From assembly GCF_035917575.1 (NCBI RefSeq), contig NZ_CP109090.1:1426001-1490000 (forward strand): a DNA stretch of 64,000 nucleotides, in the 5' to 3' direction. The notes below the pieces were generated by a model. That model was given only the letters and a program-made list of their open reading frames with translations. It had not been told where the DNA came from and searched no databases. Source of the DNA: Streptomyces sp. NBC_01788. GTDB taxonomy: Bacteria; Actinomycetota; Actinomycetes; Streptomycetales; Streptomycetaceae. Shown here one piece after another: positions 1-64,000 of this stretch (the stretch's first letter is position 1; every line of letters starts with the position of its first letter). The translations under genes were made by a program, and so were the position numbers.

Positions 1-359
1 TGGCGCACCTCCAACGGCGCGATCCACGCCTCCGGCAGGAGGTCCGCACGCAGCAGTCGGCCTAGCGTGGCTGCGTCGACTTTGTCGTTCTTGAGCCTGG
101 CGGAGGCGATGGCCTTGCATTGCAGCGGATGCACCAGATGCGGCTGGTAGCCGTAGTCCTCCAGCAGTTCCACCAGCCAGCCCCAGCCATAAGCGGCCTC
201 GAACGCGACCGGAGTACCGATCGGCAGGTCCCCGATTACGCCCAGGACCGGCCCGACCCCGTTGGGCACGTTCCGATTGATCCGGACGGTGCCGTCCTGG
301 TCGAGGACCGCGATCTGCGAACGCTTGCGGTGCACATCGATACCGACGTAGACAGACAT
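1..359 (-). CDS. IS110-family transposase, N-terminal part (runs off left edge)
   Basis: Reading the minus strand from the ATG at 359 gives an open frame to the window edge, about 119 residues. It starts MSVYVGIDVHRKRSQIAVLD, the RuvC-like DEDD first block of IS110 transposases with its first acidic residue at D8. FEAAYGWGWLVELL and LKNDKVDAATLGRLLRADLL follow, the usual second and third acidic blocks. The C-terminal serine-containing Tnp_20 domain lies outside the window, so intactness cannot be judged. IS110 enzymes are RNA-guided recombinases that use a bridge RNA from the same element; the non-coding leader upstream (360 onward) is the expected place for it in the IS110 subgroup. Family assignment is firm. 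Confidence 0.9.
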   Translation of the reverse strand, partial: MSVYVGIDVHRKRSQIAVLDQDGTVRINRNVPNGVGPVLGVIGDLPIGTPVAFEAAYGWGWLVELLEDYGYQPHLVHPLQCKAIASARLKNDKVDAATLGRLLRADLLPEAWIAPLEVR

Positions 360-640
360 TGAGGGCCTCCTTCCCGAGCCCGTCGATACCCGGGACGATA
401 GGCATCGCCCGGCTGAGCACGGAAGGGGGCCCGGCCCTCATAGGGTCAGGTCAGCAGGCGCGACACTCATGTACCACCAGCAGACGAAGAACCTGCTGCG
501 CACTTCGCTCAGGTACCGAAACATGGCCGAAGCACAAGCGGCGAGTCATGCCGGTACAGCACGAGCCTCAGTACAGGTCGTGCTGCACCGGCAACCTCAT
601 AGAGCCGGCTGCCCCGGGGCCGACGGGGCAGCGCCTGTGG
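360..640 (-). ncRNA. Candidate IS110 bridge RNA / structured left-end leader
   Basis: This is the non-coding stretch directly upstream of the IS110 transposase. Two strong hairpins are visible. One has arms 550-564 and 578-592: 6 bp, one mismatch, 8 bp, and a 13-nt loop. The other has arms 608-615 and 625-632: 8 bp and a 9-nt loop. Known IS110 bridge RNAs are about 180-nt transcripts from this position with successive stem-loops. The exact left end of the element and the RNA ends cannot be fixed here. Position and structure are seen; the bridge-RNA role is inferred. From 640 to 853 I see nothing else recognisable. Confidence 0.4.
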
Positions 641-853
641 CGGCGGGCATGCCATTCCCGAGCTAGCCGCCGTCCACTACTTGTCGCAAACATGACTGAC
701 GGCGTGTCAGTAAAGTCAGCAAAGAGTCAGCATGAGCCCGATCAAACGCGGTTACAGATGACTACAGATGCACGTGGGCCAACTCCCGGGATCATGGTCT
801 TGACCTGGCAAAACCCCGGTTTTAAGCGGACCTGGTAGAGTGAAGGGCGAGCC

Positions 854-1576
854 GTGTTCTACTACCTGCTCAAATACGTTCTGCTGGGACCACTGCTCAG
901 ACTGGTCTTCCGGCCCCGTATCGAAGGGCTGGAGCACGTGCCGGCCTCGGGGGCGGCCATCGTCGCGGGCAACCATCTCTCCTTCTCGGACCACTTCGTG
1001 ATGCCCGCGATCCTCAAACGGCGGATCACCTTCCTGGCCAAGGCCGAGTACTTCACCGGTCCCGGCATCAAGGGCCGGCTCACCGCGGCCTTCTTCCGCA
1101 GCGCGGGCCAGATCCCGGTCGACCGGTCCGGCAAGGAGGCCGGGCAGGCCGCGATCCGGGAGGGGCTCGGGGTGCTGCGCAAGGGCGAGCTGCTCGGCAT
1201 CTACCCGGAGGGCACCCGGTCGCACGACGGCCGCCTGTACAAGGGCAAGGTCGGCGTCGCGGTCATGGCGCTCAGGGCCGGCGTGCCGGTCGTGCCGTGC
1301 GCGATGATCGGCACGTTCGAGGCACAGCCGCCCGGGAAGACCGTCCCGCGGCCGCACCCGATCGTGATCCGCTTCGGCAAGCCGCTGGACTTCTCCCGCT
1401 ACGCGGGCATGGAGAACGAGAAGGCGATCCTGCGCGCCGCCACCGACGAGATCATGTACGCCATCCTGACGCTGTCCGAGCAGGAGTACGTCGACCAGTA
1501 CGCGGCCGTCGCCAAGGCGGAGCAGTCCGAGGCGAAGGGCGACAGGCGCAGGTTCCCGCGGGCACCGCTCGGTTGA
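854..1576 (+). CDS. 1-acylglycerol-3-phosphate acyltransferase (PlsC family)
   Basis: This 240-residue membrane-associated acyltransferase should transfer a fatty acyl chain to lysophosphatidate or a related acceptor in phospholipid synthesis. The family blocks are present: the catalytic H41-x4-D46 motif (NHLSFSD, 40-46), a substrate block FFRSAGQIPVDR (80-91), and YPEGTRS (117-123), the phosphate-binding EGTR motif. The N-terminal FYYLLKYVLLGPLLRLVF is a hydrophobic anchor. The GTG start at 854 follows GAAGG by 8 nt. The C-terminus is basic and has no extra domain. Acceptor specificity cannot be told from sequence. A bidirectional hairpin follows the stop. Confidence 0.9.
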   Translation: MFYYLLKYVLLGPLLRLVFRPRIEGLEHVPASGAAIVAGNHLSFSDHFVMPAILKRRITFLAKAEYFTGPGIKGRLTAAFFRSAGQIPVDRSGKEAGQAAIREGLGVLRKGELLGIYPEGTRSHDGRLYKGKVGVAVMALRAGVPVVPCAMIGTFEAQPPGKTVPRPHPIVIRFGKPLDFSRYAGMENEKAILRAATDEIMYAILTLSEQEYVDQYAAVAKAEQSEAKGDRRRFPRAPLG

Positions 1577-1602
1577 CGCCGCCGGGCGCGCCGGACACGA
1601 GA

Positions 1603-1633
1603 GAGGGGCGGCCGGGCATCCCGGCCGCCCCTC
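1603..1633. terminator. Bidirectional hairpin terminator
   Basis: A perfect 13-bp stem (1603-1615 with 1621-1633, all but one pair G-C) and a 5-nt loop lie between the convergent acyltransferase and peptidase genes. There is no U-tract, as is common in Streptomyces. Confidence 0.75.
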
Positions 1634-1651
1634 GTCACCCGAGGCCGATCG

Positions 1652-3250
1652 CTACGCCTTCGGCGTGGCGTGCGGCGCGCAGGTCACGTCCGCCGAGTCG
1701 GTCTTCCCGGTGAGCAGGTAGGTGTCCACCCGGTCGTTGATGCACGGGTTGGCCAGGCCGGTGACTCCGTGGGAGCCCGCGTCCTTCTCGGTGATCAGAC
1801 GGGAGCCCTTGAACCGCTTGTGCAGCTCGACGGCGCCCGCGTACGGCGTGGCGGCGTCCCGCGTGGACTGCACGATGAGCACCTCGGGCAGACCCTTGCC
1901 GGTCTTGACGTCCACCGGGTTCTGCTGCTTGACCGGCCACGTGGCGCACGGCAGGTTCATCCACGCGTTGGCCCACGTCATGAACGGGGCGGTCTTGTGG
2001 AGCCGCGTGTTGTCCCGGTCCCACGTCTTCCAGTTGGTGGGCCACTTGGCGTCGGTGCACTCCACCGCGGTGTAGACGGCGTTGCCGTTCTCCGAGGAGA
2101 TGTTGCCCGCGATGTCGGACATGTCCGGGGCGGCGGCGTCGACCAGCGCCTGGGTGTCGCCGGCGACGTACTTGCTGAACACCTTCGCCGCCGGCGCCCA
2201 CGACGAGTCGTAGTACGGCGCGCTCTGGAAGAAGGAGATCAGCTCGTTCGGGCCGACGACCCCGCCGATGGGGCTCTTCTTGGCGGTGGCGCGCAGCTTC
2301 AGCCACTGCTGCTGGACGGCGTCGCGGGTGGCGCCCAGGTGGTAGGTGGCGTCGTTCGCGGCGACCCAGTCCTGCCAGTCCTTCCAGCGGCCCTCGAAGG
2401 CGACGTCCTGGTTCAGGTTGGCCTGGTACCAGACGTTCTCGCGGGCCGGGTTGACGACGCTGTCGACGACCATCCGGCGCACATGGCCCGGGAACATCGT
2501 GCCGTAGACGGCGCCGAGGTAGGTGCCGTAGGAGACGCCGAGGAAGTTGAGCTTCTGCTCGCCGAGCGCGGCGCGGATGACGTCCAGGTCGCGGACGGTG
2601 TTCGGCGTGGTCATCTGCTGGAGCATGGCGCGGCCGGTGCGCTGGAGGCAGCCCTGCGCGTACTCGCGGGCCAGCTTGCGCTGGATGCTCTTGTCGGCCT
2701 CGGAGTCCGGCACCGGGTCCAGCTTGGACCCCTCGGCGAACTTCTGCGGGTCAGCGCAGGAGATGGGCGCCGAGTGGCCGACACCGCGCGGGTCGAAGCC
2801 GACGAAGTCGTAGGCCTTCGCCACGTTGGCCCAGATGGCGTTCTTGTTGGTGACCCGGGTCGGGAAGCGCAGGCCCGAACCGCCGGGGCCGCCCGGGTTG
2901 TAGAGGAGGGCGCCCTGGCGCTCCTCCTTGGTGCCGGTGTTGCCGATGCGGTCGACGGCCAGCTTGATCTGCTTGCCGTAGGGGTCGGCGTAGTCGATCG
3001 GCACCGAGACGTAACCGCACTGGATGGGCTTGGCCAGCCCCCAGTCGGCGGGGCAGTCCTGCCAGTCGATGCCGGCCTTCGCGGCACGCTCCGCGGCGAT
3101 CGCCGCGCCGCGGGTCTCGCGGTCCTGCCCCTGGCCGTTGTTCGCGCCGGCCGCGGGCGTCGCCACCGCGCCGGCTATCAGGGTCGCCGTGACCAGCGCA
3201 CCGGCCGAACCGAGCGCCAGCACTCGGTTCCTGGGTCTCATGTCCCTCAA
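1652..3250 (-). CDS. tap: Secreted tripeptidyl aminopeptidase (alpha/beta hydrolase, S33 type)
   Basis: This 532-residue exported serine peptidase should remove tripeptides from the N-termini of extracellular proteins. Residues 1-36 form a signal peptide: a basic start, a hydrophobic core, then Ala-rich cleavage sites. The alpha/beta hydrolase fold shows the oxyanion block LYNPGGPGGSG (116-126) and the nucleophile elbow GVSYGTYLG with Ser240. A C-terminal TAP-like domain carries the acid (QSTRDAATPY) and His (GSHGV) of the triad. The best-placed Shine-Dalgarno, GGAGG, sits 6 nt before a TTG at 3250; an ATG three codons later has poorer spacing, so TTG is preferred. Length and architecture match the Streptomyces Tap/SlpD group. 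Confidence 0.88.
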   Translation of the reverse strand: MRDMRPRNRVLALGSAGALVTATLIAGAVATPAAGANNGQGQDRETRGAAIAAERAAKAGIDWQDCPADWGLAKPIQCGYVSVPIDYADPYGKQIKLAVDRIGNTGTKEERQGALLYNPGGPGGSGLRFPTRVTNKNAIWANVAKAYDFVGFDPRGVGHSAPISCADPQKFAEGSKLDPVPDSEADKSIQRKLAREYAQGCLQRTGRAMLQQMTTPNTVRDLDVIRAALGEQKLNFLGVSYGTYLGAVYGTMFPGHVRRMVVDSVVNPARENVWYQANLNQDVAFEGRWKDWQDWVAANDATYHLGATRDAVQQQWLKLRATAKKSPIGGVVGPNELISFFQSAPYYDSSWAPAAKVFSKYVAGDTQALVDAAAPDMSDIAGNISSENGNAVYTAVECTDAKWPTNWKTWDRDNTRLHKTAPFMTWANAWMNLPCATWPVKQQNPVDVKTGKGLPEVLIVQSTRDAATPYAGAVELHKRFKGSRLITEKDAGSHGVTGLANPCINDRVDTYLLTGKTDSADVTCAPHATPKA

Positions 3251-4114
3251 GGGGGACCTCCCCGTACGTCGTTGCGAATTCGGTACGGGGATCTTTGCGG
3301 CTGTGAGGTCCCTGAGAACAGGGGTCGTTGACCTTCTTTGCCAATCCGATAAGCGGCGCGACGTGTCCCGCTGAGCGGAACCCCGAGGGTCCCGGCGTCG
3401 CCCGGAAGACCGGCGGCGGTCCGCACGGGGGGCGGGAGGCTCGGGGGTGGTCCGCGTGGCGGGCGCGGGCCGGGCCGGCGCGGCGGTCGGCGTCGGGGGC
3501 TCCAGGAGTCATGAAATATAGGCTGCTTGACCAGATCGTCCCGAATTGCCGCTTAACGCGTGCCACGCCGGACGTGGGACGAGCCGCCGACCCCCGGCCC
3601 GCGCCGAGGCGGAGCTGATCGGCCGTTACCCGGAGGCGACCGGCGGGCTGGACCGCGCCGACCCGGGTCGGCCCTGGGGCACCCACCGGGCCCCGCGGGC
3701 CCTACGGGTCCCGGACGGCGAGCCGCGCACCATCCCCTTCACCGCGCCGCCAAACTGCGGAAGTTGACGTCATCCACCACCGGGGGCGCGACGGGCGCAG
3801 GAGGCGGCGCGCCGCGACACGCGGCGCGGAATGTCCCCGAATGACCGACCGCCTTTCGGTGTAGGTTCGGCTCCCTTTCCGGGACCGCCACAGTTGCGCA
3901 ACACGCCTCCCCGAACGGCGGAACAAGGCGCTCCGGTGCTGGTCCGGGGGTCGTCGGGTGAGGGGGCATCCGTTCGATCGCGAAGGTGTCCACCCGAAAG
4001 GGCGCGTGGTGAGTAACAACACAAACACTCGCTTCCATTGGGATTTTCGGACATCCGTGGGTGAAGATCCCTGTCTGACGACAAGCCCCCGCCACAACGG
4101 CGGGGCGGTCCGGG
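3251..4114. other. Long intergenic region without convincing gene
   Basis: These 864 bp separate the divergent tap and NlpC/P60 genes. Short open frames exist on both strands, but none has a start with a ribosome site or recognisable family residues. A frame at about 3600-3767 looks weakly protein-like and could be a decayed gene end. A 7-bp stem (4087-4093 with 4099-4105) precedes the riboswitch. Promoters for both flanking genes must lie here, but I cannot place them confidently. Confidence 0.5.
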
Positions 4115-4315
4115 CGGACGCCGAGTCCTGCCGCCGCCCGGATGACCGGTCGACAGGAGTGGATCGGCAGGAGTGGAGGACCCAAGCACGACGGGTCGCC
4201 GGAACGGTCACACCATGGCCGGCCCGAGCAGCCCTTGGGGTGAAGCCGCGGCAACGCGGCCGGGCAACTTCGCCAGCCCGAATCCGACAGGTCATCCTTC
4301 ACAGGCGGCTGACGA
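4115..4315 (+). promoter_or_regulatory. Cyclic di-AMP riboswitch (ydaO-yuaA type)
   Basis: The leader of the hydrolase gene carries the conserved blocks of the ydaO/yuaA RNA in order: GGAGTGGAGGACCCAA (about 4169-4184), GGGGTGAAGCCGCGG (about 4236-4250), CAGCCCGAATCCGACAGG (about 4274-4291), and the closing CGGCTGACGAAGG (about 4306-4318). This class binds c-di-AMP and in actinobacteria typically switches off genes for wall-remodelling enzymes. It sits immediately upstream of an NlpC/P60 peptidase, the expected arrangement. The blocks are seen; ligand and OFF behaviour follow from the family. Outer boundaries are approximate. Confidence 0.88.
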
Positions 4316-4325
4316 AGGGTTGCGC

Positions 4326-4799
4326 ATGACTGCGCTCAATCGTGTCCCGTCGCTGATGGCCCGGGCCGGCACGGCCTCGGCCCTGACCCTGGCCGCCGTG
4401 GGCGGCTCGATCGTGGTGCCGGGTGTGGCCTCCGAGGCCTCGGCCGTGACGATGGCGTCCCAGGCGCTGAAGATCGCGGCGTCCAAGAAGGGGTCGCCCT
4501 ACCAGTGGGGCGCCACGGGGCCGGGAAGGTTCGACTGCTCCGGGCTCACGCTGTACTCGTTCAAGAGGGCGGGCAAGAAGCTGCCCCGCACAGCCGAGCA
4601 GCAGTACAACAAGAGCCGGCACATCTCGGCGGGCAGCCGCCGGGCCGGGGACCTGGTGTTCTTCCACTCGGGCTCGTACGTGTACCACGTCGGCATCTAC
4701 GCCGGCGCGGGCAAGATCTGGCACGCCCCGAAGACCGGGGACGTGGTGAAGCTGCAGAAGATCTGGACGAAGAGCGTCTGGTACGGCCGGGTCAGCTGA
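4326..4799 (+). CDS. Secreted NlpC/P60 cell-wall endopeptidase
   Basis: This 157-residue exported hydrolase is predicted to cut peptide bonds in peptidoglycan stems. Residues 1-41 form a signal peptide ending near SEASA. The rest is a bare NlpC/P60 domain with catalytic Cys71 (FDCSGL), His121 (YHVGIY) and His133 (WHAPKTG) as the polar residue. There is no binding domain, so it is the minimal form. The ATG at 4326 lies 7 nt after AAGG. Longer frames that start upstream would translate the riboswitch and are rejected. Expression should respond to c-di-AMP, linking it to osmotic, germination or sporulation signals. Confidence 0.93.
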   Translation: MTALNRVPSLMARAGTASALTLAAVGGSIVVPGVASEASAVTMASQALKIAASKKGSPYQWGATGPGRFDCSGLTLYSFKRAGKKLPRTAEQQYNKSRHISAGSRRAGDLVFFHSGSYVYHVGIYAGAGKIWHAPKTGDVVKLQKIWTKSVWYGRVS

Positions 4800-4852
4800 C
4801 CCGGCCGCCGTGCGGGGCGGTGGCGGCGCCGCGGCGTCGTCACCGCACGTTC

Positions 4853-5308
4853 CTACGCTTCCTGGCCCGTGGCCGTCACGGGTCGGGCGGGAGCCGTCCA
4901 CGGAAGTTCGATGCAGACCGTCTTGCCACCCTCCCGGGTCGGCCGCACGGTCAGCCTGCCGCCGCACTCGGCGGTGAGCCACCGGATGATCACCATGCCC
5001 CGGCCGTTGTCCTGCTGGACAGCGGCCGGCAGTCGTTTCGGGAACCGGGGGTGGCTGTCGGTGACCCCGATGCACAACCGTTCGTCACGCACGAGGACGA
5101 GGTCCACCGTGAAGGTGGGTGACTGCCCCAAAGTGTGCTGTACGGCGTTGGTGGCGAGTTCGGAGACGATGAGCCGCACCGTCTCGGCGGTGTCCGTGGC
5201 CGGCGGCAGGCCCCACTCCGCGAGCGTGCCGGCCACATAGGCACGGGCCGCGCAGACCGAGGCGGGATCGCTCGGCAGAGTGACGGATGCTTCCAGATGG
5301 TCTGCCAT
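4853..5308 (-). CDS. ATP-binding regulatory protein (HATPase_c, RsbW-like)
   Basis: This 151-residue GHKL-fold protein resembles the anti-sigma-factor kinases that are abundant in Streptomyces. It shows an N-box (IVSELATNAVQHT), a G1 block (IGVTDSHP), and a G2 block (NGRGMVIIRWLT); the remainder is a single kinase-like domain. The ATG at 5308 begins MADHLEASVTLP and is preferred over frames that extend to 5443, because the family starts here. It is divergent from the XRE-DUF5753 gene, the layout of abaA/whiJ-type developmental loci, so it likely works with that regulator. The partner sigma or anti-sigma is unknown. Confidence 0.85.
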   Translation of the reverse strand: MADHLEASVTLPSDPASVCAARAYVAGTLAEWGLPPATDTAETVRLIVSELATNAVQHTLGQSPTFTVDLVLVRDERLCIGVTDSHPRFPKRLPAAVQQDNGRGMVIIRWLTAECGGRLTVRPTREGGKTVCIELPWTAPARPVTATGQEA

Positions 5309-5535
5309 GGCGACGTCGTCCCTTTCCCACGGGAGCGGAGTCCGACACTGAGCGGATGGTTCGAGTACGGTCCCGGACTGGTGCTTCGCCGTCAGACTGC
5401 CATCAGTGCTCCGCTCTCGGTGGCGATCCACCGGGATATGCATATATCTGTCGCTCGATGCGGTGAACTCTGCGACGGAAGACCGTATGTGAAGCGGGTC
5501 GCGTGGAGCGTTCAGAGGGAGCGAGGGAGTAACCC

Positions 5536-6420
5536 ATGCAGCACGGTCCCGCGGTGCGCCGCCGGAAACTGGGCGCCGAACTGCGCGCGCTGCGCACCGG
5601 CGCGGGCCTCACCAGTGGTGAGGCGGCCCGCCTGGTCGGCTGGCACCAGTCGAAGGTCAGCCGGATCGAAACCGGTACCAGTGGGGTGAAACCGGCCGAT
5701 GTGCGCTCGCTCCTGGACGCGTACGCGGTCCACGACTCCCAGCTCCGCGAGTTGCTCCTGGTCCTCGCGGGACTGGACGACGGCGACGGCCGGCACCACT
5801 GGTGGCACGCCTATCGCGGGGTGCTGCCCCCGACCTACCGGGACTTCATCAGCCTGGAGTCGCAGGCGAGCGGGATGCGCACCCTGGAGACCTCGGTCGT
5901 CCCCGGACTGCTGCAGACCCCCGAGTACGCCCGCGCGGTCACCCGGGCCGCCGTGGACGGGCTCGACGAGGACCGGCTGGACGCGCTGGTGGAGGTGCGG
6001 CTGGCCCGCCAGGACGTGCTGCGCGCGCGACCGCCGCTGGAGCTGGACGCGGTGCTTGACGAGGCGGTGCTGCGCCGCGAGGTGGGCGGTCCGGAGATCA
6101 TGCGGCGGCAGCTGGAGCGGCTGACGGAGGCGGCCCGGCTGCCCCAGGTACGGCTCCAGGTGCTGCCGTTCGCCGCCGGCGCGCACATCGGCATCACCGG
6201 GCCTTTCGTAATCTTCTCGTTTTCGAACACCTCTGATCTGAACGTGGTGGTTCTCGACCACCTGACGAGTAGCTTCCATCTCGAGCGGAAAGAAGACCTA
6301 GAGGCCTACACGGAGGCCTTCGACACCCTGCGGATCCACGCCCTCTCGCCCGAGGACTCGTTGGACTTCATCGCCGGGATACGCCAGGACCCTGACGGCG
6401 CACCACCGCGTACCGCCTGA
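5536..6420 (+). CDS. XRE-type regulator with DUF5753 (Scr1/WhiJ family)
   Basis: This 294-residue DNA-binding protein has an N-terminal helix-turn-helix (about 8-62: LGAELRALRTGAGLTSGEAA, then GWHQSKVSRIETG) and a DUF5753 domain (about 85-270) containing the signatures LETSVVPGLLQTPEYARA and LQVLPFAAGAH. Proteins of this type pair with small DUF397 partners and control development and antibiotic production in Streptomyces. A gap of only 9 bp separates it from the DUF397 gene downstream, so they are probably co-transcribed. The ATG at 5536 follows GAGGGAGCGAGGGAG. The operator is not identified. Confidence 0.92.
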   Translation: MQHGPAVRRRKLGAELRALRTGAGLTSGEAARLVGWHQSKVSRIETGTSGVKPADVRSLLDAYAVHDSQLRELLLVLAGLDDGDGRHHWWHAYRGVLPPTYRDFISLESQASGMRTLETSVVPGLLQTPEYARAVTRAAVDGLDEDRLDALVEVRLARQDVLRARPPLELDAVLDEAVLRREVGGPEIMRRQLERLTEAARLPQVRLQVLPFAAGAHIGITGPFVIFSFSNTSDLNVVVLDHLTSSFHLERKEDLEAYTEAFDTLRIHALSPEDSLDFIAGIRQDPDGAPPRTA

Positions 6421-6429
6421 GGAGGCACC

Positions 6430-6660
6430 ATGTCCGCTCTGCCTCGGCACGTATCTTCCAGCATCGATCTGCACGGCGTGCGCTGGCTGCGCAGCAGCTA
6501 CAGCACGGGAGCCAACAACTGCGTCGAGACGGCCCGGCCCGCCACGGGACCGTGGTCCGGGCTGCTCGCCGTACGCGACTCCAAGGCCCCGGCCGGGCCG
6601 GCGCTGCTCTTCTCCCCCGCGAGCTGGGCCCGCTTCACGGCCGCGGCGCACCGCGTCTGA
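6430..6660 (+). CDS. DUF397 small partner protein
   Basis: This 76-residue protein is a single DUF397 domain with the hallmark WLRSSYSTGANNCVE (21-35), AVRDSK and FSPASWARF blocks. It follows the XRE-DUF5753 gene with a preceding GAGG, so it forms a two-gene regulator/partner unit. Such pairs have been compared with toxin-antitoxin-like modules (Scr1/Scr2), but their role is regulatory in the studied cases. The biochemical function is unknown. Confidence 0.9.
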   Translation: MSALPRHVSSSIDLHGVRWLRSSYSTGANNCVETARPATGPWSGLLAVRDSKAPAGPALLFSPASWARFTAAAHRV

Positions 6661-6712
6661 CGCACCATCCGGTCACATCCGCCCACGGTGACGCGCGGCC
6701 GTGTACGCCGAC

Positions 6713-7840
6713 TCATGGTCGCGTCCCACCGATCACCCGTACAGCGCGTTCGATCTGCGCCCCGGAGAGGTCCGCGCGGGCGGTCAGCCTCAGCCGAGAG
6801 ATGCCGTCGGGCACGGAGGGAGGACGGAAGCAGCCCACGGCGAGGCCGGCCGCCCGGCAGTCGGCCGCCCAACGCACGGCCTGCTCCGGGGACGGCGCGC
6901 GCACCGAGACCACCGCGGCGTCCGGACGCACCGCTTCCAGACCCGCGGCGGTCAGGCGCGCGTGGAGTTCGGCCGCCACCGCTCGCGCGCGTGCCGCCCG
7001 CTCCGGTTCGCGGCGCAGCAGTCGCAGCGCCGCCAGGGCGGCTCCCGCGGCGGCGGGGGCGAGGCCGGTGTCGAAGATGAACGTCCGGGCCGCGTTGACG
7101 AGGTGGTCGATCACCCGTGCGGGCCCGAGGACGACTCCGCCCTGGCTGCCGAGCGACTTCGACAGCGTGGCCGTGACGACCACGTCGTCGGCGCCCGCCA
7201 CTCCGGCGGCGTGCGCGGCGCCGCGGCCGCCGGCGCCCAGGACGCCCAGCCCGTGGGCGTCGTCGGCGAGGAGTCCCGCGCCGCGCTCCCGGCACACCGC
7301 GGCGAGCTCGGCCAGCGGGGCCGCGTCGCCGTCGACCGAGAACACCGTGTCCGAGACGAGCACGGCCGGGCCCTCGTGAGTGCCGAGCGCCTTGCGCACG
7401 GCGTCCGGGTCGGCGTGCGCGACGACCTGTGTCGTGCCCCGGGCCAGCCGGCAGCCGTCGATGAGCGAGGCGTGGTTGCCCGCGTCGGAGACGACGAGTG
7501 AGCCGTGCGGCGCCAGCTCGGTGACCGCGGCCAGGTTCGCGGCGTATCCGGAGGAGAAGACCAGCGCCGCCTCGAAGCCGCAGAAACCGGACAGTTCGCG
7601 CTCCAGTTCGGCGTGCAGTTCGGTGGTGCCGGTGACGAGCCGGGAGCCGGTCGAGCCGCCGCCCCAGGTGCGTGCCGCGGCCGCGGCTCCCTCGGTCACC
7701 TCCGGGTGGCGGGCGAGCCCCAGGTAGTCGTTGCCCGCGAGGTCGAGCAGCGGCGAGTCGGCGGGGCGGGGCCGCAGGGTCCGTACGAGTCCGGCCCGGC
7801 GGCGTGCGTCCGCCTGCTCCTCGATCCAGCCGAACGCCAT
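6713..7840 (-). CDS. bioF: 8-amino-7-oxononanoate synthase
   Basis: This 375-residue PLP enzyme condenses pimeloyl-thioester with alanine, the first dedicated step of the biotin ring pathway. The alpha-oxoamine synthase signatures are present: GSTGSRLVTGTTELH (62-76), the DDAHGLGVLG block (193-202, D194 and H196 contacting PLP) and the Schiff-base Lys228 in TATLSKSLGSQGG. It is transcribed divergently from bioB across 148 bp, so the biotin genes form a split cluster with a shared control region. The ATG at 7840 has GGAGG just upstream. Length is near the family norm. Confidence 0.93.
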   Translation of the reverse strand: MAFGWIEEQADARRRAGLVRTLRPRPADSPLLDLAGNDYLGLARHPEVTEGAAAAARTWGGGSTGSRLVTGTTELHAELERELSGFCGFEAALVFSSGYAANLAAVTELAPHGSLVVSDAGNHASLIDGCRLARGTTQVVAHADPDAVRKALGTHEGPAVLVSDTVFSVDGDAAPLAELAAVCRERGAGLLADDAHGLGVLGAGGRGAAHAAGVAGADDVVVTATLSKSLGSQGGVVLGPARVIDHLVNAARTFIFDTGLAPAAAGAALAALRLLRREPERAARARAVAAELHARLTAAGLEAVRPDAAVVSVRAPSPEQAVRWAADCRAAGLAVGCFRPPSVPDGISRLRLTARADLSGAQIERAVRVIGGTRP

Positions 7841-7900
7841 GGGTCCTCCGGGGCATGTGTAGGCAGTGCACAGACCCTAGCGGCAAGGCCTGCCGCCCCT

Positions 7901-7920
7901 CATGTGGCCATACCCACATG
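7901..7920. promoter_or_regulatory. Candidate operator in the bioF-bioB divergent region
   Basis: A perfect 7-bp inverted repeat (CATGTGG at 7901-7907, CCACATG at 7914-7920) with a 6-nt spacer lies about midway between the two biotin starts. It is unlike BirA or corynebacterial BioQ operators. A role in biotin control is inferred from position only. Confidence 0.4.
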
Positions 7921-7988
7921 TCGATGTGCCCGTCGTTGTGCGGAGTCTCCTTGGCCGCGGACCGGGCCGTAGGACAGGATCAGCTCTC

Positions 7989-9254
7989 ATGAACCTGCTG
8001 AACACGCTGGTGGACAAGGGACTTCGGCGCGAGTCGCCGACCCGCGAGGAAGCTCTGGCCGTGCTGGCCACCTCGGACGACGACCTGCTGGATGTGGTGG
8101 CCGCGGCCGGGAAGGTGCGCCGCCACTGGTTCGGCCGGCGGGTGAAACTCAACTATCTCGTCAACCTCAAGTCGGGTCTGTGCCCCGAGGACTGCTCGTA
8201 CTGCTCGCAGCGGCTCGGTTCGAAGGCCGACATCCTCAAGTACACCTGGCTCAAGCCCGACCAGGCCTCCGAGGCCGCCGCGGCCGGGCTCGCGGGCGGC
8301 GCCAAGCGGGTCTGCCTGGTGGCCAGCGGGCGCGGTCCGACCGACCGTGACGTGGACCGGGTCTCCGACACCATCAAGGCGATCAAGGAGCAGAACGAGG
8401 GTGTCGAGGTGTGCGCCTGCCTCGGTCTGCTCTCCGACGGCCAGGCCGAGCGGCTGCGCGAGGCCGGGGCCGACGCCTACAACCACAACCTCAACACCTC
8501 CGAGGCGACGTACGGCGGCATCACCACCACCCACACCTACGCCGACCGGGTGGACACGGTGCACAAGGCGCACGCGGCCGGGCTGTCCGCCTGCTCGGGG
8601 CTCATCGCGGGTATGGGCGAGAGCGACGAGGACCTGGTCGACGTGGTCTTCTCGCTGCGCGAGCTGGACCCGGACTCCGTTCCGGTGAACTTCCTGATCC
8701 CGTTCGAGGGCACACCGCTCGCCAAGGAGTGGAACCTGACCCCGCAGCGCTGCCTGCGGATCCTGGCGATGGTCCGGTTCGTCTGCCCGGACGTGGAGGT
8801 GCGGATCGCGGGCGGCCGCGAGGTGCACCTGCGCACCATGCAGCCCCTCGCGCTGCACCTGGCCAACTCGATCTTCCTCGGCGACTACCTGACCAGCGAG
8901 GGCCAGGCGGGCAAGGCCGACCTGGAGATGATCGCGGACGCCGGGTTCGAGGTGGAGGGCGCCGACCAGGTGACGCTGCCCGAGCACCGGTCGGCGGCCG
9001 GGGGCGCGTGCGGGTCGCACGACGGCGCCGGGTGCGGGTCCCACGAAGGTTCGGGCTGCGGATCGCACGAGGAGCCGGGGTGCGGGTCGCACCAGGGTGG
9101 CGGAGTCTGCGGCTCCGCCGAGGCACCGGCAGCCGAGGCACCGGCACCGGAATCGGCGCCGGTACCGGAGCCCGCGGCCGGCAACGAGCCGCGTACCGAC
9201 CTGGTCGCCGTACGCCGCCGGGGCGCCGGAACGGACCTCGCGCCCAATGCCTGA
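7989..9254 (+). CDS. bioB: Biotin synthase with Cys/His-rich C-terminal tail
   Basis: This 421-residue radical-SAM enzyme inserts sulfur into dethiobiotin. The [4Fe-4S] cysteines are C65, C69 and C72 ([10 protein letters not shown]). The catalytic domain (BATS included) ends near residue 335. The last ~85 residues are unusual: four CGSH repeats encoded by near-identical 24-27-bp units, then an Ala/Pro/Glu linker and a basic end. The start is the ATG at 7989 ([10 protein letters not shown]); upstream in-frame codons lack support. The stop overlaps the bioA start by 8 nt. The tail is not needed for catalysis in typical BioB proteins and may bind metal or donate Fe/S, which is inference. Confidence 0.93.
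9009..9116 (+). repeat. In-frame tandem repeat encoding CGSH units
   Basis: Three 24-bp units (9009, 9033, 9057) and a 27-bp unit (9081) are followed by a partial unit at 9108. Each begins TGCGG(G/A)TC(G/C)CAC, giving Cys-Gly-Ser-His. It lies inside the bioB tail. Confidence 0.9.
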
Positions 9255-10545
9255 TCCCCACAACACGCCCGGCCCGGACGTGCCCGAGCTGCTGGAGCTC
9301 GACCGGCGGCACGTGTGGCACCCGTACGGACCCATGCCCGGCCGCCAGGAACCGCTCGTCGTGGAGTCGGCGAGCGGGGTCCGGCTGAGGCTCGCGGACG
9401 GCTCGGGCGAACTGGTCGACGGCATGTCGTCGTGGTGGGCGGCGATCCACGGCTACAACCACCCGGTGCTGAACGAGGCCGCGCGGGAGCAGCTGGAGCG
9501 GATGAGCCACGTGATGTTCGGCGGGCTCACGCACGAGCCCGCCGTCCGGCTGGCGAAGCTCCTCGTCGACATGTCACCGGAGGGACTCGAGCACGTGTTC
9601 CTCGCCGACTCCGGTTCGGTGTCGGTCGAGGTCGCGGTCAAGATGTGCCTGCAGTACTGGCGCTCGCTCGGCCGCCCGGACAAGCGGCGGCTGCTGACCT
9701 GGCGGGGCGGCTACCACGGGGACACCTGGCAGCCGATGTCCGTGTGCGACCCCGAGGGCGGGATGCACGAGCTGTGGACCGGTGTGCTGCCCCGTCAGGT
9801 CTTCGCCGACGCACCGCCGGCCGAGTACGAGGAGGCGTACGCCGCCCACCTGCGCGAGATGGTCGAACGGCACGCCGGCGAACTGGCCGCCGTGATCGTC
9901 GAACCGGTGGTGCAGGGCGCGGGCGGGATGCGCTTCCACTCCCCCGCCTATCTGCGGGTGCTGCGCGAGGTGTGCGACGCGCACGACGTGCTCCTGGTGT
10001 TCGACGAGATCGCGACCGGGTTCGGGCGCACCGGCGCCCTGTTCGCGGCGGAGCACGCCGCCGTGACGCCGGACGTGATGTGCGTGGGCAAGGCGCTGAC
10101 GGGCGGCTATCTGACGATGGCGGCGACGCTGTGCACCGCGCGGGTGGCCGAGGGGATCTCGCGCGGCGAGGTGCCGGTGCTCGCGCACGGCCCGACCTTC
10201 ATGGCCAACCCGCTGGCGGCGGCCGTGGCCTGCGCGTCGATCGAGCTGCTGCTCGGCCAGGACTGGCGCGCGGAGGTCAAGCGGATCGAGGCGGGGCTAC
10301 GGGACGGACTCGCTCCGGCGGCGGAGCTGCCGGGTGTGCGGGACGTGCGTGTCATGGGCGCCATCGGAGTGGTCCAGCTCGACCACGCGGTGGACATGGC
10401 GGCGGCCACGCGGGCGGCCGTGCGCGAGGGCGTGTGGCTGCGGCCGTTCCGCGACCTGGTGTACACGATGCCGCCGTACGTCACCGGCGACGTGGACGTG
10501 GCACGGATCGCGCGCGCGGTGTGCGCGGCGGCGAGGGAGGGCTGA
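9247..10545 (+). CDS. bioA: Adenosylmethionine-8-amino-7-oxononanoate aminotransferase
   Basis: This 432-residue class-III PLP aminotransferase makes 7,8-diaminopelargonate using SAM as amino donor. Seen are the HVWHPYGPM start motif, [13 protein letters not shown], the cofactor-binding [13 protein letters not shown] block and the Lys in [17 protein letters not shown]. The ATG at 9247 lies inside the end of bioB (8-nt overlap), indicating translational coupling; bioD follows with a 1-nt gap. Length and order are typical of actinobacterial bioBAD. Confidence 0.94.
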
Positions 10546-10546
10546 G

Positions 10547-11284
10547 ATGCCGGTACTGGTGATCACGGGCACGGGCACGGAGGTCGGCAAGACGGTGGCG
10601 ACGGCCGCCGTCGCCGCCGCGGCCGTCGCGGCCGGGCGGTCGGTGGCCGTGCTGAAGCCCGCGCAGACCGGTGTGGGGCCGGACGAGCGCGGGGACGCCG
10701 ACGAGGTCGCCCGGCTGGCCGGTGATGTCACGGCGCGTGAACTCGCGCGCTATCCGGAGCCGTTGGCGCCCGCGACGGCGGCCCTGCGGGCCGGGCTGGC
10801 GCCGGTGCGCCCGCACGAGGTGGCCGAGGCCGCCGCCAAGCTGGCCACCGAGCACGACCTGGTGCTGGTGGAGGGCGCGGGCGGGCTGCTCGTCCGCTTC
10901 GACGCGGACGGCGGCACCCTGGCGGACGCGGCGCGGCTGCTGGGCGCTCCGGTGCTGGTCGTGGCCACGGCGGGTCTGGGCACGCTGAACACGACGGAGC
11001 TGACGGCCCGTGAACTGCGTGCCCGCGGTCTGGACCTGCTCGGCGTGGTGATCGGCAGCTGGCCCGCCGAGCCCGACCTCGCCTGCCGGTGCAACGTCAC
11101 CGACCTCCCCGAAACCGCCGGTGCCCCCCTGCTGGGCGCCCTCCCCGAAGCGGCGGGCGCCCTGCCCCCGCCCGCCTTCCGCTCCCTGGCCCCCACCTGG
11201 CTGGCCCCCCGGCTCGACGGCACGTGGAACGCGTCGGTCTTCACCGGCCGCGAGGCACCCGCACCGTTCACCGGCGGCGTCTGA
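10547..11284 (+). CDS. bioD: Dethiobiotin synthetase
   Basis: This 245-residue ATP-dependent carboxylase closes the ureido ring of dethiobiotin. It has a P-loop GTGTEVGKT (8-16), the substrate-binding KPAQTG block, VEGAGGLLVRF, and the nucleotide-contacting region near GLDLLGVVIGSW. It begins one nucleotide after the bioA stop and is the last gene of bioBAD. Together with bioF it completes the late biotin pathway; genes for pimelate synthesis are not in this window. Confidence 0.93.
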   Translation: MPVLVITGTGTEVGKTVATAAVAAAAVAAGRSVAVLKPAQTGVGPDERGDADEVARLAGDVTARELARYPEPLAPATAALRAGLAPVRPHEVAEAAAKLATEHDLVLVEGAGGLLVRFDADGGTLADAARLLGAPVLVVATAGLGTLNTTELTARELRARGLDLLGVVIGSWPAEPDLACRCNVTDLPETAGAPLLGALPEAAGALPPPAFRSLAPTWLAPRLDGTWNASVFTGREAPAPFTGGV

Positions 11285-11380
11285 CGGGGCCGCCCGGCCT
11301 CGCGGAAGTGTGGGGCGGGGCGTGCGGTGGGCAGGCGCTGGGGACACTCACCGTGGGTTTGTCACGGTCGGGAGGGTGCC

Positions 11381-12088
11381 ATGGTGTCGTGGTCCGGCGG
11401 CCGCGGGAAGGCGGCGCGGGAGGCCGTCCGGCATCCGGTGTTCGCCCGTTACTACGCCCGGGCCGCCCTGGGCGCGGAGACCGGCATGGGCATCGCCGGG
11501 GTGCGCCGGCGGCTGCTGGCCGGGCTGTCCGGGCGGGTGATCGAGATCGGCGCGGGCACCGGGCTCAACTTCGCGCGCTACCCGGACTCGGTCGCGGAGG
11601 TCGTCGCGATCGAACCGGAGCGGCTGCTGCGGCAGCGGGCGTTCGAGGCCGCCCTGCGCGCCGAGGTCCCGGTCGACGTGGTGCCGGGCTGTGCGGAGGC
11701 GCTGCCGGTGAAGAGCGAGGCGTTCGACGCGGTGGTGCTCGCGCAGGTGCTGTGCAGCGTGCGCGACGTGCCGCGCGCGCTCGCCGAGGCGCGGCGGGTG
11801 CTGAAGCCCGGCGGCGAGGTGCGGTTCTTCGAGCACGGCCGCGGCGGGGGCCGGGCGATGGCCCTGACCCAGCGCACCTTGGACCTCACGGTGTGGCCCC
11901 TGCTGTGCGGCGGCTGCCATCTGGCCCGCGACGCGGTCCCCGCCCTGCGCGACGCCGGGTTCGAGCTGGGCCCCTACCGGCGAATGCTGATTCCGGAGAA
12001 GGGGCCGGTCCTGCCCTCCTCGTACTGCGTGCTGGGCACGGCCTGGCGTCCGCTCTCCACGGGCCCCGGCAGGCGGCCGATCACCTGA
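11381..12088 (+). CDS. Class I SAM-dependent methyltransferase
   Basis: This 235-residue Rossmann-fold methyltransferase of the UbiE/Methyltransf_11 kind has motif I at VIEIGAGTGLNFARYP and an acidic motif II EVVAIEPE. A post-I block is DAVVLAQVLCSV, and LKPGGEVRFFEH is the usual motif III. The ATG at 11381 follows GGAGGG by 5 nt. It lies 96 bp after bioD and may be separately transcribed. The substrate cannot be deduced; similar proteins act on lipids or small phenolics. Confidence 0.85.
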   Translation: MVSWSGGRGKAAREAVRHPVFARYYARAALGAETGMGIAGVRRRLLAGLSGRVIEIGAGTGLNFARYPDSVAEVVAIEPERLLRQRAFEAALRAEVPVDVVPGCAEALPVKSEAFDAVVLAQVLCSVRDVPRALAEARRVLKPGGEVRFFEHGRGGGRAMALTQRTLDLTVWPLLCGGCHLARDAVPALRDAGFELGPYRRMLIPEKGPVLPSSYCVLGTAWRPLSTGPGRRPIT

Positions 12089-12300
12089 TCAGCCGATCGG
12101 ACGACCACGTGTGCCACTCTCCGTGCGGACACAGGCACAGAGCGCTGCGCGCATGCCCCTCGCGCGGTTGCCGGGGCCCTGAGAGCGCCGCCCGGCCCGC
12201 TGACGGATACCGGCTGTGGGCCGGGTCACATTACGCTCGGCTGGGGACGAAGCTGTCACGAGCCAGACGTAACGGGTCGAAGGACCCCCGAGGAGGCCCC

Positions 12301-13167
12301 GTGTCCATACCTGCTGCGCCGTCGGGCCGGGCGTCGGCCGACGGGATCGCGGCCCGCGCCCGCGGGCTGACCAAGGCGTACGGATCGGGCGAGACCGCCG
12401 TGCTCGCGCTGGACTCGGTGGACGTCGACATCGCACGCCGGCGTTTCACCACGGTGATGGGTCCCTCCGGCTCCGGGAAGTCCACGCTGATGCACTGCCT
12501 GGCCGGACTGGACACCGTCACGGCCGGCCAGGTCTGGGTCGGGGACACCGAGATCACCGGACTGAAGGACCGCGAACTGACCCGGCTGCGCCGGGACCGG
12601 ATCGGCTTCATGTTCCAGTCGTTCAACCTCATCCCCACCCTGAACGCGCTGGAGAACATCACGCTGCCGATGGACATCGCGGGCCGCAGGCCTGACGAGA
12701 AGTGGCTGGACGAGGTCATCGACACGCTGGGGCTGCGCAACCGGCTGGGGCACCGTCCGTCCCAGCTGTCCGGCGGCCAGCAGCAGCGTGTGGCCTGCGC
12801 GCGGGCCCTGGCCTCCCGTCCGGAGCTGATCTTCGCCGACGAACCGACCGGCAATCTCGACTCGCGGGCCGGTCTCGAGGTGCTCGGCTTCCTGCGCGAC
12901 GCCGTCGACAGCCTCGGGCAGACCGTCGTCATGGTGACCCACGACCCGAACGCCGCCGCCCACTCCGACCTGGTGCTGTACCTCGCGGACGGCCGGATCG
13001 TGGACGCGATGGAGCATCCGACCGCGGAGGCCGTGCTGGAGCGCATGCGCCTGTTCGCCGGAGCGGTCGTCCCCGCCGCCCCCGGCTTCGATCCCGGCTT
13101 CGATCCCGGCCTCGACGCGTTCCACGGCCGGCTCGGCGGGGACGGCCTCGCCGTCGAGGAGGCCTGA
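12301..13167 (+). CDS. ABC transporter ATP-binding protein (MacB/LolD type)
   Basis: This 288-residue ATPase pairs with the FtsX-like permease 4 bp downstream. It shows Walker A GPSGSGKS (54-61), signature LSGGQQQR, Walker B/D-loop IFADEPTGNLDS and H-loop MVTHDP. The GTG at 12301 follows GAGGAGG. A Gly/Asp/Phe-rich extension of about 50 residues at the C-terminus (GFDPGFDPGLD) is an oddity without known role. The unit is probably an efflux or extracytoplasmic mechanotransmission ABC system rather than an importer; no binding protein is nearby. Confidence 0.93.
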   Translation: MSIPAAPSGRASADGIAARARGLTKAYGSGETAVLALDSVDVDIARRRFTTVMGPSGSGKSTLMHCLAGLDTVTAGQVWVGDTEITGLKDRELTRLRRDRIGFMFQSFNLIPTLNALENITLPMDIAGRRPDEKWLDEVIDTLGLRNRLGHRPSQLSGGQQQRVACARALASRPELIFADEPTGNLDSRAGLEVLGFLRDAVDSLGQTVVMVTHDPNAAAHSDLVLYLADGRIVDAMEHPTAEAVLERMRLFAGAVVPAAPGFDPGFDPGLDAFHGRLGGDGLAVEEA

Positions 13168-13171
13168 TCCG

Positions 13172-15739
13172 GTGCTCAAGGCGACCCTGCGCAGCTTCCT
13201 GGACCACAGGGGGCGGCTGCTGCTCTCGGCCCTGGCCGTCATCCTGTCCGTGGCCTTCGTCACGGGCAGCCTGATCTTCTCCGACACCGTCGCCCGCACC
13301 TTCAACCAGCTTTTCGCCTCGACCGCCGCCGATGTGACGGTGGCGCCCAAGCAGGAGCTGACGTCCGCACTGCCCACCGGCGTCGTGCAGACCGTGCCGG
13401 CGTCCCTCGCCCAGCGGGTGGCCGGGGTCGACGGCGTGGCGGCGACGCACGTGGACGTGGCCGTCCGGAACGCCATGGTCGTCGACAGCCGCAACGAAGC
13501 GGTCGGCCCGACCACCGGCGCCCCGACCGTCGTCTCCAACTGGCAGGTCACCGACCGCAGCCCGGTGCGGCTGACCTCCGGACACGCCCCGCGCGGTGAC
13601 GGCGAGGCCCTGCTGGACGCCGACACCGCCCGGCACGACGGCGTACGGATCGGCGACATGCTCGCGGTCCAGGCGCAGCCCGGCTCGTTCCGCGTCCGGG
13701 TCGTCGGCATCGCCACGTTCACCACCACCAACCCGGGTGCGGCCAGGCTCTTCCTGGACACGCCCACCGCCCAGGCCAGGCTGCTCGGCTCGACCGCCCG
13801 TGCGACGAGCATCTCGGTCGACGCGGCCAAGGGCGTCACCGACGCCCAGCTCAAGCAACGCGTCGCCCGGGCCGTCGGCAGCGGCGGCTACGACCTGCGG
13901 ACCGCCGGTGAGCAGGCCAAGTCGGCCGCCGCCCGGCTCGGCGGATTCGTCAAGATCATCAAGTACGTCATGGTCGGGTTCGCCGGGATCGCGGTCCTCG
14001 TCGGCATCTTCCTGATCGTCAACACCTTCTCCATGCTCATCGCCCAGCGCACCCGCGAGCTGGGTCTGCTGCGCGCCCTGGGCGCCGACCGGCAGCAGGT
14101 CCGGCGCTCGGTGCTGGCCGAGGCGGTGCTGCTCGGCGTCGTCGGCTCCACGGTGGGACTCGCGGCCGGGATCGGTCTGGCGGCCGGGCTGATCCAGCTG
14201 ATGAGCTCGTTCGACATGAACCTGACGACCTCGGCGATGGTCGTCAGGTGGAGCACGCCCGTCGCCGCGTACGGCGTCGGCATCGGTGTCACCTTCCTGG
14301 CGGCCTACCTCCCGGCCCGCCGCGCCGCGGCCGTCTCGCCCATGGCGGCCCTGGCGGACACCGAGGTGGCCGGCGTGGGCCGGCCGCTGCGGGTGCGCGC
14401 GCTGGCGGGCGCGGGCGTGGGCGCGGCCGGCGCGGCGGCGCTCGCGGGCTGCGCCGCCGCGCACCGGACCGCGACCGCCGCCTCCCTGCTGGGCGTGGGC
14501 ATCGTCCTCACCCTGGTCGCCGTCGTCGTCGCCGGGCCGCTGCTGGTGCGCCCGCTGATCCGGGTGCTGGGCGGGGCCTTCCCGGCCCTGTTCGGGTCCA
14601 TCGGGCGGATGAGCCAGCGCAACGCGCTGCGCAACCCGCGCCGTACCGGCGCCACCGCGGCCGCCCTGATGGTGGGCCTTGCCCTGGTCGGCGGACTGTC
14701 CGTGGCCAGTGCCTCCATGACCAACTCCCTGGATCGGCAGATCGACAGGGTGCTGGGCGCCGACTACGTGGTGCAGAACCGCAACTTCCTGCCGTTCTCC
14801 GCGGAGGTCACGCACACGGTGCGCGACACCCCGGGCGCCGGCACCGTCGTACGGCAGCGCCTCGCGGCCGTCGCCCTGCGGCTGCCGGACGGCAAGCGCG
14901 TCGCGACCACCGCCTCCGGGTACGACCCGCGGCTCGACTCGGTCGCCCACATCAAGTACGTCCGCGGCGACACGGCGGCGGCGCTCGCCGACGGGCACAT
15001 CGCCATGGACGCGCGCTTCGCCGGGAAGCACGGGGTGCGGGCCGGGACCGTGCTGCCCGTCGAGTTCCAGGGCGGACGGCAGGCACGGCTGACCGTGGCG
15101 GCGCTCACCAACCAGGACGCGGCCGAGGGGCTCGGCATCGAGGGCGGCGTGTACTTCGGCATGGGGACCCTGGAGAAGTACGTGCCGAACACCCCGGACG
15201 CCGCCCTGTACGTGAACGCCGCTCCCGGCACCGGCGCCGGGCAGTTGCGCGCCCACCTGGAGAAGGCCCTCGTGCCGTACCCCAATGTGCAGGTGCGCGA
15301 CCAGGCGGACTACAAGAAGCTCGTCCACGACCAGATCGCGGTCCTGCTCTACCTCGTCTACGCGCTGCTCGGCCTCGCGATCGTCATCGCGGTCCTGGGC
15401 GTGGTCAACACCCTCGCCCTGTCGGTGGTGGAGCGCACCCGGGAGATCGGTCTGCTGAGGGCCATCGGTCTGTCCCGCCGTCAGCTGCGGCGGATGATCC
15501 GGCTGGAGTCGGTGGTGATCGCCGTCTTCGGCGCGGTCCTGGGACTGTCCCTGGGCCTGGTGTGGGGCCTGTGCACCCAGCGGGTGCTGGCACTTCAGGG
15601 CATGAGGGCGCTGGCCATCCCCTGGAGCACGATCGTGGCGGTGGTGATCGGCGCGGCGCTCGTGGGCGTAGTGGCGGCGCTGCTGCCGGCGCTGCGCGCC
15701 TCCCGGATGAACGTGCTGGCGGCGATCGCGCACGAGTGA
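13172..15739 (+). CDS. FtsX-like ABC permease, duplicated (MacB/DevC-type)
   Basis: This 855-residue membrane protein has two FtsX modules: TM1 near 17-37, a periplasmic-type domain, three TM helices around 265-385, then further helices, a second extracellular domain from about 520, and a C-terminal three-helix FtsX block (about 725-850, ending LLPALRASRMNVLAAI). The signature TRELGLLRALGADRQQVRRS appears in the first half and TREIGLLRAIGLSRRQLRRM in the second. It should be driven by the ATPase encoded just upstream. The exported molecule is unknown. Confidence 0.92.
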   Translation: MLKATLRSFLDHRGRLLLSALAVILSVAFVTGSLIFSDTVARTFNQLFASTAADVTVAPKQELTSALPTGVVQTVPASLAQRVAGVDGVAATHVDVAVRNAMVVDSRNEAVGPTTGAPTVVSNWQVTDRSPVRLTSGHAPRGDGEALLDADTARHDGVRIGDMLAVQAQPGSFRVRVVGIATFTTTNPGAARLFLDTPTAQARLLGSTARATSISVDAAKGVTDAQLKQRVARAVGSGGYDLRTAGEQAKSAAARLGGFVKIIKYVMVGFAGIAVLVGIFLIVNTFSMLIAQRTRELGLLRALGADRQQVRRSVLAEAVLLGVVGSTVGLAAGIGLAAGLIQLMSSFDMNLTTSAMVVRWSTPVAAYGVGIGVTFLAAYLPARRAAAVSPMAALADTEVAGVGRPLRVRALAGAGVGAAGAAALAGCAAAHRTATAASLLGVGIVLTLVAVVVAGPLLVRPLIRVLGGAFPALFGSIGRMSQRNALRNPRRTGATAAALMVGLALVGGLSVASASMTNSLDRQIDRVLGADYVVQNRNFLPFSAEVTHTVRDTPGAGTVVRQRLAAVALRLPDGKRVATTASGYDPRLDSVAHIKYVRGDTAAALADGHIAMDARFAGKHGVRAGTVLPVEFQGGRQARLTVAALTNQDAAEGLGIEGGVYFGMGTLEKYVPNTPDAALYVNAAPGTGAGQLRAHLEKALVPYPNVQVRDQADYKKLVHDQIAVLLYLVYALLGLAIVIAVLGVVNTLALSVVERTREIGLLRAIGLSRRQLRRMIRLESVVIAVFGAVLGLSLGLVWGLCTQRVLALQGMRALAIPWSTIVAVVIGAALVGVVAALLPALRASRMNVLAAIAHE

Positions 15740-15814
15740 CCCGGTCGCGGCGGGCCCCGCGTCCGGATACTGGAATTGCGCCCGGCGCCCGGTGGCGCGT
15801 GGTGTCATCGCCGC

Positions 15815-16240
15815 ATGAGCGATCTGCACATACGCGCGGCGACCGCAGACGACCTAGACGCCGTACTGGCCTTCTGGACGACGGCCGCGGAGGGCACGAG
15901 CATCAGCGACGACCGGGACGGCGTGGCCCGCCTGATCGCCCGCGACCCGGAGTCCCTGCTGCTGGCGGTACGGGACGGCGAACTGGCCGGCACGGTCATC
16001 GCGGGCTTCGACGGCTGGCGCTGCCATCTGTACCGGCTGGCCGTGCACCCGGACCGGCGGCGCCAGGGCATCGGCTCCGCCCTGCTGGCGGCCGCCGAGG
16101 AACGGTTCGTGCGGCTCGGCGGGAGGCGCGGGGACGCCATGGTGCTCACCCGAAACGAGAACGCGCACCACGCCTGGCGGGCGGCGGGCTACGCGCCGGA
16201 GGAGCGCTGGCGTCGCTGGGTGAAGCCCCTGACGGACTGA
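15815..16240 (+). CDS. GNAT family N-acetyltransferase
   Basis: This 141-residue acetyl-CoA-dependent acyltransferase is a single GNAT fold. The acetyl-CoA loop is RRQGIGSALLAAAEERF, preceded by the beta4 strand LYRLAVHPDR. ENAHHAWRAAGYAPEERW is the usual last helix and strand. The start MSDLHIRAATADD at 15815 fits the domain edge; a longer frame from 15776 is not supported. The substrate is unknown. Confidence 0.9.
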   Translation: MSDLHIRAATADDLDAVLAFWTTAAEGTSISDDRDGVARLIARDPESLLLAVRDGELAGTVIAGFDGWRCHLYRLAVHPDRRRQGIGSALLAAAEERFVRLGGRRGDAMVLTRNENAHHAWRAAGYAPEERWRRWVKPLTD

Positions 16241-16388
16241 AAACGACCTTCCTTTGCCTTTCCTTTACCATTGCGGGACATCCGTTCCTGCATGAAAGGT
16301 TGTGAGCGTCCGCCCATGGGCGAGCCTCCCGAGCGCGACACAGCGCGCCAGCCCCTGCCCTGCCCGACCATGGGACGGGGGTGACCCG

Positions 16389-17900
16389 ATGACCGAAGTG
16401 CTCCTGTTGCTGGTGGCGGCGCTGCTCAGTCTCGCCTGCGGCGCCTTCGTCGCGGCCGAGTTCTCGCTGACGACCGTCGAGCGCGGTGCCCTGGAGCGGG
16501 CCGCCGAGCGCGGTGAGCGCGGCGCTGCCGGCGCGCTGAAGGCCGTACGGAACCTGACCTTCCAGCTCTCCGGGGCACAGCTCGGCATCACCGTCACCAA
16601 TCTGGTGGTCGGCATGCTCGCCGAGCCGTCGATCGGCAAGCTGATCGCGGGGCCGATCCAGGCGCTCGGTCTGTCCCGGTCCGCAGCGACCTCGGTCGCG
16701 CTGGCCCTGGGCACGGCCCTGTCCACGGTGTTCCTGATGGTCGTCGGCGAGCTGGTGCCCAAGAACTGGGCGATCTCCTCGCCGCTCGCGGTGGCCCGGC
16801 GGGTGGGCAGCCCGCAGCGCTGGTTCAGCGCCGCCTTCCGCCCCTTCATCACCCACCTGAACAACACGGCGAACCGCGTGGTGCGCCGGCTCGGCATGGA
16901 GCCCGCCGAGGAGCTCGCCTCCGCTCGCGGGCCCCAGGAACTCGCCGCCCTGGCCCGGCACTCCGCCAAGGAGGGCGCCCTGGAGGCGGACACCGCCGAG
17001 CTGTTCGTACGCACCCTCAACCTGGCGGACCTGACCGCGGAGAACGTGATGACCCCGCGGGTCCGGGTCGTGGCCCTCGACGCCCGGGCGACCTGCGAGG
17101 ACGTGGCGAACGCGACCCGGGCGACCGGGCTGTCCCGGTTCCCCGTCCACCAGGGCGGCCTCGACTCGGTCGTGGGCACCGCCCACATCAAGGACGTGCT
17201 GGCGATACCGGCCGAGCGCCGCACCCGCACACAGGTCTCGGAGATCATGCGCGAGCCGCTCCTGGTCCCCGAGTCGCTGACCGTCGACCGGCTGCTTGAC
17301 CGGCTGTCCGGCAAGCGCACGATGGCGGTCGTCATCGACGAGTACGGCGGCACCGCGGGCGTGGCGACGCTGGAGGACATCGTCGAGGAGGTGGTCGGCG
17401 AGGTGCGCGACGAGCACGACCCGCACGAGACGCCCGACATCGCGCCGGCCGGCGCCGACGAGGAGGGCCGCGCCCTGTACTCGGCGGGCGGCTCCGCGCG
17501 GGTGGACCAGCTCGCGCAGGTGGGGCTACGGGTGCCGGAGGGGCCGTACGAGACGCTGGCCGGCCTGATCGCCGCCGAACTCGGCCGGATCCCCGAGACC
17601 GGCGACATCCTCCAGACCGCCGGCTGGCGACTGGACGTCGTGGACTCGAGCGGCCACCGCGCAGCGCGCGTACTCCTGCACGCGCCACTGGACGACGAAC
17701 GGGGGGCGCGGGGCAAGGAAGGCGGGGACCGCGAGCACGGCGGATCAAGCGGGCACGGCGGGGACCACGAGGACCGCGTGCAGCGCGACGAGGCCGAGGA
17801 GCGCGGGGAAGGCACGCGCGGCAGGCACGGTGACGGGCCCGCTCCGAAGGACGAACGGCCGTGCGGTGGCGCGGAGGACGAGGGGAGGGCCGGGCGGTGA
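16389..17900 (+). CDS. CNNM/CorC-HlyC family transporter, first of pair
   Basis: This 503-residue membrane protein has a DUF21/CNNM transmembrane domain (about 1-190, with AEFSLTTVERGALE and VVGELVPKNWAISSP), a CBS pair (about 215-335, ending TMAVVIDEYGGTAGVATLEDI) and a CorC_HlyC domain (about 350-430). The family exports or senses Mg2+ and related cations. The last ~70 residues are a low-complexity Gly/Glu/His/Arg tail. The stop overlaps the start of the second CNNM gene (GTGA), so the two are translationally coupled and perhaps form a heterodimer. The ATG at 16389 is preferred over longer frames. Confidence 0.92.
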   Translation: MTEVLLLLVAALLSLACGAFVAAEFSLTTVERGALERAAERGERGAAGALKAVRNLTFQLSGAQLGITVTNLVVGMLAEPSIGKLIAGPIQALGLSRSAATSVALALGTALSTVFLMVVGELVPKNWAISSPLAVARRVGSPQRWFSAAFRPFITHLNNTANRVVRRLGMEPAEELASARGPQELAALARHSAKEGALEADTAELFVRTLNLADLTAENVMTPRVRVVALDARATCEDVANATRATGLSRFPVHQGGLDSVVGTAHIKDVLAIPAERRTRTQVSEIMREPLLVPESLTVDRLLDRLSGKRTMAVVIDEYGGTAGVATLEDIVEEVVGEVRDEHDPHETPDIAPAGADEEGRALYSAGGSARVDQLAQVGLRVPEGPYETLAGLIAAELGRIPETGDILQTAGWRLDVVDSSGHRAARVLLHAPLDDERGARGKEGGDREHGGSSGHGGDHEDRVQRDEAEERGEGTRGRHGDGPAPKDERPCGGAEDEGRAGR

Positions 17901-18925
17901 CCGGTTTGCAGATTCTGATCGGGCTGGCGTCCCTGGTCGTCAACGCCTTCTTCGTGGGCGGCGAGTTCGCGCTGATCTCGGTGCGCCGCAGCCAGATCGA
18001 GCCGTACGCCGAGGCGGGCGACCGGCGCGCCCGGAGCGTGCTGTGGGGACTGCAGCACGTGTCCGCGCTGCTGGCCGCGGCGCAGCTCGGCATCACCCTG
18101 TGCACCCTGGTCCTCGGTGTGGTCGCCGAGCCGGCGATCGCGCACCTGCTGGAGCCGGCGTTCCACGCCATGGGTGTGCCACCGGGCGCGGGCCACGCGG
18201 TGTCGTTCGTGATCGCGCTGGCCCTGGCGACGTACCTGCACATGCTGCTCGGCGAGATGGTGCCGAAGAACGTCGTGCTCGCGGAGCCGGTACGCAGCGC
18301 GCTGCTGCTCGGACCGCCGCTGGTCGCGCTGTCCCAGGCCCTGCGCCCGGTGATCTTCACGGTGAACACGTTCGCGAACAGCCTGCTCAAGCTGTTGCGG
18401 GTGGAGGCCAAGAGCGAGGTCTCGTCGACCTTCACGGACGCGGAGCTGGCCCAGATCGTCAAGGACGCCAGCGCGGCCGGCCTCATCGACGACCGGGCGC
18501 AGGAGCGGCTGCACGACGCGCTGGAGCTCGGCAGCCGGCCCGTGCGTGACGTGGTGCTCCCGCTGGAGCGGGTCGTCCACGCGTCGGTGGGAATCACCCC
18601 CGAGCAGTTGGAGCGACTGTCGGCCGAGTCCGGCTTCTCGCGCTTCCCCGTGGTCGACGAGGAACGCCACATCGTCGGCTACCTGCATGTGAAGGACGCC
18701 CTGGACGCCTCGCCGCGGGAGGAGCCGTTCCGGCCGCGGGACATGCGGCCCATCGCCCGGGTCCGCGAGGGCACGCCGCTGGACGACGTGCTCACCGCGA
18801 TGCGCGGCAGCCGTACGCACCTGGCGGCGGTCCTGGGGGCCGACGACCGGCTCGCGGGCCTGGTGACCATGGAGGACGTGCTGCGAGAGCTGTTCGGACC
18901 GGCGGGGGTGACCGGGACGGCCTGA
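17897..18925 (+). CDS. CNNM/CorC-HlyC family transporter, second of pair
   Basis: This 342-residue homologue of the preceding protein has a DUF21 domain (about 1-190, with GGEFALISVRRSQIEPYAE and LLGEMVPKNVVLAEP) and two CBS motifs (about 205-335). It lacks the C-terminal CorC_HlyC domain. The GTG at 17897 is embedded in the upstream stop. The long/short pairing is common in actinobacteria and suggests a two-component transporter. Substrate, probably a divalent cation, is inferred from family. Confidence 0.92.
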   Translation: MTGLQILIGLASLVVNAFFVGGEFALISVRRSQIEPYAEAGDRRARSVLWGLQHVSALLAAAQLGITLCTLVLGVVAEPAIAHLLEPAFHAMGVPPGAGHAVSFVIALALATYLHMLLGEMVPKNVVLAEPVRSALLLGPPLVALSQALRPVIFTVNTFANSLLKLLRVEAKSEVSSTFTDAELAQIVKDASAAGLIDDRAQERLHDALELGSRPVRDVVLPLERVVHASVGITPEQLERLSAESGFSRFPVVDEERHIVGYLHVKDALDASPREEPFRPRDMRPIARVREGTPLDDVLTAMRGSRTHLAAVLGADDRLAGLVTMEDVLRELFGPAGVTGTA

Positions 18926-18985
18926 GGCGACACCGACCGACCGCTTGGTACGCCACCGGACCGCCCGGATACGATCGCTCACGCC

Positions 18986-19825
18986 ATGCAGACGAATCCC
19001 ACGTACACGAGCCTGGTCGCGGTCGGCGACTCCTTCACCGAGGGCATGTCGGACCGGCTGCCCGACGGTTCGTACCGAGGCTGGGCGGACCTCCTCGCGG
19101 CGCGGATGGCCGCCCGCGCGCCCGGCTTCCGGTACGCCAACCTCGCCGTGCGCGGCAAGCTCATCGGGCAGATCGTCGACGAGCAGGTGGAGGCGGCGGC
19201 GGCCATGCGGGCCGACGTCGTGACGCTGGTGGGCGGCCTCAACGACACGCTGCGGCCCAAGTGCGACATGGGCAGGGTCACGGGGCTGCTCACGGAGGCC
19301 GTGGAGCGGCTGGCGCCGTCGTGCGAGCGGCTGGTGCTGATGCGCAGCCCCGGCCGGCGGGGCCCCGTCCTGGAGCGCTTCCGGCCGCGCATGGAGGAGT
19401 TGTTCGCCTGCGTCGACGAGCTCGCCGCACGGCACGGCGCGCTCGTCGTCGACCTGTACGGGGCGCCGTCGCTCGCCGACCCCCGGCTGTGGGACGTGGA
19501 CCGGCTGCACCTGACCCCCGAGGGCCATCGCCGGGTCGCCGAGGCGGTATGGCAGACGCTCGGTTACGAGCCCGAGGACGCCGAGTGGCGTACGCCCATG
19601 GCGGCGACCGCGCGTCCGGGCTGGCTCGACCGCCGGGTGCAGGACACCCGCTTCGCCCGGCAGCATCTGCTGCCGTGGATAGGGCGGCGCCTGACCGGCC
19701 GTTCCTCCGGCGACGGCCGGACAGGCGCCCACTTTAGCGCTGAGCTGGGCAAAGCCTTCTGGGTCACCCCTGCGGACCACACAGACCCCGGCCCTGTGAC
19801 GGACTGGCGACGGGTGGGGCACTGA
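18986..19825 (+). CDS. SGNH/GDSL hydrolase, C-terminus replaced by islet insertion
   Basis: This 279-residue esterase-like protein has block I GDSFTEG (Ser16), an oxyanion block GGLNDT and the catalytic D-x-x-H in DVDRLHLTPEGH. The catalytic domain is complete. At the codons for SSGDG the gene crosses a 17-bp repeat (19703-19719) and continues into inserted DNA, giving about 34 foreign residues ending WRRVGH. The displaced native tail (PAKRPELLPYEDLAQ and on) is found in frame after the second repeat copy at 24530. Native length would be about 275 residues. Activity is probably retained because the active site is untouched. The substrate is unknown. Confidence 0.9.
   Translation: MQTNPTYTSLVAVGDSFTEGMSDRLPDGSYRGWADLLAARMAARAPGFRYANLAVRGKLIGQIVDEQVEAAAAMRADVVTLVGGLNDTLRPKCDMGRVTGLLTEAVERLAPSCERLVLMRSPGRRGPVLERFRPRMEELFACVDELAARHGALVVDLYGAPSLADPRLWDVDRLHLTPEGHRRVAEAVWQTLGYEPEDAEWRTPMAATARPGWLDRRVQDTRFARQHLLPWIGRRLTGRSSGDGRTGAHFSAELGKAFWVTPADHTDPGPVTDWRRVGH
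19703..19719 (+). repeat. attL-like 17-bp direct repeat
   Basis: TCCTCCGGCGACGGCCG encodes part of SSGDGR in the SGNH hydrolase and recurs exactly at 24530-24546. It is the left boundary of the islet. Confidence 0.8.
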
Positions 19826-20098
19826 CCCAGAGCCCCGCCCGGCTGCCATGCACCGATCGCAGGTCAAAGGGCTGGTGTGAACGGTTCTCGGGGTGCTCAC
19901 GCTGGTCGTGGGAGGATTCCTGAGGAGTAGATCGTCGGTCAGTGCGTTCGCCTCGACGACCTCCCCGCGGGTGAGACAGGTACTTCCGGCGGCTTTGGGA
20001 GAATGTCGTAGATCTTCCGTTCGACGCGGTGCCGCGCTGACCGACCTCGGCCTCACGCCGGGGACCGTCGGTAGCCGCGGCCGGTTCGGGAGCGGTCC

Positions 20099-20800
20099 TC
20101 AGAAGTTGGCCGCGTTGCCGGATCCCGGACCGCCAGACCTCCCGTTGTTGGCGATCACGCCGGCATGAGCCGAACCTGACCGACGAGGTTTCGGCGGAGG
20201 CTTGGGCCGCCGGGTGCGCGATGTCTCCAGCTGAACGGGGACCCCGACATCCGAAAGGAGCGCGTCCAGGGTCTCCTTAAGCTGCCGCCCGTCCGTATGC
20301 CTCGGCTGACCGCAAGCCAGCTTGGCCACGTCATCTCCCCTGACCAATACGACCATCAGCGTTCGGGTGGCCGACAGAGGGTCGCCCTCGTACGGCTCGA
20401 CGATACTCTCGACCAGATCTATGCGCGCCAGGTCGGCGATCGGCATCCAGGGCTCCGGGCGACCCGCCCGGATCAAGCGAAACCGGGGCGGGGCCTGAGC
20501 CAGGGCGAACCGAACTCGACGGACACGACGCAGTGCGCCGGCCACAACAAAGGGGGCGGCGACGAGAGAGCCGGCCACCGCGACCAGGCCGGCCACGAAC
20601 AGGCCCTCGGGAAAGTCGACGCCGAAGGCGGCCATGAACACCATGAACACGATTCCCACGCAGCCGAACAGAATCAGCATCCGCACCAGAGAAGCAAGCG
20701 CGATCAGCACCGCATGGCCGCGCGAACCGCCGGTCTCGCGGAAGACGAGGTCGGTCGTGTCACTGTCAGGTCCGGGCCGCACCAACTCACCGGGAGTCAC
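20099..20800 (-). CDS. Two-TM membrane protein behind RHS remnant (possible immunity protein)
   Basis: I do not recognise the family. The 233-residue product from the GTG at 20800 has two hydrophobic segments (about 32-57 and 63-87), then a soluble domain (RFRLIRAGRPEPWMPIADLA; LVRGDDVAKLACGQ) that resembles a PH-like cytoplasmic fold, and a basic Pro-rich tail. It begins 27 bp after the stop of the RHS-repeat remnant on the same strand, where immunity genes of RHS/polymorphic toxins normally sit. No clear ribosome site is present and the start is uncertain. The 273 bp between the SGNH stop and this gene's end hold nothing I recognise. Confidence 0.6.
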   Translation of the reverse strand: MTPGELVRPGPDSDTTDLVFRETGGSRGHAVLIALASLVRMLILFGCVGIVFMVFMAAFGVDFPEGLFVAGLVAVAGSLVAAPFVVAGALRRVRRVRFALAQAPPRFRLIRAGRPEPWMPIADLARIDLVESIVEPYEGDPLSATRTLMVVLVRGDDVAKLACGQPRHTDGRQLKETLDALLSDVGVPVQLETSRTRRPKPPPKPRRSGSAHAGVIANNGRSGGPGSGNAANF

Positions 20801-20891
20801 GCGATCCAGCCTAGACCCGGCCGCCGTCAAGCAGAAGGCAACGGACAGGCCACGATGAGCGGACCTGACCGTCGGTTCTTGCCCAGGTCTA

Positions 20892-22063
20892 GTGTCTCGT
20901 GACCCTGTCAGCGTTACTTGATCTTGTGTGTCTCGTTCTATTGGTATGGAGCTTTCCATGGAACAGGCCGCCGAGCTGCGGGAGTTGGTGAGCAGTCGGG
21001 ACGTGCCTGCGGATATAGCCACGCGGGGCCGGATCGTGCTGTGGTCGGCTGAGGGGCGTCGGCGCAAGGACATCGCCGAGCTGCTGGGAGTGTCGCTGCC
21101 TACGGTGGACCGCTGGAAGCGCCGTTATGCCGAGCACGGCGTGGCCGGGCTGGAAGGCGACCGGCCCGGCGGGGCCCGGGAGCAAGTGCCGGCACGGGTA
21201 CGGGCCCGGGTGATTGCGCTGACGCGTATGACGCCGCCGGACGGCACTGGTCTTTCGCACTGGTCCACACGCGAGTTGGCGAAGTACCTGAAGCGGACTG
21301 AGGACGTCACCGTGTCCTGGCACTACATCGCGCGGATCTGGCGGGAGGAGAATCTCAAGCCGCGCCGGTCGGGCACCTTCAAGATCTCGAAGGACCCGGC
21401 GTTCGCGGAGAGGGTCACCGACATCGTCGGGCTGTACCTGGACCCGCCCGGCGGCGCGGTCGTGCTGTCGCTCGACGAGAAGACCCAGGTGCAGGCCCTG
21501 GACCGGACCCAGCCGGTGCTGCCGGTGACCTTCGACGCGACCGAGAAACGCACCCACGACTACATCCGGCACGGCACCACGAACCTGTTCGCCGCGCTCA
21601 ACGTCGCCACCGGCCAGGTGCTCGGGGAATGCAAGACCGAAACGGAACGGTGCGACGTTCCGGGCGTTCCTGAAGAAGGCGGTCAAGCCGCACGCGGGGA
21701 AGGAGATCCACATTGTGCTGGACAACCTGTCCACGCACACCACCCCGGACGTGAAGGCGTGGCTGGCGAAAAACCCGCACGTGCACTTCCACTTCACCCC
21801 GGTCGGCTCCTCGTGGCTGAACCAGATCGAGACCTGGTTCGGGATCATCACCCGACAGTCGATCCGCCGAGGTACTTTCTCCAGCGTCCGCGTCCTCGTC
21901 CAGCAGATCCACGACTACATCGACTCCTGGAACGAGAACGCGAAACCCTTCACCTGGACCGCGACCGCCGGGGAGGTCCTCGCCAAGGTCCGACTCGTCA
22001 CGGCCAACGTCAGGAAACTCGTCAACAACGATGACAACTGACAGAAACCGGATTACGAGACAC
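20892..22063 (+). mobile_element. IS630-family insertion sequence, complete ends
   Basis: The element is 1,172 bp. Its ends are inverted, GTGTCTCGT at the left and ACGAGACAC at the right, and it is flanked by TA at 20890-20891 and 22064-22065, the target duplication of IS630/Tc1. It is inserted in the RHS remnant. The same left end recurs inverted at 24275. Confidence 0.92.
20928..22041 (+). pseudogene. IS630 transposase with one-base frameshift
   Basis: The frame from 20928 encodes the helix-turn-helix region (SMEQAAELRELV; LGVSLPTVDRWKRRYAEHG) and the first catalytic Asp (VVLSLDEKTQVQAL). Near 21636 the coding sense moves to the next frame, which continues PKRNGATFRAFLKKAVKP, IVLDNLSTH (second Asp) and SSWLNQIETWF (Glu) to the stop at 22041. 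The simplest explanation is one extra A in GCAAGACCGAAA. Programmed frameshifting is known in some IS630 elements, but no slippery run is seen here. The intact DDE set is present across the two frames. Confidence 0.85.
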
Positions 22064-22593
22064 TAGGTACTCGTGGCCCGTCGTCTTGCCGGCCGTGGTC
22101 TCGGAGGTGGTGCGGTCGAGCGGGTCGAAGGTGTACGTGGTCGCCTTCAGCGCCCCGATGCTGTCCGCCTTCTCGGACTTGATGACGTGGTCGAAACCGT
22201 CGTACGTGTTCCGCTGGACGATCTGACCGCCAGTGGTGACAGACTCCTGGCGGCCGAACAGGTCGTAGTTGTAGTTGGCCGTGGCTCCGGACGTGATCGC
22301 CGTGAGCAGTCGGTCGCGGTCGTAGTTGAACGCGGTCGTGATGCCCTGAACCGTCTGGTTGATGACGTTGGCGTTGTCATCGTGAACGTACGTCTCCGTC
22401 CCCGCGCCGTTGCCGGTCTTCACCGCCTTCCTTCGCCAGCCGGTCGACCGGGTCGTACATGTAGTCCGTGGTGGACGACAGGTATACGCCGTGTGGTCGT
22501 CGCGAGAGAGTGGGAACCCGAGCACGGCGAGCGGTGTACCAGAGATGACGGTGCATCGCGGGCCGGGCATACCGGTCGGATCGGGGGCTTCCC

Positions 22594-23802
22594 ATGAGGT
22601 GGCGCGGGGGTAAGGGCAGGTGCAGTTGGGGCATCTTGGCCGCCATCCTTCTGATAATGCTGGCTTGGGTGTCGGCATGCGTCGAGATGGACACGGACAG
22701 GAGCAAGGACGGGGGCGCGCAGGCGGGTGAGCGCACCGCTTCCCCAGAGGCGGCGGTCGTCCCCCGGATTCCGTACGGGACGGACCTGCCCGGCAGCTCG
22801 GTCGCCGTCGACTTCGCCAGGGACGCCAGTGGGTTCGCGCTGCTCGCCGAGTGTGGGAAGACACGCTGTCGGCAGCGAGTCGCCGTGCTCGACAAGGGTG
22901 CCGACGCCTGGCGGCTCGGACGTTCCCCACTGGCGGACGTGACCGTGGAGCACGGCATCACGGCAACGCTCAGGGTGCTGGGGCCCGGTCGCGCGCTGAT
23001 CACGGAGGGCGTGTGGCCTCCGCCGGACCGCACCTGGTTCACGAGTGACGGGGGACGCCACTGGCGGCCGGGCTCAGCCAGGCCCTCGGGCACGACCTTG
23101 GTGCTGCCCGAGGGCGTCGCCCTGTTCGAGGACTGCACACGGACGGACCAGGAGGGCAACAACTGTGAGCACGCCCGCATCCTCACGGCCCTGCCCACCA
23201 CCGGAGAGTTCCGGTCCCTGGCCACTCAGCCCCCACTCCAGCCCCCCGTGATCCCGGCCGGGCAGACCAAGGACCTGGTCTTCGCCTCCGGTCGTGACCC
23301 GCGCTCCGGCCGTGTCGCACTCGCCGTCAGCGAGGACAGGGGACTCAGCTGGCGGTTGTCCCGGCCCACGGGAACCGGAGAGTCGGTCTGGGCCCTGCAC
23401 GTGACCGGAACCGGAAAGGTGCTCTACGCGGCAGAGCCGGGCCAACTGCCCGACGAGGACAACGTGAAGAACGGCCTGCTGGCCCTCCACCGCAGCACGG
23501 ACGGGGGCCGCACCTGGGAACGCGTCTGGGAACACCGCAAGAGCGTGGAACCACGCTCCCTGCTCGGCACGCCGGTCGCCGCCGTCGACGGCAGCCTGAC
23601 GATCTACAGTGAGGACGGCATCTGGCGCAGTACCGACGGCGGTCGTTCCTTCACGCGCCTCCGAAACTCCGCAGGGATGTCGGGCTGGGTGACCACGACA
23701 GCGCTCGGCTACCTGTGGGGCGACAGCTTCGGCGCGGGAAGCTGGCGCATATCCACCGACGGTGTCCACTGGACCAGGTTCGAACTGGGCAACCGGACCT
23801 GA
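22594..23802 (+). CDS. Asp-box (BNR) beta-propeller lipoprotein
   Basis: This 402-residue exported protein starts with a basic end and hydrophobic helix closing in VSAC, a plausible lipobox with Cys29. The mature part carries Asp-box motifs SxDxGxxW at TSDGGRHW, SEDRGLSW, STDGGRTW, STDGGRSF and STDGVHW, characteristic of sialidase-type beta-propellers. No sialidase FRIP motif or catalytic Arg triad is apparent, so it is better seen as a binding propeller than an enzyme. It is the only intact plausible cargo gene of the islet, oriented opposite to the RHS remnant. Function unknown. Confidence 0.8.
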   Translation: MRWRGGKGRCSWGILAAILLIMLAWVSACVEMDTDRSKDGGAQAGERTASPEAAVVPRIPYGTDLPGSSVAVDFARDASGFALLAECGKTRCRQRVAVLDKGADAWRLGRSPLADVTVEHGITATLRVLGPGRALITEGVWPPPDRTWFTSDGGRHWRPGSARPSGTTLVLPEGVALFEDCTRTDQEGNNCEHARILTALPTTGEFRSLATQPPLQPPVIPAGQTKDLVFASGRDPRSGRVALAVSEDRGLSWRLSRPTGTGESVWALHVTGTGKVLYAAEPGQLPDEDNVKNGLLALHRSTDGGRTWERVWEHRKSVEPRSLLGTPVAAVDGSLTIYSEDGIWRSTDGGRSFTRLRNSAGMSGWVTTTALGYLWGDSFGAGSWRISTDGVHWTRFELGNRT

Positions 23803-23859
23803 GCAGGGTCGGGGACTGGCACGGTGGCTGCCGCTCGGTTTCCAGTCCCCGCCGCTTCA

Positions 23860-24275
23860 ACGTCCTCAGTCCGCTTCAGGTACTTCGCCAACTCGCGTGT
23901 GGACCAGTGCGAAAGACCAGTGCCGTCCGGCGGCGTCATACGCGTCAGCGCAATCACCCGGGCCCGTACCCGTGCCGGCACTTGCTCCCGGGCCCCGCCG
24001 GGCCGGTCGCCTTCCAGCCCGGCCACGCCGTGCTCGGCATAACGGCGCTTCCAGCGGTCCACCGTAGGCAGCGACACTCCCAGCAGCTCGGCGATGTCCT
24101 TGCGCCGACGCCCCTCAGCCGACCACAGCACGATCCGGCCCCGCGTGGCTATATCCGCAGGCACGTCCCGACTGCTCACCAACTCCCGCAGCTCGGCGGC
24201 CTGTTCCATGGAAAGCTCCATACCAATAGAACGAGACACACAAGATCAAGTAACGCTGACAGGGTCACGAGACAC
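23860..24275 (-). mobile_element. Truncated IS630 copy (left 416 bp), inverted
   Basis: This segment reads as the reverse complement of 20892-21307 of the complete IS630. The encoded transposase N-terminus (126 residues) is identical in both copies. It ends abruptly at 23860 inside the transposase gene after ...YLKRTEDV, so the right end is lost. The terminal GTGTCTCGT abuts TA at 24276-24277, where it interrupts the serine recombinase gene. Confidence 0.92.
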
Positions 24276-24428
24276 TAGCCACACATGACGGACGGTGTAG
24301 CCGTTGCGGTCGGCCCAGCGACGCCCGGAGGCCTCCTGCGTGTCGGTGGACTGCTCTCGGCGGTGGTCGTCCTCCGGCAAGTTCTTGCTCTTGCGCGGGT
24401 AGAGGTCTATGAGAAGCTTGCTGGCCAT
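24276..24428 (-). pseudogene. Large serine recombinase, N-terminal fragment
   Basis: From the ATG at 24428 the minus strand encodes about 51 residues: LLIDLYPRKSKNLPEDD, then EASGRRWADRNGYTVRHVW. This is the start of the resolvase domain of large serine integrases, with the catalytic Ser expected at position 14 (YPRKS). The frame is cut at 24276 by the truncated IS630; the rest of the gene is absent. It begins about 100 bp from the right 17-bp repeat, the usual place for an integrase next to its att site. It is probably the dead integrase of the islet. Confidence 0.82.
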
Positions 24429-24529
24429 CGGGGGTGGTGTTTCTTGGTGCTCTGATTGCGCCGCCCCTCTTTCCGTAAGCGCCCGCTACCCTACGTACAG
24501 GGAACCTGGGCGGATGTCACAACGGGCGG

Positions 24530-24546
24530 TCCTCCGGCGACGGCCG
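24530..24546 (+). repeat. attR-like 17-bp direct repeat
   Basis: Exact copy of 19703-19719; here it begins the displaced 3' end of the SGNH gene. Right boundary of the islet. Confidence 0.8.
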
Positions 24547-24625
24547 CCCCGCGAAACGGCCCGAACTGCTGCCCTACGAGGACCTGGCGCAGCCCCCGAC
24601 GGCGGCCGACGCGGAGCTCTCGTAG
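24530..24625 (+). pseudogene. Displaced native 3' end of the SGNH hydrolase gene
   Basis: In the frame set by the 17-bp repeat, this encodes SSGDGRPAKRPELLPYEDLA, then QPPTADAELS and a TAG. It has no start codon and would complete the SGNH hydrolase gene if 19703-24529 were removed. It marks the pre-insertion structure. Confidence 0.8.
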
Positions 24626-24670
24626 CTTCCCACGAACACCCCCGCGGCGCTCGCCTGCACGAATCGCCAG

Positions 24671-24676
24671 TAGAAT
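24671..24676 (+). promoter_or_regulatory. Putative -10 box for a leaderless purB transcript
   Basis: TAGAAT ends 8 nt before the purB GTG, and no ribosome-binding sequence lies between. Transcription would therefore start at or next to the start codon. The -35 region is weak. Confidence 0.4.
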
Positions 24677-24684
24677 CCGTCTAC

Positions 24685-26127
24685 GTGACTTCAGCGCCCG
24701 CCAAGCCCCGCATCCCGAACGTCCTCGCCGGACGTTACGCCTCCGCCGAGCTCGCCACGCTCTGGTCGCCCGAGCAGAAGGTCAGGCTGGAACGGCAGCT
24801 CTGGCTCGCCGTGCTGCGCGCCCAGAAGGACCTCGGCATCGAGGTGCCGGACGAGGCGATCGCCGACTACGAGCGGGTCCTCGACCAGGTCGACCTGGCC
24901 TCGATCGCGGAGCGCGAGAAGGTCACCCGGCACGACGTGAAGGCGCGGATCGAGGAGTTCAACGACCTCGCCGGGCACGAGCACGTGCACAAGGGCATGA
25001 CCTCCCGCGACCTGACGGAGAACGTCGAGCAGTTGCAGATCCGGCTCTCGCTGGAGCTGATGCGGGACCGCACGGTAGCCGTCCTCGCCCGGCTGGGCAG
25101 GCTGGCCGCCGAGTACGGCGAGCTGGTCATGGCCGGCCGCTCGCACAACGTCGCCGCGCAGGCCACCACCCTCGGCAAGCGTTTCGCGACCGCGGCGGAC
25201 GAGCTGCTGGTGGCCCACGGGCGGGTCGAGGAGCTGCTGGGCCGCTACCCGCTGCGCGGGGTCAAGGGCCCGGTGGGCACGGCCCAGGACATGCTGGACC
25301 TGCTCGGCGGCGACGCGTCGAAGCTCGCGGAGCTGGAGCGGCGCGTCGCCGGGCACCTCGGCTTCTCGCGGGCGTTCACCTCGGTCGGCCAGGTCTACCC
25401 GCGCTCGCTGGACTACGAGGTCGTCACCGCGCTGGTGCAGCTCGCGGCGGCGCCCTCCTCGCTGGCGAAGACGGTTCGGCTGATGGCCGGGCACGAGCTG
25501 GTCACCGAGGGCTTCAAGCCGGGCCAGGTCGGCTCCTCCGCGATGCCGCACAAGATGAACACCCGCTCCTGCGAGCGCGTCAACGGCCTGATGGTGATCC
25601 TGCGCGGCTACGCCTCGATGACCGGCGAGCTGGCGGGCGACCAGTGGAACGAGGGCGACGTGTCCTGCTCGGTGGTGCGCCGGGTCGCGCTGCCGGACGC
25701 GTTCTTCGCGCTGGACGGGCTGCTGGAGACGTTCCTGACGGTGCTCGACGAGTTCGGCGCCTTCCCCGCGGTGATCGCCCGCGAGCTGGACCGCTACCTG
25801 CCGTTCCTGGCCACCACCAAGGTGCTGATGGGTGCCGTGCGGGCCGGGGTCGGCCGCGAGGTCGCCCATGAGGCGATCAAGGAGAACGCCGTCGCGACCG
25901 CGCTCGCCATGCGCGAGCAGGGCGCCGAGCGCAACGACCTCCTCGACAAGCTGGCCGCCGACGACCGCCTTCCGCTCGACCGTGCCCGGCTGGACGCGCT
26001 GATGGCCGACAAGCTGTCCTTCACCGGCGCGGCGGCCGACCAGGTCGGCACGGTCGTGGGCCGGATCGAGGAGATCGTGAAGCAGCACCCGGCGGCCGCG
26101 GCCTACGCGCCGGGGGCGATCCTCTGA
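24685..26127 (+). CDS. purB: Adenylosuccinate lyase
   Basis: This 480-residue fumarase-superfamily enzyme acts twice in purine synthesis: SAICAR to AICAR, and adenylosuccinate to AMP. It shows GHEHVHKGMTSRDLTEN, the catalytic-loop signature GSSAMPHKMNTRSCE (the Ser loop), and MAGRSHNVAAQ carrying the catalytic His. The GTG at 24685 is chosen because the conserved protein starts TSAPAKPRIPNVLAGRY; earlier in-frame codons translate the islet junction. It is possibly leaderless. The next gene, mug, begins at or just after its stop. Confidence 0.95.
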   Translation: MTSAPAKPRIPNVLAGRYASAELATLWSPEQKVRLERQLWLAVLRAQKDLGIEVPDEAIADYERVLDQVDLASIAEREKVTRHDVKARIEEFNDLAGHEHVHKGMTSRDLTENVEQLQIRLSLELMRDRTVAVLARLGRLAAEYGELVMAGRSHNVAAQATTLGKRFATAADELLVAHGRVEELLGRYPLRGVKGPVGTAQDMLDLLGGDASKLAELERRVAGHLGFSRAFTSVGQVYPRSLDYEVVTALVQLAAAPSSLAKTVRLMAGHELVTEGFKPGQVGSSAMPHKMNTRSCERVNGLMVILRGYASMTGELAGDQWNEGDVSCSVVRRVALPDAFFALDGLLETFLTVLDEFGAFPAVIARELDRYLPFLATTKVLMGAVRAGVGREVAHEAIKENAVATALAMREQGAERNDLLDKLAADDRLPLDRARLDALMADKLSFTGAAADQVGTVVGRIEEIVKQHPAAAAYAPGAIL

Positions 26128-26171
26128 CCCGTTTCACCCCGGCGGAGCTCGAGGCCGCCCGCGACCGTCCG

Positions 26172-26672
26172 GTGCCGGACGTCGTCGCGGACGGCCTGCG
26201 GGTGCTGTTCTGCGGCATCAACCCCGGTCTGATGACGGCCGCGACCGGCCACCACTTCGCCCGGCCCGGCAACCGGTTCTGGCCGGTGCTGCACCGGTCG
26301 GGGTTCACCCCGAGGCTGCTGCGGCCCGCGGAGCAGGGCGAGCTGCTGTCGTACGGGCTGGGCATCACGAACGTCGTGGAGCGGCCGACGGCCCGGGCGC
26401 AGGAGCTGACGCCCCGGGAGTACCGCGAGGGCGGACGGCTGCTGGCGCTGAAGGTCGCGCGGCTGCGGCCGAGGTGGCTGGCGGTGGTGGGCGTCACCGC
26501 GTACCGGGCGGCGTTCGGCGACCGTATGGCCCAAGTGGGTCCGCAGGAAAGGACGTTCGGCGACACGCGGGTGTGGGTGCTGCCCAACCCGAGCGGGCTG
26601 AACGCGCATTGGACGGCCGAGACGATGGCCGAGGAGTTCGCACGGCTGAGGGTGGCGGCGGAAGCGTCGTAG
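26172..26672 (+). CDS. mug: G/U mismatch-specific uracil-DNA glycosylase (Mug family)
   Basis: This 166-residue DNA repair glycosylase excises uracil or ethenocytosine opposite guanine. It has the Mug motif FCGINPGL (catalytic Asn in GINPG) and the wedge motif LPNPSGLNAHW. The GTG start at 26172 matches the E. coli Mug N-terminus. Sixteen further in-frame residues (TRFTPAELEAARDR, then PV) extend upstream to a CTG that overlaps the purB stop as CTGA, a possible non-canonical coupled start. Co-transcription with purB is likely. Confidence 0.9.
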   Translation: MPDVVADGLRVLFCGINPGLMTAATGHHFARPGNRFWPVLHRSGFTPRLLRPAEQGELLSYGLGITNVVERPTARAQELTPREYREGGRLLALKVARLRPRWLAVVGVTAYRAAFGDRMAQVGPQERTFGDTRVWVLPNPSGLNAHWTAETMAEEFARLRVAAEAS

Positions 26673-26724
26673 CCGCGGAGTTCGGACGGCTGGGAGTGGC
26701 CGTGGAGGCGCTCTGGCGGGCGGG

Positions 26725-27168
26725 TCACGGCGGGTCCACGTCGGTGACGACCGCGAGGAGCTGGAACGGCAGCTCCTGATCCCACTGGGAGACCCCGAGC
26801 GCTAACCACGGGCCGCTCTCCCGCGCCCTCCACAGCTGGACGTCCGGCACGTGCCCGCTGAGCGAGGCCCACGGCTCGGGCACGTCCTCACCGGCCAGGG
26901 TGCGTTCGAGCACGCTGTACAGGCTGAACACCTGCGGCGGGCCCCAGCGTCCGGTGAGCCGCTCCCCCAGTCCGTCCCGGTCGAGTTCGAACTGCTCCGC
27001 CGCCGCCTCCCGCCGGCCGCCGTCGTCCTCCCAGAAGTCGTCGCTCGTCTCCAACTCGGCCATCCGGTAACCGGGTCCGGCCGTGCCGAGGTCCGTCCTG
27101 GTGCGCTGGGCGGGATACTCCCCGCGGCGCAGCCGGTCGATGACGGCGAGAGCCTTCGCGATGTCCAT
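26725..27168 (-). CDS. Conserved hypothetical protein
   Basis: I do not recognise a domain. The 147-residue soluble protein (MDIAKALAVIDRLRRGEYPA) is rich in acidic and aromatic residues, with blocks ELETSDDFWEDDGGRREAAA and VFSLYSVLERTLAGEDVPE. No signal or TM segment is seen. The ATG at 27168 has GGAG 3 nt upstream. It is convergent with mug and divergent from the ROK regulator. Codon bias is typical, so it is very likely a real gene. Confidence 0.75.
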   Translation of the reverse strand: MDIAKALAVIDRLRRGEYPAQRTRTDLGTAGPGYRMAELETSDDFWEDDGGRREAAAEQFELDRDGLGERLTGRWGPPQVFSLYSVLERTLAGEDVPEPWASLSGHVPDVQLWRARESGPWLALGVSQWDQELPFQLLAVVTDVDPP

Positions 27169-27337
27169 GTGCTCCAGTAAAGCGGCCCCCACTGACAACT
27201 GGCGGGGCGTCAGCGACCGCACCCCAGGGGCGGGGGCGCGCCGCCGGGCGCGGGCTCGTGCCGTGCCCGGCGCTCGCCGCCCCGGCCCGTGCCGAGTACG
27301 ATCCGCCCAACACGCGCACGAGCTGGGAGGACGGACG

Positions 27338-28501
27338 GTGGGGCGGCTGACCGGCGGGGATCCCTCGCTGCTGCGAAGGATCAACTCCGCGGTGGTGCTG
27401 CACGCGCTGCGTGCCACGGGCTGCGCGACGCTCACGGAGATCACCCGGGTGACGGGGCTGTCCCGGCCGACGGTCGAGGGCGTCGTGGAGGGCCTGATCG
27501 AGGCGGGACTCGTCGTCGAGACGGCGGCCGAGGAGGGCGCCGCACGACGGCAGGGACGGCCCGCGCGCCGGTTCCGGTTCCGGGCCGAGGCCGGGCATCT
27601 GATGGGCCTGGAGATCGGCGCGCATCGGGTCGCCGCGCTGCTGGCCGACCTGGACGGCCGCGTGGTGGGTTCCCAGGCCAAGGACGTGGAGGAGACCGCC
27701 GGGGCGGACGAGCGGCTGGAGCGGCTGCGCGGCGCGGTCGCCGAACTGCTGCGCAGGGCCGGTGTCCCGCGCAGTTCGCTGCGGGCCGTCGGGGTCGGCA
27801 CGCCCGGGATCGTCGAGGCGGACGGCACGGTACGGCTGGGCACGGCGCTGCCCGGGTGGACCGGCCTGCACCTGGGTGAGCGGCTGAGCCGATCGTTCAA
27901 GTGCCCGGTGCTGGTCGAGAACGACGCGAACGCTGCGGCGGTGGCCGAGCACTGGAAGGGCGCCGCCACCGAGTGCGACGACATGGTCTTCGTGCTGGCG
28001 GGGCTGAGCCCGGGCGCCGGTTCGCTGATCGGCGGGCGGCTGCACCGCGGGTTCGGCGGGGCCGCCGGTGAGATCGGCGCGCTGCACCTGCTGGGCCGGG
28101 AGGCGACCCCCGAGACGCTGCTGTCGACGACGGACCAGCCGCTGCATCCGCTGGACGAGCGGGCGGTGGCCGAGGTCTTCGCGCTGGCCCGCCGGGGTGA
28201 CCTGCGGGCCGGCGCGGCCGTCGAGCGGTTCATCCAGCGACTCGTCCACGACGTGGCGGCGCTGGCGCTGGCCCTGGATCCGGAACTCGTCGTCATCGGC
28301 GGCTGGGCGGCCGGGCTGGATGGCGTACTGGAGCCGCTGCGGCGCGAACTGGACCGCTACTGCCTGCGGCCGCCCAAGGTGACCCTGTCGATGCTCGGCG
28401 AGGCAGCCGTGGCGACGGGCGCGCTCCGTCTGGCCCTCGACCACGTCGAGGAGCAGTTGTTCGCGGTCGAGGGCACAGCGACGGCCCGCCGGGCACGGTG
28501 A
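27338..28501 (+). CDS. ROK-family transcriptional regulator (NagC/XylR type)
   Basis: This 387-residue protein has an N-terminal winged helix (about 10-65: INSAVVLHALRATGCATLTE, GLSRPTVEGVVEGLIEAGLV) and a ROK sugar-kinase-like domain (about 85-370) with VGVGTPGIVEADG, the VLVENDANAAAVAEHW block and FGGAAGEIGAL. The usual zinc-binding cysteine cluster CGxxGCxE is not apparent after GEIGALH, so zinc binding may be lost. The GTG at 27338 follows GGGAGG by 7 nt. It probably represses sugar-uptake or -use genes; targets are not evident nearby. Confidence 0.9.
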   Translation: MGRLTGGDPSLLRRINSAVVLHALRATGCATLTEITRVTGLSRPTVEGVVEGLIEAGLVVETAAEEGAARRQGRPARRFRFRAEAGHLMGLEIGAHRVAALLADLDGRVVGSQAKDVEETAGADERLERLRGAVAELLRRAGVPRSSLRAVGVGTPGIVEADGTVRLGTALPGWTGLHLGERLSRSFKCPVLVENDANAAAVAEHWKGAATECDDMVFVLAGLSPGAGSLIGGRLHRGFGGAAGEIGALHLLGREATPETLLSTTDQPLHPLDERAVAEVFALARRGDLRAGAAVERFIQRLVHDVAALALALDPELVVIGGWAAGLDGVLEPLRRELDRYCLRPPKVTLSMLGEAAVATGALRLALDHVEEQLFAVEGTATARRAR

Positions 28502-28519
28502 GGGGCCGGCGTGAGGATC

Positions 28520-28990
28520 CGCCCCTCCCGGTGACGGCCGACCGGTCCTGGTGAGGGCCACCGGTCCCGCTGACGGCCACCGGTCCCGGTGACAGCCGAC
28601 CGCTCCGGTGGAGGGTCGCCTGTCCCGGCCGCGAGCCGCCCCGGAGGCGGCCGGGGAATCCGCCCCTCCTGGTGACAGCCGACCGCTCCCGGTGAGGGCC
28701 ACCGGTCCCGGTCCCAGTGACAGCCGACTGCTCCCAGTGAGGGGGCGCCTGTCTCGGCCACGAGCCGCCCTGGGGGGGGAGCCTGGGGCGCCCCCCAGTG
28801 GCGGCCGACGGGTCGCGGTGAGGGCCGCCGTCCCGGTGAGGGCCGCTGGTCCCGGCGACGAGCCAGCATGGGAGGCCAGCCGGGGGCCGCCACTCCCGGT
28901 GATGGCCGACCGCTCCCGGTGGGGGGTGTCGGTCGCGGTCGGCCGACCGGTCCAGGGTGGGTGACGTCGGCCAGGAGGCCTGCCGGTCAG
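28520..28990. repeat. Degenerate ~20-bp tandem repeat tract
   Basis: About 14 imperfect copies of a unit close to GTGASRGCCGACCGSTCCCG run in one direction through this non-coding gap. Longer insert units (GTCGCCTGTCCCGGCCGCGAG-like) recur three times at about 28614, 28748 and 28847. Open frames on both strands are low-complexity products of the repeat and are not credible genes. Confidence 0.8.
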
Positions 28991-29002
28991 AGAGACCGTC
29001 GG

Positions 29003-29764
29003 CTAGGACGCCTGCTGGTGCGGGCCGTGGTGTATTTCCACGCCGCCCGAGTCGCCGAAGGTCAGGCGGCAGGTGTCGGCGCGGTAGGTGGCGACGGAGA
29101 TCGCGGCCGTGCGTCCCTCGACGACGAAGCGGGTGGTGACGACGAGGACGGGGGCGCCGGGCAGCCGGTCGAGCTCCTTGGCGTCGTCCGCGCGGGCCGA
29201 GCCCAGCTCGACCGAGCGGTCCTGGCCCTCCAGCCCGAGGCGATGCAGCTCGCGCAGCACGGCACGCGCGCGTGCCGGCCCGGAAGGCGCGTCGATGGCG
29301 CTCAGGTCGGGCACCGACGCGTCCGGAACGTAGAGCAGCTCGGCGGCGACCGGCTGGCCGTGGCTCATCCGGGAGCGGCGCACCATGTGCACGGGCTCCT
29401 CGTGGCCAACCTCCAGGGCGTCGGCGATCGCGGCCGGCGCGACGGCCCGGGTGCAGTCGACGCTCTGCCAGGCGTCGCCGGACGCTCCCGGCCAGGCGTG
29501 CTGTTCGGTGCCTACGGCCACACCCACGCGTGGCGGTGCGACGGTCGTACCGACACCGCGGCGGCGCTGCAGCCGTCCCTCCAGCTCCAGCTGCTCCAGC
29601 GCCTGGCGCAGCGTGGCACGGGCCACGCCGAAGCGGGCGGCGAGCTCTCGTTCGTTGGGCAGGATCTCGCCCACCGAGAACTCGGAGTCCAGTGCTTCGC
29701 TGAGCAAGGTCTTGAGATGCCAGTACTTCGGCTCCGGCACCGATTCCAGCTGCGTGGTCCCCAC
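29003..29764 (-). CDS. GntR/HutC-family transcriptional regulator
   Basis: This 253-residue regulator has a GntR winged helix (about 12-75: LPNERELAARFGVARATLRQ, then LEQLELEGRLQRRRGVGT) and a UTRA effector domain (about 95-245). It begins at a GTG (29764) 5 nt after GGAGG. The family senses small sugars or metabolites. A 14-bp dre-like palindrome sits about 100 bp upstream, suggesting autoregulation or cross-control by DasR. The gene is isolated, so the regulon is unknown. Confidence 0.9.
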   Translation of the reverse strand: MGTTQLESVPEPKYWHLKTLLSEALDSEFSVGEILPNERELAARFGVARATLRQALEQLELEGRLQRRRGVGTTVAPPRVGVAVGTEQHAWPGASGDAWQSVDCTRAVAPAAIADALEVGHEEPVHMVRRSRMSHGQPVAAELLYVPDASVPDLSAIDAPSGPARARAVLRELHRLGLEGQDRSVELGSARADDAKELDRLPGAPVLVVTTRFVVEGRTAAISVATYRADTCRLTFGDSGGVEIHHGPHQQAS

Positions 29765-29861
29765 CCTGTCCTCCGCAATCGCCGTGATCCGGCCGCGTTT
29801 TAGCGCCCTTGTTTATTAAAGGTTGTTGTACTTATCTGCGACGATAAAGCGGCCCCCACCC

Positions 29862-29875
29862 TTGGTCAAGACCAA
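29862..29875. promoter_or_regulatory. dre-like GntR operator
   Basis: TTGGTCAAGACCAA is a perfect 14-bp palindrome close to the DasR consensus TGGTCTAGACCA, differing at the centre. It lies in the AT-richer leader of the GntR gene. Confidence 0.5.
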
Positions 29876-29966
29876 TCCTCGTTCCCTCGGACAGCGCACA
29901 GGAGCATGTCGCACGGTGTTCACAAGCCGTTCGCACGACGCCGGAAGCGCCGGGAGCCGGCCGGGT

Positions 29967-30857
29967 TCAGGCGGTCAGGGACCGCAGCTTGTCGGGGTTC
30001 CGGACGATGTAAACGACCTGGACGCGCCCGTCGCCCACGTCGAGCTGGAAGACGCTGTCGGGCTTGCCCCCGGACAGCATCAGCACGGCGGGGCCGCCGT
30101 TGATCTCCAGGAAGCGGACGGACGGATCCGTGATGCCCTCGTGCGCCACGCCGACCAGGAAGCGGCCCACCTTGTCGGCACTCTCCAGGACCCGCAACGG
30201 CGCCCTGGCCTTGCCGCCGCTGTCGCCCACCAGGCGGGCGTCGGGCGCGAGCAGCGACATCAGCCCCTCCAGGTCGCCGTCCGCCGCCGCGGCCAGGAAC
30301 CGCTCGGTGAGGTCGCGACGCTGGTCGGGGTCGGCCTCGTAGCGCGGCCGCCGTTCGCCGACGTGCCTGCGGGCCCGGCCGGCCAGTTGGCGGACCGCGG
30401 GCTCGCCTCGGTCGAGCAGGGCGGCGATCTCCGCGTACGGATAGCCGAAGGCCTCTCTCAGGACGAACACCGCGCGCTCCAGCGGCGACAGCGTCTCCAG
30501 GACGACCAGCACGGCGAGTGACACGGAGTCGGCGAGGACGGCCCGCTCCTCCGCGTCCGGGACGGTCTGCGCGAGATCAGTGACCAGCGGTTCCGGCAGC
30601 CAGGGGCCGACGTACGACTCGCCGCTCGCCTTGATCCGGCGGAGCCGGTCGATGGCGAGCCGGGTGGTGACCCGCACCAGGTAGCCGCGCGGCTCGCGCA
30701 CGGCGCTCCGGTCGGCGGCGGACCAGCGCAGCCAGGCCTCCTGGAGCACGTCCTCGGCGTCCGCGACCCGCCCGAGCATGCGGTAGGCGACTCCCATGAG
30801 GACGGGGCGGTGCTCTTCGAAGACTTCGGTGCCGGTATCGGTGGTCACGCCCCTCAT
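29967..30857 (-). CDS. ECF sigma factor, ECF41 group with SnoaL-like tail
   Basis: This 296-residue sigma factor has sigma2 (about 12-75, with AYRMLGRVADAEDVLQEAWL) and sigma4 (about 115-168) domains, then a C-terminal SnoaL-like extension. The three ECF41 landmarks are present: WLPEP (86-90), a DGGGK variant DSGGK (212-216) and NPDKL (287-291). In ECF41 the tail replaces an anti-sigma factor and modulates activity. Such genes normally sit beside a COE (carboxymuconolactone decarboxylase, oxidoreductase, epimerase) gene; here the neighbour is a divergent alpha/beta hydrolase. The start ATG at 30857 is tentative; GTG at 30848 is possible. Confidence 0.9.
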   Translation of the reverse strand: MRGVTTDTGTEVFEEHRPVLMGVAYRMLGRVADAEDVLQEAWLRWSAADRSAVREPRGYLVRVTTRLAIDRLRRIKASGESYVGPWLPEPLVTDLAQTVPDAEERAVLADSVSLAVLVVLETLSPLERAVFVLREAFGYPYAEIAALLDRGEPAVRQLAGRARRHVGERRPRYEADPDQRRDLTERFLAAAADGDLEGLMSLLAPDARLVGDSGGKARAPLRVLESADKVGRFLVGVAHEGITDPSVRFLEINGGPAVLMLSGGKPDSVFQLDVGDGRVQVVYIVRNPDKLRSLTA

Positions 30858-30959
30858 CCCAGCCGACGTCCGGTGTTCGTGTCCAGGCGCGCCGGGCGGG
30901 GTGCGCCCTCCGTGGCCGAAGAACGGCGTTGGCGTTCCGGACCTCGTCCCGTCCGGGGG

Positions 30960-30973
30960 CTACCGGTCGGTAG
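30960..30973. promoter_or_regulatory. TetR-like palindrome upstream of the hydrolase
   Basis: CTACCGGTCGGTAG has perfect 6-bp arms and the ACCGGTCGGT core common to TetR operators. It lies 56 bp upstream of the alpha/beta hydrolase start. No TetR gene adjoins it. Confidence 0.45.
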
Positions 30974-31028
30974 CAATTGCTGACAGTCTGTCTACCACCG
31001 TTGTCGGCGTCCCCCACGAGGAGCACCC

Positions 31029-31859
31029 ATGTCCGCCACCGTCTCCTTCGAGGTCCCCTCCGCGCACGGCCCGCGGACCGTGACCCTCTCCTACGCGCGC
31101 GTGGGCGACGGCGAACCGCTCCTCCTGCTGCACGGCATCGGACACCACCGCCAGGCCTGGGACCCGGTGGTCCACCTGCTCGCGCCCGAACGCGAGGTGA
31201 TCACCATGGACCTGCCGGGCTTCGGCGCCTCCCCCGCGCTGCCCGAGGGGCTCCGGCACGACCTGCCCACGATGAACGTGGTCCTGGGCGCCCTGTGCGA
31301 GGCGCTGGAGATAGAACGGCCCCATGTGGCGGGCAACTCCCTGGGCGGCCTGCTGGCCCTGGAACTGGGCCGCGAAAAACTCGTACGGTCCGTCACCGCG
31401 CTGGCACCGGCGGGGTTCTGGACGCAGTCCGAGCGGCGTTACGCCTTCGGCGTGCTGCGGACGATGCGCGCGCTCGCCCGGCGGATGCCGTTGCCACTGG
31501 TCGAGCGGCTCTCCCGGACGGCGGCCGGCCGCAGCGTCCTGACCAGCACCATCTACGCCCGTCCGGCCCGCCGTTCGCCCGAAGCGGTGGTGGCCGAGAC
31601 CCTGGCCCTCGCGCGGGCGAGCGGATTCGAGGAGATCCTCCGGACGGGCGTCGGCGTCCGCTTCACCGACGTCCTGCCCGGCATCCCCGTCACCGTGGCC
31701 TGGGGCACCAAGGACCGGCTGCTGGTGCGCCGCCAGGGAGCGCGCGCCAAGCAGATCATCCCCCGGGCCCGGCTCGTGCGCCTGCCCGGCTGCGGGCACG
31801 TCCCGATGAACGACGACCCGGCCCTGGTCGCGCGCGTCCTCCTGGACGGCAGCCGCTGA
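31029..31859 (+). CDS. Alpha/beta hydrolase
   Basis: This 276-residue soluble hydrolase has the oxyanion motif HGIG (35-38), nucleophile elbow GNSLGG with Ser104, acid in WGTKDRLL and His in GCGHVPMND. A helical cap lies about 135-200. The ATG at 31029 follows GAGGAG. Divergent from the ECF41 sigma gene, it could be a target of that factor in place of the usual COE enzyme. The substrate is unknown. Confidence 0.9.
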   Translation: MSATVSFEVPSAHGPRTVTLSYARVGDGEPLLLLHGIGHHRQAWDPVVHLLAPEREVITMDLPGFGASPALPEGLRHDLPTMNVVLGALCEALEIERPHVAGNSLGGLLALELGREKLVRSVTALAPAGFWTQSERRYAFGVLRTMRALARRMPLPLVERLSRTAAGRSVLTSTIYARPARRSPEAVVAETLALARASGFEEILRTGVGVRFTDVLPGIPVTVAWGTKDRLLVRRQGARAKQIIPRARLVRLPGCGHVPMNDDPALVARVLLDGSR

Positions 31860-31959
31860 CCAACCGTCTGACCGGGCACCACGACCGCATGCGCCTCGTC
31901 CTCTGAGGCGCCACCTCTCCCCCCGTCCCGCGAAGGGGGTTTCCGCAGGTCGGGGCCGG

Positions 31960-31982
31960 TTGTCAGTGGTCGCTTCTACGGT
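31960..31982 (+). promoter_or_regulatory. RecA-independent DNA-damage promoter (RecA-NDp, PafBC type)
   Basis: TTGTCAGTG (31960-31968), 8 nt, then TACGGT (31977-31982) matches the consensus tTGTCRgtg-N8-TAnnnT without deviation. The SWIM gene's ATG is 6 nt downstream and there is no ribosome site, so the message is likely leaderless. Established knowledge: this promoter class is activated by PafBC in actinobacterial DNA damage. Confidence 0.8.
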
Positions 31983-31988
31983 TTTTCC

Positions 31989-33410
31989 ATGACGCGATCC
32001 TTGCAGGCCGTGGCCTATTGCCGACCCTCCGCGCTGGAACCCTCCGCGGGCGGACAGTTCCTCGGACTTGAGACGTCCAGGGGTGCGACGCCCTCGGGCG
32101 TCCAGGACCATCCGCGGTTCTTCTCAGGCTTCCTGACGTCTCCTCAGGTTGCCTCGGCCGGGCTGCTGGCGGTGGCGGACGTCGCGGCCGCCCGCTATTA
32201 CAAGCCGCAGTTGCGCGCCTCCCTCGACCCGGTGGTGACGGGGAACGGCGACCGGCTGCGCTTCGAGTCCTTCTCCGGCTGCTGCGGGGTGTACGCGCGC
32301 CTGGACGTGCTGCGCTCCGGCCTGGACGGCGGCGAGGTGGGGCACGGCACGACGAACGTCGACGTCAACAACCCGCTGCGCGAGGCGCTGTCCCGGATCG
32401 GCTCGGACGATCCGCTCCATATGCGGGTGGGCCCGGAAGAGCTGGCCGTGACCACCCTGGACGGACCCGTGGTGGAGAAGAAGGTGCCGCTGCCGGACCG
32501 TTGGTTGCGCGGGTTCGCGGAGGCCCAGGTCATAGCCGCCGGCTTCGATCTGCGGGCCGAACTGCCGGCCGCCGAGGCCGTGCGGTTCCTGCGGTCGCTG
32601 CCGCGGAGCGGGCCGCGGGGTGCCGGGGGCGGTCCGCGGTGGGTGGTTCCGGCGGGTCGCGTCCTGCGGCCGACCACCCGGCCCGTGCCGGGCGCGGTCT
32701 GCCTGCCCGGGCCCGAGCGGCTTGCCGCGCTGCAGCGGGTGCTGAGGCATGCGACAGCCCTGCGCGTGTACGGCCCGGCAGTCGCGGGCGCCGCCGCCAC
32801 GGCCGGCGCCTGGGAGGCGGTCCTGCCCGGCATGCGGCTGACGCTGACGCTGTCGCCCGACGCCTCGCGCGGGTTCTCCGGCGAGGGCGGGGTGCTGGAC
32901 GCGCTCGCCACCGACGAGGCGGCCGAGGACGCGGAGCTGATCGCGGTGCTGCTGGCCTGGGAACCCCGCGTCGACGTCGCCGACCTCGCCGCCTCCTCCG
33001 GGCTCACCCCGGAGCGGGTCCGGGCGGCGCTGGTCCGGCTCGGCACCTCGGGCCGGGTCGGCTACGACACCGCGGAGGCGGCGTACTTCCACCGGGAGCT
33101 GCCCTACGACGCGGATCGCGCCGAGCGGCACAACCCGCGTCTGCGGGCCGCCCACGCGCTCGTCGCCGCGGGAGCGGTCGCCGTCGACGGCGCCCTGGCG
33201 ACGGTGACGGCCGAGGACGGGCACGCGCACCGGGTGCGTGAGGACAAGGGCGTACTCAGCTGCAGTTGCCAGTGGTGGGCGAAGTACCGGGGCGGGCGCG
33301 GGCCCTGCAAACACGCGCTGGCGGTGCGGATGGCGCGGCGGGGCGCCGCCTCATCGGAGCAGGACCTTGTGAAGCAGGACGTGGCACGAGTCGACGGGGG
33401 TGTGCGATGA
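31989..33410 (+). CDS. SWIM zinc-finger protein
   Basis: This 473-residue soluble protein carries a C-terminal SWIM finger CxC-x12-CxH: C425, C427, C440, H442. The first ~340 residues form no named domain; a winged-helix-like stretch (LIAVLLAWEPRVDVADLAAS, GLTPERVRAALVRLG) lies at about 315-355. SWIM domains bind DNA or proteins and occur in recombination factors. The gene is first in an operon with the DUF6493-like gene (ATGA overlap) and sits behind a DNA-damage promoter. Related SWIM genes elsewhere occur with MoxR/VWA modules, which are absent here. Its exact role is unknown. Confidence 0.88.
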   Translation: MTRSLQAVAYCRPSALEPSAGGQFLGLETSRGATPSGVQDHPRFFSGFLTSPQVASAGLLAVADVAAARYYKPQLRASLDPVVTGNGDRLRFESFSGCCGVYARLDVLRSGLDGGEVGHGTTNVDVNNPLREALSRIGSDDPLHMRVGPEELAVTTLDGPVVEKKVPLPDRWLRGFAEAQVIAAGFDLRAELPAAEAVRFLRSLPRSGPRGAGGGPRWVVPAGRVLRPTTRPVPGAVCLPGPERLAALQRVLRHATALRVYGPAVAGAAATAGAWEAVLPGMRLTLTLSPDASRGFSGEGGVLDALATDEAAEDAELIAVLLAWEPRVDVADLAASSGLTPERVRAALVRLGTSGRVGYDTAEAAYFHRELPYDADRAERHNPRLRAAHALVAAGAVAVDGALATVTAEDGHAHRVREDKGVLSCSCQWWAKYRGGRGPCKHALAVRMARRGAASSEQDLVKQDVARVDGGVR

Positions 33411-36067
33411 CATCGCTGATGGAGGCAGTGCGGGCTGGGCGGACGGCCGAGGTGATCGGTCTGCTGAACGCCATGACCGACGCCGAACGCCGGGCGTACT
33501 TCCCGGAGTTGAAGGCTCTGCGCAAGGAGCTCAGAGCGACCCGCTGGGACACGCCGTCCCGCCGCGCGTACCCGGCGCTGTACGTGGCCGGGGTCGCGTG
33601 CCAGACCGGCGCGGCCGGCGTGGCGAGCTGGATCTCGGCCGCCGACATGCGCTGGCCGGGAGTCTCCCCCGCCGTGCTGCTCCGCGTCCTCGCCGACCGG
33701 GAGACCGGGTGGCTCGCCGATCTGGCGGACCGGCTCGCCCAGCGGCCCGCCAGTTCAGGGGTGCCCTACGAACTGATGTCCGCCCTGGTGCGCCTGGCGG
33801 GCTGCCCGGTGCCGACGACCAACGCCTATGTACGAGGCTGGGCCCAGCAGGTGGGCGGCGAATGGCGGCACGGCAACACCTTGGTGGAGCGGCTGCGCAC
33901 GGACCCGCACCTCGTACCGCTCGTGGCCGCGCTCTTCGAGGTGAACGACATCGGCGGCCTGCTGCAATGGGCGGCCGACGAAGGACCCGGCAGCTGGCAC
34001 GGGGCGCTCGGGCAGCTCACGGCGGAGGGCCGACTCGACCGGAAGGCCACGGTCGACGCCTGCGTGGCGCGCCTGCTGCGGGGCGGCACGACCGCCGACC
34101 ACCGGGCGTTCCTGCGGGTACTGACGTCCCTGGCGCTGACACGCGAGGAGCAGCGGGAGCGGGTGGCCGACTGGATGGCGCTCACCTCGGACGCGGTGCC
34201 CCCGGTGGCTTCGCACGCCCAGTCGGTGCTGAGCACGCTGGCCCTGGACGGGCAGCTGTCGCATCGCCACCTGGCCGAGGTCTCCGGTGCGGTGCTGTTC
34301 CGGCCGGAGCGCAAGCTGGTGCGGGCCCAGCTCGTCCTGCTCGGCAAGGTACTCGCCCGCGACGCCGCGGCGGCCGACGAGCTGCTGCCCGCCGTCGCGC
34401 AGGCCTTCGGGCACGAGGACGCCGGCGTGCAGGAACGGGCGCTCAAGCTCGCCCAGCGGCATGTGATGAAGGTCCGCTCCGCCGAGGTGCGTGCCGACAT
34501 CGCGCTCGCGGCAGAGGAGCTGATCCCTCCGCTGCGCTCACAGGCGGTCGGATCGCTGGGCGCGGCACCGGTGAAGGCGGCCGCGACGTACGAGGAGGTG
34601 CTCCCGCTGGTTCCCGAGCCGGCGCGTCTCGCCCCCGCGGCGGCCTCGGTCGTCGAACTCGCCGAGGAGGTGGGGGCCGCGCTGGAGTCCGACACCGACG
34701 TGGCCGGTTTTGAACGCGCCCTGGACGGGCTGGTGCGCCACGCCCACCGCGACCGCGACGCCCTGCTCCGGGCGCTGGAACCGGTGATCTCCCGCCGGTG
34801 GTGGGACGGCACCGACCAGTACTACGACCTGCGGCTCAATCACCAATTCGGCGACGCCCAGGGCAGCTTCGACGCGGCCGGGGGCCTGGACCTGCTGCTC
34901 GTCACACTGCGGGGAAAGCTGAAGACCGGCACGCTGCACGGCTCGGGCCGGGCCAGGACTCCGGGCCGTACCTGCGTGCACACCGCGCTCTCCCAGGCCT
35001 TCGACACCCGCCTCTGGGAGGTGGCGTGCCGGATGCGCACGGATCCCCTGCCGTTCCTGCTCTCGACTCCCACCTGGAGCACGGGACCGCTGGAGCCGGA
35101 CGAGCTGGTGGAGCGGCTCGACGCGTACCGGCGGCTGGGAGCACGCGTGTCGGAGGCCGACTTCGCGCAGGCGCTGCTCCGGGTGCGGCGGGCGGACCGC
35201 CCGGCGGCAGCGGCGGCGGCGGAGCGGGCGGCGGCCCTGGGCACGGCGGAGGGGAGGCGGCTCGCCCGCTGGCTGACCGCCGGCGCCCCCGTGCTGCCGG
35301 CGATCCGGCGCCGCACATCGGCCTCGCGGATACTGGCGGAGTCCGGTGAACTCCTCGAGCTGCAAGAGGACTTCCCCGAGGCCTTCCGCGCGCTGGGCGA
35401 GCCGTCCAGCGCCTTCACGGAAAGCCGCTACTGCTACCACTGGGACTACTCCACGCGCCCCCACTGGCTGGCCGTGCTGCCCGAACTGCGTGAGCTGGTG
35501 GCCGTGCGGCTCCTGCGGGACCTGTCCTCCCTGGCCGTGGACGACACGCGGGGCGCGGCCTCCGTCCTTCCGCCGCTGGCCGAGTCCGGCGGTGAGGCGG
35601 GCGAGGCGACGCACCTGTGTGTGGCGTACGGGCTGGGCGCCCGGCACCCGGAGGACCGGCTGGCCGCCGTGGACGCGCTGCTCGTCCTCGCCGCGCGCGG
35701 GCAGCTGGACGTCTCCCGTCTCGGCGCGGACCTCGGAGAGCTGGTGCGGGACGGCGCGGTGAAGCCGCTGCGGCTGGCGGAGTCGCTGCGCACGGCCGCG
35801 GCCACGGGGGCGTACGCCACCGTGTGGGGTCTGCTCGGCCACGCCCTGCCGCCGCTGCTCTCCGACCTCGCCGCCGACAAACCGGACGGGCCGGTGCGGG
35901 GGCTCGGTGATCTGCTGGCCGTGGCGGCCGAGTGCGCCGAGCGGTCGGGGGCGCGGGGCGACCTGCCGCATCTTGCGCGCGCGGCGGACCGGGGCGGCTC
36001 GTCGCGTCTGGTCGCACAGGCCCGCCGGCTGCGCGGCGCGCTGGCCCCGGAGGCGGCCGCCGCCTGA
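33407..36067 (+). CDS. Large helical-repeat protein, DUF6493-like
   Basis: This 886-residue soluble protein is translationally coupled to the SWIM gene by ATGA. No catalytic motif, signal or TM helix is visible. The sequence is almost entirely alpha-helical, with HEAT-like pairs (AVAQAFGHEDAGVQERALKL; EVRADIALAAEELIPPLRSQ) and a conserved-looking C-terminal half (LPFLLSTPTWSTGPLEPDEL; VERLDAYRRLGARV). Such scaffolds usually bind a protein or nucleic-acid partner, here presumably the SWIM protein. The DUF6493 label is by recall of its partner and layout, not by search. Start ATG 33407 is preferred because the SWIM stop overlaps it. Confidence 0.8.
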   Translation: MTSLMEAVRAGRTAEVIGLLNAMTDAERRAYFPELKALRKELRATRWDTPSRRAYPALYVAGVACQTGAAGVASWISAADMRWPGVSPAVLLRVLADRETGWLADLADRLAQRPASSGVPYELMSALVRLAGCPVPTTNAYVRGWAQQVGGEWRHGNTLVERLRTDPHLVPLVAALFEVNDIGGLLQWAADEGPGSWHGALGQLTAEGRLDRKATVDACVARLLRGGTTADHRAFLRVLTSLALTREEQRERVADWMALTSDAVPPVASHAQSVLSTLALDGQLSHRHLAEVSGAVLFRPERKLVRAQLVLLGKVLARDAAAADELLPAVAQAFGHEDAGVQERALKLAQRHVMKVRSAEVRADIALAAEELIPPLRSQAVGSLGAAPVKAAATYEEVLPLVPEPARLAPAAASVVELAEEVGAALESDTDVAGFERALDGLVRHAHRDRDALLRALEPVISRRWWDGTDQYYDLRLNHQFGDAQGSFDAAGGLDLLLVTLRGKLKTGTLHGSGRARTPGRTCVHTALSQAFDTRLWEVACRMRTDPLPFLLSTPTWSTGPLEPDELVERLDAYRRLGARVSEADFAQALLRVRRADRPAAAAAAERAAALGTAEGRRLARWLTAGAPVLPAIRRRTSASRILAESGELLELQEDFPEAFRALGEPSSAFTESRYCYHWDYSTRPHWLAVLPELRELVAVRLLRDLSSLAVDDTRGAASVLPPLAESGGEAGEATHLCVAYGLGARHPEDRLAAVDALLVLAARGQLDVSRLGADLGELVRDGAVKPLRLAESLRTAAATGAYATVWGLLGHALPPLLSDLAADKPDGPVRGLGDLLAVAAECAERSGARGDLPHLARAADRGGSSRLVAQARRLRGALAPEAAAA

Positions 36068-36107
36068 CCCGGCGCCCGCCCGGCGGACCTCTGGAGACCA
36101 TCACAAC

Positions 36108-36170
36108 GAATTCGACGACTACGACAACTACGACGACTTCACGGAACATCCTCACGAAACGACGACGAAA
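36108..36170 (+). repeat. Low-GC ACGACN-type trinucleotide tract
   Basis: A run of ACGAC/ACAAC-like triplets stands out from the GC-rich surroundings, just after the DUF6493-like gene. Translated on the plus strand it gives EFDDYDNYDDF, but no start or ribosome site supports a gene. Confidence 0.5.
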
Positions 36171-36244
36171 GGTGCGAACATCGCTTTACTCATCGGTCAC
36201 AGCGCGTTCGCGATCACGCAACACCGCTCCGCCACAGTGGTCGT

Positions 36245-37687
36245 ATGACTGGAGAAGTGTCGAACACGCCGTGGTCGAAGCACGGACGCCGGGCGCATCA
36301 CCGGCGGCGGGACCTGGTCGAACTGGCCGCGCTCTGCACGGCCGTCGCCGTGGCCGACGCAGTGGCGAACCTGATCGGCCACGGCCCCGGCGGTACGGCC
36401 CCGCTGATGATCTCGGCGTTCGCTCTGGTGGCCACGGCGGCCTTCCACACATGGTGGGCACGCCGCCACGGTCACGCACCGCCCGCGGACGATACCGGCG
36501 CCCGGCCGCTCACCGCCCAGCAGGCCGGGCCGGCGGCCCCCGGCCCCGCGGCGGCCGAAGCGGCGCCGGGCGACAGTGCGCTGTGGCGGATGCGGACGAC
36601 CGTGCGGGACGCGCCCGGTGCGCTGGCCGCGCTCTGCGCGGCACTGGCCGCCCGGCACGTGGACATCCTCAGCCTGCAGACGCATCCGCTGGCCGAGGGC
36701 ACGGTGGACGAGTTCCTGCTGCGCGCTCCCGGCGGGCTCGAGGCGTCGGACATCACCTGGGCGGTCGCGCTGGCCGGCGGTGCCGACACGTGGATCGAGC
36801 GGGCCGACGCGCACGATCTGGTGGACGCGCCCACACGGGTCCTGGGCCTGGCCACGCGCACGGCGCTCGACGCGGCGGAACTCCCGCTGACACTGCGGCA
36901 GTTGCTGGGACGGTGCACCATCCGTTCGCTGCCGGACCGGCCGGCCCCGGCCGGGGGCTCGCAGGAGGTGCCGGCCGAAGGGGCGCTGGAGGACACGGTG
37001 ATGCGGCTGCGGGCGCCGGAGGGCGGGACGATCACCGTGGAGCGGCCGTACCTGCCCTTCACGCCCACCGAGTTCGCGCGGGCGCGCGCCCTGGTGGAGC
37101 TGGACACCCGGCTCGGACCGCGCGTTCCGCGCGGCCAGGACGTGCTGACGCTGCCCGAGGGCGACGCGATCACCGTGCGCAGGGCCGGCGCCGGCGACCT
37201 CGCGGCGGCCCGGGAGATGCACGGCCGCTGCTCGGCGCGCACCCTCGGCCTGCGCTACCACGGGCCGGTCGGCGACGCCGACCGCTATCTCGACCACCTG
37301 CTGAGCCCGCGGTTCGGCCGTACGCTGGCCGCGCGGACCGCCTCCGGGCGGATCGTCGGCCTCGGCCATCTGCTGTGGGACGGCGACGAGACGGAGGTCG
37401 CGGTGCTCGTCGAGGACGCCTGGCAGCGCCGCGGCGTCGGCGGCGAGCTGCTGGGCCGGCTGGTCGCGATGGCCGTCGAGGCGGGCTGCGCGAGCGTGTA
37501 CGCCGTGACGCAGGCGGCGAACACCGGCATGGTCGCCGCCATGCGGGGCCTCGGCCTGCCGCTCGACTTCCAGATCGAGGAGGGCACCCTGGTCGTCACG
37601 GCCCGGCTGGACGCGACCCCGGTGGCCACCCGCCTGCCGTACGACGCCGAGCGGGCGCGGGCCGAGGGTTCCCGCCCGCGGGACTGA
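36245..37687 (+). CDS. Membrane-anchored ACT-GNAT fusion protein
   Basis: This 480-residue protein has two hydrophobic helices (about 26-45 and 52-69), an ACT-like regulatory domain (about 115-180: MRTTVRDAPGALAALCAALA, HVDILSLQTHPL), a linker region, then a GNAT domain (about 315-460: VLVEDAWQRRGVGGELLGRL as acetyl-CoA loop). ACT domains bind amino acids, so acetylation may be ligand-gated. It resembles actinobacterial Pat/lysine acetyltransferase designs in having a sensor fused to GNAT, but with ACT plus a membrane anchor. Target unknown. A strong terminator follows. Confidence 0.85.
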   Translation: MTGEVSNTPWSKHGRRAHHRRRDLVELAALCTAVAVADAVANLIGHGPGGTAPLMISAFALVATAAFHTWWARRHGHAPPADDTGARPLTAQQAGPAAPGPAAAEAAPGDSALWRMRTTVRDAPGALAALCAALAARHVDILSLQTHPLAEGTVDEFLLRAPGGLEASDITWAVALAGGADTWIERADAHDLVDAPTRVLGLATRTALDAAELPLTLRQLLGRCTIRSLPDRPAPAGGSQEVPAEGALEDTVMRLRAPEGGTITVERPYLPFTPTEFARARALVELDTRLGPRVPRGQDVLTLPEGDAITVRRAGAGDLAAAREMHGRCSARTLGLRYHGPVGDADRYLDHLLSPRFGRTLAARTASGRIVGLGHLLWDGDETEVAVLVEDAWQRRGVGGELLGRLVAMAVEAGCASVYAVTQAANTGMVAAMRGLGLPLDFQIEEGTLVVTARLDATPVATRLPYDAERARAEGSRPRD

Positions 37688-37727
37688 GCAGCGGCCTCGG
37701 AGGGGGCGCGGCCCGGAAGGGTCCGGC

Positions 37728-37768
37728 CGCGCGGCCCGGCGCCCGGTCCAGGACCGCCGGGCCGCGCG
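37728..37768. terminator. Bidirectional cruciform-type terminator
   Basis: Arms 37728-37741 and 37755-37768 pair over 14 bp with a 13-nt loop that itself contains GGTCC/GGACC. It lies between convergent genes. Confidence 0.75.
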
Positions 37769-37786
37769 CCATCCGGGCCGCCCGGC

Positions 37787-39004
37787 TCAGCTCATCGCCT
37801 GGTGCAGCCCCCTCACCTGCGGCTGTCCCGGCCGCACCCCCAGCGCCCGGTCCAGGTCGGCCCACAGGTCCTCGACGTCCTCCAGGCCCACCGACATCCG
37901 CAGCAGCCGGTCGCCGACCCCGGCGCCGCGCCGGTCGTCCGCGTCGACGATGCGATGGCTGATGGACGCCGGGTGCTGGATCAGGGTGTCGACGCTGCCG
38001 AGGCTCACGGCCGGCGTGATCAGGCCGACGCCGCCGATGACGTCGTGCGGGTCGCCGTGCACCTCGAAGGCGACCATCGCGCCGCCGATGGACGGGTAGT
38101 GCACCCGGGCGACGCGCGGGTCGTCCGCCAGGCGGGCGGCCAGTTCCGCGGCGGTGGCGGAGGCGGCCCGCACCCGGACCGGAAGCGTGGACAGCCCGCG
38201 CAGCAGCAGGTATCCGGCGAGCGGGTGAAGCACCCCGCCCGTGGCGAACCGGACCTGCCGCAGCCGTCCGGCGAGTTCCTCGTCGCAGGCCACCACGCCG
38301 GCCATCACGTCGCCGTGGCCGCCCAGGTACTTGGTGGCACTGTGCAGCACCAGGCGCGCGCCCTGCTCGGCGGGGCGTTGCAGCACAGGGGTGGCGAAGG
38401 TGTTGTCGGCGAGGAGCGGCACGGAGCCGCAGGCGTGGGCGACGGCCCGCAGATCCACCTCGGCCAGCGTCGGGTTCGCCGGTGTCTCGACCATGACCAG
38501 GCCGGTGTCCGGGCGCAGCGCGTCGGTGATCCCGGCCGGGTCGGTCCAGGTCACCTCGGTGCCGAGCAGCCCGGCGGTGAGCAGGTGGTCGCTGCAGCCG
38601 TACAGCGGGCGCACGGCGACGACGTGCCGCAGACCCATGGCGGAGCGGACGAGCAGGACCGCGCTCAGCGCGGCCATGCCGCTGGCGAACGCCACCGCGG
38701 ACTCGGTGCCCTCCAGCCGGGCCAGGGCGGTCTCGAAACGGGCGACGGTGGGATTGCCGAGCCTCCCGTAGACCGGGGTGCCGTCGAGTTCGGCGCCGTC
38801 GGTGGCGAAGGCGTCGATGCGGGCGGCCTCGGCGCGGCTGTCGTAGGAGGGGTAGGTGGTGGACAGGTCGATCGGCGGGGCGTGCAGTCCCTGCCGGGCG
38901 AGGTCGTCACGGCCGGCGTGCACCGCCTCGGTGGCCAGTGCTCTGGGTGCGGGGCGCACGGCGTCGTACGCGGGCGTGCTCGCGGAGTCCAAGGGCGTGT
39001 CCAT
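37787..39004 (-). CDS. Trans-sulfuration-type PLP lyase (Cys/Met metabolism)
   Basis: This 405-residue fold-type I PLP enzyme is of the cystathionine gamma-lyase/methionine gamma-lyase family. It shows Y79-R81 ([10 protein letters not shown]), [12 protein letters not shown], the ETPANPTL substrate block, [12 protein letters not shown] and the Schiff-base K225 ([11 protein letters not shown]), then [17 protein letters not shown]. Specificity between beta/gamma elimination and synthesis cannot be settled by eye. The ATG at 39004 is preferred over GTG 39034. It is divergent from an Lrp regulator 59 bp away, which likely controls it in response to an amino acid. Confidence 0.9.
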
Positions 39005-39063
39005 GACCGAAGGGTGAACAGCGGCCGGGATCACGGGGCCGAAGGCCGTGCTACGTTCGCCCC

Positions 39064-39591
39064 ATGGCCGAATCCGTCGTACTGGATCCGGTGGATCTGC
39101 ATCTGCTGCGGCTGTTGCAGAACGACGCCCGGACCACCTATCGCGACCTCGCCGCGCAGGTCGGGGTCGCTCCGTCGACCTGCCTGGACCGGGTGGCCCG
39201 GCTGCGCCGCTCGGGGCTCATTCTCGGCCACCGGCTGCGGCTCGACCCCGCCAAGCTGGGCAGGGGTCTTCAGGCGCTGCTGTCGGTGCAGGTCAGACCG
39301 CACCGGCGGGAGCTGGTGGGACCGTTCGTGGAACGGATCCGGGCGCTGCCGGAGTCGCTGACCGTGTTCCATCTGACCGGTCCTGACGACTACCTGGTCC
39401 ATGTCGCGGTCGCGGACATGTCCGACCTCCAGCGCCTGGTCCTGGACGAGTTCACGGCCCGGCGTGAGGTGGCCCGGGTGGAGACCCGGCTGATCTTCCA
39501 GCAGTGGGACTGCGGCCCCCTGCTGCCGCCCGGCGCGCAGCCGGGCACGCTCTCGGCGAAATCGGACCGAACAGAGCCCGGAGCGGGGTAA
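39064..39591 (+). CDS. Lrp/AsnC-family regulator
   Basis: This 175-residue regulator has an N-terminal HTH (about 8-55: LLRLLQNDARTTYRDLAAQV, VAPSTCLDRVARLRRSG) and a RAM effector domain (about 70-150: GPFVERIRALPESLTVFHLT, GPDDYLVHVAVADM). The last ~25 residues are a disordered tail. Its divergent neighbour is a sulfur-amino-acid lyase, the usual target arrangement (compare DecR/CyuR- and MdeR-like regulators). The ATG at 39064 is in the expected position. Confidence 0.93.
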   Translation: MAESVVLDPVDLHLLRLLQNDARTTYRDLAAQVGVAPSTCLDRVARLRRSGLILGHRLRLDPAKLGRGLQALLSVQVRPHRRELVGPFVERIRALPESLTVFHLTGPDDYLVHVAVADMSDLQRLVLDEFTARREVARVETRLIFQQWDCGPLLPPGAQPGTLSAKSDRTEPGAG

Positions 39592-39634
39592 ACCGGGCTG
39601 ACGCGGGGCGCCCGTCCGTACGAGGATGGTCGGC

Positions 39635-41326
39635 ATGTCACAGACCAAGAACCCGCTGCCCCGTCAGGTCGCCGACGCCTACGTCGACGAACTCATCGCC
39701 CTCGACCCGCTCACCGGCACCTATCTCGGCGTGAAGGAGAGCTCGAGCAGGCTGCCCGACACCTCGCCCGCCGGCCAGCAGGCGCTCGCCGACCTCGCGC
39801 GCGCCACCCTCGCCCGGCTGGACGAGGCCGAGCGGCAGCCCGGCGCGGACAGTGACATCGAGCGCCGGTGCGCCCGCCTGCTGCGCGAGCGCCTGACCGC
39901 GGAACTCGCGGTGCACGACGCCGACGAGGGCCTGCGCACGGTGAGCAACATCCACAGCCCGGTGCACTCGGTGCGCGAGGTGTTCACGATCACCCCGAGC
40001 GCCACCGACGAGGACTGGGCCGCGATCGCCGAGCGCCTGCGAGCCGTGCCGGCCGCACTGCGCGGCTACCGCGAGTCCCTCGCCCTCGGCCTGGACCGCA
40101 AGCTGCACGGCGGCCCGCAGCCGACGGCGATCTTCATCGAGCAGCTCACCGAGTGGTCGGACACCGACGGCAGGGGCCGCGGCTGGTTCGAGGACTTCGC
40201 CGCCGAGGGCCCCGAGTCCCTGCGCGCGGAACTGGACGACGCCGCCCGTACGGCGAACGCGGCCCTCGCGGAGCTGCGGGACTGGATGCGCGACGTGTAC
40301 GCGCCGACGATCGGCGACGCCCCGGACACGGTCGGCCGTGAGCGCTACGCCCGCTTCTCGCGCTACTTCAACGGCACGGACCTGGACCTCGACGAGGCGT
40401 ACGCGTACGGCTGGTCGGAGTTCCACCGGCTGCTCGGCGAGATGAAGCAGGAGGCCGAGAAGGTCCTGCCCGGTGCCGAGACCCCGTGGGTGGCCCTCGC
40501 GCACCTCGACGAGCACGGCACGCACATCGAGGGCGTCGACGAGGTCCGCCAGTGGTTGCAGGACCTGATGGACGAGGCGATCGAGGCGCTCGACGGCACC
40601 CACTTCGAACTGGCCGAGCGGGTGCGGAAGGTGGAGTCGTGCATCGCCCCGCCCGGTGGTGCCGCGGCGCCCTACTACACGGCGCCGTCCGCCGACTTCT
40701 CCCGGCCGGGCCGTACCTGGCTGCCGACCATGGGGCAGACCCGCTTCCCGGTCTACGACCTGGTCTCGACCTGGTATCACGAGGGCGTCCCCGGCCACCA
40801 TCTCCAGCTCGCCCAGTGGGCGCACGTGGCCGACGACCTCTCGCGCTACCAGGCCACCGTCGGCGGGGTCAGCGCCAACGCCGAGGGCTGGGCGCTGTAC
40901 GCGGAGCGCCTGATGGACGAACTCGGCTTCCTGACGGACCCGGAGCGGCGGCTCGGCTATCTGGACGCGCAGATGATGCGCGCGGTCCGCGTCATCATCG
41001 ACATCGGCATGCACCTGGAGCTGGAGATTCCGGCGGACTCGCCGTTCCACCCGGGTGAGCGCTGGACGCCGGAGCTGGCGCGGGAGTTCTTCGGCGCGCA
41101 CAGCAGCCGCCCGAGGGACTTCGTGGCGAGCGAGCTGATCCGCTATCTGTCGATGCCCGGCCAAGCGATCGGCTACAAGCTGGGCGAGCGGGCCTGGCTG
41201 CTGGGCCGGGAGAAGGCCAGGGAGCGCCACGGTGCCGCGTTCGACGCGAAGGCCTGGCACATGGCGGCCCTGTCCCAGGGCTCGCTGGGCCTGGACGACC
41301 TCGTGGACGAACTCTCCCAGCTGTGA
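39635..41326 (+). CDS. DUF885 metallopeptidase-like protein
   Basis: This 563-residue protein has the DUF885 zinc motif HEGVPGHHLQ (a HExxxPGHH pattern) in WYHEGVPGHHLQLAQW and a downstream Glu in EGWALYAERLMDELGF. No signal peptide is present, so it is cytoplasmic. The family is related to M3/M32-like peptidases; substrates are poorly known. ATG 39635 is 9 nt after GAGG and is preferred over ATG 39626, where GAGG is adjacent. It ends at a strong terminator shared with sbcC. Confidence 0.88.
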   Translation: MSQTKNPLPRQVADAYVDELIALDPLTGTYLGVKESSSRLPDTSPAGQQALADLARATLARLDEAERQPGADSDIERRCARLLRERLTAELAVHDADEGLRTVSNIHSPVHSVREVFTITPSATDEDWAAIAERLRAVPAALRGYRESLALGLDRKLHGGPQPTAIFIEQLTEWSDTDGRGRGWFEDFAAEGPESLRAELDDAARTANAALAELRDWMRDVYAPTIGDAPDTVGRERYARFSRYFNGTDLDLDEAYAYGWSEFHRLLGEMKQEAEKVLPGAETPWVALAHLDEHGTHIEGVDEVRQWLQDLMDEAIEALDGTHFELAERVRKVESCIAPPGGAAAPYYTAPSADFSRPGRTWLPTMGQTRFPVYDLVSTWYHEGVPGHHLQLAQWAHVADDLSRYQATVGGVSANAEGWALYAERLMDELGFLTDPERRLGYLDAQMMRAVRVIIDIGMHLELEIPADSPFHPGERWTPELAREFFGAHSSRPRDFVASELIRYLSMPGQAIGYKLGERAWLLGREKARERHGAAFDAKAWHMAALSQGSLGLDDLVDELSQL

Positions 41327-41331
41327 GCCCG

Positions 41332-41362
41332 GTCGGGGCGGCCGTCCTCCGGCCGCCCCGAC
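41332..41362. terminator. Bidirectional hairpin terminator
   Basis: A perfect 13-bp stem (41332-41344 with 41350-41362) and a 5-nt loop separate the convergent DUF885 and sbcC genes. Confidence 0.8.
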
Positions 41363-41383
41363 GGTCCCACGCGCTCGCTCCGC

Positions 41384-44377
41384 TCAGCCCGCCCCGCGCA
41401 GCCGTACGGCCGACCCCGACCTGTCCTTCACCACCTCGAGTTGGGCGTGGACGCGCCGTCGCAGGTCGGCGACGTGGCTGACGATCCCGACGCTGCGGTC
41501 GCGTTCGCGCAGGGAGTCGAGGACGTCGAGGACCTCGTCCAGGGTCTGGTCGTCGAGGCTGCCGAAGCCCTCGTCGATGAAGAGGGTGTCCAGGCGCACC
41601 CCGCCTGCCTCGTCCGTGACGACGTCCGCGAGGCCGAGAGCGAGGGCGAGCGAGGCGAAGAACGTCTCGCCGCCCGACAGGGTCGCCGTGTCCCGCTCGC
41701 GGCCCGTCCAGGCGTCGACGACGTGCAGTCCGAGACCGCTGCGGCCGCGGCCGGCCCGGTCGTCGGAGTGGACGAGGGTGTAGCGGCCGGACGACATGCG
41801 CCGCAGGCGTACGGTCGCGGCGGCGGCCACCTGTTCCAGGCGGGCCGCGAGGACGTAGGACTCCAGGCGCATCCTGCGCTCGTTGTCGGCCGAGGTGCCC
41901 GCGGTGAGGGCGGCGAGGCGGGCCACACGGTCGTACTCCTCCCGCAGCGGGGCCAGTCGGCGTACGCCGGTCGCCGCGCGGGCGGAGAGCCGGTCGAGTT
42001 CGTCGCGACGGCGGTCGGCGGCGTCCCGCGCGGAGACGGCCTCGCGCAGCCGCCGGTCCGCGTCGGCCTCGGCGGCCCGGGCTGCGGTGAGGTCGGCGGG
42101 CGGCTGGTGTGCGGCGTCCGCGGTGTCGGCCTCGGCGAGGACCGTGCGCACGGCGGCCTCCTCCGTGTGCCAGGCGTCCAGGCGCCGTTGCAGCTCGCGG
42201 TGGGCGGCGTCGTCGAGGAGAGCGGCGGACGCGGCCTCGGGGGTGTCGAAGCCGGCCCGGAACGCGGCCTCGGCGAGTCGTCCGTCGGCGTCCTTGAGCC
42301 GCTCGGCGCTGTCCTCGGCGGCGCGTGCGGCGTCGGCGGCCCCGGTGAGCAGTGCCGCGCGCCGCTCCAGTTGGACGGCCCGCGCGGCGACGGTCCCGGC
42401 GGTTCCCCTGGCGTGGGTCAGCTCCGCCTCCAGGGCGGCCTTCTCCCGGTCCAGGCTCTCCCGCAGTGCCAGCCGGGAGGTCGCCCGGAGTTCGGCCTCC
42501 CGGCGGTCGGTCAGCCGCCGCTCGCGCTCCTGCTCGGCGCTGAGCAGTTCCCGCTGTGCCGCGTGCAGGGCGGAGGCGTCCCGGCCGGCTTGAGCCAGCT
42601 CGGCTTCCAGCTCCCCGGCTTCCTCGGCGAGTCGCGCCGTGGGGGTGTCGCCCGCCTCGGCGGTGGCTGCGGCCAGTTCCTCACGTACGGCGCCGAGGCG
42701 GCGCTCGTCCCGGGCACGCTGTTCCTCGGCGGCCTGGTGCTCGCCGAGCGCGCGCTCCTCCGCCTCGCGGTCGACGTGCCCGGCGACCTTGCGCGCGGGT
42801 GTGGGGTGTTCGGTGGCGCCGCAGACGGCGCAGGGCTCTCCGTCGGTGAGGCTCGCGGCGAGTTCGGCCGCGATGCCGTTCAGGCGCTGCTCCTTCAGGT
42901 CCAGCCAGTGGTCCTTGGCGTCTGCGGCGGCCTCGGCGGAGGCGAGTGCCCGCTGCCGCGCCTCCTCGGTGTCCGCGGCCAGTGCGTCGCGCACCTGGGC
43001 GGCGGCGAGCCGCCGGCGCGCGGGTTCGAGCCGCAGGGCGAGCCCCTCGCCCCGGGCGGCGGCCTCCTGGGCGATGTCGATGCGCGTCCGCAGCTCCGCC
43101 CGGGCCGTCTCCCACCCCGCGAGCCAGGCCTCGGCCTCCTGGAGCACGTCGTCGTCGGCGCGCTCCTGCCGGTCCGCCGCGGCGCGCTGGGCGACGACGT
43201 CGGCCAGGCGCAGCTCGGCGCGGCGGGCCGACTCCAGCCCGCCCAGTTCCTCGGCGGTCCGGCGGGCGGCGGCGGCCAGTCCGGCGGCGCCGGAGTCGGC
43301 GAACTCCGCCGGGAGCGCCGCACGCGCGCGTGCCTCGGCGGCGGCCGCCCGGCGGTGCCCGGCGTCGGCGGCCTCGCGCAGCTCCAGCGCCGGTGCCACC
43401 GTCTCGGCCTTGCGCCCCCGTTCCATGCGTGTCTGAGCCTCCCGGTGGGCACCGGCCCGCTCCGCGAGGCGCTCGGCGCGCTCCCGGGCCTCGGCGTACC
43501 GCTGTTGCAGCCGGGCCGTTTCGCGTACCCGGTGCAGCGCCGCCTCGGCGTCGGCGTGGGCGGACTCGGCGGCCGTGAGCCGGCAGCGGGCGACGGTCAG
43601 TTGCTCGCGCGCGGTGGCGCGGGCGACGGCGGCCGCGGTGAGGACGGCCTGTGCCAGGCCGGGCTCGCCCGGCGCGAGTTCGGGCAGCTCCATGGCGTCG
43701 CCCGCCGCCTGCTGCATGCGGTGCGCGTCGGCCAGCAGCGCCGCGTCGCCCTCGCGCACCCGGGCCTCGGTGGCGCGCCGGCGCTCGGCGAGACGCTTCT
43801 CCACCGCGGCGAAACGGTGTGTGTCGAACAGTCTCCCGAGCAGCTTGCCGCGGGCCTCGGCGTCGGCGCGCAGGAACCGTGCGAAGTCGCCCTGGGGCAG
43901 CAGGACGACCTGGCAGAACTGCTCGCGGCTCATCCCGAGCAGCTGGGTGATCTCCTCACCTGCCTCCTGGTGGGAGCGGCTGAGGTCCTTCCAGGCACCG
44001 GCGCTCGCGTCGTACTCGCGCAGCAGGCTCTGGGCCTTGTCGAGCGTGGTGCCCGTGCCGCGCTTCTTGGGGCGCTCCCAGGGCGGCAGGCGGGTGACCT
44101 CCAGCCGGCGTCCGGCGACGGTGAGGTCGAGGGTGACCCTGGTGCGGGTGCCCGCGGCGGCGTGGTCGCTGCGCAGGGTCGTGCCCTGTCCGCTCTGCCG
44201 GGCGCCGGGGACCGCGCCGTACAGCGCGTAGCACACGGCGTCCAGGACGGAGGTCTTGCCCGCGCCGGTGGGGCCGTGCAGCAGGAACAGCCCGGCGGCC
44301 GACAGCGCGTCGAAGTCGACCGTCTGCGAGCCGCCGAAGGGGCCGAACGCGGTGATGTCGAGACGGTGCAGCCTCAC
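41384..44377 (-). CDS. sbcC: SbcC nuclease ATPase subunit
   Basis: This 997-residue SMC/Rad50-type ATPase processes DNA hairpins and double-strand ends with SbcD. Walker A is GPTGAGKTS in the first 50 residues, followed by Q-loop VVLLPQGDFARFL. Long Ala/Glu/Arg coiled coils are interrupted near residue 515 by the zinc-hook CAVC (CxxC). The C-terminus has the signature TLSGGETFFASLAL and Walker B LDTLFIDEGFGSLD. The GTG start at 44377 overlaps the sbcD stop (GTGA); a longer frame to 44800 is only sbcD read out of frame. The operon is transcribed sbcD-sbcC. Confidence 0.95.
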   Translation of the reverse strand: MRLHRLDITAFGPFGGSQTVDFDALSAAGLFLLHGPTGAGKTSVLDAVCYALYGAVPGARQSGQGTTLRSDHAAAGTRTRVTLDLTVAGRRLEVTRLPPWERPKKRGTGTTLDKAQSLLREYDASAGAWKDLSRSHQEAGEEITQLLGMSREQFCQVVLLPQGDFARFLRADAEARGKLLGRLFDTHRFAAVEKRLAERRRATEARVREGDAALLADAHRMQQAAGDAMELPELAPGEPGLAQAVLTAAAVARATAREQLTVARCRLTAAESAHADAEAALHRVRETARLQQRYAEARERAERLAERAGAHREAQTRMERGRKAETVAPALELREAADAGHRRAAAAEARARAALPAEFADSGAAGLAAAARRTAEELGGLESARRAELRLADVVAQRAAADRQERADDDVLQEAEAWLAGWETARAELRTRIDIAQEAAARGEGLALRLEPARRRLAAAQVRDALAADTEEARQRALASAEAAADAKDHWLDLKEQRLNGIAAELAASLTDGEPCAVCGATEHPTPARKVAGHVDREAEERALGEHQAAEEQRARDERRLGAVREELAAATAEAGDTPTARLAEEAGELEAELAQAGRDASALHAAQRELLSAEQERERRLTDRREAELRATSRLALRESLDREKAALEAELTHARGTAGTVAARAVQLERRAALLTGAADAARAAEDSAERLKDADGRLAEAAFRAGFDTPEAASAALLDDAAHRELQRRLDAWHTEEAAVRTVLAEADTADAAHQPPADLTAARAAEADADRRLREAVSARDAADRRRDELDRLSARAATGVRRLAPLREEYDRVARLAALTAGTSADNERRMRLESYVLAARLEQVAAAATVRLRRMSSGRYTLVHSDDRAGRGRSGLGLHVVDAWTGRERDTATLSGGETFFASLALALGLADVVTDEAGGVRLDTLFIDEGFGSLDDQTLDEVLDVLDSLRERDRSVGIVSHVADLRRRVHAQLEVVKDRSGSAVRLRGAG

Positions 44378-45537
44378 CGCGCCACCTCCCGTACCGCCTC
44401 GTCCGCTCGGACCTCGTCGAACGTCTCGCGCAGCACCGCCCGTTCGTGCTCGTCGGGTGCCGCGCCGCGCACGTGGGCGACGAAGTCCTCCGCGATCTGC
44501 TGGTCGCCACGGCCGGCCAGCCGGCGGGCGTAGGACACGTCCGGTTCGCCGGGCGCGCGTTCGGGCTCGAAGACGAGGCTGAGGGTGTGCGGGAAGCGCT
44601 CGGTGAGGCGGGCCATGGGTTCGGCGGGGCGGACCGGGTCGGTGAGCGTCGCCTCGACCCACGCCTCGCGGTGGCGGTCGAGGTCCGGGTCGGCGAGCAG
44701 GTCCTCCAGCGTGCCCCGGATCCGGGCCAGGGCGCGCGGGACCGGGCAGTCGACCCGCTCGGCGCCCGCGAAGCCGTCGGCGTCCAGGTCGACGAGCCAC
44801 ATGCTCTTGCGGTGGGCGGCCTCGGAGAAGGAGTACGGCAGCGGGGAGCCGGAGTAGCGCACGCGCTCGGTGATGGTCTGACAGCCGTGCAGATGCCCCA
44901 GGGCGGTGTAGTCGACGCCGACGAAGACGCCCGCGGGGACGGCGGCGACCCCGCCGACGGTGATGTCCCGTTCACTGTCGCTGGGCTCGCCGCCGGTGAC
45001 GAAGGCGTGCGCGAGGACGACGGAGCGGGTGCCACGCGCACGCGTGGCGAGGTCGGCGCGGACCCGGTCCATGGCGGCGCCGAGCACCGCCTCGTGGCCT
45101 GCGCCGTCGACCGCGAACTCGTCCTTGACCAGGGCGGGTTCGAGGTAGGGCAGACCGTAGAGAGCGACCTCGCCGTGCGTGTCCGTGAGGACCACCGGGG
45201 TCCCGCACGCCGACGGTTCGGTGCGCAGGTGGATGCCCGCCCGGTCGATCAGCCGCGCGCCGACGCCGAGACGGCGGGCCGAGTCGTGGTTCCCGGAGAT
45301 CATCACCGTGGGCACGCCGAGGCCGGCGAGCCGGTGCAGGGCGTCGTCGAAAAGCTCGACCGCTGCCAGCGGGGGCACCGCACGGTCGTACACGTCTCCC
45401 GACACGACCACCACGTCGACGTCGCGCTCGCGCACCGTCGTGACGAGGTGGCCAATGAACTCGGCCTGGGCGTCGAGCATGTTCACGCGGTGGAACGCCC
45501 GGCCCAGATGCCAGTCGGAAGTGTGCAGGAGCCTCAT
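44374..45537 (-). CDS. sbcD: SbcD exonuclease subunit
   Basis: This 387-residue Mre11-type Mn-dependent phosphoesterase starts MRLLHTSDWHLG (motif I DWHLG), with VVVVSGDVYDR (GDxxD), MISGNHDS (GNHD), and AHAFVTGG and YTALGHLHG supplying later metal ligands. All five phosphoesterase motifs are present. The ATG at 45537 is preceded by GAGGACC. A RecA-NDp-like promoter element lies just upstream, which would make sbcDC damage-responsive. It is coupled to sbcC by a 4-nt overlap. Confidence 0.95.
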   Translation of the reverse strand: MRLLHTSDWHLGRAFHRVNMLDAQAEFIGHLVTTVRERDVDVVVVSGDVYDRAVPPLAAVELFDDALHRLAGLGVPTVMISGNHDSARRLGVGARLIDRAGIHLRTEPSACGTPVVLTDTHGEVALYGLPYLEPALVKDEFAVDGAGHEAVLGAAMDRVRADLATRARGTRSVVLAHAFVTGGEPSDSERDITVGGVAAVPAGVFVGVDYTALGHLHGCQTITERVRYSGSPLPYSFSEAAHRKSMWLVDLDADGFAGAERVDCPVPRALARIRGTLEDLLADPDLDRHREAWVEATLTDPVRPAEPMARLTERFPHTLSLVFEPERAPGEPDVSYARRLAGRGDQQIAEDFVAHVRGAAPDEHERAVLRETFDEVRADEAVREVAR

Positions 45538-45546
45538 GGTCCTCGA

Positions 45547-45569
45547 AGACTAACGGCCGGGTCTGACAT
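45547..45569 (-). promoter_or_regulatory. RecA-NDp-like promoter of sbcDC (weaker match)
   Basis: On the minus strand ATGTCAGAC, 8 nt, then TAGTCT follows the tTGTCRgtg-N8-TAnnnT pattern. TGTCR, the spacing and the -10 TAnnnT are kept; the first T and the last GTG are not fully conserved. It ends 9 nt before the sbcD ATG. Confidence 0.45.
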
Positions 45570-45643
45570 CACGGGCGGATACTTCCGTATCGACCATCAC
45601 ACACGACGCGATACCGGACGATTGGTGCGGTATGCCCGATGTT

Positions 45644-46270
45644 TCACGCATCTCCGTAGGCCTCGCCGCCCAGTTCGAACCCGGCGGTCCCGGCCGTGGC
45701 GTCCGCGAGCCATGCCCGGAAGGCGTCCACGTCGGCGTCCGGCAGGCCGATCTCCAGGGTGACGGCCTCGCCGTAGCGCACGTCGCGCACCTCGCGCCCG
45801 GTGGACCTGAGGTCGTTCTGCACCTTGCCGGCCCGCTGGTGGTCCACGGTCACGGTGGCGATGCGGAACCTGCGGCGGGTACGGGTGCCGAGCGTGTCCA
45901 GGGCCTCGCCCACGGCTCCGCCGTAGGCCCGGATGAGGCCGCCCGCGCCGAGCTTGACGCCACCGTAGTAACGGGTGACGACGGCGACGACGTACCGCAT
46001 GTCGCGGCGCAGCAGCATCTGGAGCATGGGGACGCCCGCGGTACCGCCCGGCTCGCCGTCGTCGCTCGCCTTCTGGATCCCGGCGTCGGCGCCGATGACG
46101 TACGCCCAGCAGTTGTGCGTGGCGTCGGCGTGCTCCTTGCGGACGGCGGCGACGAAGTCCTGGGCCTCCCGCTCGGTGGCCGCCGGGGCGAGAGCGCACA
46201 GGAAGCGCGAGCGGTTGATCTCGGTCTCGTGCACGCCCGTGCGTGCGACTGTGCGGTACTCGTCCTGCAT
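45644..46270 (-). CDS. YigZ/IMPACT family protein
   Basis: This 208-residue protein has an N-terminal IMPACT domain (SRFLCALAPAATEREAQDFV; THNCWAYVIG; the ASDDGEPGGTAGVPML signature; VVTRYYGGVKLGAGGL) and a C-terminal DUF1949-like ferredoxin fold. The family is linked to translation-associated roles in eukaryotes (GCN2 inhibition); bacterial function is unsettled. ATG at 46270. Isolated, probably monocistronic. Confidence 0.92.
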   Translation of the reverse strand: MQDEYRTVARTGVHETEINRSRFLCALAPAATEREAQDFVAAVRKEHADATHNCWAYVIGADAGIQKASDDGEPGGTAGVPMLQMLLRRDMRYVVAVVTRYYGGVKLGAGGLIRAYGGAVGEALDTLGTRTRRRFRIATVTVDHQRAGKVQNDLRSTGREVRDVRYGEAVTLEIGLPDADVDAFRAWLADATAGTAGFELGGEAYGDA

Positions 46271-46363
46271 CGGTCCAGCCTATGCGGCGCCGGAGCCGGT
46301 GCCGCAGGAGGGTTCACTCCGGACGTCCGGGGGAAGGCGCGGCCGCCGGCACACGTACGCGGT

Positions 46364-46912
46364 TCAGCGCCGCTTCTTGGTGCCCCTGGGCACGGTCAGC
46401 TCCGTCAGGAGGGCGGCGCCCGGGGCGAGGGACGGCCAGCCGGGGCCGTACCAGGACAGGACGGCGATCGCGGAGGTCGGGAACTTCGTCCGGAGGCGCT
46501 CCAGCGTGTCGTCCAGACCGTCGCCGGCCAGTTCCAGGACCAGGTCCTCCAGGCCCGGGTTGTGGCCGATCAGCAGCAGCGTCTCCACCTCTGGCGGCGC
46601 CTCGCGCACGGCGGCGAGCAGCTCGGGCACGTCGGCGGCGTACAGCCGGCGGTCGTGGCGCACCGGCGGCGGGGTGCCCCACTGGGCGGAGGCCAGGTCC
46701 CAGGTCTGCCGGGCGCGCAGCGCTGTGGAGCACAGCGCGAGGTCCGGAAGGCAGTCGGCCTCGGCGAGCGCGCGGCCCGCCGCGGGCGCGTCCCGGCGGC
46801 CGCGGGGAGCGAGGGGACGGTCGTGGTCGGCGACGCCCTCGGGCCAGGCGGACTTGGCGTGCCGCAGCACCACCAGGCGGCGCAGCGGGCCGGCTCCGGT
46901 GCGGGCGATCAC
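46364..46912 (-). CDS. SixA-like histidine phosphatase
   Basis: This 182-residue histidine-phosphatase-superfamily protein has the phospho-acceptor H18 in VLRHAKS, the Arg in STALRARQT, and the second His in LLIGHNPGLEDL. This SixA branch removes phosphate from small substrates or from phosphohistidine proteins. The GTG start at 46912 overlaps the stop of the upstream CysRS-like gene (GTGA), so the two are translationally coupled. Targets are unknown. Confidence 0.88.
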   Translation of the reverse strand: MIARTGAGPLRRLVVLRHAKSAWPEGVADHDRPLAPRGRRDAPAAGRALAEADCLPDLALCSTALRARQTWDLASAQWGTPPPVRHDRRLYAADVPELLAAVREAPPEVETLLLIGHNPGLEDLVLELAGDGLDDTLERLRTKFPTSAIAVLSWYGPGWPSLAPGAALLTELTVPRGTKKRR

Positions 46913-47643
46913 GGCGTACGCCCCAGGTCGCGTGCGAGGTCGACGCCGAGCAGCCGGTCCGCGTACGCGTACGTCTCGAAGCGGGCGCCGTCCGCCAGGT
47001 CCGGATCGGTGCCGACCCACTCCAGCACCCGCAGGACGGCCGCCACGTCCAGGTCGTCCTCCCAGGCGCCGCGCAGCCGTCCGCGCACCTGGTCGGGGAC
47101 CGGCCGGGAGGGCCGGCGCGCCCACTCGGCGACCGCCGCGCGCCATCGCGCCAGCTTCTGCCGGGCGTCGTCCAGCGCGGCCTCGTCCAGCCGCACGGGC
47201 CGGGTGTGGCGGCGAGTGAGCAGCGCCAGGCGCCAGACGGCGGGGTCGTCGTCGTGCGCGGGGACGGACGGTACGGCCGCGTCGACGGGCGCGACGGCGA
47301 CGCGGACTCCCCCGGCCGCGGTGTCGGCGCCCTCGGCGGCCACATGGACGACCTGGGCCTTGCCCGGAGCGATGCCGACGCCGCGGCCGTCCTCGAAGGG
47401 GCGGATGCCGAGGGCGGTGGCGGCCGCCCGCAGCTCCTGCTCCTGTTCCCGGCCACCGGACAGCAGCGGCCACACGGGCGTGCCGTCCAGTTCGAGGGCG
47501 CGGGCGAGGATGTCGGCGACCAGCAGCACGCGCAGACCCGAGGCGTCGCAGCCGGACGCGTGCGCCTCGACACGGGTCAGCCCATGACGGGCGGGGGCGG
47601 CGTCCACGGGCTCGCCGGTTCGGGCGTCGATGATGCGCAGCAC
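46909..47643 (-). CDS. Cysteinyl-tRNA-synthetase-like protein without catalytic motifs
   Basis: This 244-residue protein keeps the general line of a short CysRS/MshC: an N-terminal LRIIDARTGEPV strand (compare LYDT-type starts), VLLVADILARALELDGTPVW where CysRS has the HIGH helix, WRLALLTRRHTRPVRLDEAA as in the anticodon-stem-binding region, and AWEDDLDVAAVLRVLEWV like DDDLNTPAAL. HIGH is replaced by ASGL and no KMSKS is present; zinc ligands are not conserved. Ligase activity is therefore unlikely. GTG at 47643; its stop overlaps the SixA-like start. Family assignment is by visual similarity and needs a profile search. Confidence 0.6.
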   Translation of the reverse strand: MLRIIDARTGEPVDAAPARHGLTRVEAHASGCDASGLRVLLVADILARALELDGTPVWPLLSGGREQEQELRAAATALGIRPFEDGRGVGIAPGKAQVVHVAAEGADTAAGGVRVAVAPVDAAVPSVPAHDDDPAVWRLALLTRRHTRPVRLDEAALDDARQKLARWRAAVAEWARRPSRPVPDQVRGRLRGAWEDDLDVAAVLRVLEWVGTDPDLADGARFETYAYADRLLGVDLARDLGRTP

Positions 47644-47790
47644 GGCCCGAGCGTAGGCCGCCGGACGGCCGCGCGCAGTCCGGCGGCGCGCGTTCCGGAC
47701 ACGGCGGCGCGTTCCGCACCGGCCGGGAATCGCCGGGCGGCGCCCGTCGTTGGCCGGACGGAAACCCTTCCCGAGACGAGGAGACCCCTG

Positions 47791-48198
47791 GTGTACGGCG
47801 ACGCTGCGACCATCCGGAAGATCCTGACCGAGCACGGTGACACCTGGGCGGTCGTGGGGCTGTCCTCGAACCGCGGCCGGGCCGCGTACGGAGTCGCCGA
47901 GGTGCTGCGGCGCTTCGGCAAGCGTGTCGTGCCGGTCCACCCGAAGGCGGAGACGGTGCACGGCGAGCAGGGGTACGCCTCCCTCGCGGACATCCCCTTC
48001 GACGTGGACGTGGTCGACGTGTTCGTCAACAGCGATCTCGCCGGCCAGGTCGCCGACGAGGCCGTCGCCAAGGGCGCGGGGGCCGTCTGGTTCCAGCTCG
48101 GAGTGATCGACGAGCCCGCCTGCGAACGCACTCGCGCGGCGGGCCTGGACATGGTCATGGACCGCTGCCCGGCCATCGAGATCCCCCGCCTGGGCTGA
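47791..48198 (+). CDS. CoA-binding domain protein (YccU type)
   Basis: This 135-residue Rossmann-fold CoA_binding_2 protein has WAVVGLSSNRGRAAYGVAEV, VVPVHPKAETVHGEQGYASL and a closing DRCPAIEIPRLG, all family hallmarks. GTG at 47791 follows GAGGAG by about 7 nt. Family members bind CoA but no reaction is established. Stand-alone gene. Confidence 0.92.
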   Translation: MYGDAATIRKILTEHGDTWAVVGLSSNRGRAAYGVAEVLRRFGKRVVPVHPKAETVHGEQGYASLADIPFDVDVVDVFVNSDLAGQVADEAVAKGAGAVWFQLGVIDEPACERTRAAGLDMVMDRCPAIEIPRLG

Positions 48199-48276
48199 CG
48201 CTTCCGAGCGGGCGGCCGGGCGGGGCGCGGACAGCGCCTGTTACTCGGAGATCACCTCCCGCTGGGGCCGCCGAGG

Positions 48277-48831
48277 TCAGACGCCCAGGCCCTCCAGCAC
48301 CACCGCGCCCGGGAGTTCCGCGAACGCCTTGCCCGGGACCAGGAGTTTGCCGCGGCGGCGGCCGCTGCCGACCAGGACGTAGGGGAGGTCGACGACGCGG
48401 GAGTCGACCAGGAGGGGCCAGGCGTCGGGCAGTCCGATCGGGGTGATGCCGCCGTACTCCATGCCGGTCTCCCCGGTCGCCACCTCCATGGGCGCGAACG
48501 AGGCCTTGCGGGCGTCGAGTTGGCGGCGCACGACGCCGTTGACGTCGACGCGCGTGGTGGACAGCACCAGGCAGGCGGCCAGCCGGGTCCCGCCGCCGCG
48601 CCGGCCCGCCACGACCACGCAGTTCGCGGAGGTCTCGAGCAGGTCCTGGCCGTAGTGCTCGACGAAGACGGCGGTGTCGGCCAGCTCCGGGTCGGTCTCG
48701 ACGTACAGGATCTGGTCGGCCGGGACACAGCCGTGCCAGTGGCGTACGGCGTCGGCGACCGGGCGGGTCAGCTCGTCGAGGCAGTCGGGGGCGGGGGTGG
48801 CCTGGTCGAAGTTCCCGATGGGTGCGCGCAT
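48277..48831 (-). CDS. YbaK/EbsC-type aminoacyl-tRNA deacylase-like protein
   Basis: This 184-residue single-domain protein of the YbaK/ProX superfamily has NCVVVAGRRGGGTRLAACLV, VNGVVRRQL (with a variant of the lysine motif, LDARKASFA) and TGMEYGGITPIGLP. The family hydrolyses misacylated tRNA; the substrate here is unknown. ATG at 48831. Confidence 0.88.
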   Translation of the reverse strand: MRAPIGNFDQATPAPDCLDELTRPVADAVRHWHGCVPADQILYVETDPELADTAVFVEHYGQDLLETSANCVVVAGRRGGGTRLAACLVLSTTRVDVNGVVRRQLDARKASFAPMEVATGETGMEYGGITPIGLPDAWPLLVDSRVVDLPYVLVGSGRRRGKLLVPGKAFAELPGAVVLEGLGV

Positions 48832-48874
48832 GACCGCACGCTAACAGCCGCGCAGGGCGGTGCGGCGGGGCGTC

Positions 48875-49447
48875 TCAGTGCACGGGCGGGACCGACACGG
48901 CCATCAGCATGTCCATCGGCTCGGCGCCCGCGTTGGCGTACGTGTGCGGGGTGTCGGCCTCGAAGGAGGCGCTCGCGCCCGCAGGCACGCGGTAGTCCAC
49001 CGCGTCGACGGTGAGCGTCAGCTCCCCCGCGGTGACGTGCACCAGTTCGACGGTGCCGGTGGGGTGCGGGTCGGAGGGGCTGCCCTCGCCGGGCATCAGG
49101 CGCCACTCCCACATCTCCAGCGGACCGGGGGCCTCGGCACCCGCCAGGAGCCGGTTGAAGCTGCCGGCGTCGGTGTGCCACAGGCGGACGGCCTGGTCGG
49201 CCGGGACGACGCGGACCCGGGGGCCCTGCTCGTAGTCGAGCAGGGTGGTGATGCTGACGCCGAGCGCGTCGCCGATCTTGACGACGGTGCCGAGGCTGGG
49301 GTTGGTGCGGGCCTGCTCGATCTGGATGAGCATGCCGCGGCTGACTCCCGCACGGGCGGCGAGCGTGTCCAGGGTGAAGGCCCGCTCGGTACGCCAGCGT
49401 TTGACGTTGCGCGCCAGGGACTGGGTCAGCAGTTCGAGGTCCGACAC
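48875..49447 (-). CDS. XRE regulator with cupin sensor domain
   Basis: This 190-residue regulator has an N-terminal HTH_3 (about 8-65: TLDTLAARAGVSRGMLIQIE) and a C-terminal cupin (about 110-185: PTGTVELVHVTAGELTLTVD; GASASFEADTPHTYANAG). Such proteins sense small amines or sugars. GTG at 49447. It is divergent from the EamA exporter, and a 14-bp palindrome sits between them, fitting a regulator-exporter pair. Confidence 0.92.
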   Translation of the reverse strand: MSDLELLTQSLARNVKRWRTERAFTLDTLAARAGVSRGMLIQIEQARTNPSLGTVVKIGDALGVSITTLLDYEQGPRVRVVPADQAVRLWHTDAGSFNRLLAGAEAPGPLEMWEWRLMPGEGSPSDPHPTGTVELVHVTAGELTLTVDAVDYRVPAGASASFEADTPHTYANAGAEPMDMLMAVSVPPVH

Positions 49448-49453
49448 ATTCCG

Positions 49454-49467
49454 TCCAATATTTTGGA
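49454..49467. promoter_or_regulatory. Palindrome in the XRE-cupin/EamA divergent region
   Basis: TCCAATATTTTGGA has perfect 5-bp arms around TATT and begins 7 bp upstream of the regulator start, in an AT-rich patch. Candidate operator. Confidence 0.5.
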
Positions 49468-49540
49468 TGACAGAGTTTACTTCGCTGAACTACGGTGGGT
49501 TGCACCCGATCGTTCACCGAACTGTACTGCGAGGCGCGTC

Positions 49541-50398
49541 GTGACAGCATTCTTCGCCCTGGCCACCAGCCTCCTGTGGGGTCTGGCCGACTTCGGCGGC
49601 GGACTGCTCACCCGGCGCATGCCCGCGCTGACGGTCGTCGTGGTCTCCCAGTCCGTCGCGGCGGCGGTGCTGGGCGTGATCGTCGTCGCCACCGGCGGCT
49701 GGAGCGAGGCCGGACCGCGGCTGTGGTTCGCGTTCGCCGCGGGCCTGGTCGGTCCGGTCGCGATGCTCTCCTTCTACAAGGCGCTCGCTCTCGGCCCGAT
49801 GGGCGTGGTCTCGCCGCTGGCCTCGCTCGGCGTGGCCGTTCCGATCTCCGTCGGCCTGGTGCTGGGCGAGCGGCCGGGACTGCTCCAGGTCGCGGGGATC
49901 GCGGTCGCCGTCACCGGGGTGATGCTCGCGGGCGGGCCGCGCCTCGGGGGCGCCGCGGTGCAGCGGCGGGCGATCGGGCTGACCCTGGTCGCGGCCCTCG
50001 GCTTCGGGACAGTGTTCGCGCTGATCGCCGAGGCCTCCATCACCGTCACCGGCCTGTTCCTCGCGCTCTTCGTACAGCGTGTGACCAATGTGGCGGTGGG
50101 CGGGGTGGCGCTGTACGCCTCCGCCCGGCGCGGCGGGCCCGTGCTGCCGGAGGCCGGCTTCCCCTGGCGCTCGCTGCCCGCCCTCGGCTCCGTGGGCCTC
50201 GCGGACGTCGCGGCCAACGGCACGTACTGCGTCGCCGCGCAGCACGGCCCGGTCACCGTGGCCGCCGTCCTCGCCTCGCTCTACCCGGTGGTGACCGCGC
50301 TCGCCGCCCGCGGCTTCCTCAGTGAACGGCTGCGGGCCGTCCAGGCGGCCGGGGCGGGCCTGGCGCTGGTCGGGACACTGCTGCTGGCGACGGGCTGA
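49541..50398 (+). CDS. EamA/DMT-family transporter
   Basis: This 285-residue membrane protein has about ten TM helices in two EamA halves (FFALATSLLWGLADFGGGLL at the start; GPVTVAAVLASLYPVVTALA near the end). GTG at 49541 has GAGG 6 nt upstream. The family exports amino acids or metabolites. Divergence from a cupin-type XRE regulator suggests ligand-induced export. Confidence 0.9.
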   Translation: MTAFFALATSLLWGLADFGGGLLTRRMPALTVVVVSQSVAAAVLGVIVVATGGWSEAGPRLWFAFAAGLVGPVAMLSFYKALALGPMGVVSPLASLGVAVPISVGLVLGERPGLLQVAGIAVAVTGVMLAGGPRLGGAAVQRRAIGLTLVAALGFGTVFALIAEASITVTGLFLALFVQRVTNVAVGGVALYASARRGGPVLPEAGFPWRSLPALGSVGLADVAANGTYCVAAQHGPVTVAAVLASLYPVVTALAARGFLSERLRAVQAAGAGLALVGTLLLATG

Positions 50399-50433
50399 GC
50401 CGCGGGTCCGGCCCGCCGACGGCCCGGACCGGA

Positions 50434-51225
50434 TCAGCCGCCCTCGGTCTCCAGCCCGGCCAGCCGGGAAACAGGCTCTCCGTCCCACTCGGCGACGCTC
50501 TCCCCGTCCAGCTCCGCAAGCGCCAGCAACTGCTCCGGAGTCATCCCCTGCGGTATCGGCACCGGAGCCGGGGTCCGCAGCGGCGGCTGCCAGCCCTCGG
50601 CGGTGGTCCAGCGGCGTACGACCTTGGCGGGCGCCCCCGCGACCACCGCGTGGTCGGGTACCTCGCCGCGCACCACGGCACCGGCCGCCACCACGACGTT
50701 CCGCCCGATCCGCGCCCCGGGCAGGATCACCGCGCCGGTGCCGACCCAGCAGCCGGAGCCGATCTCCACCGGCTCCATCCGGGGCCACTGCTTGCCGATG
50801 GGCTGGTGCGGGTCGTCGTAGGAGTGGTTGGTCGAGGTGACGTAGACATAGGGGCCGAAGTAGCAGTCGCTGCCGATGGTGACCGTGGTGTCGGCGATGA
50901 CGTGACTGCCGCGGCCGAGCACCACCCCGTCCCCGATGCGCAGGATCGGCTCCGGGCCGAGGTCCAGGTCGGGCATCAGACCGGCGGTCAGCGTGACCTG
51001 CTCGCCCACGATGCAGTGCGCGCCGAGATGGATCCACGGTTCGCCGAAGACCGTGCCGAGCGGGAAGGCCAGCCTGGTACCTGTTCCCATCGCGCCGAAG
51101 CGGAGGCGTCCGGGGCGCTCCGCCGTGACGGAACCCGTGCGCTGCACCCAGGCCCAGCCCGCGTGGACGGCGCGCTGCGCGAGGCGGCGCCACCATGATG
51201 AGAACGTGTTCCTACGCGTGGGCAC
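50434..51225 (-). CDS. Left-handed beta-helix acyltransferase
   Basis: This 263-residue hexapeptide-repeat transferase (maltose/serine O-acetyltransferase superfamily) has multiple turns such as IGDGVVLGRGSHVIADTTVT, IGSDCYFGPYVYVTSTNHSY, IGSGCWVGTGAVILPGARIG and VVVAAGAVVRGEVPDHAVVA. TSTNHSYDDP contains the likely catalytic His. A tail of about 50 residues follows the helix. Start GTG 51225 is tentative (GTG 51258 possible). Acceptor unknown. Confidence 0.85.
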   Translation of the reverse strand: MPTRRNTFSSWWRRLAQRAVHAGWAWVQRTGSVTAERPGRLRFGAMGTGTRLAFPLGTVFGEPWIHLGAHCIVGEQVTLTAGLMPDLDLGPEPILRIGDGVVLGRGSHVIADTTVTIGSDCYFGPYVYVTSTNHSYDDPHQPIGKQWPRMEPVEIGSGCWVGTGAVILPGARIGRNVVVAAGAVVRGEVPDHAVVAGAPAKVVRRWTTAEGWQPPLRTPAPVPIPQGMTPEQLLALAELDGESVAEWDGEPVSRLAGLETEGG

Positions 51226-51338
51226 CCGCTCACCGTACTCAGCCCGGGCCACGCCCACGGCGCCGCACGTCTGTGATCTTCACCCCACCGGATGACGTAC
51301 GGTGCCGTCGGACCCATGTGGCGAAAGGGAGAACGACG

Positions 51339-51866
51339 ATGGCGGACAAGGCGCTGATCGTGGGCATCGGCGGCCGCGAGCCGCAGGTGGACGAGGGGGC
51401 GTTCCTGGCACCCACGGCCACGGTGATCGGTGACGTGTCACTGGGTGCGGGCGCGAGCGTCTGGTACGGCGCGGTGCTGCGCGGCGACGTGGAGCGGATC
51501 GCCGTCGGCGCGGGCAGCAACGTCCAGGACAACTGCACGCTGCACGCCGACCCCGGCTTCCCGGTCCGCGTCGGCGAGCGCGTCTCCATCGGGCACAACG
51601 CCGTGGTGCACGGCGCGACCGTCGAGGACGACTGCCTGATCGGGATGGGGGCGACCGTGCTGAACGGCGCGGTGATCGGCGCCGGATCCCTGGTGGCGGC
51701 GCAGGCACTGGTGCCGCAGGGCATGCGGGTGCCGCCGGGATCACTGGTCGCCGGTGTTCCCGCGAAGGTCAGGCGGGAGCTGACGCGGGAGGAACGTGAG
51801 GGGATCACCCTGAACGGCACGATGTACACGCAGCTCGCGCAGGCGCACCGCGAGGCGCACGCCTGA
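51339..51866 (+). CDS. Gamma-class carbonic anhydrase-like protein
   Basis: This 175-residue left-handed beta-helix protein of the YrdA/CaiE-like gamma-CA group has metal-ligand histidines in CTLHADPG and SIGHNAVVHGATV. The rest are hexapeptide turns ending in a C-terminal alpha-helix. ATG at 51339 follows AAAGGGAGAA. Carbonic anhydrase activity is not certain for this subgroup; a CoA-linked or protein-assembly role is possible. Confidence 0.9.
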   Translation: MADKALIVGIGGREPQVDEGAFLAPTATVIGDVSLGAGASVWYGAVLRGDVERIAVGAGSNVQDNCTLHADPGFPVRVGERVSIGHNAVVHGATVEDDCLIGMGATVLNGAVIGAGSLVAAQALVPQGMRVPPGSLVAGVPAKVRRELTREEREGITLNGTMYTQLAQAHREAHA

Positions 51867-51903
51867 GACCGGCCGCCCGCGCCCCCTCGGGGAGGGCGTC
51901 CGG

Positions 51904-52560
51904 CTACTCCCCGGCGGGAACCGGTTCCGGCTCCTCGGTCTCGGGCCGCGCGCTCGCCTCCGCCTTCTTCGCCTTGCGCTTGAGCACCAGCATCGAGCCG
52001 AGCCCGATGAGCACGGCCGCCACCAGGCCGAGCCAGGAGAACTTCTTCAGCCAGGACTCGGCCACGACACCCACGTAGTAGATGACCGCCGTGGTGCCGC
52101 CCGCCCAGCAGATGCCGCCGAGGACGTTGGCGACGAGGAACTTCCAGTACGGCATGTGCAGCACGCCCGCCAGGGGGCCGGCGAAGATGCGCAGCAGGGC
52201 GACGAAGCGGCCGAAGAAGACCGCCCACATGCCCCACTTCTCGAAGGAGCGCTCGGCGGTCGCGATGTGCCCCTCGCCGAAGTGCTTGGGGAACTTCTTC
52301 CCCAGCCAGGCGAGCAGCGGCCGGCCGCCCTTGCGGCCGATGGCGTAGCCGATGGAGTCGCCGACGACCGCGCCGACGGTGGCGCACACACCCAGGACGA
52401 CCGGGTTGATGCCCGCGTGCTGCGAGGACAGCAGGGCCGCCGAGATCAGGACGATCTCGCCGGGCAGCGGGATGCCCAGGCTCTCCAGACCGATGACCAG
52501 GCCGACCAAGGCGTAGACGGCGGCAGCGGGTACCGTGTCGAGCCATTCCTGGACGTGCAC
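51904..52560 (-). CDS. DedA/SNARE-associated membrane protein
   Basis: This 218-residue DedA protein has the conserved GIPLPGEIVLISAALLS and FFGRFVALLRIFAGPLAGVL motifs, with about four to five TM or re-entrant helices and a charged Lys/Glu tail. The family includes undecaprenyl-phosphate and phospholipid flippases. GTG at 52560 lies 8 nt after GGAGG. Probably monocistronic. Confidence 0.92.
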   Translation of the reverse strand: MHVQEWLDTVPAAAVYALVGLVIGLESLGIPLPGEIVLISAALLSSQHAGINPVVLGVCATVGAVVGDSIGYAIGRKGGRPLLAWLGKKFPKHFGEGHIATAERSFEKWGMWAVFFGRFVALLRIFAGPLAGVLHMPYWKFLVANVLGGICWAGGTTAVIYYVGVVAESWLKKFSWLGLVAAVLIGLGSMLVLKRKAKKAEASARPETEEPEPVPAGE

Positions 52561-52764
52561 CGCAGGTTCCTCCCCGTTTTCGCGTCCCTGTGCTGCTGCG
52601 GAGCGCCGCGAGACACGCCCCCACGGAAGCCTACCGGGTCGGCCCGGCCGGGCGGCTCCCGCGGATCGCGCACGCGTTCCCGGCCGCGACCGGGCAGTTC
52701 CCTCGCACGCACCGTCTTTCCCGGCGGACCGGCGCCGCCGCCTGGAGGGGGCGCCGGGTGTCCG

Positions 52765-52792
52765 CCCCGGGGGCGGGTGTCCACCCCCGGGG
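52765..52792 (-). terminator. GC hairpin after the thioesterase gene
   Basis: CCCCGGGGG (52765-52773) pairs perfectly with 52784-52792. It lies 50 bp past the stop of the minus-strand thioesterase and upstream of dedA. The rest of this 281-bp gap shows nothing recognisable. Confidence 0.55.
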
Positions 52793-52841
52793 TTGCGCGG
52801 CCCCGGTGCTCCGCGGCCGCGCAGCGGGCGGCGGCAGCCGC

Positions 52842-53294
52842 TCAGCCGTTGGGCCGCAGGGTCCAGACGACGGCCATCTCTCCCGTCACTTCTCCGTCCG
52901 CGCGCCGGATCTCGACCGACACCGAGAACTCCGGCCGCTGTCCCGCGTCCAGCTCCGCGACGACGTCGGCGGCCGGGCGGCCCAGGGTCGCGGTGGCGGT
53001 GACGGCTCCCATGGCCAGCTTCCGGTAGGCGATCTCGGCCCGTACGGCGAGCGGGACGGCACGCGAGAGCTGGTCGCCGAACGCGGCCAGCACGATGGCC
53101 CCGCTCGCGGACTCCCCCAGCGTGAACATCGCGCCGGCGTGCGGTCCGCCCACGTGGTTGTGATAGTCGGCCTGGTCCGGCAGGGCCACCACCGCCCGTT
53201 CCGGCGTGGTCTGACGGAATTCGAGGTTCAGGGTCCGGGCCATCGGCACGGTGGCGGCGAGCATCTCGCCGATCGACATCTGGTCAGCACTCAT
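52842..53294 (-). CDS. Hotdog-fold thioesterase (DUF4442/PaaI-like)
   Basis: This 150-residue single hotdog domain has DYHNHVGGPHAGAMFTLGES, the active-site helix region, and LAVRAEIAYRKLAMGAVTAT. The family hydrolyses acyl-CoA; many members are proofreaders of uncertain substrate. Start MSADQMSIGEML at 53294 is chosen; ATG 53312 is possible. Monocistronic. Confidence 0.87.
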   Translation of the reverse strand: MSADQMSIGEMLAATVPMARTLNLEFRQTTPERAVVALPDQADYHNHVGGPHAGAMFTLGESASGAIVLAAFGDQLSRAVPLAVRAEIAYRKLAMGAVTATATLGRPAADVVAELDAGQRPEFSVSVEIRRADGEVTGEMAVVWTLRPNG

Positions 53295-53425
53295 GTTCGG
53301 GATGTTACTCATCAGTAGCCCGTTCGGGCCAGAGCCCGCACGCGGCAATGGCACGCCCTACTGGTACGTCCCTGACAAAAGCCGGTGACCGAATCGTGTC
53401 CCTGGCGCCACTAGGGTTACTGCCC

Positions 53426-54448
53426 ATGTGGCCAGGACAGCAGCCGCCCGGGGGCGAGCAGAACCCGCAGAACAACCCGTATCAGCAGCCGGGATACCAG
53501 CAGCCGAATCCCTATCAGCAGCCCGGCTACCAGCAGCCCAACCCATATGCCCAGCAACCTCAGTGGGGTGCGCCCACACAGATAGGCGGCCCCGAGTCGC
53601 CGAAGCAGCCGGGCGGGGGCGGTGACCGGACGAAGCTCGTCGCGATCCTCTGCCTCACGGCCGTGGCTCTGACCACCGCGGTGACCGGCTTCCTGGTGCT
53701 CGGCGGAGACAAGGACGACGAGGCCGACGGCGGGTCGAACCACACCAAGTCGAGCCCGTCCCCCACCGCTTCCTCCGCCGCCGAACCGAGCGCCTCGGAT
53801 TCGGACTCGGGCTCGGACTCGGACGACAACCCGCGTGGCACGGAGACCGAGAAGCCGACGGTTCCCGGCTGGAAGGTCGTCGTGAACCCCAAGCGGGGCG
53901 TCGCCTTCGACGTGCCGGCCGACTGGGAGGTCCAGTCGGCCGGGTTGAGCATCGGCTTCGAGGACAAGAACGGCAAGCCGATCGCCATCATGTCCGGTGT
54001 GGCCAAGTACAAGACCAAGTGGTGCACGTCCGACGACGACAAGGACGGCCGCGAGGAGAACACCTCGCTCGCCGCGGCGGGCACCAAGGGCGCCGACGGG
54101 GCAAAGAACACCGACGAGGTGGCCGTGAACACCGTGGGCTGGTGGGTCTACGGCGGTTACACCCAGCCCGACAAGAAGAGCCTGACGTTCGACGAGAAGG
54201 CCAAGCCCTACACGACCACGTCGGGCATCAAGGGCAGTATCGCCTGGGCCCAGTCGAGCAACACGCCCCAGAAGGGCAAGTGCGCGAGCGACGGCAAGGC
54301 GCTCTCCTTCGGCTTCAAGAACTCCGCCGGGGACTTCGTGTCCTGGAACTTCTACGGCGCCAAGGGTGTGGGCGACGAGGTTCCCACCGCGACCATCATG
54401 AAGATCCTCAGCACGGTCCGGCTGCACGGAACCCCGACCGGGGGCTGA
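53426..54448 (+). CDS. Single-TM surface protein with P/Y/Q-rich cytoplasmic repeats
   Basis: I do not recognise the extracellular domain. The 340-residue protein has a Pro/Gln/Tyr-rich N-terminus with two exact repeats of NPYQQPGYQQP, one TM helix (about 70-92), a Ser/Asp/Glu linker, and a C-terminal domain of about 200 residues rich in Lys/Asp/Trp (GWWVYGGYTQPDKKSLTFDE), outside the cell. The proline-rich start resembles those of wall-biosynthesis and stress proteins in actinobacteria. ATG 53426 has no ribosome site; TAGGGT 8 nt upstream suggests a leaderless transcript. Confidence 0.75.
   Translation: MWPGQQPPGGEQNPQNNPYQQPGYQQPNPYQQPGYQQPNPYAQQPQWGAPTQIGGPESPKQPGGGGDRTKLVAILCLTAVALTTAVTGFLVLGGDKDDEADGGSNHTKSSPSPTASSAAEPSASDSDSGSDSDDNPRGTETEKPTVPGWKVVVNPKRGVAFDVPADWEVQSAGLSIGFEDKNGKPIAIMSGVAKYKTKWCTSDDDKDGREENTSLAAAGTKGADGAKNTDEVAVNTVGWWVYGGYTQPDKKSLTFDEKAKPYTTTSGIKGSIAWAQSSNTPQKGKCASDGKALSFGFKNSAGDFVSWNFYGAKGVGDEVPTATIMKILSTVRLHGTPTGG
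53474..53539 (+). repeat. Two 33-bp in-frame repeats (NPYQQPGYQQP)
   Basis: Units 53474-53506 and 53507-53539 encode the same 11 residues with synonymous differences, so selection for the protein repeat is likely. Confidence 0.85.
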
Positions 54449-54472
54449 CGGGCGGCTGTCCGGCACCCGCGG

Positions 54473-54491
54473 CGGCGCCGGGCCGGCGCCG
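54473..54491. terminator. Short bidirectional hairpin
   Basis: CGGCGCC (54473-54479) pairs with 54485-54491 over 7 bp with a 5-nt loop, between convergent genes. Confidence 0.55.
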
Positions 54492-54492
54492 G

Positions 54493-55335
54493 TCAGCCGA
54501 TGCCGAACGCGCCCTCCGGAGGCTCGGGCGACGGTACGGCCCGGTCGTCCCGCACCGGCTCGGCATCCCCGGTGAACTCCTCCAGCGCGACACCGTGTTC
54601 GACGCGGGCGGGGAACGCGTCGGAGGCGGTCCGCCGGGTCAGCACGGCCAAGTCGAGGGGGCGGTGCGCGGCGATCAGCACCGCGTTGCCGAAGCGGCGG
54701 CCGCGCAGCACCGCGGGTTCGGCGATCAGCGCGAGCTCCTCGAACACCGCCGCCAGGGTGGCGAGTTGGGAACGCAGGAAGGCGAACGGAGCGGCGTCGG
54801 CCAGGTTGGCGAGATAGACGCCGTCCGGGCGCAGCACGCGCTCGGCCTCGCGGATGTAGCCGAGGGACGTGAGGTGGGCCGACACCCGCGAGCCGCCGAA
54901 GACGTCCGCGATCAGGACGTCCGCCGAGTCGCCGGGGGCGGCTTCCAGCCAGGCGCGGGCGTCGGCGGTGTGCAGCGAGACGTCGGCTCCGTCCGGCAGC
55001 GGCAGATGGTCGACGACCATCTCCAGCAGGCCGTGGTCGGCCTCGACGACGTCCTGCCGGGAGCCGGGCCGGGTCGCCGCCACGTACCGCGGCAGGGTGA
55101 GGGCGCCCCCGCCGAGGTGCAGCACGTCCAGCGGGGAGCCCGGCTCCGCGACCGTGTCCAGGGCGTGGCCGAGCCTCCGCGTGTACTCGAACTCCAGGTG
55201 GGCGGGCGCGTCCAGGTCGACGTACGACTGCGGCGCGCCGTCCACGGTCAGCAGCCAGGCCCGTTCGCGGTCGACGTCGGGCATCAGCTTGGCGGTCCCG
55301 TGATCGACGGGTCGGGTCACGGGTATCGGCTCCAT
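54493..55335 (-). CDS. Spermidine-synthase-like methyltransferase-fold protein
   Basis: This 280-residue Rossmann-fold protein has LHLGGGALTLPRYVA as the cofactor loop, VVEADHGLLEM, and LIADVFGGSR. It is a stand-alone spermidine-synthase-fold protein, not fused to an MFS domain. Active-site Asp residues for aminopropyl transfer are not clear, so polyamine activity is uncertain. ATG 55335 is preferred over a frame from 55461. Confidence 0.8.
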   Translation of the reverse strand: MEPIPVTRPVDHGTAKLMPDVDRERAWLLTVDGAPQSYVDLDAPAHLEFEYTRRLGHALDTVAEPGSPLDVLHLGGGALTLPRYVAATRPGSRQDVVEADHGLLEMVVDHLPLPDGADVSLHTADARAWLEAAPGDSADVLIADVFGGSRVSAHLTSLGYIREAERVLRPDGVYLANLADAAPFAFLRSQLATLAAVFEELALIAEPAVLRGRRFGNAVLIAAHRPLDLAVLTRRTASDAFPARVEHGVALEEFTGDAEPVRDDRAVPSPEPPEGAFGIG

Positions 55336-55457
55336 CACGCGTCCATTGTGCCGGTCCGTCACACCCCGGACGGCCCCGTCACGCCCCAGGTGGGGGGACC
55401 GCCGGCCGGCTGACACCGGCCGGCGGTCCGCGGCTCCCACGAGCCCCTTCACCCGAC

Positions 55458-56627
55458 TCACACCACGGCGGTCACGGTCCCCGCGCCGACGGTGCGGCCG
55501 CCCTCACGGACGGCGAACCCCAGCCCCGGCTCCAGAGGCACCTCGCGCCCCAGCTCCACCGTCACCGTGACGGTGTCGCCGGGCCGCGCCACGGCCGCCT
55601 CACCGAGGTCGATGTCGCCCACCACGTCCGCCGTGCGGATGTAGAACTGCGGCCGGTAGCCGGTGGCCACCGGTGTCGTGCGGCCGCCCTCACGCGCCGA
55701 CAGCACGTACACCCGCGCGGTGAAGCGCCGTCGCGGGACCACGCTGCCCGGCGCCGCGACGACGTGGCCGCGTCGGACCGCGTCACGCGGCACCCCGCGC
55801 AGCAGCAGCGCCACGTTGTCCCCGGCCTGCGCCTCCTCCATGGGTTTGCCGAAGGTCTCCAGGCCGGTGACCACCGTCTCCAGACCGGCACCCGGCACCT
55901 CGACCCGGTCGCCGACGCGGACCGTGCCGCGCTCGACCGCACCCGTCACCACGGTTCCGCGGCCGGTGATGGTGAGCACGTTCTCCACCGGCAGCAGGAA
56001 CGGCGCGTCCAGGTACCGCTCGGGCATCGGCACATAGGTGTCCACCGCGTCGAGCAGCGCCTCGATCGACGCCGTCCAGCGCGGGTCGCCCTCCAGGGCG
56101 CGCAGCCCGGAGACCCGTACGACGGGGACCGCGTCGCCGCCGAAGCCGTGCGAGGTGAGCAGGTCGCGGACCTCCAGCTCGACGAGGTCGATGAGTTCCT
56201 CGTCGCCGGCGTCGGCCTTGTTGAGGGCGACGACGATGTGGTTCACACCCACCTGCCGGGCGAGCAGCACGTGTTCGGCGGTCTGCGGCATGATCCCGTC
56301 GAGCGCGGAGACGACGAGGATCGCGCCGTCGAGCTGCGCGGCCCCGGTCACCATGTTCTTGACGTAGTCGGCATGCCCCGGCATGTCCACGTGCGCGTAG
56401 TGCCGGGTGTCGGTCTCGTACTCGACGTGCGCGATGTTGATGGTGATACCGCGCGCGGCCTCCTCCGGGGCCCGGTCGATGCGGTCGAACGGGACGAAGG
56501 TGCCGGAGCCGCGCTCGGCCAGCACCTTGGTGATGGCGGCGGTCAACGTGGTCTTGCCGTGGTCGACATGACCCATCGTGCCGATGTTGAGATGCGGTTT
56601 GGTGCGTACGTACGCCGTCTTGGGCAT
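55458..56627 (-). CDS. tuf3: Second elongation factor Tu (tuf3 type)
   Basis: This 389-residue EF-Tu paralogue delivers aminoacyl-tRNA to the ribosome. G1 is GHVDHGKT (19-26), G3 DMPGH (the usual Cys is Met), G4 NKAD and G5 VSGL in place of SAL. Domains 2 and 3 are complete ([22 protein letters not shown]). It diverges strongly from housekeeping EF-Tu, as does Streptomyces tuf3, whose expression is induced by stringent conditions. The ATG at 56627 has GAGG 7 nt upstream. It is isolated from ribosomal-protein genes. Confidence 0.93.
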
Positions 56628-56940
56628 GGCTGTACCTCGAAGCCTGGTAGGTGCTGCGCTGCGGGACCCCACGGGATGGCCGACCCTCCCCCTGAGGGGT
56701 CCGCCGGACGGTCCGGGGAGGGTCAGCTTCGGGCGCCGTCGACTGCGGCGACGAGGATCAGGACGGCAGCCTCCGGGGCATCCGCGACCGCGGATGCTGC
56801 GAGGACGAAGGCGTGCCGGAACATGGGACCGATCATTCACGAGACCCCTGCCGCCCGTCGAACGGTTTTCAGGGCGGCGGACGGCTCCCGTGCGCCGGGC
56901 CATGCGGCGATCACCGGCATCCGTCCGCTAATGTCACCGA
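56628..56940. other. tuf3-TVP38 divergent intergenic region
   Basis: The 313 bp upstream of both starts hold one strong hairpin (GCATCCGC at 56778-56785 with 56790-56797, 4-nt loop). It is plausible as a leader structure for tuf3, but I cannot assign a regulator. Promoters must lie here. Confidence 0.5.
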
Positions 56941-57741
56941 ATGCTCGATGCCACCACCCGCTCTGGGGGCACCGCCACGGCCTCTCCCCGGGCCGCCGCC
57001 ACCGAGCCGGCCGCCGCCGTTCCCGCGGCCCCGCCGGTCCCGGTCGTCCCGGCCACGTCTGCGTACGCCCCTCCCGCCCGCTGGGCGCGTGTACTGCTGT
57101 CCCCCTGGGCACGGCTCTGTCTGCTTCTCGCTCTGCTCACGACGGCCGGAGTGTCCGTGCTGCTCTTCGAGCCGCAGCGGCTGCTGGCGCACGGCTGGCC
57201 GCCCCAACTGGGCGGGGCCGCCGCGGCGTTGGTGTTCGCGGCGGCGTACGGCCTGTGCACGGTGGCGTTCGTACCGCGGCCGCTGCTGAACCTGGCCGCG
57301 GGCGCCCTGTTCGGGTCGTACCTGGGCCTCGCGGCGGCGCTGGCCGGCACGGTCCTGGGCGCCGGGGCGGCCTTCGGCCTCGGCCGCCTGCTGGGCCAGG
57401 ACGCGCTGCGCCCGCTGCTGCGCGGCCGGCTCCTGACGGCGGCGGACGGGCAGCTCAGCCGGCACGGATTCCGTTCGATGATGGCGGCCCGGCTCTTCCC
57501 GGGCGTCCCGTTCTGGGCCGCCAACTACTGCGCCGCCGTCTCCCGCATGAGCTGGACGGCGTTCCTGCTCGCCACGGCCCTCGGTTCGATCCCCAACACC
57601 GCCGCGTACGCCGTCGCCGGTGCCCGCGCCTCCGCACCGACCTCTCCGGCCTTCCTCCTGGCGATGGCCTCCATCGTGGTGCCGGCCGTGCTCGGCACGG
57701 CGGTCGCCTGGCGCAAGCGCCACCACCTGCGGCGCCGCTGA
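56941..57741 (+). CDS. TVP38/TMEM64 (SNARE-associated) membrane protein
   Basis: This 266-residue membrane protein has a Pro/Ala-rich cytoplasmic start, then about five hydrophobic segments with GALFGSYLGLAAALAGTVLG and the conserved ARLFPGVPFWAANYCAAVSR. This is the DedA-like VTT fold, associated with lipid transport. ATG at 56941. Divergent from tuf3. Confidence 0.88.
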   Translation: MLDATTRSGGTATASPRAAATEPAAAVPAAPPVPVVPATSAYAPPARWARVLLSPWARLCLLLALLTTAGVSVLLFEPQRLLAHGWPPQLGGAAAALVFAAAYGLCTVAFVPRPLLNLAAGALFGSYLGLAAALAGTVLGAGAAFGLGRLLGQDALRPLLRGRLLTAADGQLSRHGFRSMMAARLFPGVPFWAANYCAAVSRMSWTAFLLATALGSIPNTAAYAVAGARASAPTSPAFLLAMASIVVPAVLGTAVAWRKRHHLRRR

Positions 57742-57873
57742 GGGCACCGCACGCGTACGCGTGCCCGACGACCGTTCGGTGCGGCATCCGGGATGCGTAC
57801 GCGTGACCGGGTCCATACGGCCGCTGTAGCCGTCCGGTAGCGCAGTGTCAGTCCTTGCCCCTAGGCTGTGGCC

Positions 57874-58053
57874 ATGTTCCCCGATTCAGTGGCCTCTGGT
57901 TCCGTGCGGTCCGCCGCCGAGCTGAATGAGCAGATCCGGTCGCTGTGGCTGCGCTCAGGCGGGTCCCTGTCGGCTCAGGAGCGTGCGGCGTACGAGTTGC
58001 TGGTGATCGAGTGGGCCGCCGCGATGAGGGACGAGCTCATCGCGGCCGCCTGA
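57874..58053 (+). CDS. Small conserved Streptomyces protein
   Basis: This 59-residue acidic helical protein (SAAELNEQIRSLWLRSGGSL, then SAQERAAYELLVIEWAAAM) has no known domain. ATG 57874 has no ribosome site; TAGGCT lies about 6 nt upstream, suggesting a leaderless mRNA. Conserved-looking composition supports it as a real gene. No function is proposed. Confidence 0.7.
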   Translation: MFPDSVASGSVRSAAELNEQIRSLWLRSGGSLSAQERAAYELLVIEWAAAMRDELIAAA

Positions 58054-58086
58054 CGTCCCCGGTCCACGGGCGGTCGCCGCACCGAG

Positions 58087-58113
58087 CCGGGCCGACCGGT
58101 CCCTGCGGCCCGG
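58087..58113. terminator. Hairpin between convergent genes
   Basis: CCGGGCCG (58087-58094) pairs with 58106-58113 over 8 bp, between the small gene and the SDR gene. Confidence 0.55.
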
Positions 58114-58120
58114 TTCCGGC

Positions 58121-58861
58121 TCAGCGTCCGCCCGACACCCGCAGTACCGCTCCCGTCGTGTAGGAGGCGTCAGGTGACATCAGCCATGCGACGGCCGCGG
58201 CGATCTCCTCCGCCCGGCCCGCCCGGCCCAGCGGGATGTTTCCGGCCGCGCGCCGCACCCGGTCCGGGTCGCCCATCGCCGTGTGCATCTGGGTGTCGAT
58301 CATGCCAGGCGCGACCGCGTTGACGCGGATGCCGTCCGGGCCGAGCTCCTTGGCCAGGCCGACGGTGAAGGCGTCCACGGCGGCCTTGGTCGCGGCGTAG
58401 TGGACGAACTCCCCGGGGCTGCCGAGTGTGGCGGCCGCGGACGACACGTTCACGATCACGCCGTTCTTCCGGGGCACCATCAGCTGGGCCGCACGGCGCG
58501 AACACAGCAGTGTGCCCAGGAGGTTGACGTCCACGACGCGCCGCAGGTCGGCGGTGTCGGTGTCGGCGAGCCGGCCCAGCGGTCCGCTCACCCCGGCGTT
58601 GTTCACCAGTCCCGTCACCGGCCCGAGCCGCTCCTCCGCCATCTCGAAGAGCCGCTCGACGTCCGCCTCCACGGAGGTGTCCATGCGTACGGTCACCCCG
58701 CGCGCCCCGGCCTCGAGCACCTCGTCGGCCACCGCCTCGGCGGCCGCGGTGTCGTCGACGTACCCGACGACCACGTCGTGCCCGTCGGCCGCCAGCCGCC
58801 GGCAGATCGCGGCCCCGATGCCCCGGCCACCGCCGGTGACGACTGTCACGAGACGTTTCAT
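58121..58861 (-). CDS. SDR-family oxidoreductase (FabG-like)
   Basis: This 246-residue Rossmann enzyme has TGGGRGIG cofactor loop, NNAGVSG, catalytic Ser in NVSSAA, Y-x3-K in YAATKAA, and the closing TGAVLRVSGG. ATG 58861 is 6 nt after GGAGG; a frame to 58891 is not supported. NAD(P)-dependent; substrate unknown. Confidence 0.92.
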   Translation of the reverse strand: MKRLVTVVTGGGRGIGAAICRRLAADGHDVVVGYVDDTAAAEAVADEVLEAGARGVTVRMDTSVEADVERLFEMAEERLGPVTGLVNNAGVSGPLGRLADTDTADLRRVVDVNLLGTLLCSRRAAQLMVPRKNGVIVNVSSAAATLGSPGEFVHYAATKAAVDAFTVGLAKELGPDGIRVNAVAPGMIDTQMHTAMGDPDRVRRAAGNIPLGRAGRAEEIAAAVAWLMSPDASYTTGAVLRVSGGR

Positions 58862-59033
58862 TGAGACCTCCGCAGCACCGAGCGACCACACCCCATGTGA
58901 TCATCCTAGGACCGCTGCCGCCCGTGCGCGGAGGCAAGGATTCCGCGTTCCTCCCCGGCCCTCCGGACGCGATCTTCCGGGGCGCCCGCGGGACGCGCAC
59001 ACTGGAGCCATCCGGGGGGTAGGAGGGCACCGT

Positions 59034-60623
59034 ATGAAAACGTTCGATCGGTGGCTCACCTCCCCGTGGCGGCGCTCGCTGCTGGCCGCGCTCGCGGGTG
59101 CCCTGTTCGTGTTCGCCTTCCCCGCGCCGTCGCTGTGGTGGTTCGCCTACGTCGCGCTGGTTCCGTGGATCCTGCTGGCCCGTTCCGCTCCGACCGGGAG
59201 GCGGGCGGCGTACGACGGCTGGTTCGGCGGGCTGGGGTTCATGCTGGCCGTCTTCCACTGGCTGCTGCCGAACCTGAACGTGTTCACCGTCGTGCTCTCC
59301 GCGCTGATGGGCCTGCTGTGGGCGCCCTGGGGCTGGCTGGTGCGGCGGTTCCTGGCGGGAACGCCCTCGCCGGGGCGGGCGGCGGCCGCGCTGGTCGTGC
59401 TGCCGTCGGCGTGGCTGGCGGTCGAGCTCGTCCGGTCCTGGCAGGCGCTGGGCGGGCCGTGGGGCATGCTGGGCTCCAGCCAGTGGCAGGTGCCCCCTGC
59501 GCTGCGGCTGGCCTCGGTGGGCGGAGTGTGGCTGCTGAGCTTCCTGGTGGTGGCCGTCAATGTGGCCGTCGCACTGCTGGTCCCCCGGCAGACGGTCGCA
59601 GTCCGCGCGCCCCGGGTGACCGCGGCGGCCGGTCTCGCGGCCATGGCCGCGGCGACCTCCGCGGCGTGGGTGTGGGCGCCGCGCCCCGACGTCGACGGCC
59701 ACGCCCGGATCGCCGTCGTGCAGCCGGGCGTCGTGGCCGGCATCGAGAGCGGGCAGCGGCGGTTCGACCTGGAGGAGCAGCTGACCCGCCGGCTGGCGGG
59801 GCAGCACCCCGACCTGGTCGTCTGGGGCGAGAGCAGTGTCGGCTTCGACCTGGGCCACCGGCCGGACCTGGCGCGGCGCATAGCGGCGCTGTCCCGCGAG
59901 ACCGGCGCCGACGTGCTGGTCAACGTGGACGCCCGGCGCTCGGACCGGCCGGGCATATACAAGAGCTCGGTCCTCGTCGGACCGGACGGCCCGACCGGCG
60001 AGCGCTACGACAAGATGCGGCTCGTCCCGTTCGGCGAGTACGTCCCGACCCGCTCGGTGCTCGGCTGGGCGACCTCCGTCGGCCGGGCCGCGGGCGAGGA
60101 CCGCGGGCGGGGCACCCGGCAGGTGGTGATGAACGTCGGCCACGGCCTGCGCGTCGGCCCGATGATCTGCTTCGAGACGGCCTTCCCCGACATGAGCCGG
60201 CACCTCGCGCAGGACGGCGCGCGGGTGCTGCTCGCGCAGTCCTCGACGTCGACCTTCCAGCAGAGCTGGGCTCCCGAGCAGCATGCCTCGCTGGCCGCGC
60301 TGCGCGCCGCAGAGACCGGGCGGCCGATGGTGCACGCGACGCTGACGGGCGTGTCCGCCGCGTACGGCCCGCTCGGGCAGCGCGTCGGCTCCTGGCTGGG
60401 CACGGACCAGGGCACCGCGCGCGTGTACGACGTGCCGACGGCGCACGGCGTCACCCTGTACGTCCGCTTCGGCGACTGGCCCGCGCACGGCGCGCTGCTA
60501 GTGCTGGCCGTGCTGGGCGCGACGGAGAGCGTGCGGGCGCTCAGGCGGCGCCGGAGCGCTCCAGAACCGTCCGTACCACCCGTTCGCACAGTTCGTGGGT
60601 CTCCAGCGCGTCACGGGCACTGA
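59034..60623 (+). CDS. lnt: Apolipoprotein N-acyltransferase
   Basis: This 529-residue membrane enzyme N-acylates the Cys of lipoproteins. About seven TM helices (residues 15-210) precede a nitrilase-like domain with Glu in WGESSVG, Lys in YDKMRLVPFGEYVP and Cys in MICFETAFPD, the catalytic triad. ATG 59034 follows GGAGGG. The 3' end overlaps the convergent oxidoreductase by 83 bp, so the last ~28 codons (RTVRGSPARHGH end) are an unusual extension. Streptomyces commonly have two lnt genes; position suggests lnt2. Confidence 0.92.
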   Translation: MKTFDRWLTSPWRRSLLAALAGALFVFAFPAPSLWWFAYVALVPWILLARSAPTGRRAAYDGWFGGLGFMLAVFHWLLPNLNVFTVVLSALMGLLWAPWGWLVRRFLAGTPSPGRAAAALVVLPSAWLAVELVRSWQALGGPWGMLGSSQWQVPPALRLASVGGVWLLSFLVVAVNVAVALLVPRQTVAVRAPRVTAAAGLAAMAAATSAAWVWAPRPDVDGHARIAVVQPGVVAGIESGQRRFDLEEQLTRRLAGQHPDLVVWGESSVGFDLGHRPDLARRIAALSRETGADVLVNVDARRSDRPGIYKSSVLVGPDGPTGERYDKMRLVPFGEYVPTRSVLGWATSVGRAAGEDRGRGTRQVVMNVGHGLRVGPMICFETAFPDMSRHLAQDGARVLLAQSSTSTFQQSWAPEQHASLAALRAAETGRPMVHATLTGVSAAYGPLGQRVGSWLGTDQGTARVYDVPTAHGVTLYVRFGDWPAHGALLVLAVLGATESVRALRRRRSAPEPSVPPVRTVRGSPARHGH

Positions 60624-61452
60624 GCACCTTCCCGGCGCGTACGGCGTCGAGGAAGAACAGCACGGCCTGCTCGATGCCGCGCTGCCGGGCGACGGGCACC
60701 CAGTCGCCGCGTCGGCGCACGGTCGGCTGCCCCTTGTGGTCGACGGTCTCGGCGAGGTTCACCACCTGCCGTTTGGTGTCCTGCCCGGAGACCTCGAGGA
60801 TCTCCTCCGCCGAGCCGCTGAGCCGGTTCATCACGCCGAGCGCGGTGAATCCGTCCCCGGCGATCTGCAGCACGACGTGGTGCAGCAGGCCGTCACGCAC
60901 ACGCGCGCGTACGGTGACGTCGTCGACCTGGCCCGGCACCAGGAACCGCAGGGTGTCCACGACGTGGATGAAGTCGTCGAGGATCATCGTGCGCGGTTCC
61001 TCGGGCAGTCCGACGCGGTTCTTCTGCATCAGGATCAGCTCGCGAGGATGGTCGGCGCACTGCGTGTAGCCGGGTGCGTGGCGCCGGTTGAAGCCGACCA
61101 TGAGCGAGACGCCCCGCTCCTCGGCGAGCCCGACCAGACGCGCGGAGTCGGCGAGTTCGTAGGCGAGCGGCTTGTCCACGTACGTCGGCACGCCCGCCTC
61201 CAGGAGCCGGGTGACGATCTGCGGGTGGACGGCGGTGGGGGCGTGCACGAAGGCGGCGTCGAGGCCCTGGGAGAGCAGGGAGTCCAGGTCGGCGTGGCGC
61301 CGCTCCGCGGGCAGGTGCAGGCTGTCGGCGACCCGCCGGAGCGTCTCGGGCGTCCGGGTCTGCAGGTGCAGGTCGATCCCGGGTTTGAAGCCGAGCACCG
61401 GCAGATACGCCTTCTGCGCGATGTCGCCGAGTCCGATGCAGCCGACCTTCAC
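60541..61452 (-). CDS. Gfo/Idh/MocA-family oxidoreductase
   Basis: This 303-residue NAD(P)-dependent dehydrogenase has GCIGLGDIAQKAYLP as the nucleotide loop, APTAVHPQIVTRLLEAG, and YVDKPLAYELADS with the catalytic Lys (DKPLA). The second domain is a short beta-sheet. GTG 61452 has AAGGAG upstream. It lies 10 bp downstream of the monooxygenase gene on the same strand, so it is probably co-transcribed. Substrate unknown, likely a sugar or related polyol. Confidence 0.9.
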   Translation of the reverse strand: MKVGCIGLGDIAQKAYLPVLGFKPGIDLHLQTRTPETLRRVADSLHLPAERRHADLDSLLSQGLDAAFVHAPTAVHPQIVTRLLEAGVPTYVDKPLAYELADSARLVGLAEERGVSLMVGFNRRHAPGYTQCADHPRELILMQKNRVGLPEEPRTMILDDFIHVVDTLRFLVPGQVDDVTVRARVRDGLLHHVVLQIAGDGFTALGVMNRLSGSAEEILEVSGQDTKRQVVNLAETVDHKGQPTVRRRGDWVPVARQRGIEQAVLFFLDAVRAGKVLSARDALETHELCERVVRTVLERSGAA

Positions 61453-61462
61453 CTGGGCTCCT

Positions 61463-62647
61463 TCACCGCGCCGCCGTGCCTGACTGCACGGCAGCATACG
61501 GGGGCTGCGGCGGACGCCAGTCGGCGATGTCGTCGAAGCCGCGCAGGAGCAGGTCCGGGCTGATCCTGGACAGCGCGGCGATCGCGCCGTCGCGCAGGGC
61601 GATCCCGGCGCGGTTGCGCATGAGGTCCAGCCGCGCGGCCCTGACGGCCCGGCGGGCGACCGCGGTCGTGCGGGGCAGCCGGGCCGCGGTGTGGGCAGCG
61701 AGGTCGTCGGGGTGGTGGGCGAGGACGACGGCGTCCTCGATGGCCTGGTTGCCGCCCTGCCCGAGGGTCGGCGGCATGGCGTGGGCGGCGTCGCCGATCA
61801 GCACGGTCCGGCCGCGGTGGTGGGCGGGCAGCGGCCGGGCGATGTGGTGGACGTCGTGACGCAGCACATCCTCGGGGCGGGCGGCGGCGAGAACGGCGGG
61901 GACCGGGTCGTGCCAGTGCCCGAAGCGGCGCAGGAGTTCGGCCTGCTCGTCGTCGGCCGCGCGCTGTCCGGCGGGCGTGACGGCGGCGGCGTACGCGTAG
62001 ACCCTGCCGTCCTTGAGCGGGTGCGTGCCCCAGAGACATCCCCTGCCCCAGGTCTCGTGGGAGGCGAACTCGGCGCCGGGCACGGGGACCACGACCCGCC
62101 AGGTGGTGAATCCGGCGTAGACGGCACCGGGATGACCGGGGAACAGCGTGCGGCGCACGGCGGAGTGGACGCCGTCGGCGGCCACCACCAGGTCGGCTTC
62201 CAGGTCGCCGCCGGGGGTGCTCACGCGGGCCGGGCGGTGGTCGTCCCCGGGGTCGGCGAGGCGTGCCTCGGCGGCCGTACGGACGGTGCCGGGCGGGAGG
62301 AGCGCGGCCAGGGTGTCGATCAGGGTCGCCCGGTGCAGCAGAACGAGAGGGCCGCCGAACCGCTCGGCCGCCGCGCCGGCGTCCGTCCTGGCGATCCAGC
62401 GGCCGGACGGGCTACGCAGTCCGCCCTCGCCCTGCCAGGCGGCGAGATCACGGATCCGGTCGCCGACGCCGAGGACGTCCAGGGCGCGCAGGGCGTTCGG
62501 GGAGAGCGAGATGGCGGCGCCGACGGGCTCAAGGGTGGGCGCCCGTTCCGGCACGGTGACCTGCCGCCCACCGAGGTGCAGGGCCGCGGCCGCGGTGAGT
62601 CCTGCGATACCGCCGCCGATGACGACGGCGCGTGGCTGCTCGGGCAT
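61463..62647 (-). CDS. FAD-dependent monooxygenase
   Basis: This 394-residue class-A flavin hydroxylase has GGGIAGL (11-17) for the FAD adenine, VAADGVHSAVR (the DG motif), and GDAAHAMPPTLGQGG, which binds FAD ribityl. It starts at the ATG 62647. Divergent from a TetR gene with twin operators in between, it is probably induced by its substrate, which could be a phenol or other aromatic. The oxidoreductase gene 10 bp downstream likely belongs to the same transcript. Confidence 0.92.
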   Translation of the reverse strand: MPEQPRAVVIGGGIAGLTAAAALHLGGRQVTVPERAPTLEPVGAAISLSPNALRALDVLGVGDRIRDLAAWQGEGGLRSPSGRWIARTDAGAAAERFGGPLVLLHRATLIDTLAALLPPGTVRTAAEARLADPGDDHRPARVSTPGGDLEADLVVAADGVHSAVRRTLFPGHPGAVYAGFTTWRVVVPVPGAEFASHETWGRGCLWGTHPLKDGRVYAYAAAVTPAGQRAADDEQAELLRRFGHWHDPVPAVLAAARPEDVLRHDVHHIARPLPAHHRGRTVLIGDAAHAMPPTLGQGGNQAIEDAVVLAHHPDDLAAHTAARLPRTTAVARRAVRAARLDLMRNRAGIALRDGAIAALSRISPDLLLRGFDDIADWRPPQPPYAAVQSGTAAR

Positions 62648-62667
62648 GGCGCCTCCTGCACAGTTGG

Positions 62668-62681
62668 ACTACACCTGTAGT
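62668..62681. promoter_or_regulatory. TetR operator 1
   Basis: ACTACACCTGTAGT, perfect 6-bp arms, between the monooxygenase and TetR starts. Confidence 0.65.
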
Positions 62682-62701
62682 GGACCGGCGGATTCGACGA
62701 T

Positions 62702-62715
62702 ACTACGGACGTAGT
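62702..62715. promoter_or_regulatory. TetR operator 2
   Basis: ACTACGGACGTAGT, same half-site ACTAC(A/G) as operator 1, centre-to-centre 34 bp away. Confidence 0.65.
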
Positions 62716-62756
62716 GCCAGTCACCAGGGGTGCAGTCGCCGGGTAGGTTGATCTCC

Positions 62757-63365
62757 ATGTCCGCACGTCCCGAGAGCGCTCAGCGCGCCGATCTCGTCGC
62801 CGACACCGCGCTCGCTCTGCTCGCCGAGCGCGGGATGCGTGGTCTGACGCACCGGGCGGTCGACGAGAGGGCCGGGTTGCCGCAGGGCTCGACGTCGAAC
62901 CTCGCCCGCACCCGGCAGGCCCTGCTGGAACTGACGGTGCGGCGGCTGGCCGAGCGTGAGGCGCGGGTGCTCGCGCTGCACGAGATGCCCGACCCACGCA
63001 CCGGAGGTCTCGACTCGCTGGTGGACGGACTGGCACTGGCCACCCACCGGGCCCTGACCCGCAACCGGGCCCTGACCCTCGCCCGCTACGAACTCTCCCT
63101 GGAGGCCACCCGCCGCCCGGAGCTGCGCTCCCACTTCGACGCGGCGGGTGCCCGTTTCCGCGACCAACTCGGCGCGCTGGTCTCGGCGATGGGCTCGACC
63201 GCCCCGGAGCGGCACGTACTGTCCCTGGTCGCCTGGGCGGACGGGCTCATGTACTCCTGCGTGGCGGGGTCCTTCCACGCACGGGTACCGGAGCTGGACG
63301 AACTGCGCGCGGGGCTGCGGGAGTTGCTGGAGGGGATGTTCGGCACCGGAAAACCCTTGGTGTAA
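62757..63365 (+). CDS. TetR-family regulator
   Basis: This 202-residue repressor has an N-terminal HTH (about 15-60: LLAERGMRGLTHRAVDERAG, PQGSTSNLARTRQALLELTV) and a helical ligand domain. It starts at ATG 62757. Divergent from the monooxygenase, with two matching palindromes in the gap, it almost certainly represses both itself and the monooxygenase operon until the ligand is bound. Confidence 0.93.
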   Translation: MSARPESAQRADLVADTALALLAERGMRGLTHRAVDERAGLPQGSTSNLARTRQALLELTVRRLAEREARVLALHEMPDPRTGGLDSLVDGLALATHRALTRNRALTLARYELSLEATRRPELRSHFDAAGARFRDQLGALVSAMGSTAPERHVLSLVAWADGLMYSCVAGSFHARVPELDELRAGLRELLEGMFGTGKPLV

Positions 63366-63393
63366 CGGCCCGGGTGCGGGCCAAGATCAGGGC

Positions 63394-63909
63394 ATGACGA
63401 CCGAGCGACGACAAGAGCCTGCCACGAACGCCTCCGAACGCGCCATGCTGGAAGGCTGGTTGGACTACCACCGGCAGACGCTGGCGTGGAAGTGCGAGGG
63501 CCTGACCGACGAGCAGTTGCGCACCGCGTCCGTGGAGCCCTCCGAACTGACCCTGATGGGTCTGGTGCGGCACATGGCCGAGGTGGAGAGGCACTGGTTC
63601 CGCAATATGCTCCTACTGGACGACCTCGGACCGATCTACTTCAGCGAGCAGGACCCGGACGGCGACTTCCACGTCACCGACGCGGACACCTGGGCGGAGG
63701 CGTACGCCACCTGGCAGTCCGAGATCGAGACCGCCCGCCGGAACGCCGCGGGCCTCGGCCTGGACGAACTGTCGCAGGGCAAGAGCAGGCGCACCGGCGA
63801 ACCGTTCAACCTGCGGTGGATCTACACCCACATGATCGAGGAGTACGCCCGGCACAACGGGCACGCCGATCTGCTCCGCGAGCGGATCGACGGTGCGAGC
63901 GGGGACTGA
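63394..63909 (+). CDS. DinB-superfamily protein (DUF664)
   Basis: This 171-residue four-helix-bundle protein has VRHMAEVERHWF and HMIEEYARHNGHADLLRERI, giving the three metal-binding His residues of DinB/YfiT folds. In actinobacteria such proteins are often mycothiol-dependent transferases. ATG 63394. The last 91 bp of the window hold no gene I can support. Confidence 0.88.
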   Translation: MTTERRQEPATNASERAMLEGWLDYHRQTLAWKCEGLTDEQLRTASVEPSELTLMGLVRHMAEVERHWFRNMLLLDDLGPIYFSEQDPDGDFHVTDADTWAEAYATWQSEIETARRNAAGLGLDELSQGKSRRTGEPFNLRWIYTHMIEEYARHNGHADLLRERIDGASGD

Positions 63910-64000
63910 ACCCGGCACCCGGCGTCAGCCGCGGGCGCGGTGGCACACCCCTTACGGGGCCCAGGATCACCCGTCCGTGGCATCCTCCGCCCGGCCGCGT

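Follow-up and report, generated by a model that had tools for sequence, protein, structure and literature searches.

Integration at the ends of conserved genes

Integration of mobile elements into the ends of conserved genes has been described in several bacterial systems, which are summarized here from excerpts of the corresponding reports. In Dehalococcoides, islands are found at the end of a single conserved target gene, ssrA, where they can be arranged in tandem and where, as exemplified by DsiB, a serine-recombinase module lies beside the att repeat (PMC3146451). Some of the ssrA modules carry no integration genes, and their cis-mobilisation by accretion has been suggested (PMC3146451). 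All these features are paralleled at the locus described below, although the Dehalococcoides target is a tmRNA gene whose 3' end is repeated (PMC3146451), whereas here a protein gene is supplied with a different peptide. Prophage e14 of E. coli integrates within the 3' portion of the enzyme gene icd, supplies replacement codons and leaves the old icd end displaced as a pseudogene piece (PMC6379469), as happens here. However, the end supplied by e14 has nearly the same sequence, which makes the exchange conservative (PMC6379469), while the two alternative ends found here, tail A and tail B, differ in length and have unrelated sequences. The mycobacteriophage Bxb1 also employs a serine integrase and an attB within a protein gene, groEL1, but its insertion inactivates GroEL1 and causes a biofilm defect (PMC9262239), whereas in our case the GDSL domain remains whole and the new tail is present in many species. 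Within Streptomyces, the scab islands TR1/TR2 are modular and contain an internal att site and a cis-mobilisable module, as here, yet their recombinase (IntSt), their 8-bp att site and their target (aviX1) are all unlike those of the site studied here (PMC8369830). Among the best 2 to 20 matches listed per search of the open-licence literature there was no paper on the site described here, an absence that is not proof.

The window (the whole 64-kb stretch of Streptomyces DNA that was analysed) carries a 4.8-kb islet between an SGNH hydrolase gene and purB. We consider it very likely, with a probability of about 85% for the explanation as a whole, that this islet is what remains, after decay, of an integrative element of the large serine recombinase type that supplied tail B to the hydrolase by site-specific insertion.

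Organization of the locus

The features of the locus are as follows.

18986 to 19825, forward strand: SGNH/GDSL hydrolase gene with tail B, 279 aa (PF13472, 3e-24)
19703 to 19719, forward strand: attL, the left copy of the 17-bp core (repeat comparison)
19720 to 19825, forward strand: tail B, 34 residues and stop codon, element-borne as judged from orphan copies in islets and decoupled synonymous divergence
20099 to 20686, reverse strand: putative cargo ORF of 195 aa, hydrophobic in places as judged by eye; the 324-aa ORF that contains it has no Pfam match
20889 to 22066, forward strand: IS630-family insertion sequence with a frameshifted transposase (NF033545, 7e-45)
22022 to 22423, reverse strand: RHS/YD-repeat gene fragment (PF05593, 2e-4, at the 22-bit cut-off)
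22594 to 23802, forward strand: gene for a BNR/Asp-box-like protein, 402 aa (PF02012 and NF045728, each below cut-off)
23860 to 24278, reverse strand: second IS630 copy, truncated, an exact 419-bp inverted copy of the first
24279 to 24428, reverse strand: N-terminal relic of a large serine recombinase, 50 codons (90% identity to P0159, 80% to P0149)
24429 to 24529, reverse strand: right arm of the element, resembling the arms of CB01373, G309, G403 and G155 (36 bp)
24530 to 24546, forward strand: attR, the right copy of the 17-bp core (repeat comparison)
24547 to 24625, forward strand: displaced original C-terminus (tail A), detached from the gene body and resembling the intact end in G396
24685 to 26127, forward strand: purB, adenylosuccinate lyase, the right-flank marker (TIGR00928, 4e-125, on a longer ORF containing purB)

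The hydrolase gene is conserved: at E<=1e-95, an orthologue is present in 384 of the 392 genomes sampled in the genus. A reading made from the sequence only had proposed that an exact 17-bp direct repeat bounds 4.8 kb at the 3' end of this gene, and the repeat, TCCTCCGGCGACGGCCG, is indeed exact at both positions, with a spacing of 4827 bp from start to start, and can be extended to 24 nt at 92%. Both copies fall within SSGDGR codons. The left one runs into ...SSGDGRTGAHFSAELGKAFWVTPADHTDPGPVTDWRRVGH and a stop ending at 19825 (tail B), and the right one into SSGDGRPAKRPELLPYEDLAQPPTAADAELS and a stop ending at 24625 (tail A); by direct reading the two tails have nothing recognisable in common beyond the core. 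The repeat by itself is weak evidence of insertion. The window holds two exact direct repeats of at least 17 nt spaced by 0.5-8 kb, the other being an 18-bp repeat unrelated to the core, and the 17-mer has a third exact copy elsewhere in the genome and, with up to 2 mismatches, 42 genome sites versus 44 for the reversed control. Scans for dyad symmetry gave values that were reached by 884 of 2000 shuffles for attB and by 133 of 2000 for attP, and the best centres of both coincide in G403 and differ in the window, CB01373 and G309. No tRNA or tmRNA genes were found within the 64-kb window.

Empty and occupied sites in relatives

That the insertion is real follows from the homology of both tails to the ends of orthologues and from the empty site of G396, the nearest relative with tail A. 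In this genome tail A is the intact end of the gene, which reads through SSGDGRPAKRPELLPYE without interruption as anticipated for an orthologue devoid of the islet, and this end is the counterpart of the lost C-terminus that had been recognised on the right side of the islet. When the window flanks are joined at the core, a single alignment to G396 spans the junction (95.6% over 2997 columns, 2 gap openings). Together with the serine-recombinase relics that other genomes carry at this position, the empty site bears out the proposed site-specific insertion in the SGNH 3' end. These observations also bear on the possibility that the 17-bp repeat arose by chance and that the two IS630 copies mobilised the segment as a composite transposon. 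The presence of inverted IS630 copies within the islet, one of them exact over 419 bp, and the second, unrelated repeat of the window would agree with such an origin, but the islet is not bounded by the IS630 copies and similar junctions are also found around islets of other genomes that have for the most part nothing else in common with this one. Given the empty site and the common junctions, this explanation is ruled out and retains practically no credence.

In the 46-row clade around the window, all 24 tail-B rows are occupied, meaning that purB lies at least 2 kb away or outside the stretch read; the latter is the case in 5 rows, with purB 163 kb away in G260 and on a separate contig in the other 4. 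Among the 22 tail-A rows of this clade, purB is found within 500 bp in 17, and at 2 kb or more in 2 as well. A displaced core followed by tail A was detected in 17 of the 43 tail-B genomes outside a second, 36-genome clade (far-B), a count to which G309 and G160 were added by inspection and which leaves out G364, where both are seen in another stretch. In the remaining 26 no displaced tail A was seen, many of them being read over only 4-6 kb. Several of the displaced copies are barely decayed.

Between the window and strain CB01373, differences at fourfold sites amount to 1.3% in the SGNH body and 2.3% in purB, and the displaced tail A peptides are identical, whereas the right ends of the elements differ by 11.2% over 250 aligned bases and CB01373 has no match to the window interior (19858-24274). 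Therefore, with near-identical flanks and dissimilar interiors, the two strains carry different elements in near-identical chromosomes.

Recombinase relics next to the core

The start of a large serine recombinase had been placed about 100 bp from the right repeat. Its position (24428) is correct, but the gene is a dead stub of which about 50 codons are left before the IS630 end; judging from its sequence, the recombinase was destroyed by IS630 insertion and deletion. The stub has no Pfam or NCBIfam match of its own but is 90% identical to intact P0159 (515 aa; PF00239 and PF07508) and 80% identical to intact P0149, which makes both proteins candidate integrases for a new att system. P0159 is encoded on a 101-kb contig of Streptomyces sp. 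NPDC002055, P0149 on a metagenome contig of 16.8 kb. Recombinase relics adjoin the core in 7 genomes (the window, CB01373, G309, G403, G160, G364 and S. tailanensis), and in the first four of them the start lies about 100 bp from the core. All 7 copies seen at the SGNH site are broken or shortened, and an intact recombinase was not found there; the relic in G309 was assessed only from a match of 35 residues that is not part of a longer ORF. The integrases of the Streptomyces phages Sycamore, Shaeky and phiK38-1, known from phage records, are 54%, 52% and 43% identical, respectively, to a stretch of 110 residues from the G403 relic. This stretch gave no plasmid match and no relative among viral contigs, and P0149 likewise had no relative among viral contigs.

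Elements carry tail B

Orphan copies of tail B are present within the islets of G386 and G339, away from any SGNH body, and both genomes contain tandem modules with an internal core and tail B. In G339 the orphan tail directly follows a right arm resembling that of another element family (85-87% over 48-54 bp). In near-B genomes (n=30), fourfold differences reach 0.394 in the body and 0.224 in the tail, with a Spearman correlation of -0.17, while the corresponding values in far-B genomes (n=36) are 0.416, 0.551 and +0.38. In near-B genes, the fourfold difference over the initial 30 codons of the body is 0.18, similar to the tail. The orphan tails, the decoupling of tail and body at synonymous sites and the different elements of near-identical strains show that tail B is borne by the elements and that insertion has happened repeatedly. 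Within the tail, 6 nt distinguish the window from CB01373 and none of 18 fourfold sites is changed, a pattern that is not a mark of strong purifying selection.

The right ends of the elements fall into at least four groups, and the core common to different groups is roughly 9-12 bp by eye, compared with 17 bp in the window. In the stretches read, no recognised integrase was found in the other right-arm families. In G078 and G185, no integrase was recognised by eye among the genes called from tail B to the alpha right end, two of which match radical SAM and methyltransferase families. Modules of this kind were presumably moved in trans or in cis. The cargo of one islet at this hotspot includes DNA methyltransferase, Vsr and GmrSD-like genes.

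Phage records gave 25 weak matches to tail B at E<=10, none of them convincing (the best among the 20 listed with E 2). Plasmid records gave 16 matches, a single one of them real; it lies on a linear replicon of 2.8 Mb in Streptomyces sp. BHT-5-2 (E 3e-13). Its interpretation as a free attP was ruled out, as a contig of equal length in G327 has tail B ending a full SGNH gene.

Distribution of the two tails

The sequence-only reading had described the new end as some 34 foreign residues. Elements do carry this tail, but it is not specific to the islet, being present in 82 of the 392 genomes sampled in the genus. An open SGNH frame ends in tail B in 79 of 112 rows, 43 of them outside the far-B clade. 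In the far-B clade (n=36), displaced tail A was found in 0 of 36 in the stretch read and purB lies within 500 bp in 27. Many far-B orthologues thus end naturally at the left-hand tail without an islet, a result that the same reading had named as evidence against itself and that goes half against it; in this clade tail B may never have been element-derived. Tail B is a widespread alternative end that is linked to elements in the clade of the window and occurs without a visible element in another. On the body tree, tail labels cluster above all 500 shuffles, so that much of the distribution is inherited. Parsimony requires 18 tail changes, and the starred branches alone force 5.

This pattern brings up the idea that tail B is the ancestral SGNH allele, that homologous recombination with a B-type donor converted the window to B, and that islet and repeat are by-products. 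Its presence without a visible element in most of the far-B clade and in the basal row G153, where purB is 109 bp away, speaks for this view, which we nevertheless hold to be improbable. On either side the breakpoint coincides with the core, and the purB flank and displaced tail A resemble their counterparts in G396 (95.6%); moreover, orphan tails sit within islets, remote from any SGNH body, and recombinase relics adjoin the core in 7 genomes. Homologous recombination alone is rejected on account of the core breakpoints, the orphan tails and the relics. Still less probable is a single ancient integration in the Streptomyces ancestor, with tail A produced by excisions and tail B marking the descendants. 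It would account for tail B in the basal rows G067 and G051 and for the clustering of labels on a tree that cannot polarise changes. However, it is at odds with the uncoupled tail and body divergence of near-B genomes, the different elements in the near-identical flanks of the window and CB01373, the little decay of several displaced tail A copies and the at least four groups of right ends, and for the near-B group it is largely refuted.

Proposed mechanism

At the sequence level, the exact site, the empty and occupied alleles, the displaced tail A, the element-linked tail B, the recurrence and the relics are established by these comparisons. According to the insertion model that we favour, the attachment site lies in the SSGDGR codons of the SGNH hydrolase gene, which is conserved in Streptomyces and located upstream of purB. 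Next to its attP core the element carries the codons for tail B as a substitute C-terminus, and its recombinase probably carries out the exchange, whereby tail B replaces tail A, and the core and tail A are left displaced on the purB side. Several kinds of elements have used the site repeatedly and can be stacked in tandem. In the window, IS630 insertion and deletion destroyed the recombinase. In other lineages tail B is the end of the enzyme and no element is seen.

Implications for SGNH hydrolase evolution

Tail B is presumably functional. AlphaFold2 models are weak at the tail of both enzymes, with two strands, 247-251 and 256-260, for tail B (block means 44-54) and one short helix, below 50, for tail A. 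A tentative reading, to which we give less than even odds, is that the mobile elements act as a tail-swapping device that spreads a selected alternative C-terminus of the hydrolase through the genus, the new tail altering partner, location or substrate and being kept by selection after the element has disappeared. If true, an arm of an attachment site would have become part of a chromosomal enzyme. At the protein-gene sites compared, the gene is broken (Bxb1/groEL1) or nearly the same end is restored (e14/icd). What sets the SGNH site apart is that its gene end is repeatedly exchanged for a peptide that is conserved yet unrelated, and that tails of this kind also occur without a visible element. 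Besides mapping an integration hotspot in Streptomyces, these results make it testable whether integrase sites create new protein ends that are kept by selection.

The SGNH hydrolase locus and its direct repeat

The chromosome holding the window (G000) is a single contig of 8.27 Mb. The flanks of the window match Streptomyces sp. CB01373 at 98-100% identity, which places the genome in the genus Streptomyces. The order of genes is a gene that we take to be CBS-domain-like, the SGNH hydrolase gene, the islet and purB. The sequence-only reading had described an exact 17-bp direct repeat (the core, 19703-19719 and 24530-24546) that bounds the islet, with the lost hydrolase C-terminus in frame beyond its right copy, and both the repeat and the reading frames match that description. 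The repeat alone is unconvincing, because another exact direct repeat, of 18 bp and similar spacing, is present in the window, and the 17-mer has no more near-matches than a reversed control. The 18-bp repeat, GGCGCTCCGGTGCTGGTC, lies at 3927 and 10943, with 7 kb between its copies. Within the decayed islet, a gene for a BNR/Asp-box-like protein (22594-23802) keeps its frame intact.

Two gene ends and site occupancy

SGNH matches were found in 39 of 41 genomes (40 related ones and the window's own), and each of the 26 loci with the gene end in view finishes in either tail A (RSSGDGR/L-PPKRPELLPYE...) or tail B (RSSGDGR-TGAHFSAELGKAFWVTPADHTNPGPVTDWRRV and variants). Across the genus, 384 of 392 genomes carry the orthologue (E<=1e-95) and 82 carry tail B (E<=0.001). 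Tail A is probably the older end, since tail A-like ends (AAKRPEP and similar) occur at all five loci covered in another family of the order.

Near the window, tail B marks occupied sites. Among 27 loci with ~1.5 kb downstream in view, purB is absent from that stretch in 22/22 tail-B loci and lies 60-125 bp away in 5/5 tail-A loci. On a tree of SGNH bodies, with rows (loci) picked non-randomly from the best matches listed, the 46-row clade around the window has purB at least 2 kb away or beyond the stretch read in 24/24 tail-B rows, and within 500 bp in 17, at 0.5-2 kb in three and further in two of its 22 tail-A rows. In the five of these tail-B rows where the stretch read does not include purB, the gene lies at a distance of 163 kb (G260) or on a different contig (G236, G160, G011 and G339); other intervals in this clade are ~2 to 18 kb, and that of G403, outside it, is 34 kb. 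The G260 interval (G260:C1 4835832-4999190, of which approximately the first 19 kb was read) is possibly a large element or a rearrangement.

The core followed by a displaced tail A was detected downstream in 17 of the 43 tail-B genomes outside a separate tail-B clade (far-B), 15 by script and two (G309 and G160) by inspection; G364, scored as lacking it, shows one in another stretch. Some copies are altered, with a stop in G404 and changes in G381 and G309. The displaced tail A of the window is the host's own, because the window's flanks, joined at the core, align with the empty site of the nearest tail-A relative (G396) at 95.6% over 2997 columns in one alignment, and the displaced peptide of CB01373 is identical.

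Tail B and the elements

Tail B itself belongs to the element. In 2/82 genomes (G386 and G339) the islet contains an additional, orphan tail B with no SGNH body attached, and that of G339 directly follows an alpha-like right arm and core (85-87% over 48-54 bp), as would be expected for two tandem elements. Among 30 tail-B genomes nearer the window (near-B), fourfold-site differences are 0.224 in the tail versus 0.394 in the body, the tail having the smaller value in 365 of the 435 pairs, a contrast to be taken with caution as the first 30-codon block of the body (0.18) is as low as the tail. Tail and body differences are uncoupled in these genomes (Spearman -0.17). In the 36 far-B genomes the tail (0.551) exceeds the body (0.416), with a Spearman coefficient of +0.38. 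Constraint on tail B appears moderate: pN/pS past its first eight codons is 0.34 in 29 near-B and 0.48 in 36 far-B genomes, and 0.13 and 0.11, respectively, in the core-adjacent body. As genome pairs are non-independent, these comparisons carry no claim of significance. Structure models of the tails are too weak to indicate their role.

In the far-B clade (36 rows; branch support 88, unstarred) tail B is simply the gene end: purB lies within 500 bp in 27 rows, at 0.5-2 kb in five and further or unseen in four, and a displaced tail A occurs in 0/36 of the stretches read. Either an old integration lost everything except the tail, or the elements acquired their tail from a far-B-type gene.

Recurrence, recombinase and modules

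The quick SGNH-body tree holds 112 rows, 3 of 115 loci having been dropped as the motif was missing. Parsimony gives 18 tail changes on it, where starred branches alone force 5 and weak branches make up 45 of the 109 internal ones. Tail labels are more clustered than in all 500 shuffles (shuffle mean 28.9); therefore, inheritance matters too. The window and CB01373 differ at 1.3% (SGNH body) and 2.3% (purB) of fourfold sites, but identity between the right ends of their elements is only 88.8% across 250 bases, and no part of window 19858-24274 aligns with CB01373. The comparison shows different elements inserted at one site in near-identical chromosomes.

24279-24428, minus strand: large serine recombinase relic, 90% identical to P0159

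P0159 is an intact 515-aa recombinase from Streptomyces sp. NPDC002055; the window relic is also 80% identical to the metagenomic P0149, and that of G403 matches P0159 at 95.5% over 110 residues. Such relics adjoin the core in seven genomes, all broken or cut short. Direct reading places the cut in the window at an IS630 end joined at TA, where CB01373 continues through codon 51; the inner side of the cutting copy and the remainder of the recombinase gene are lost. This truncated copy (23860-24278) is the sole near-identical counterpart in the genome of an IS630 copy at 20889-22066, whose transposase reading shifts to another frame past ~21650. An intact recombinase of a related subfamily, with all three domains, is sited elsewhere in G067, after a different gene (L157 10183-11781).

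The right arms of the elements fall into at least four groups:

Recombinase-bearing right arm: window, CB01373, G309, G403; arm also in G155
Alpha right arm: G185, G078, G270, internal copy of G339; module body shared by G124 and G244 too
Gamma right arm: G259, G404
Delta right arm: G260, G386, plus G284 by eye

Alpha cargo includes a radical SAM gene and a methyltransferase gene, with no integrase noticed among the called genes of the module. This cassette (~3.2 kb at L114 2293-5452, with homologous stretches in G078, G270, G244 and G124) is ~95-97% identical at the SGNH site in five genomes. The G403 islet (L127 6542-15646) carries a DruM2-like cytosine methyltransferase, an SNF2 helicase, Vsr and a GmrSD_N/HEC-05-like protein, possibly a defence cassette. 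The module pattern looks like accretion of putative cis-mobilisable modules.

Altogether, there is good support for a site in the coding 3' end of the SGNH gene at which serine-recombinase elements integrate, and the recombinase would be the catalyst. What is unusual is that the gene end is replaced by a tail that is non-homologous, is under constraint and also exists without an element.
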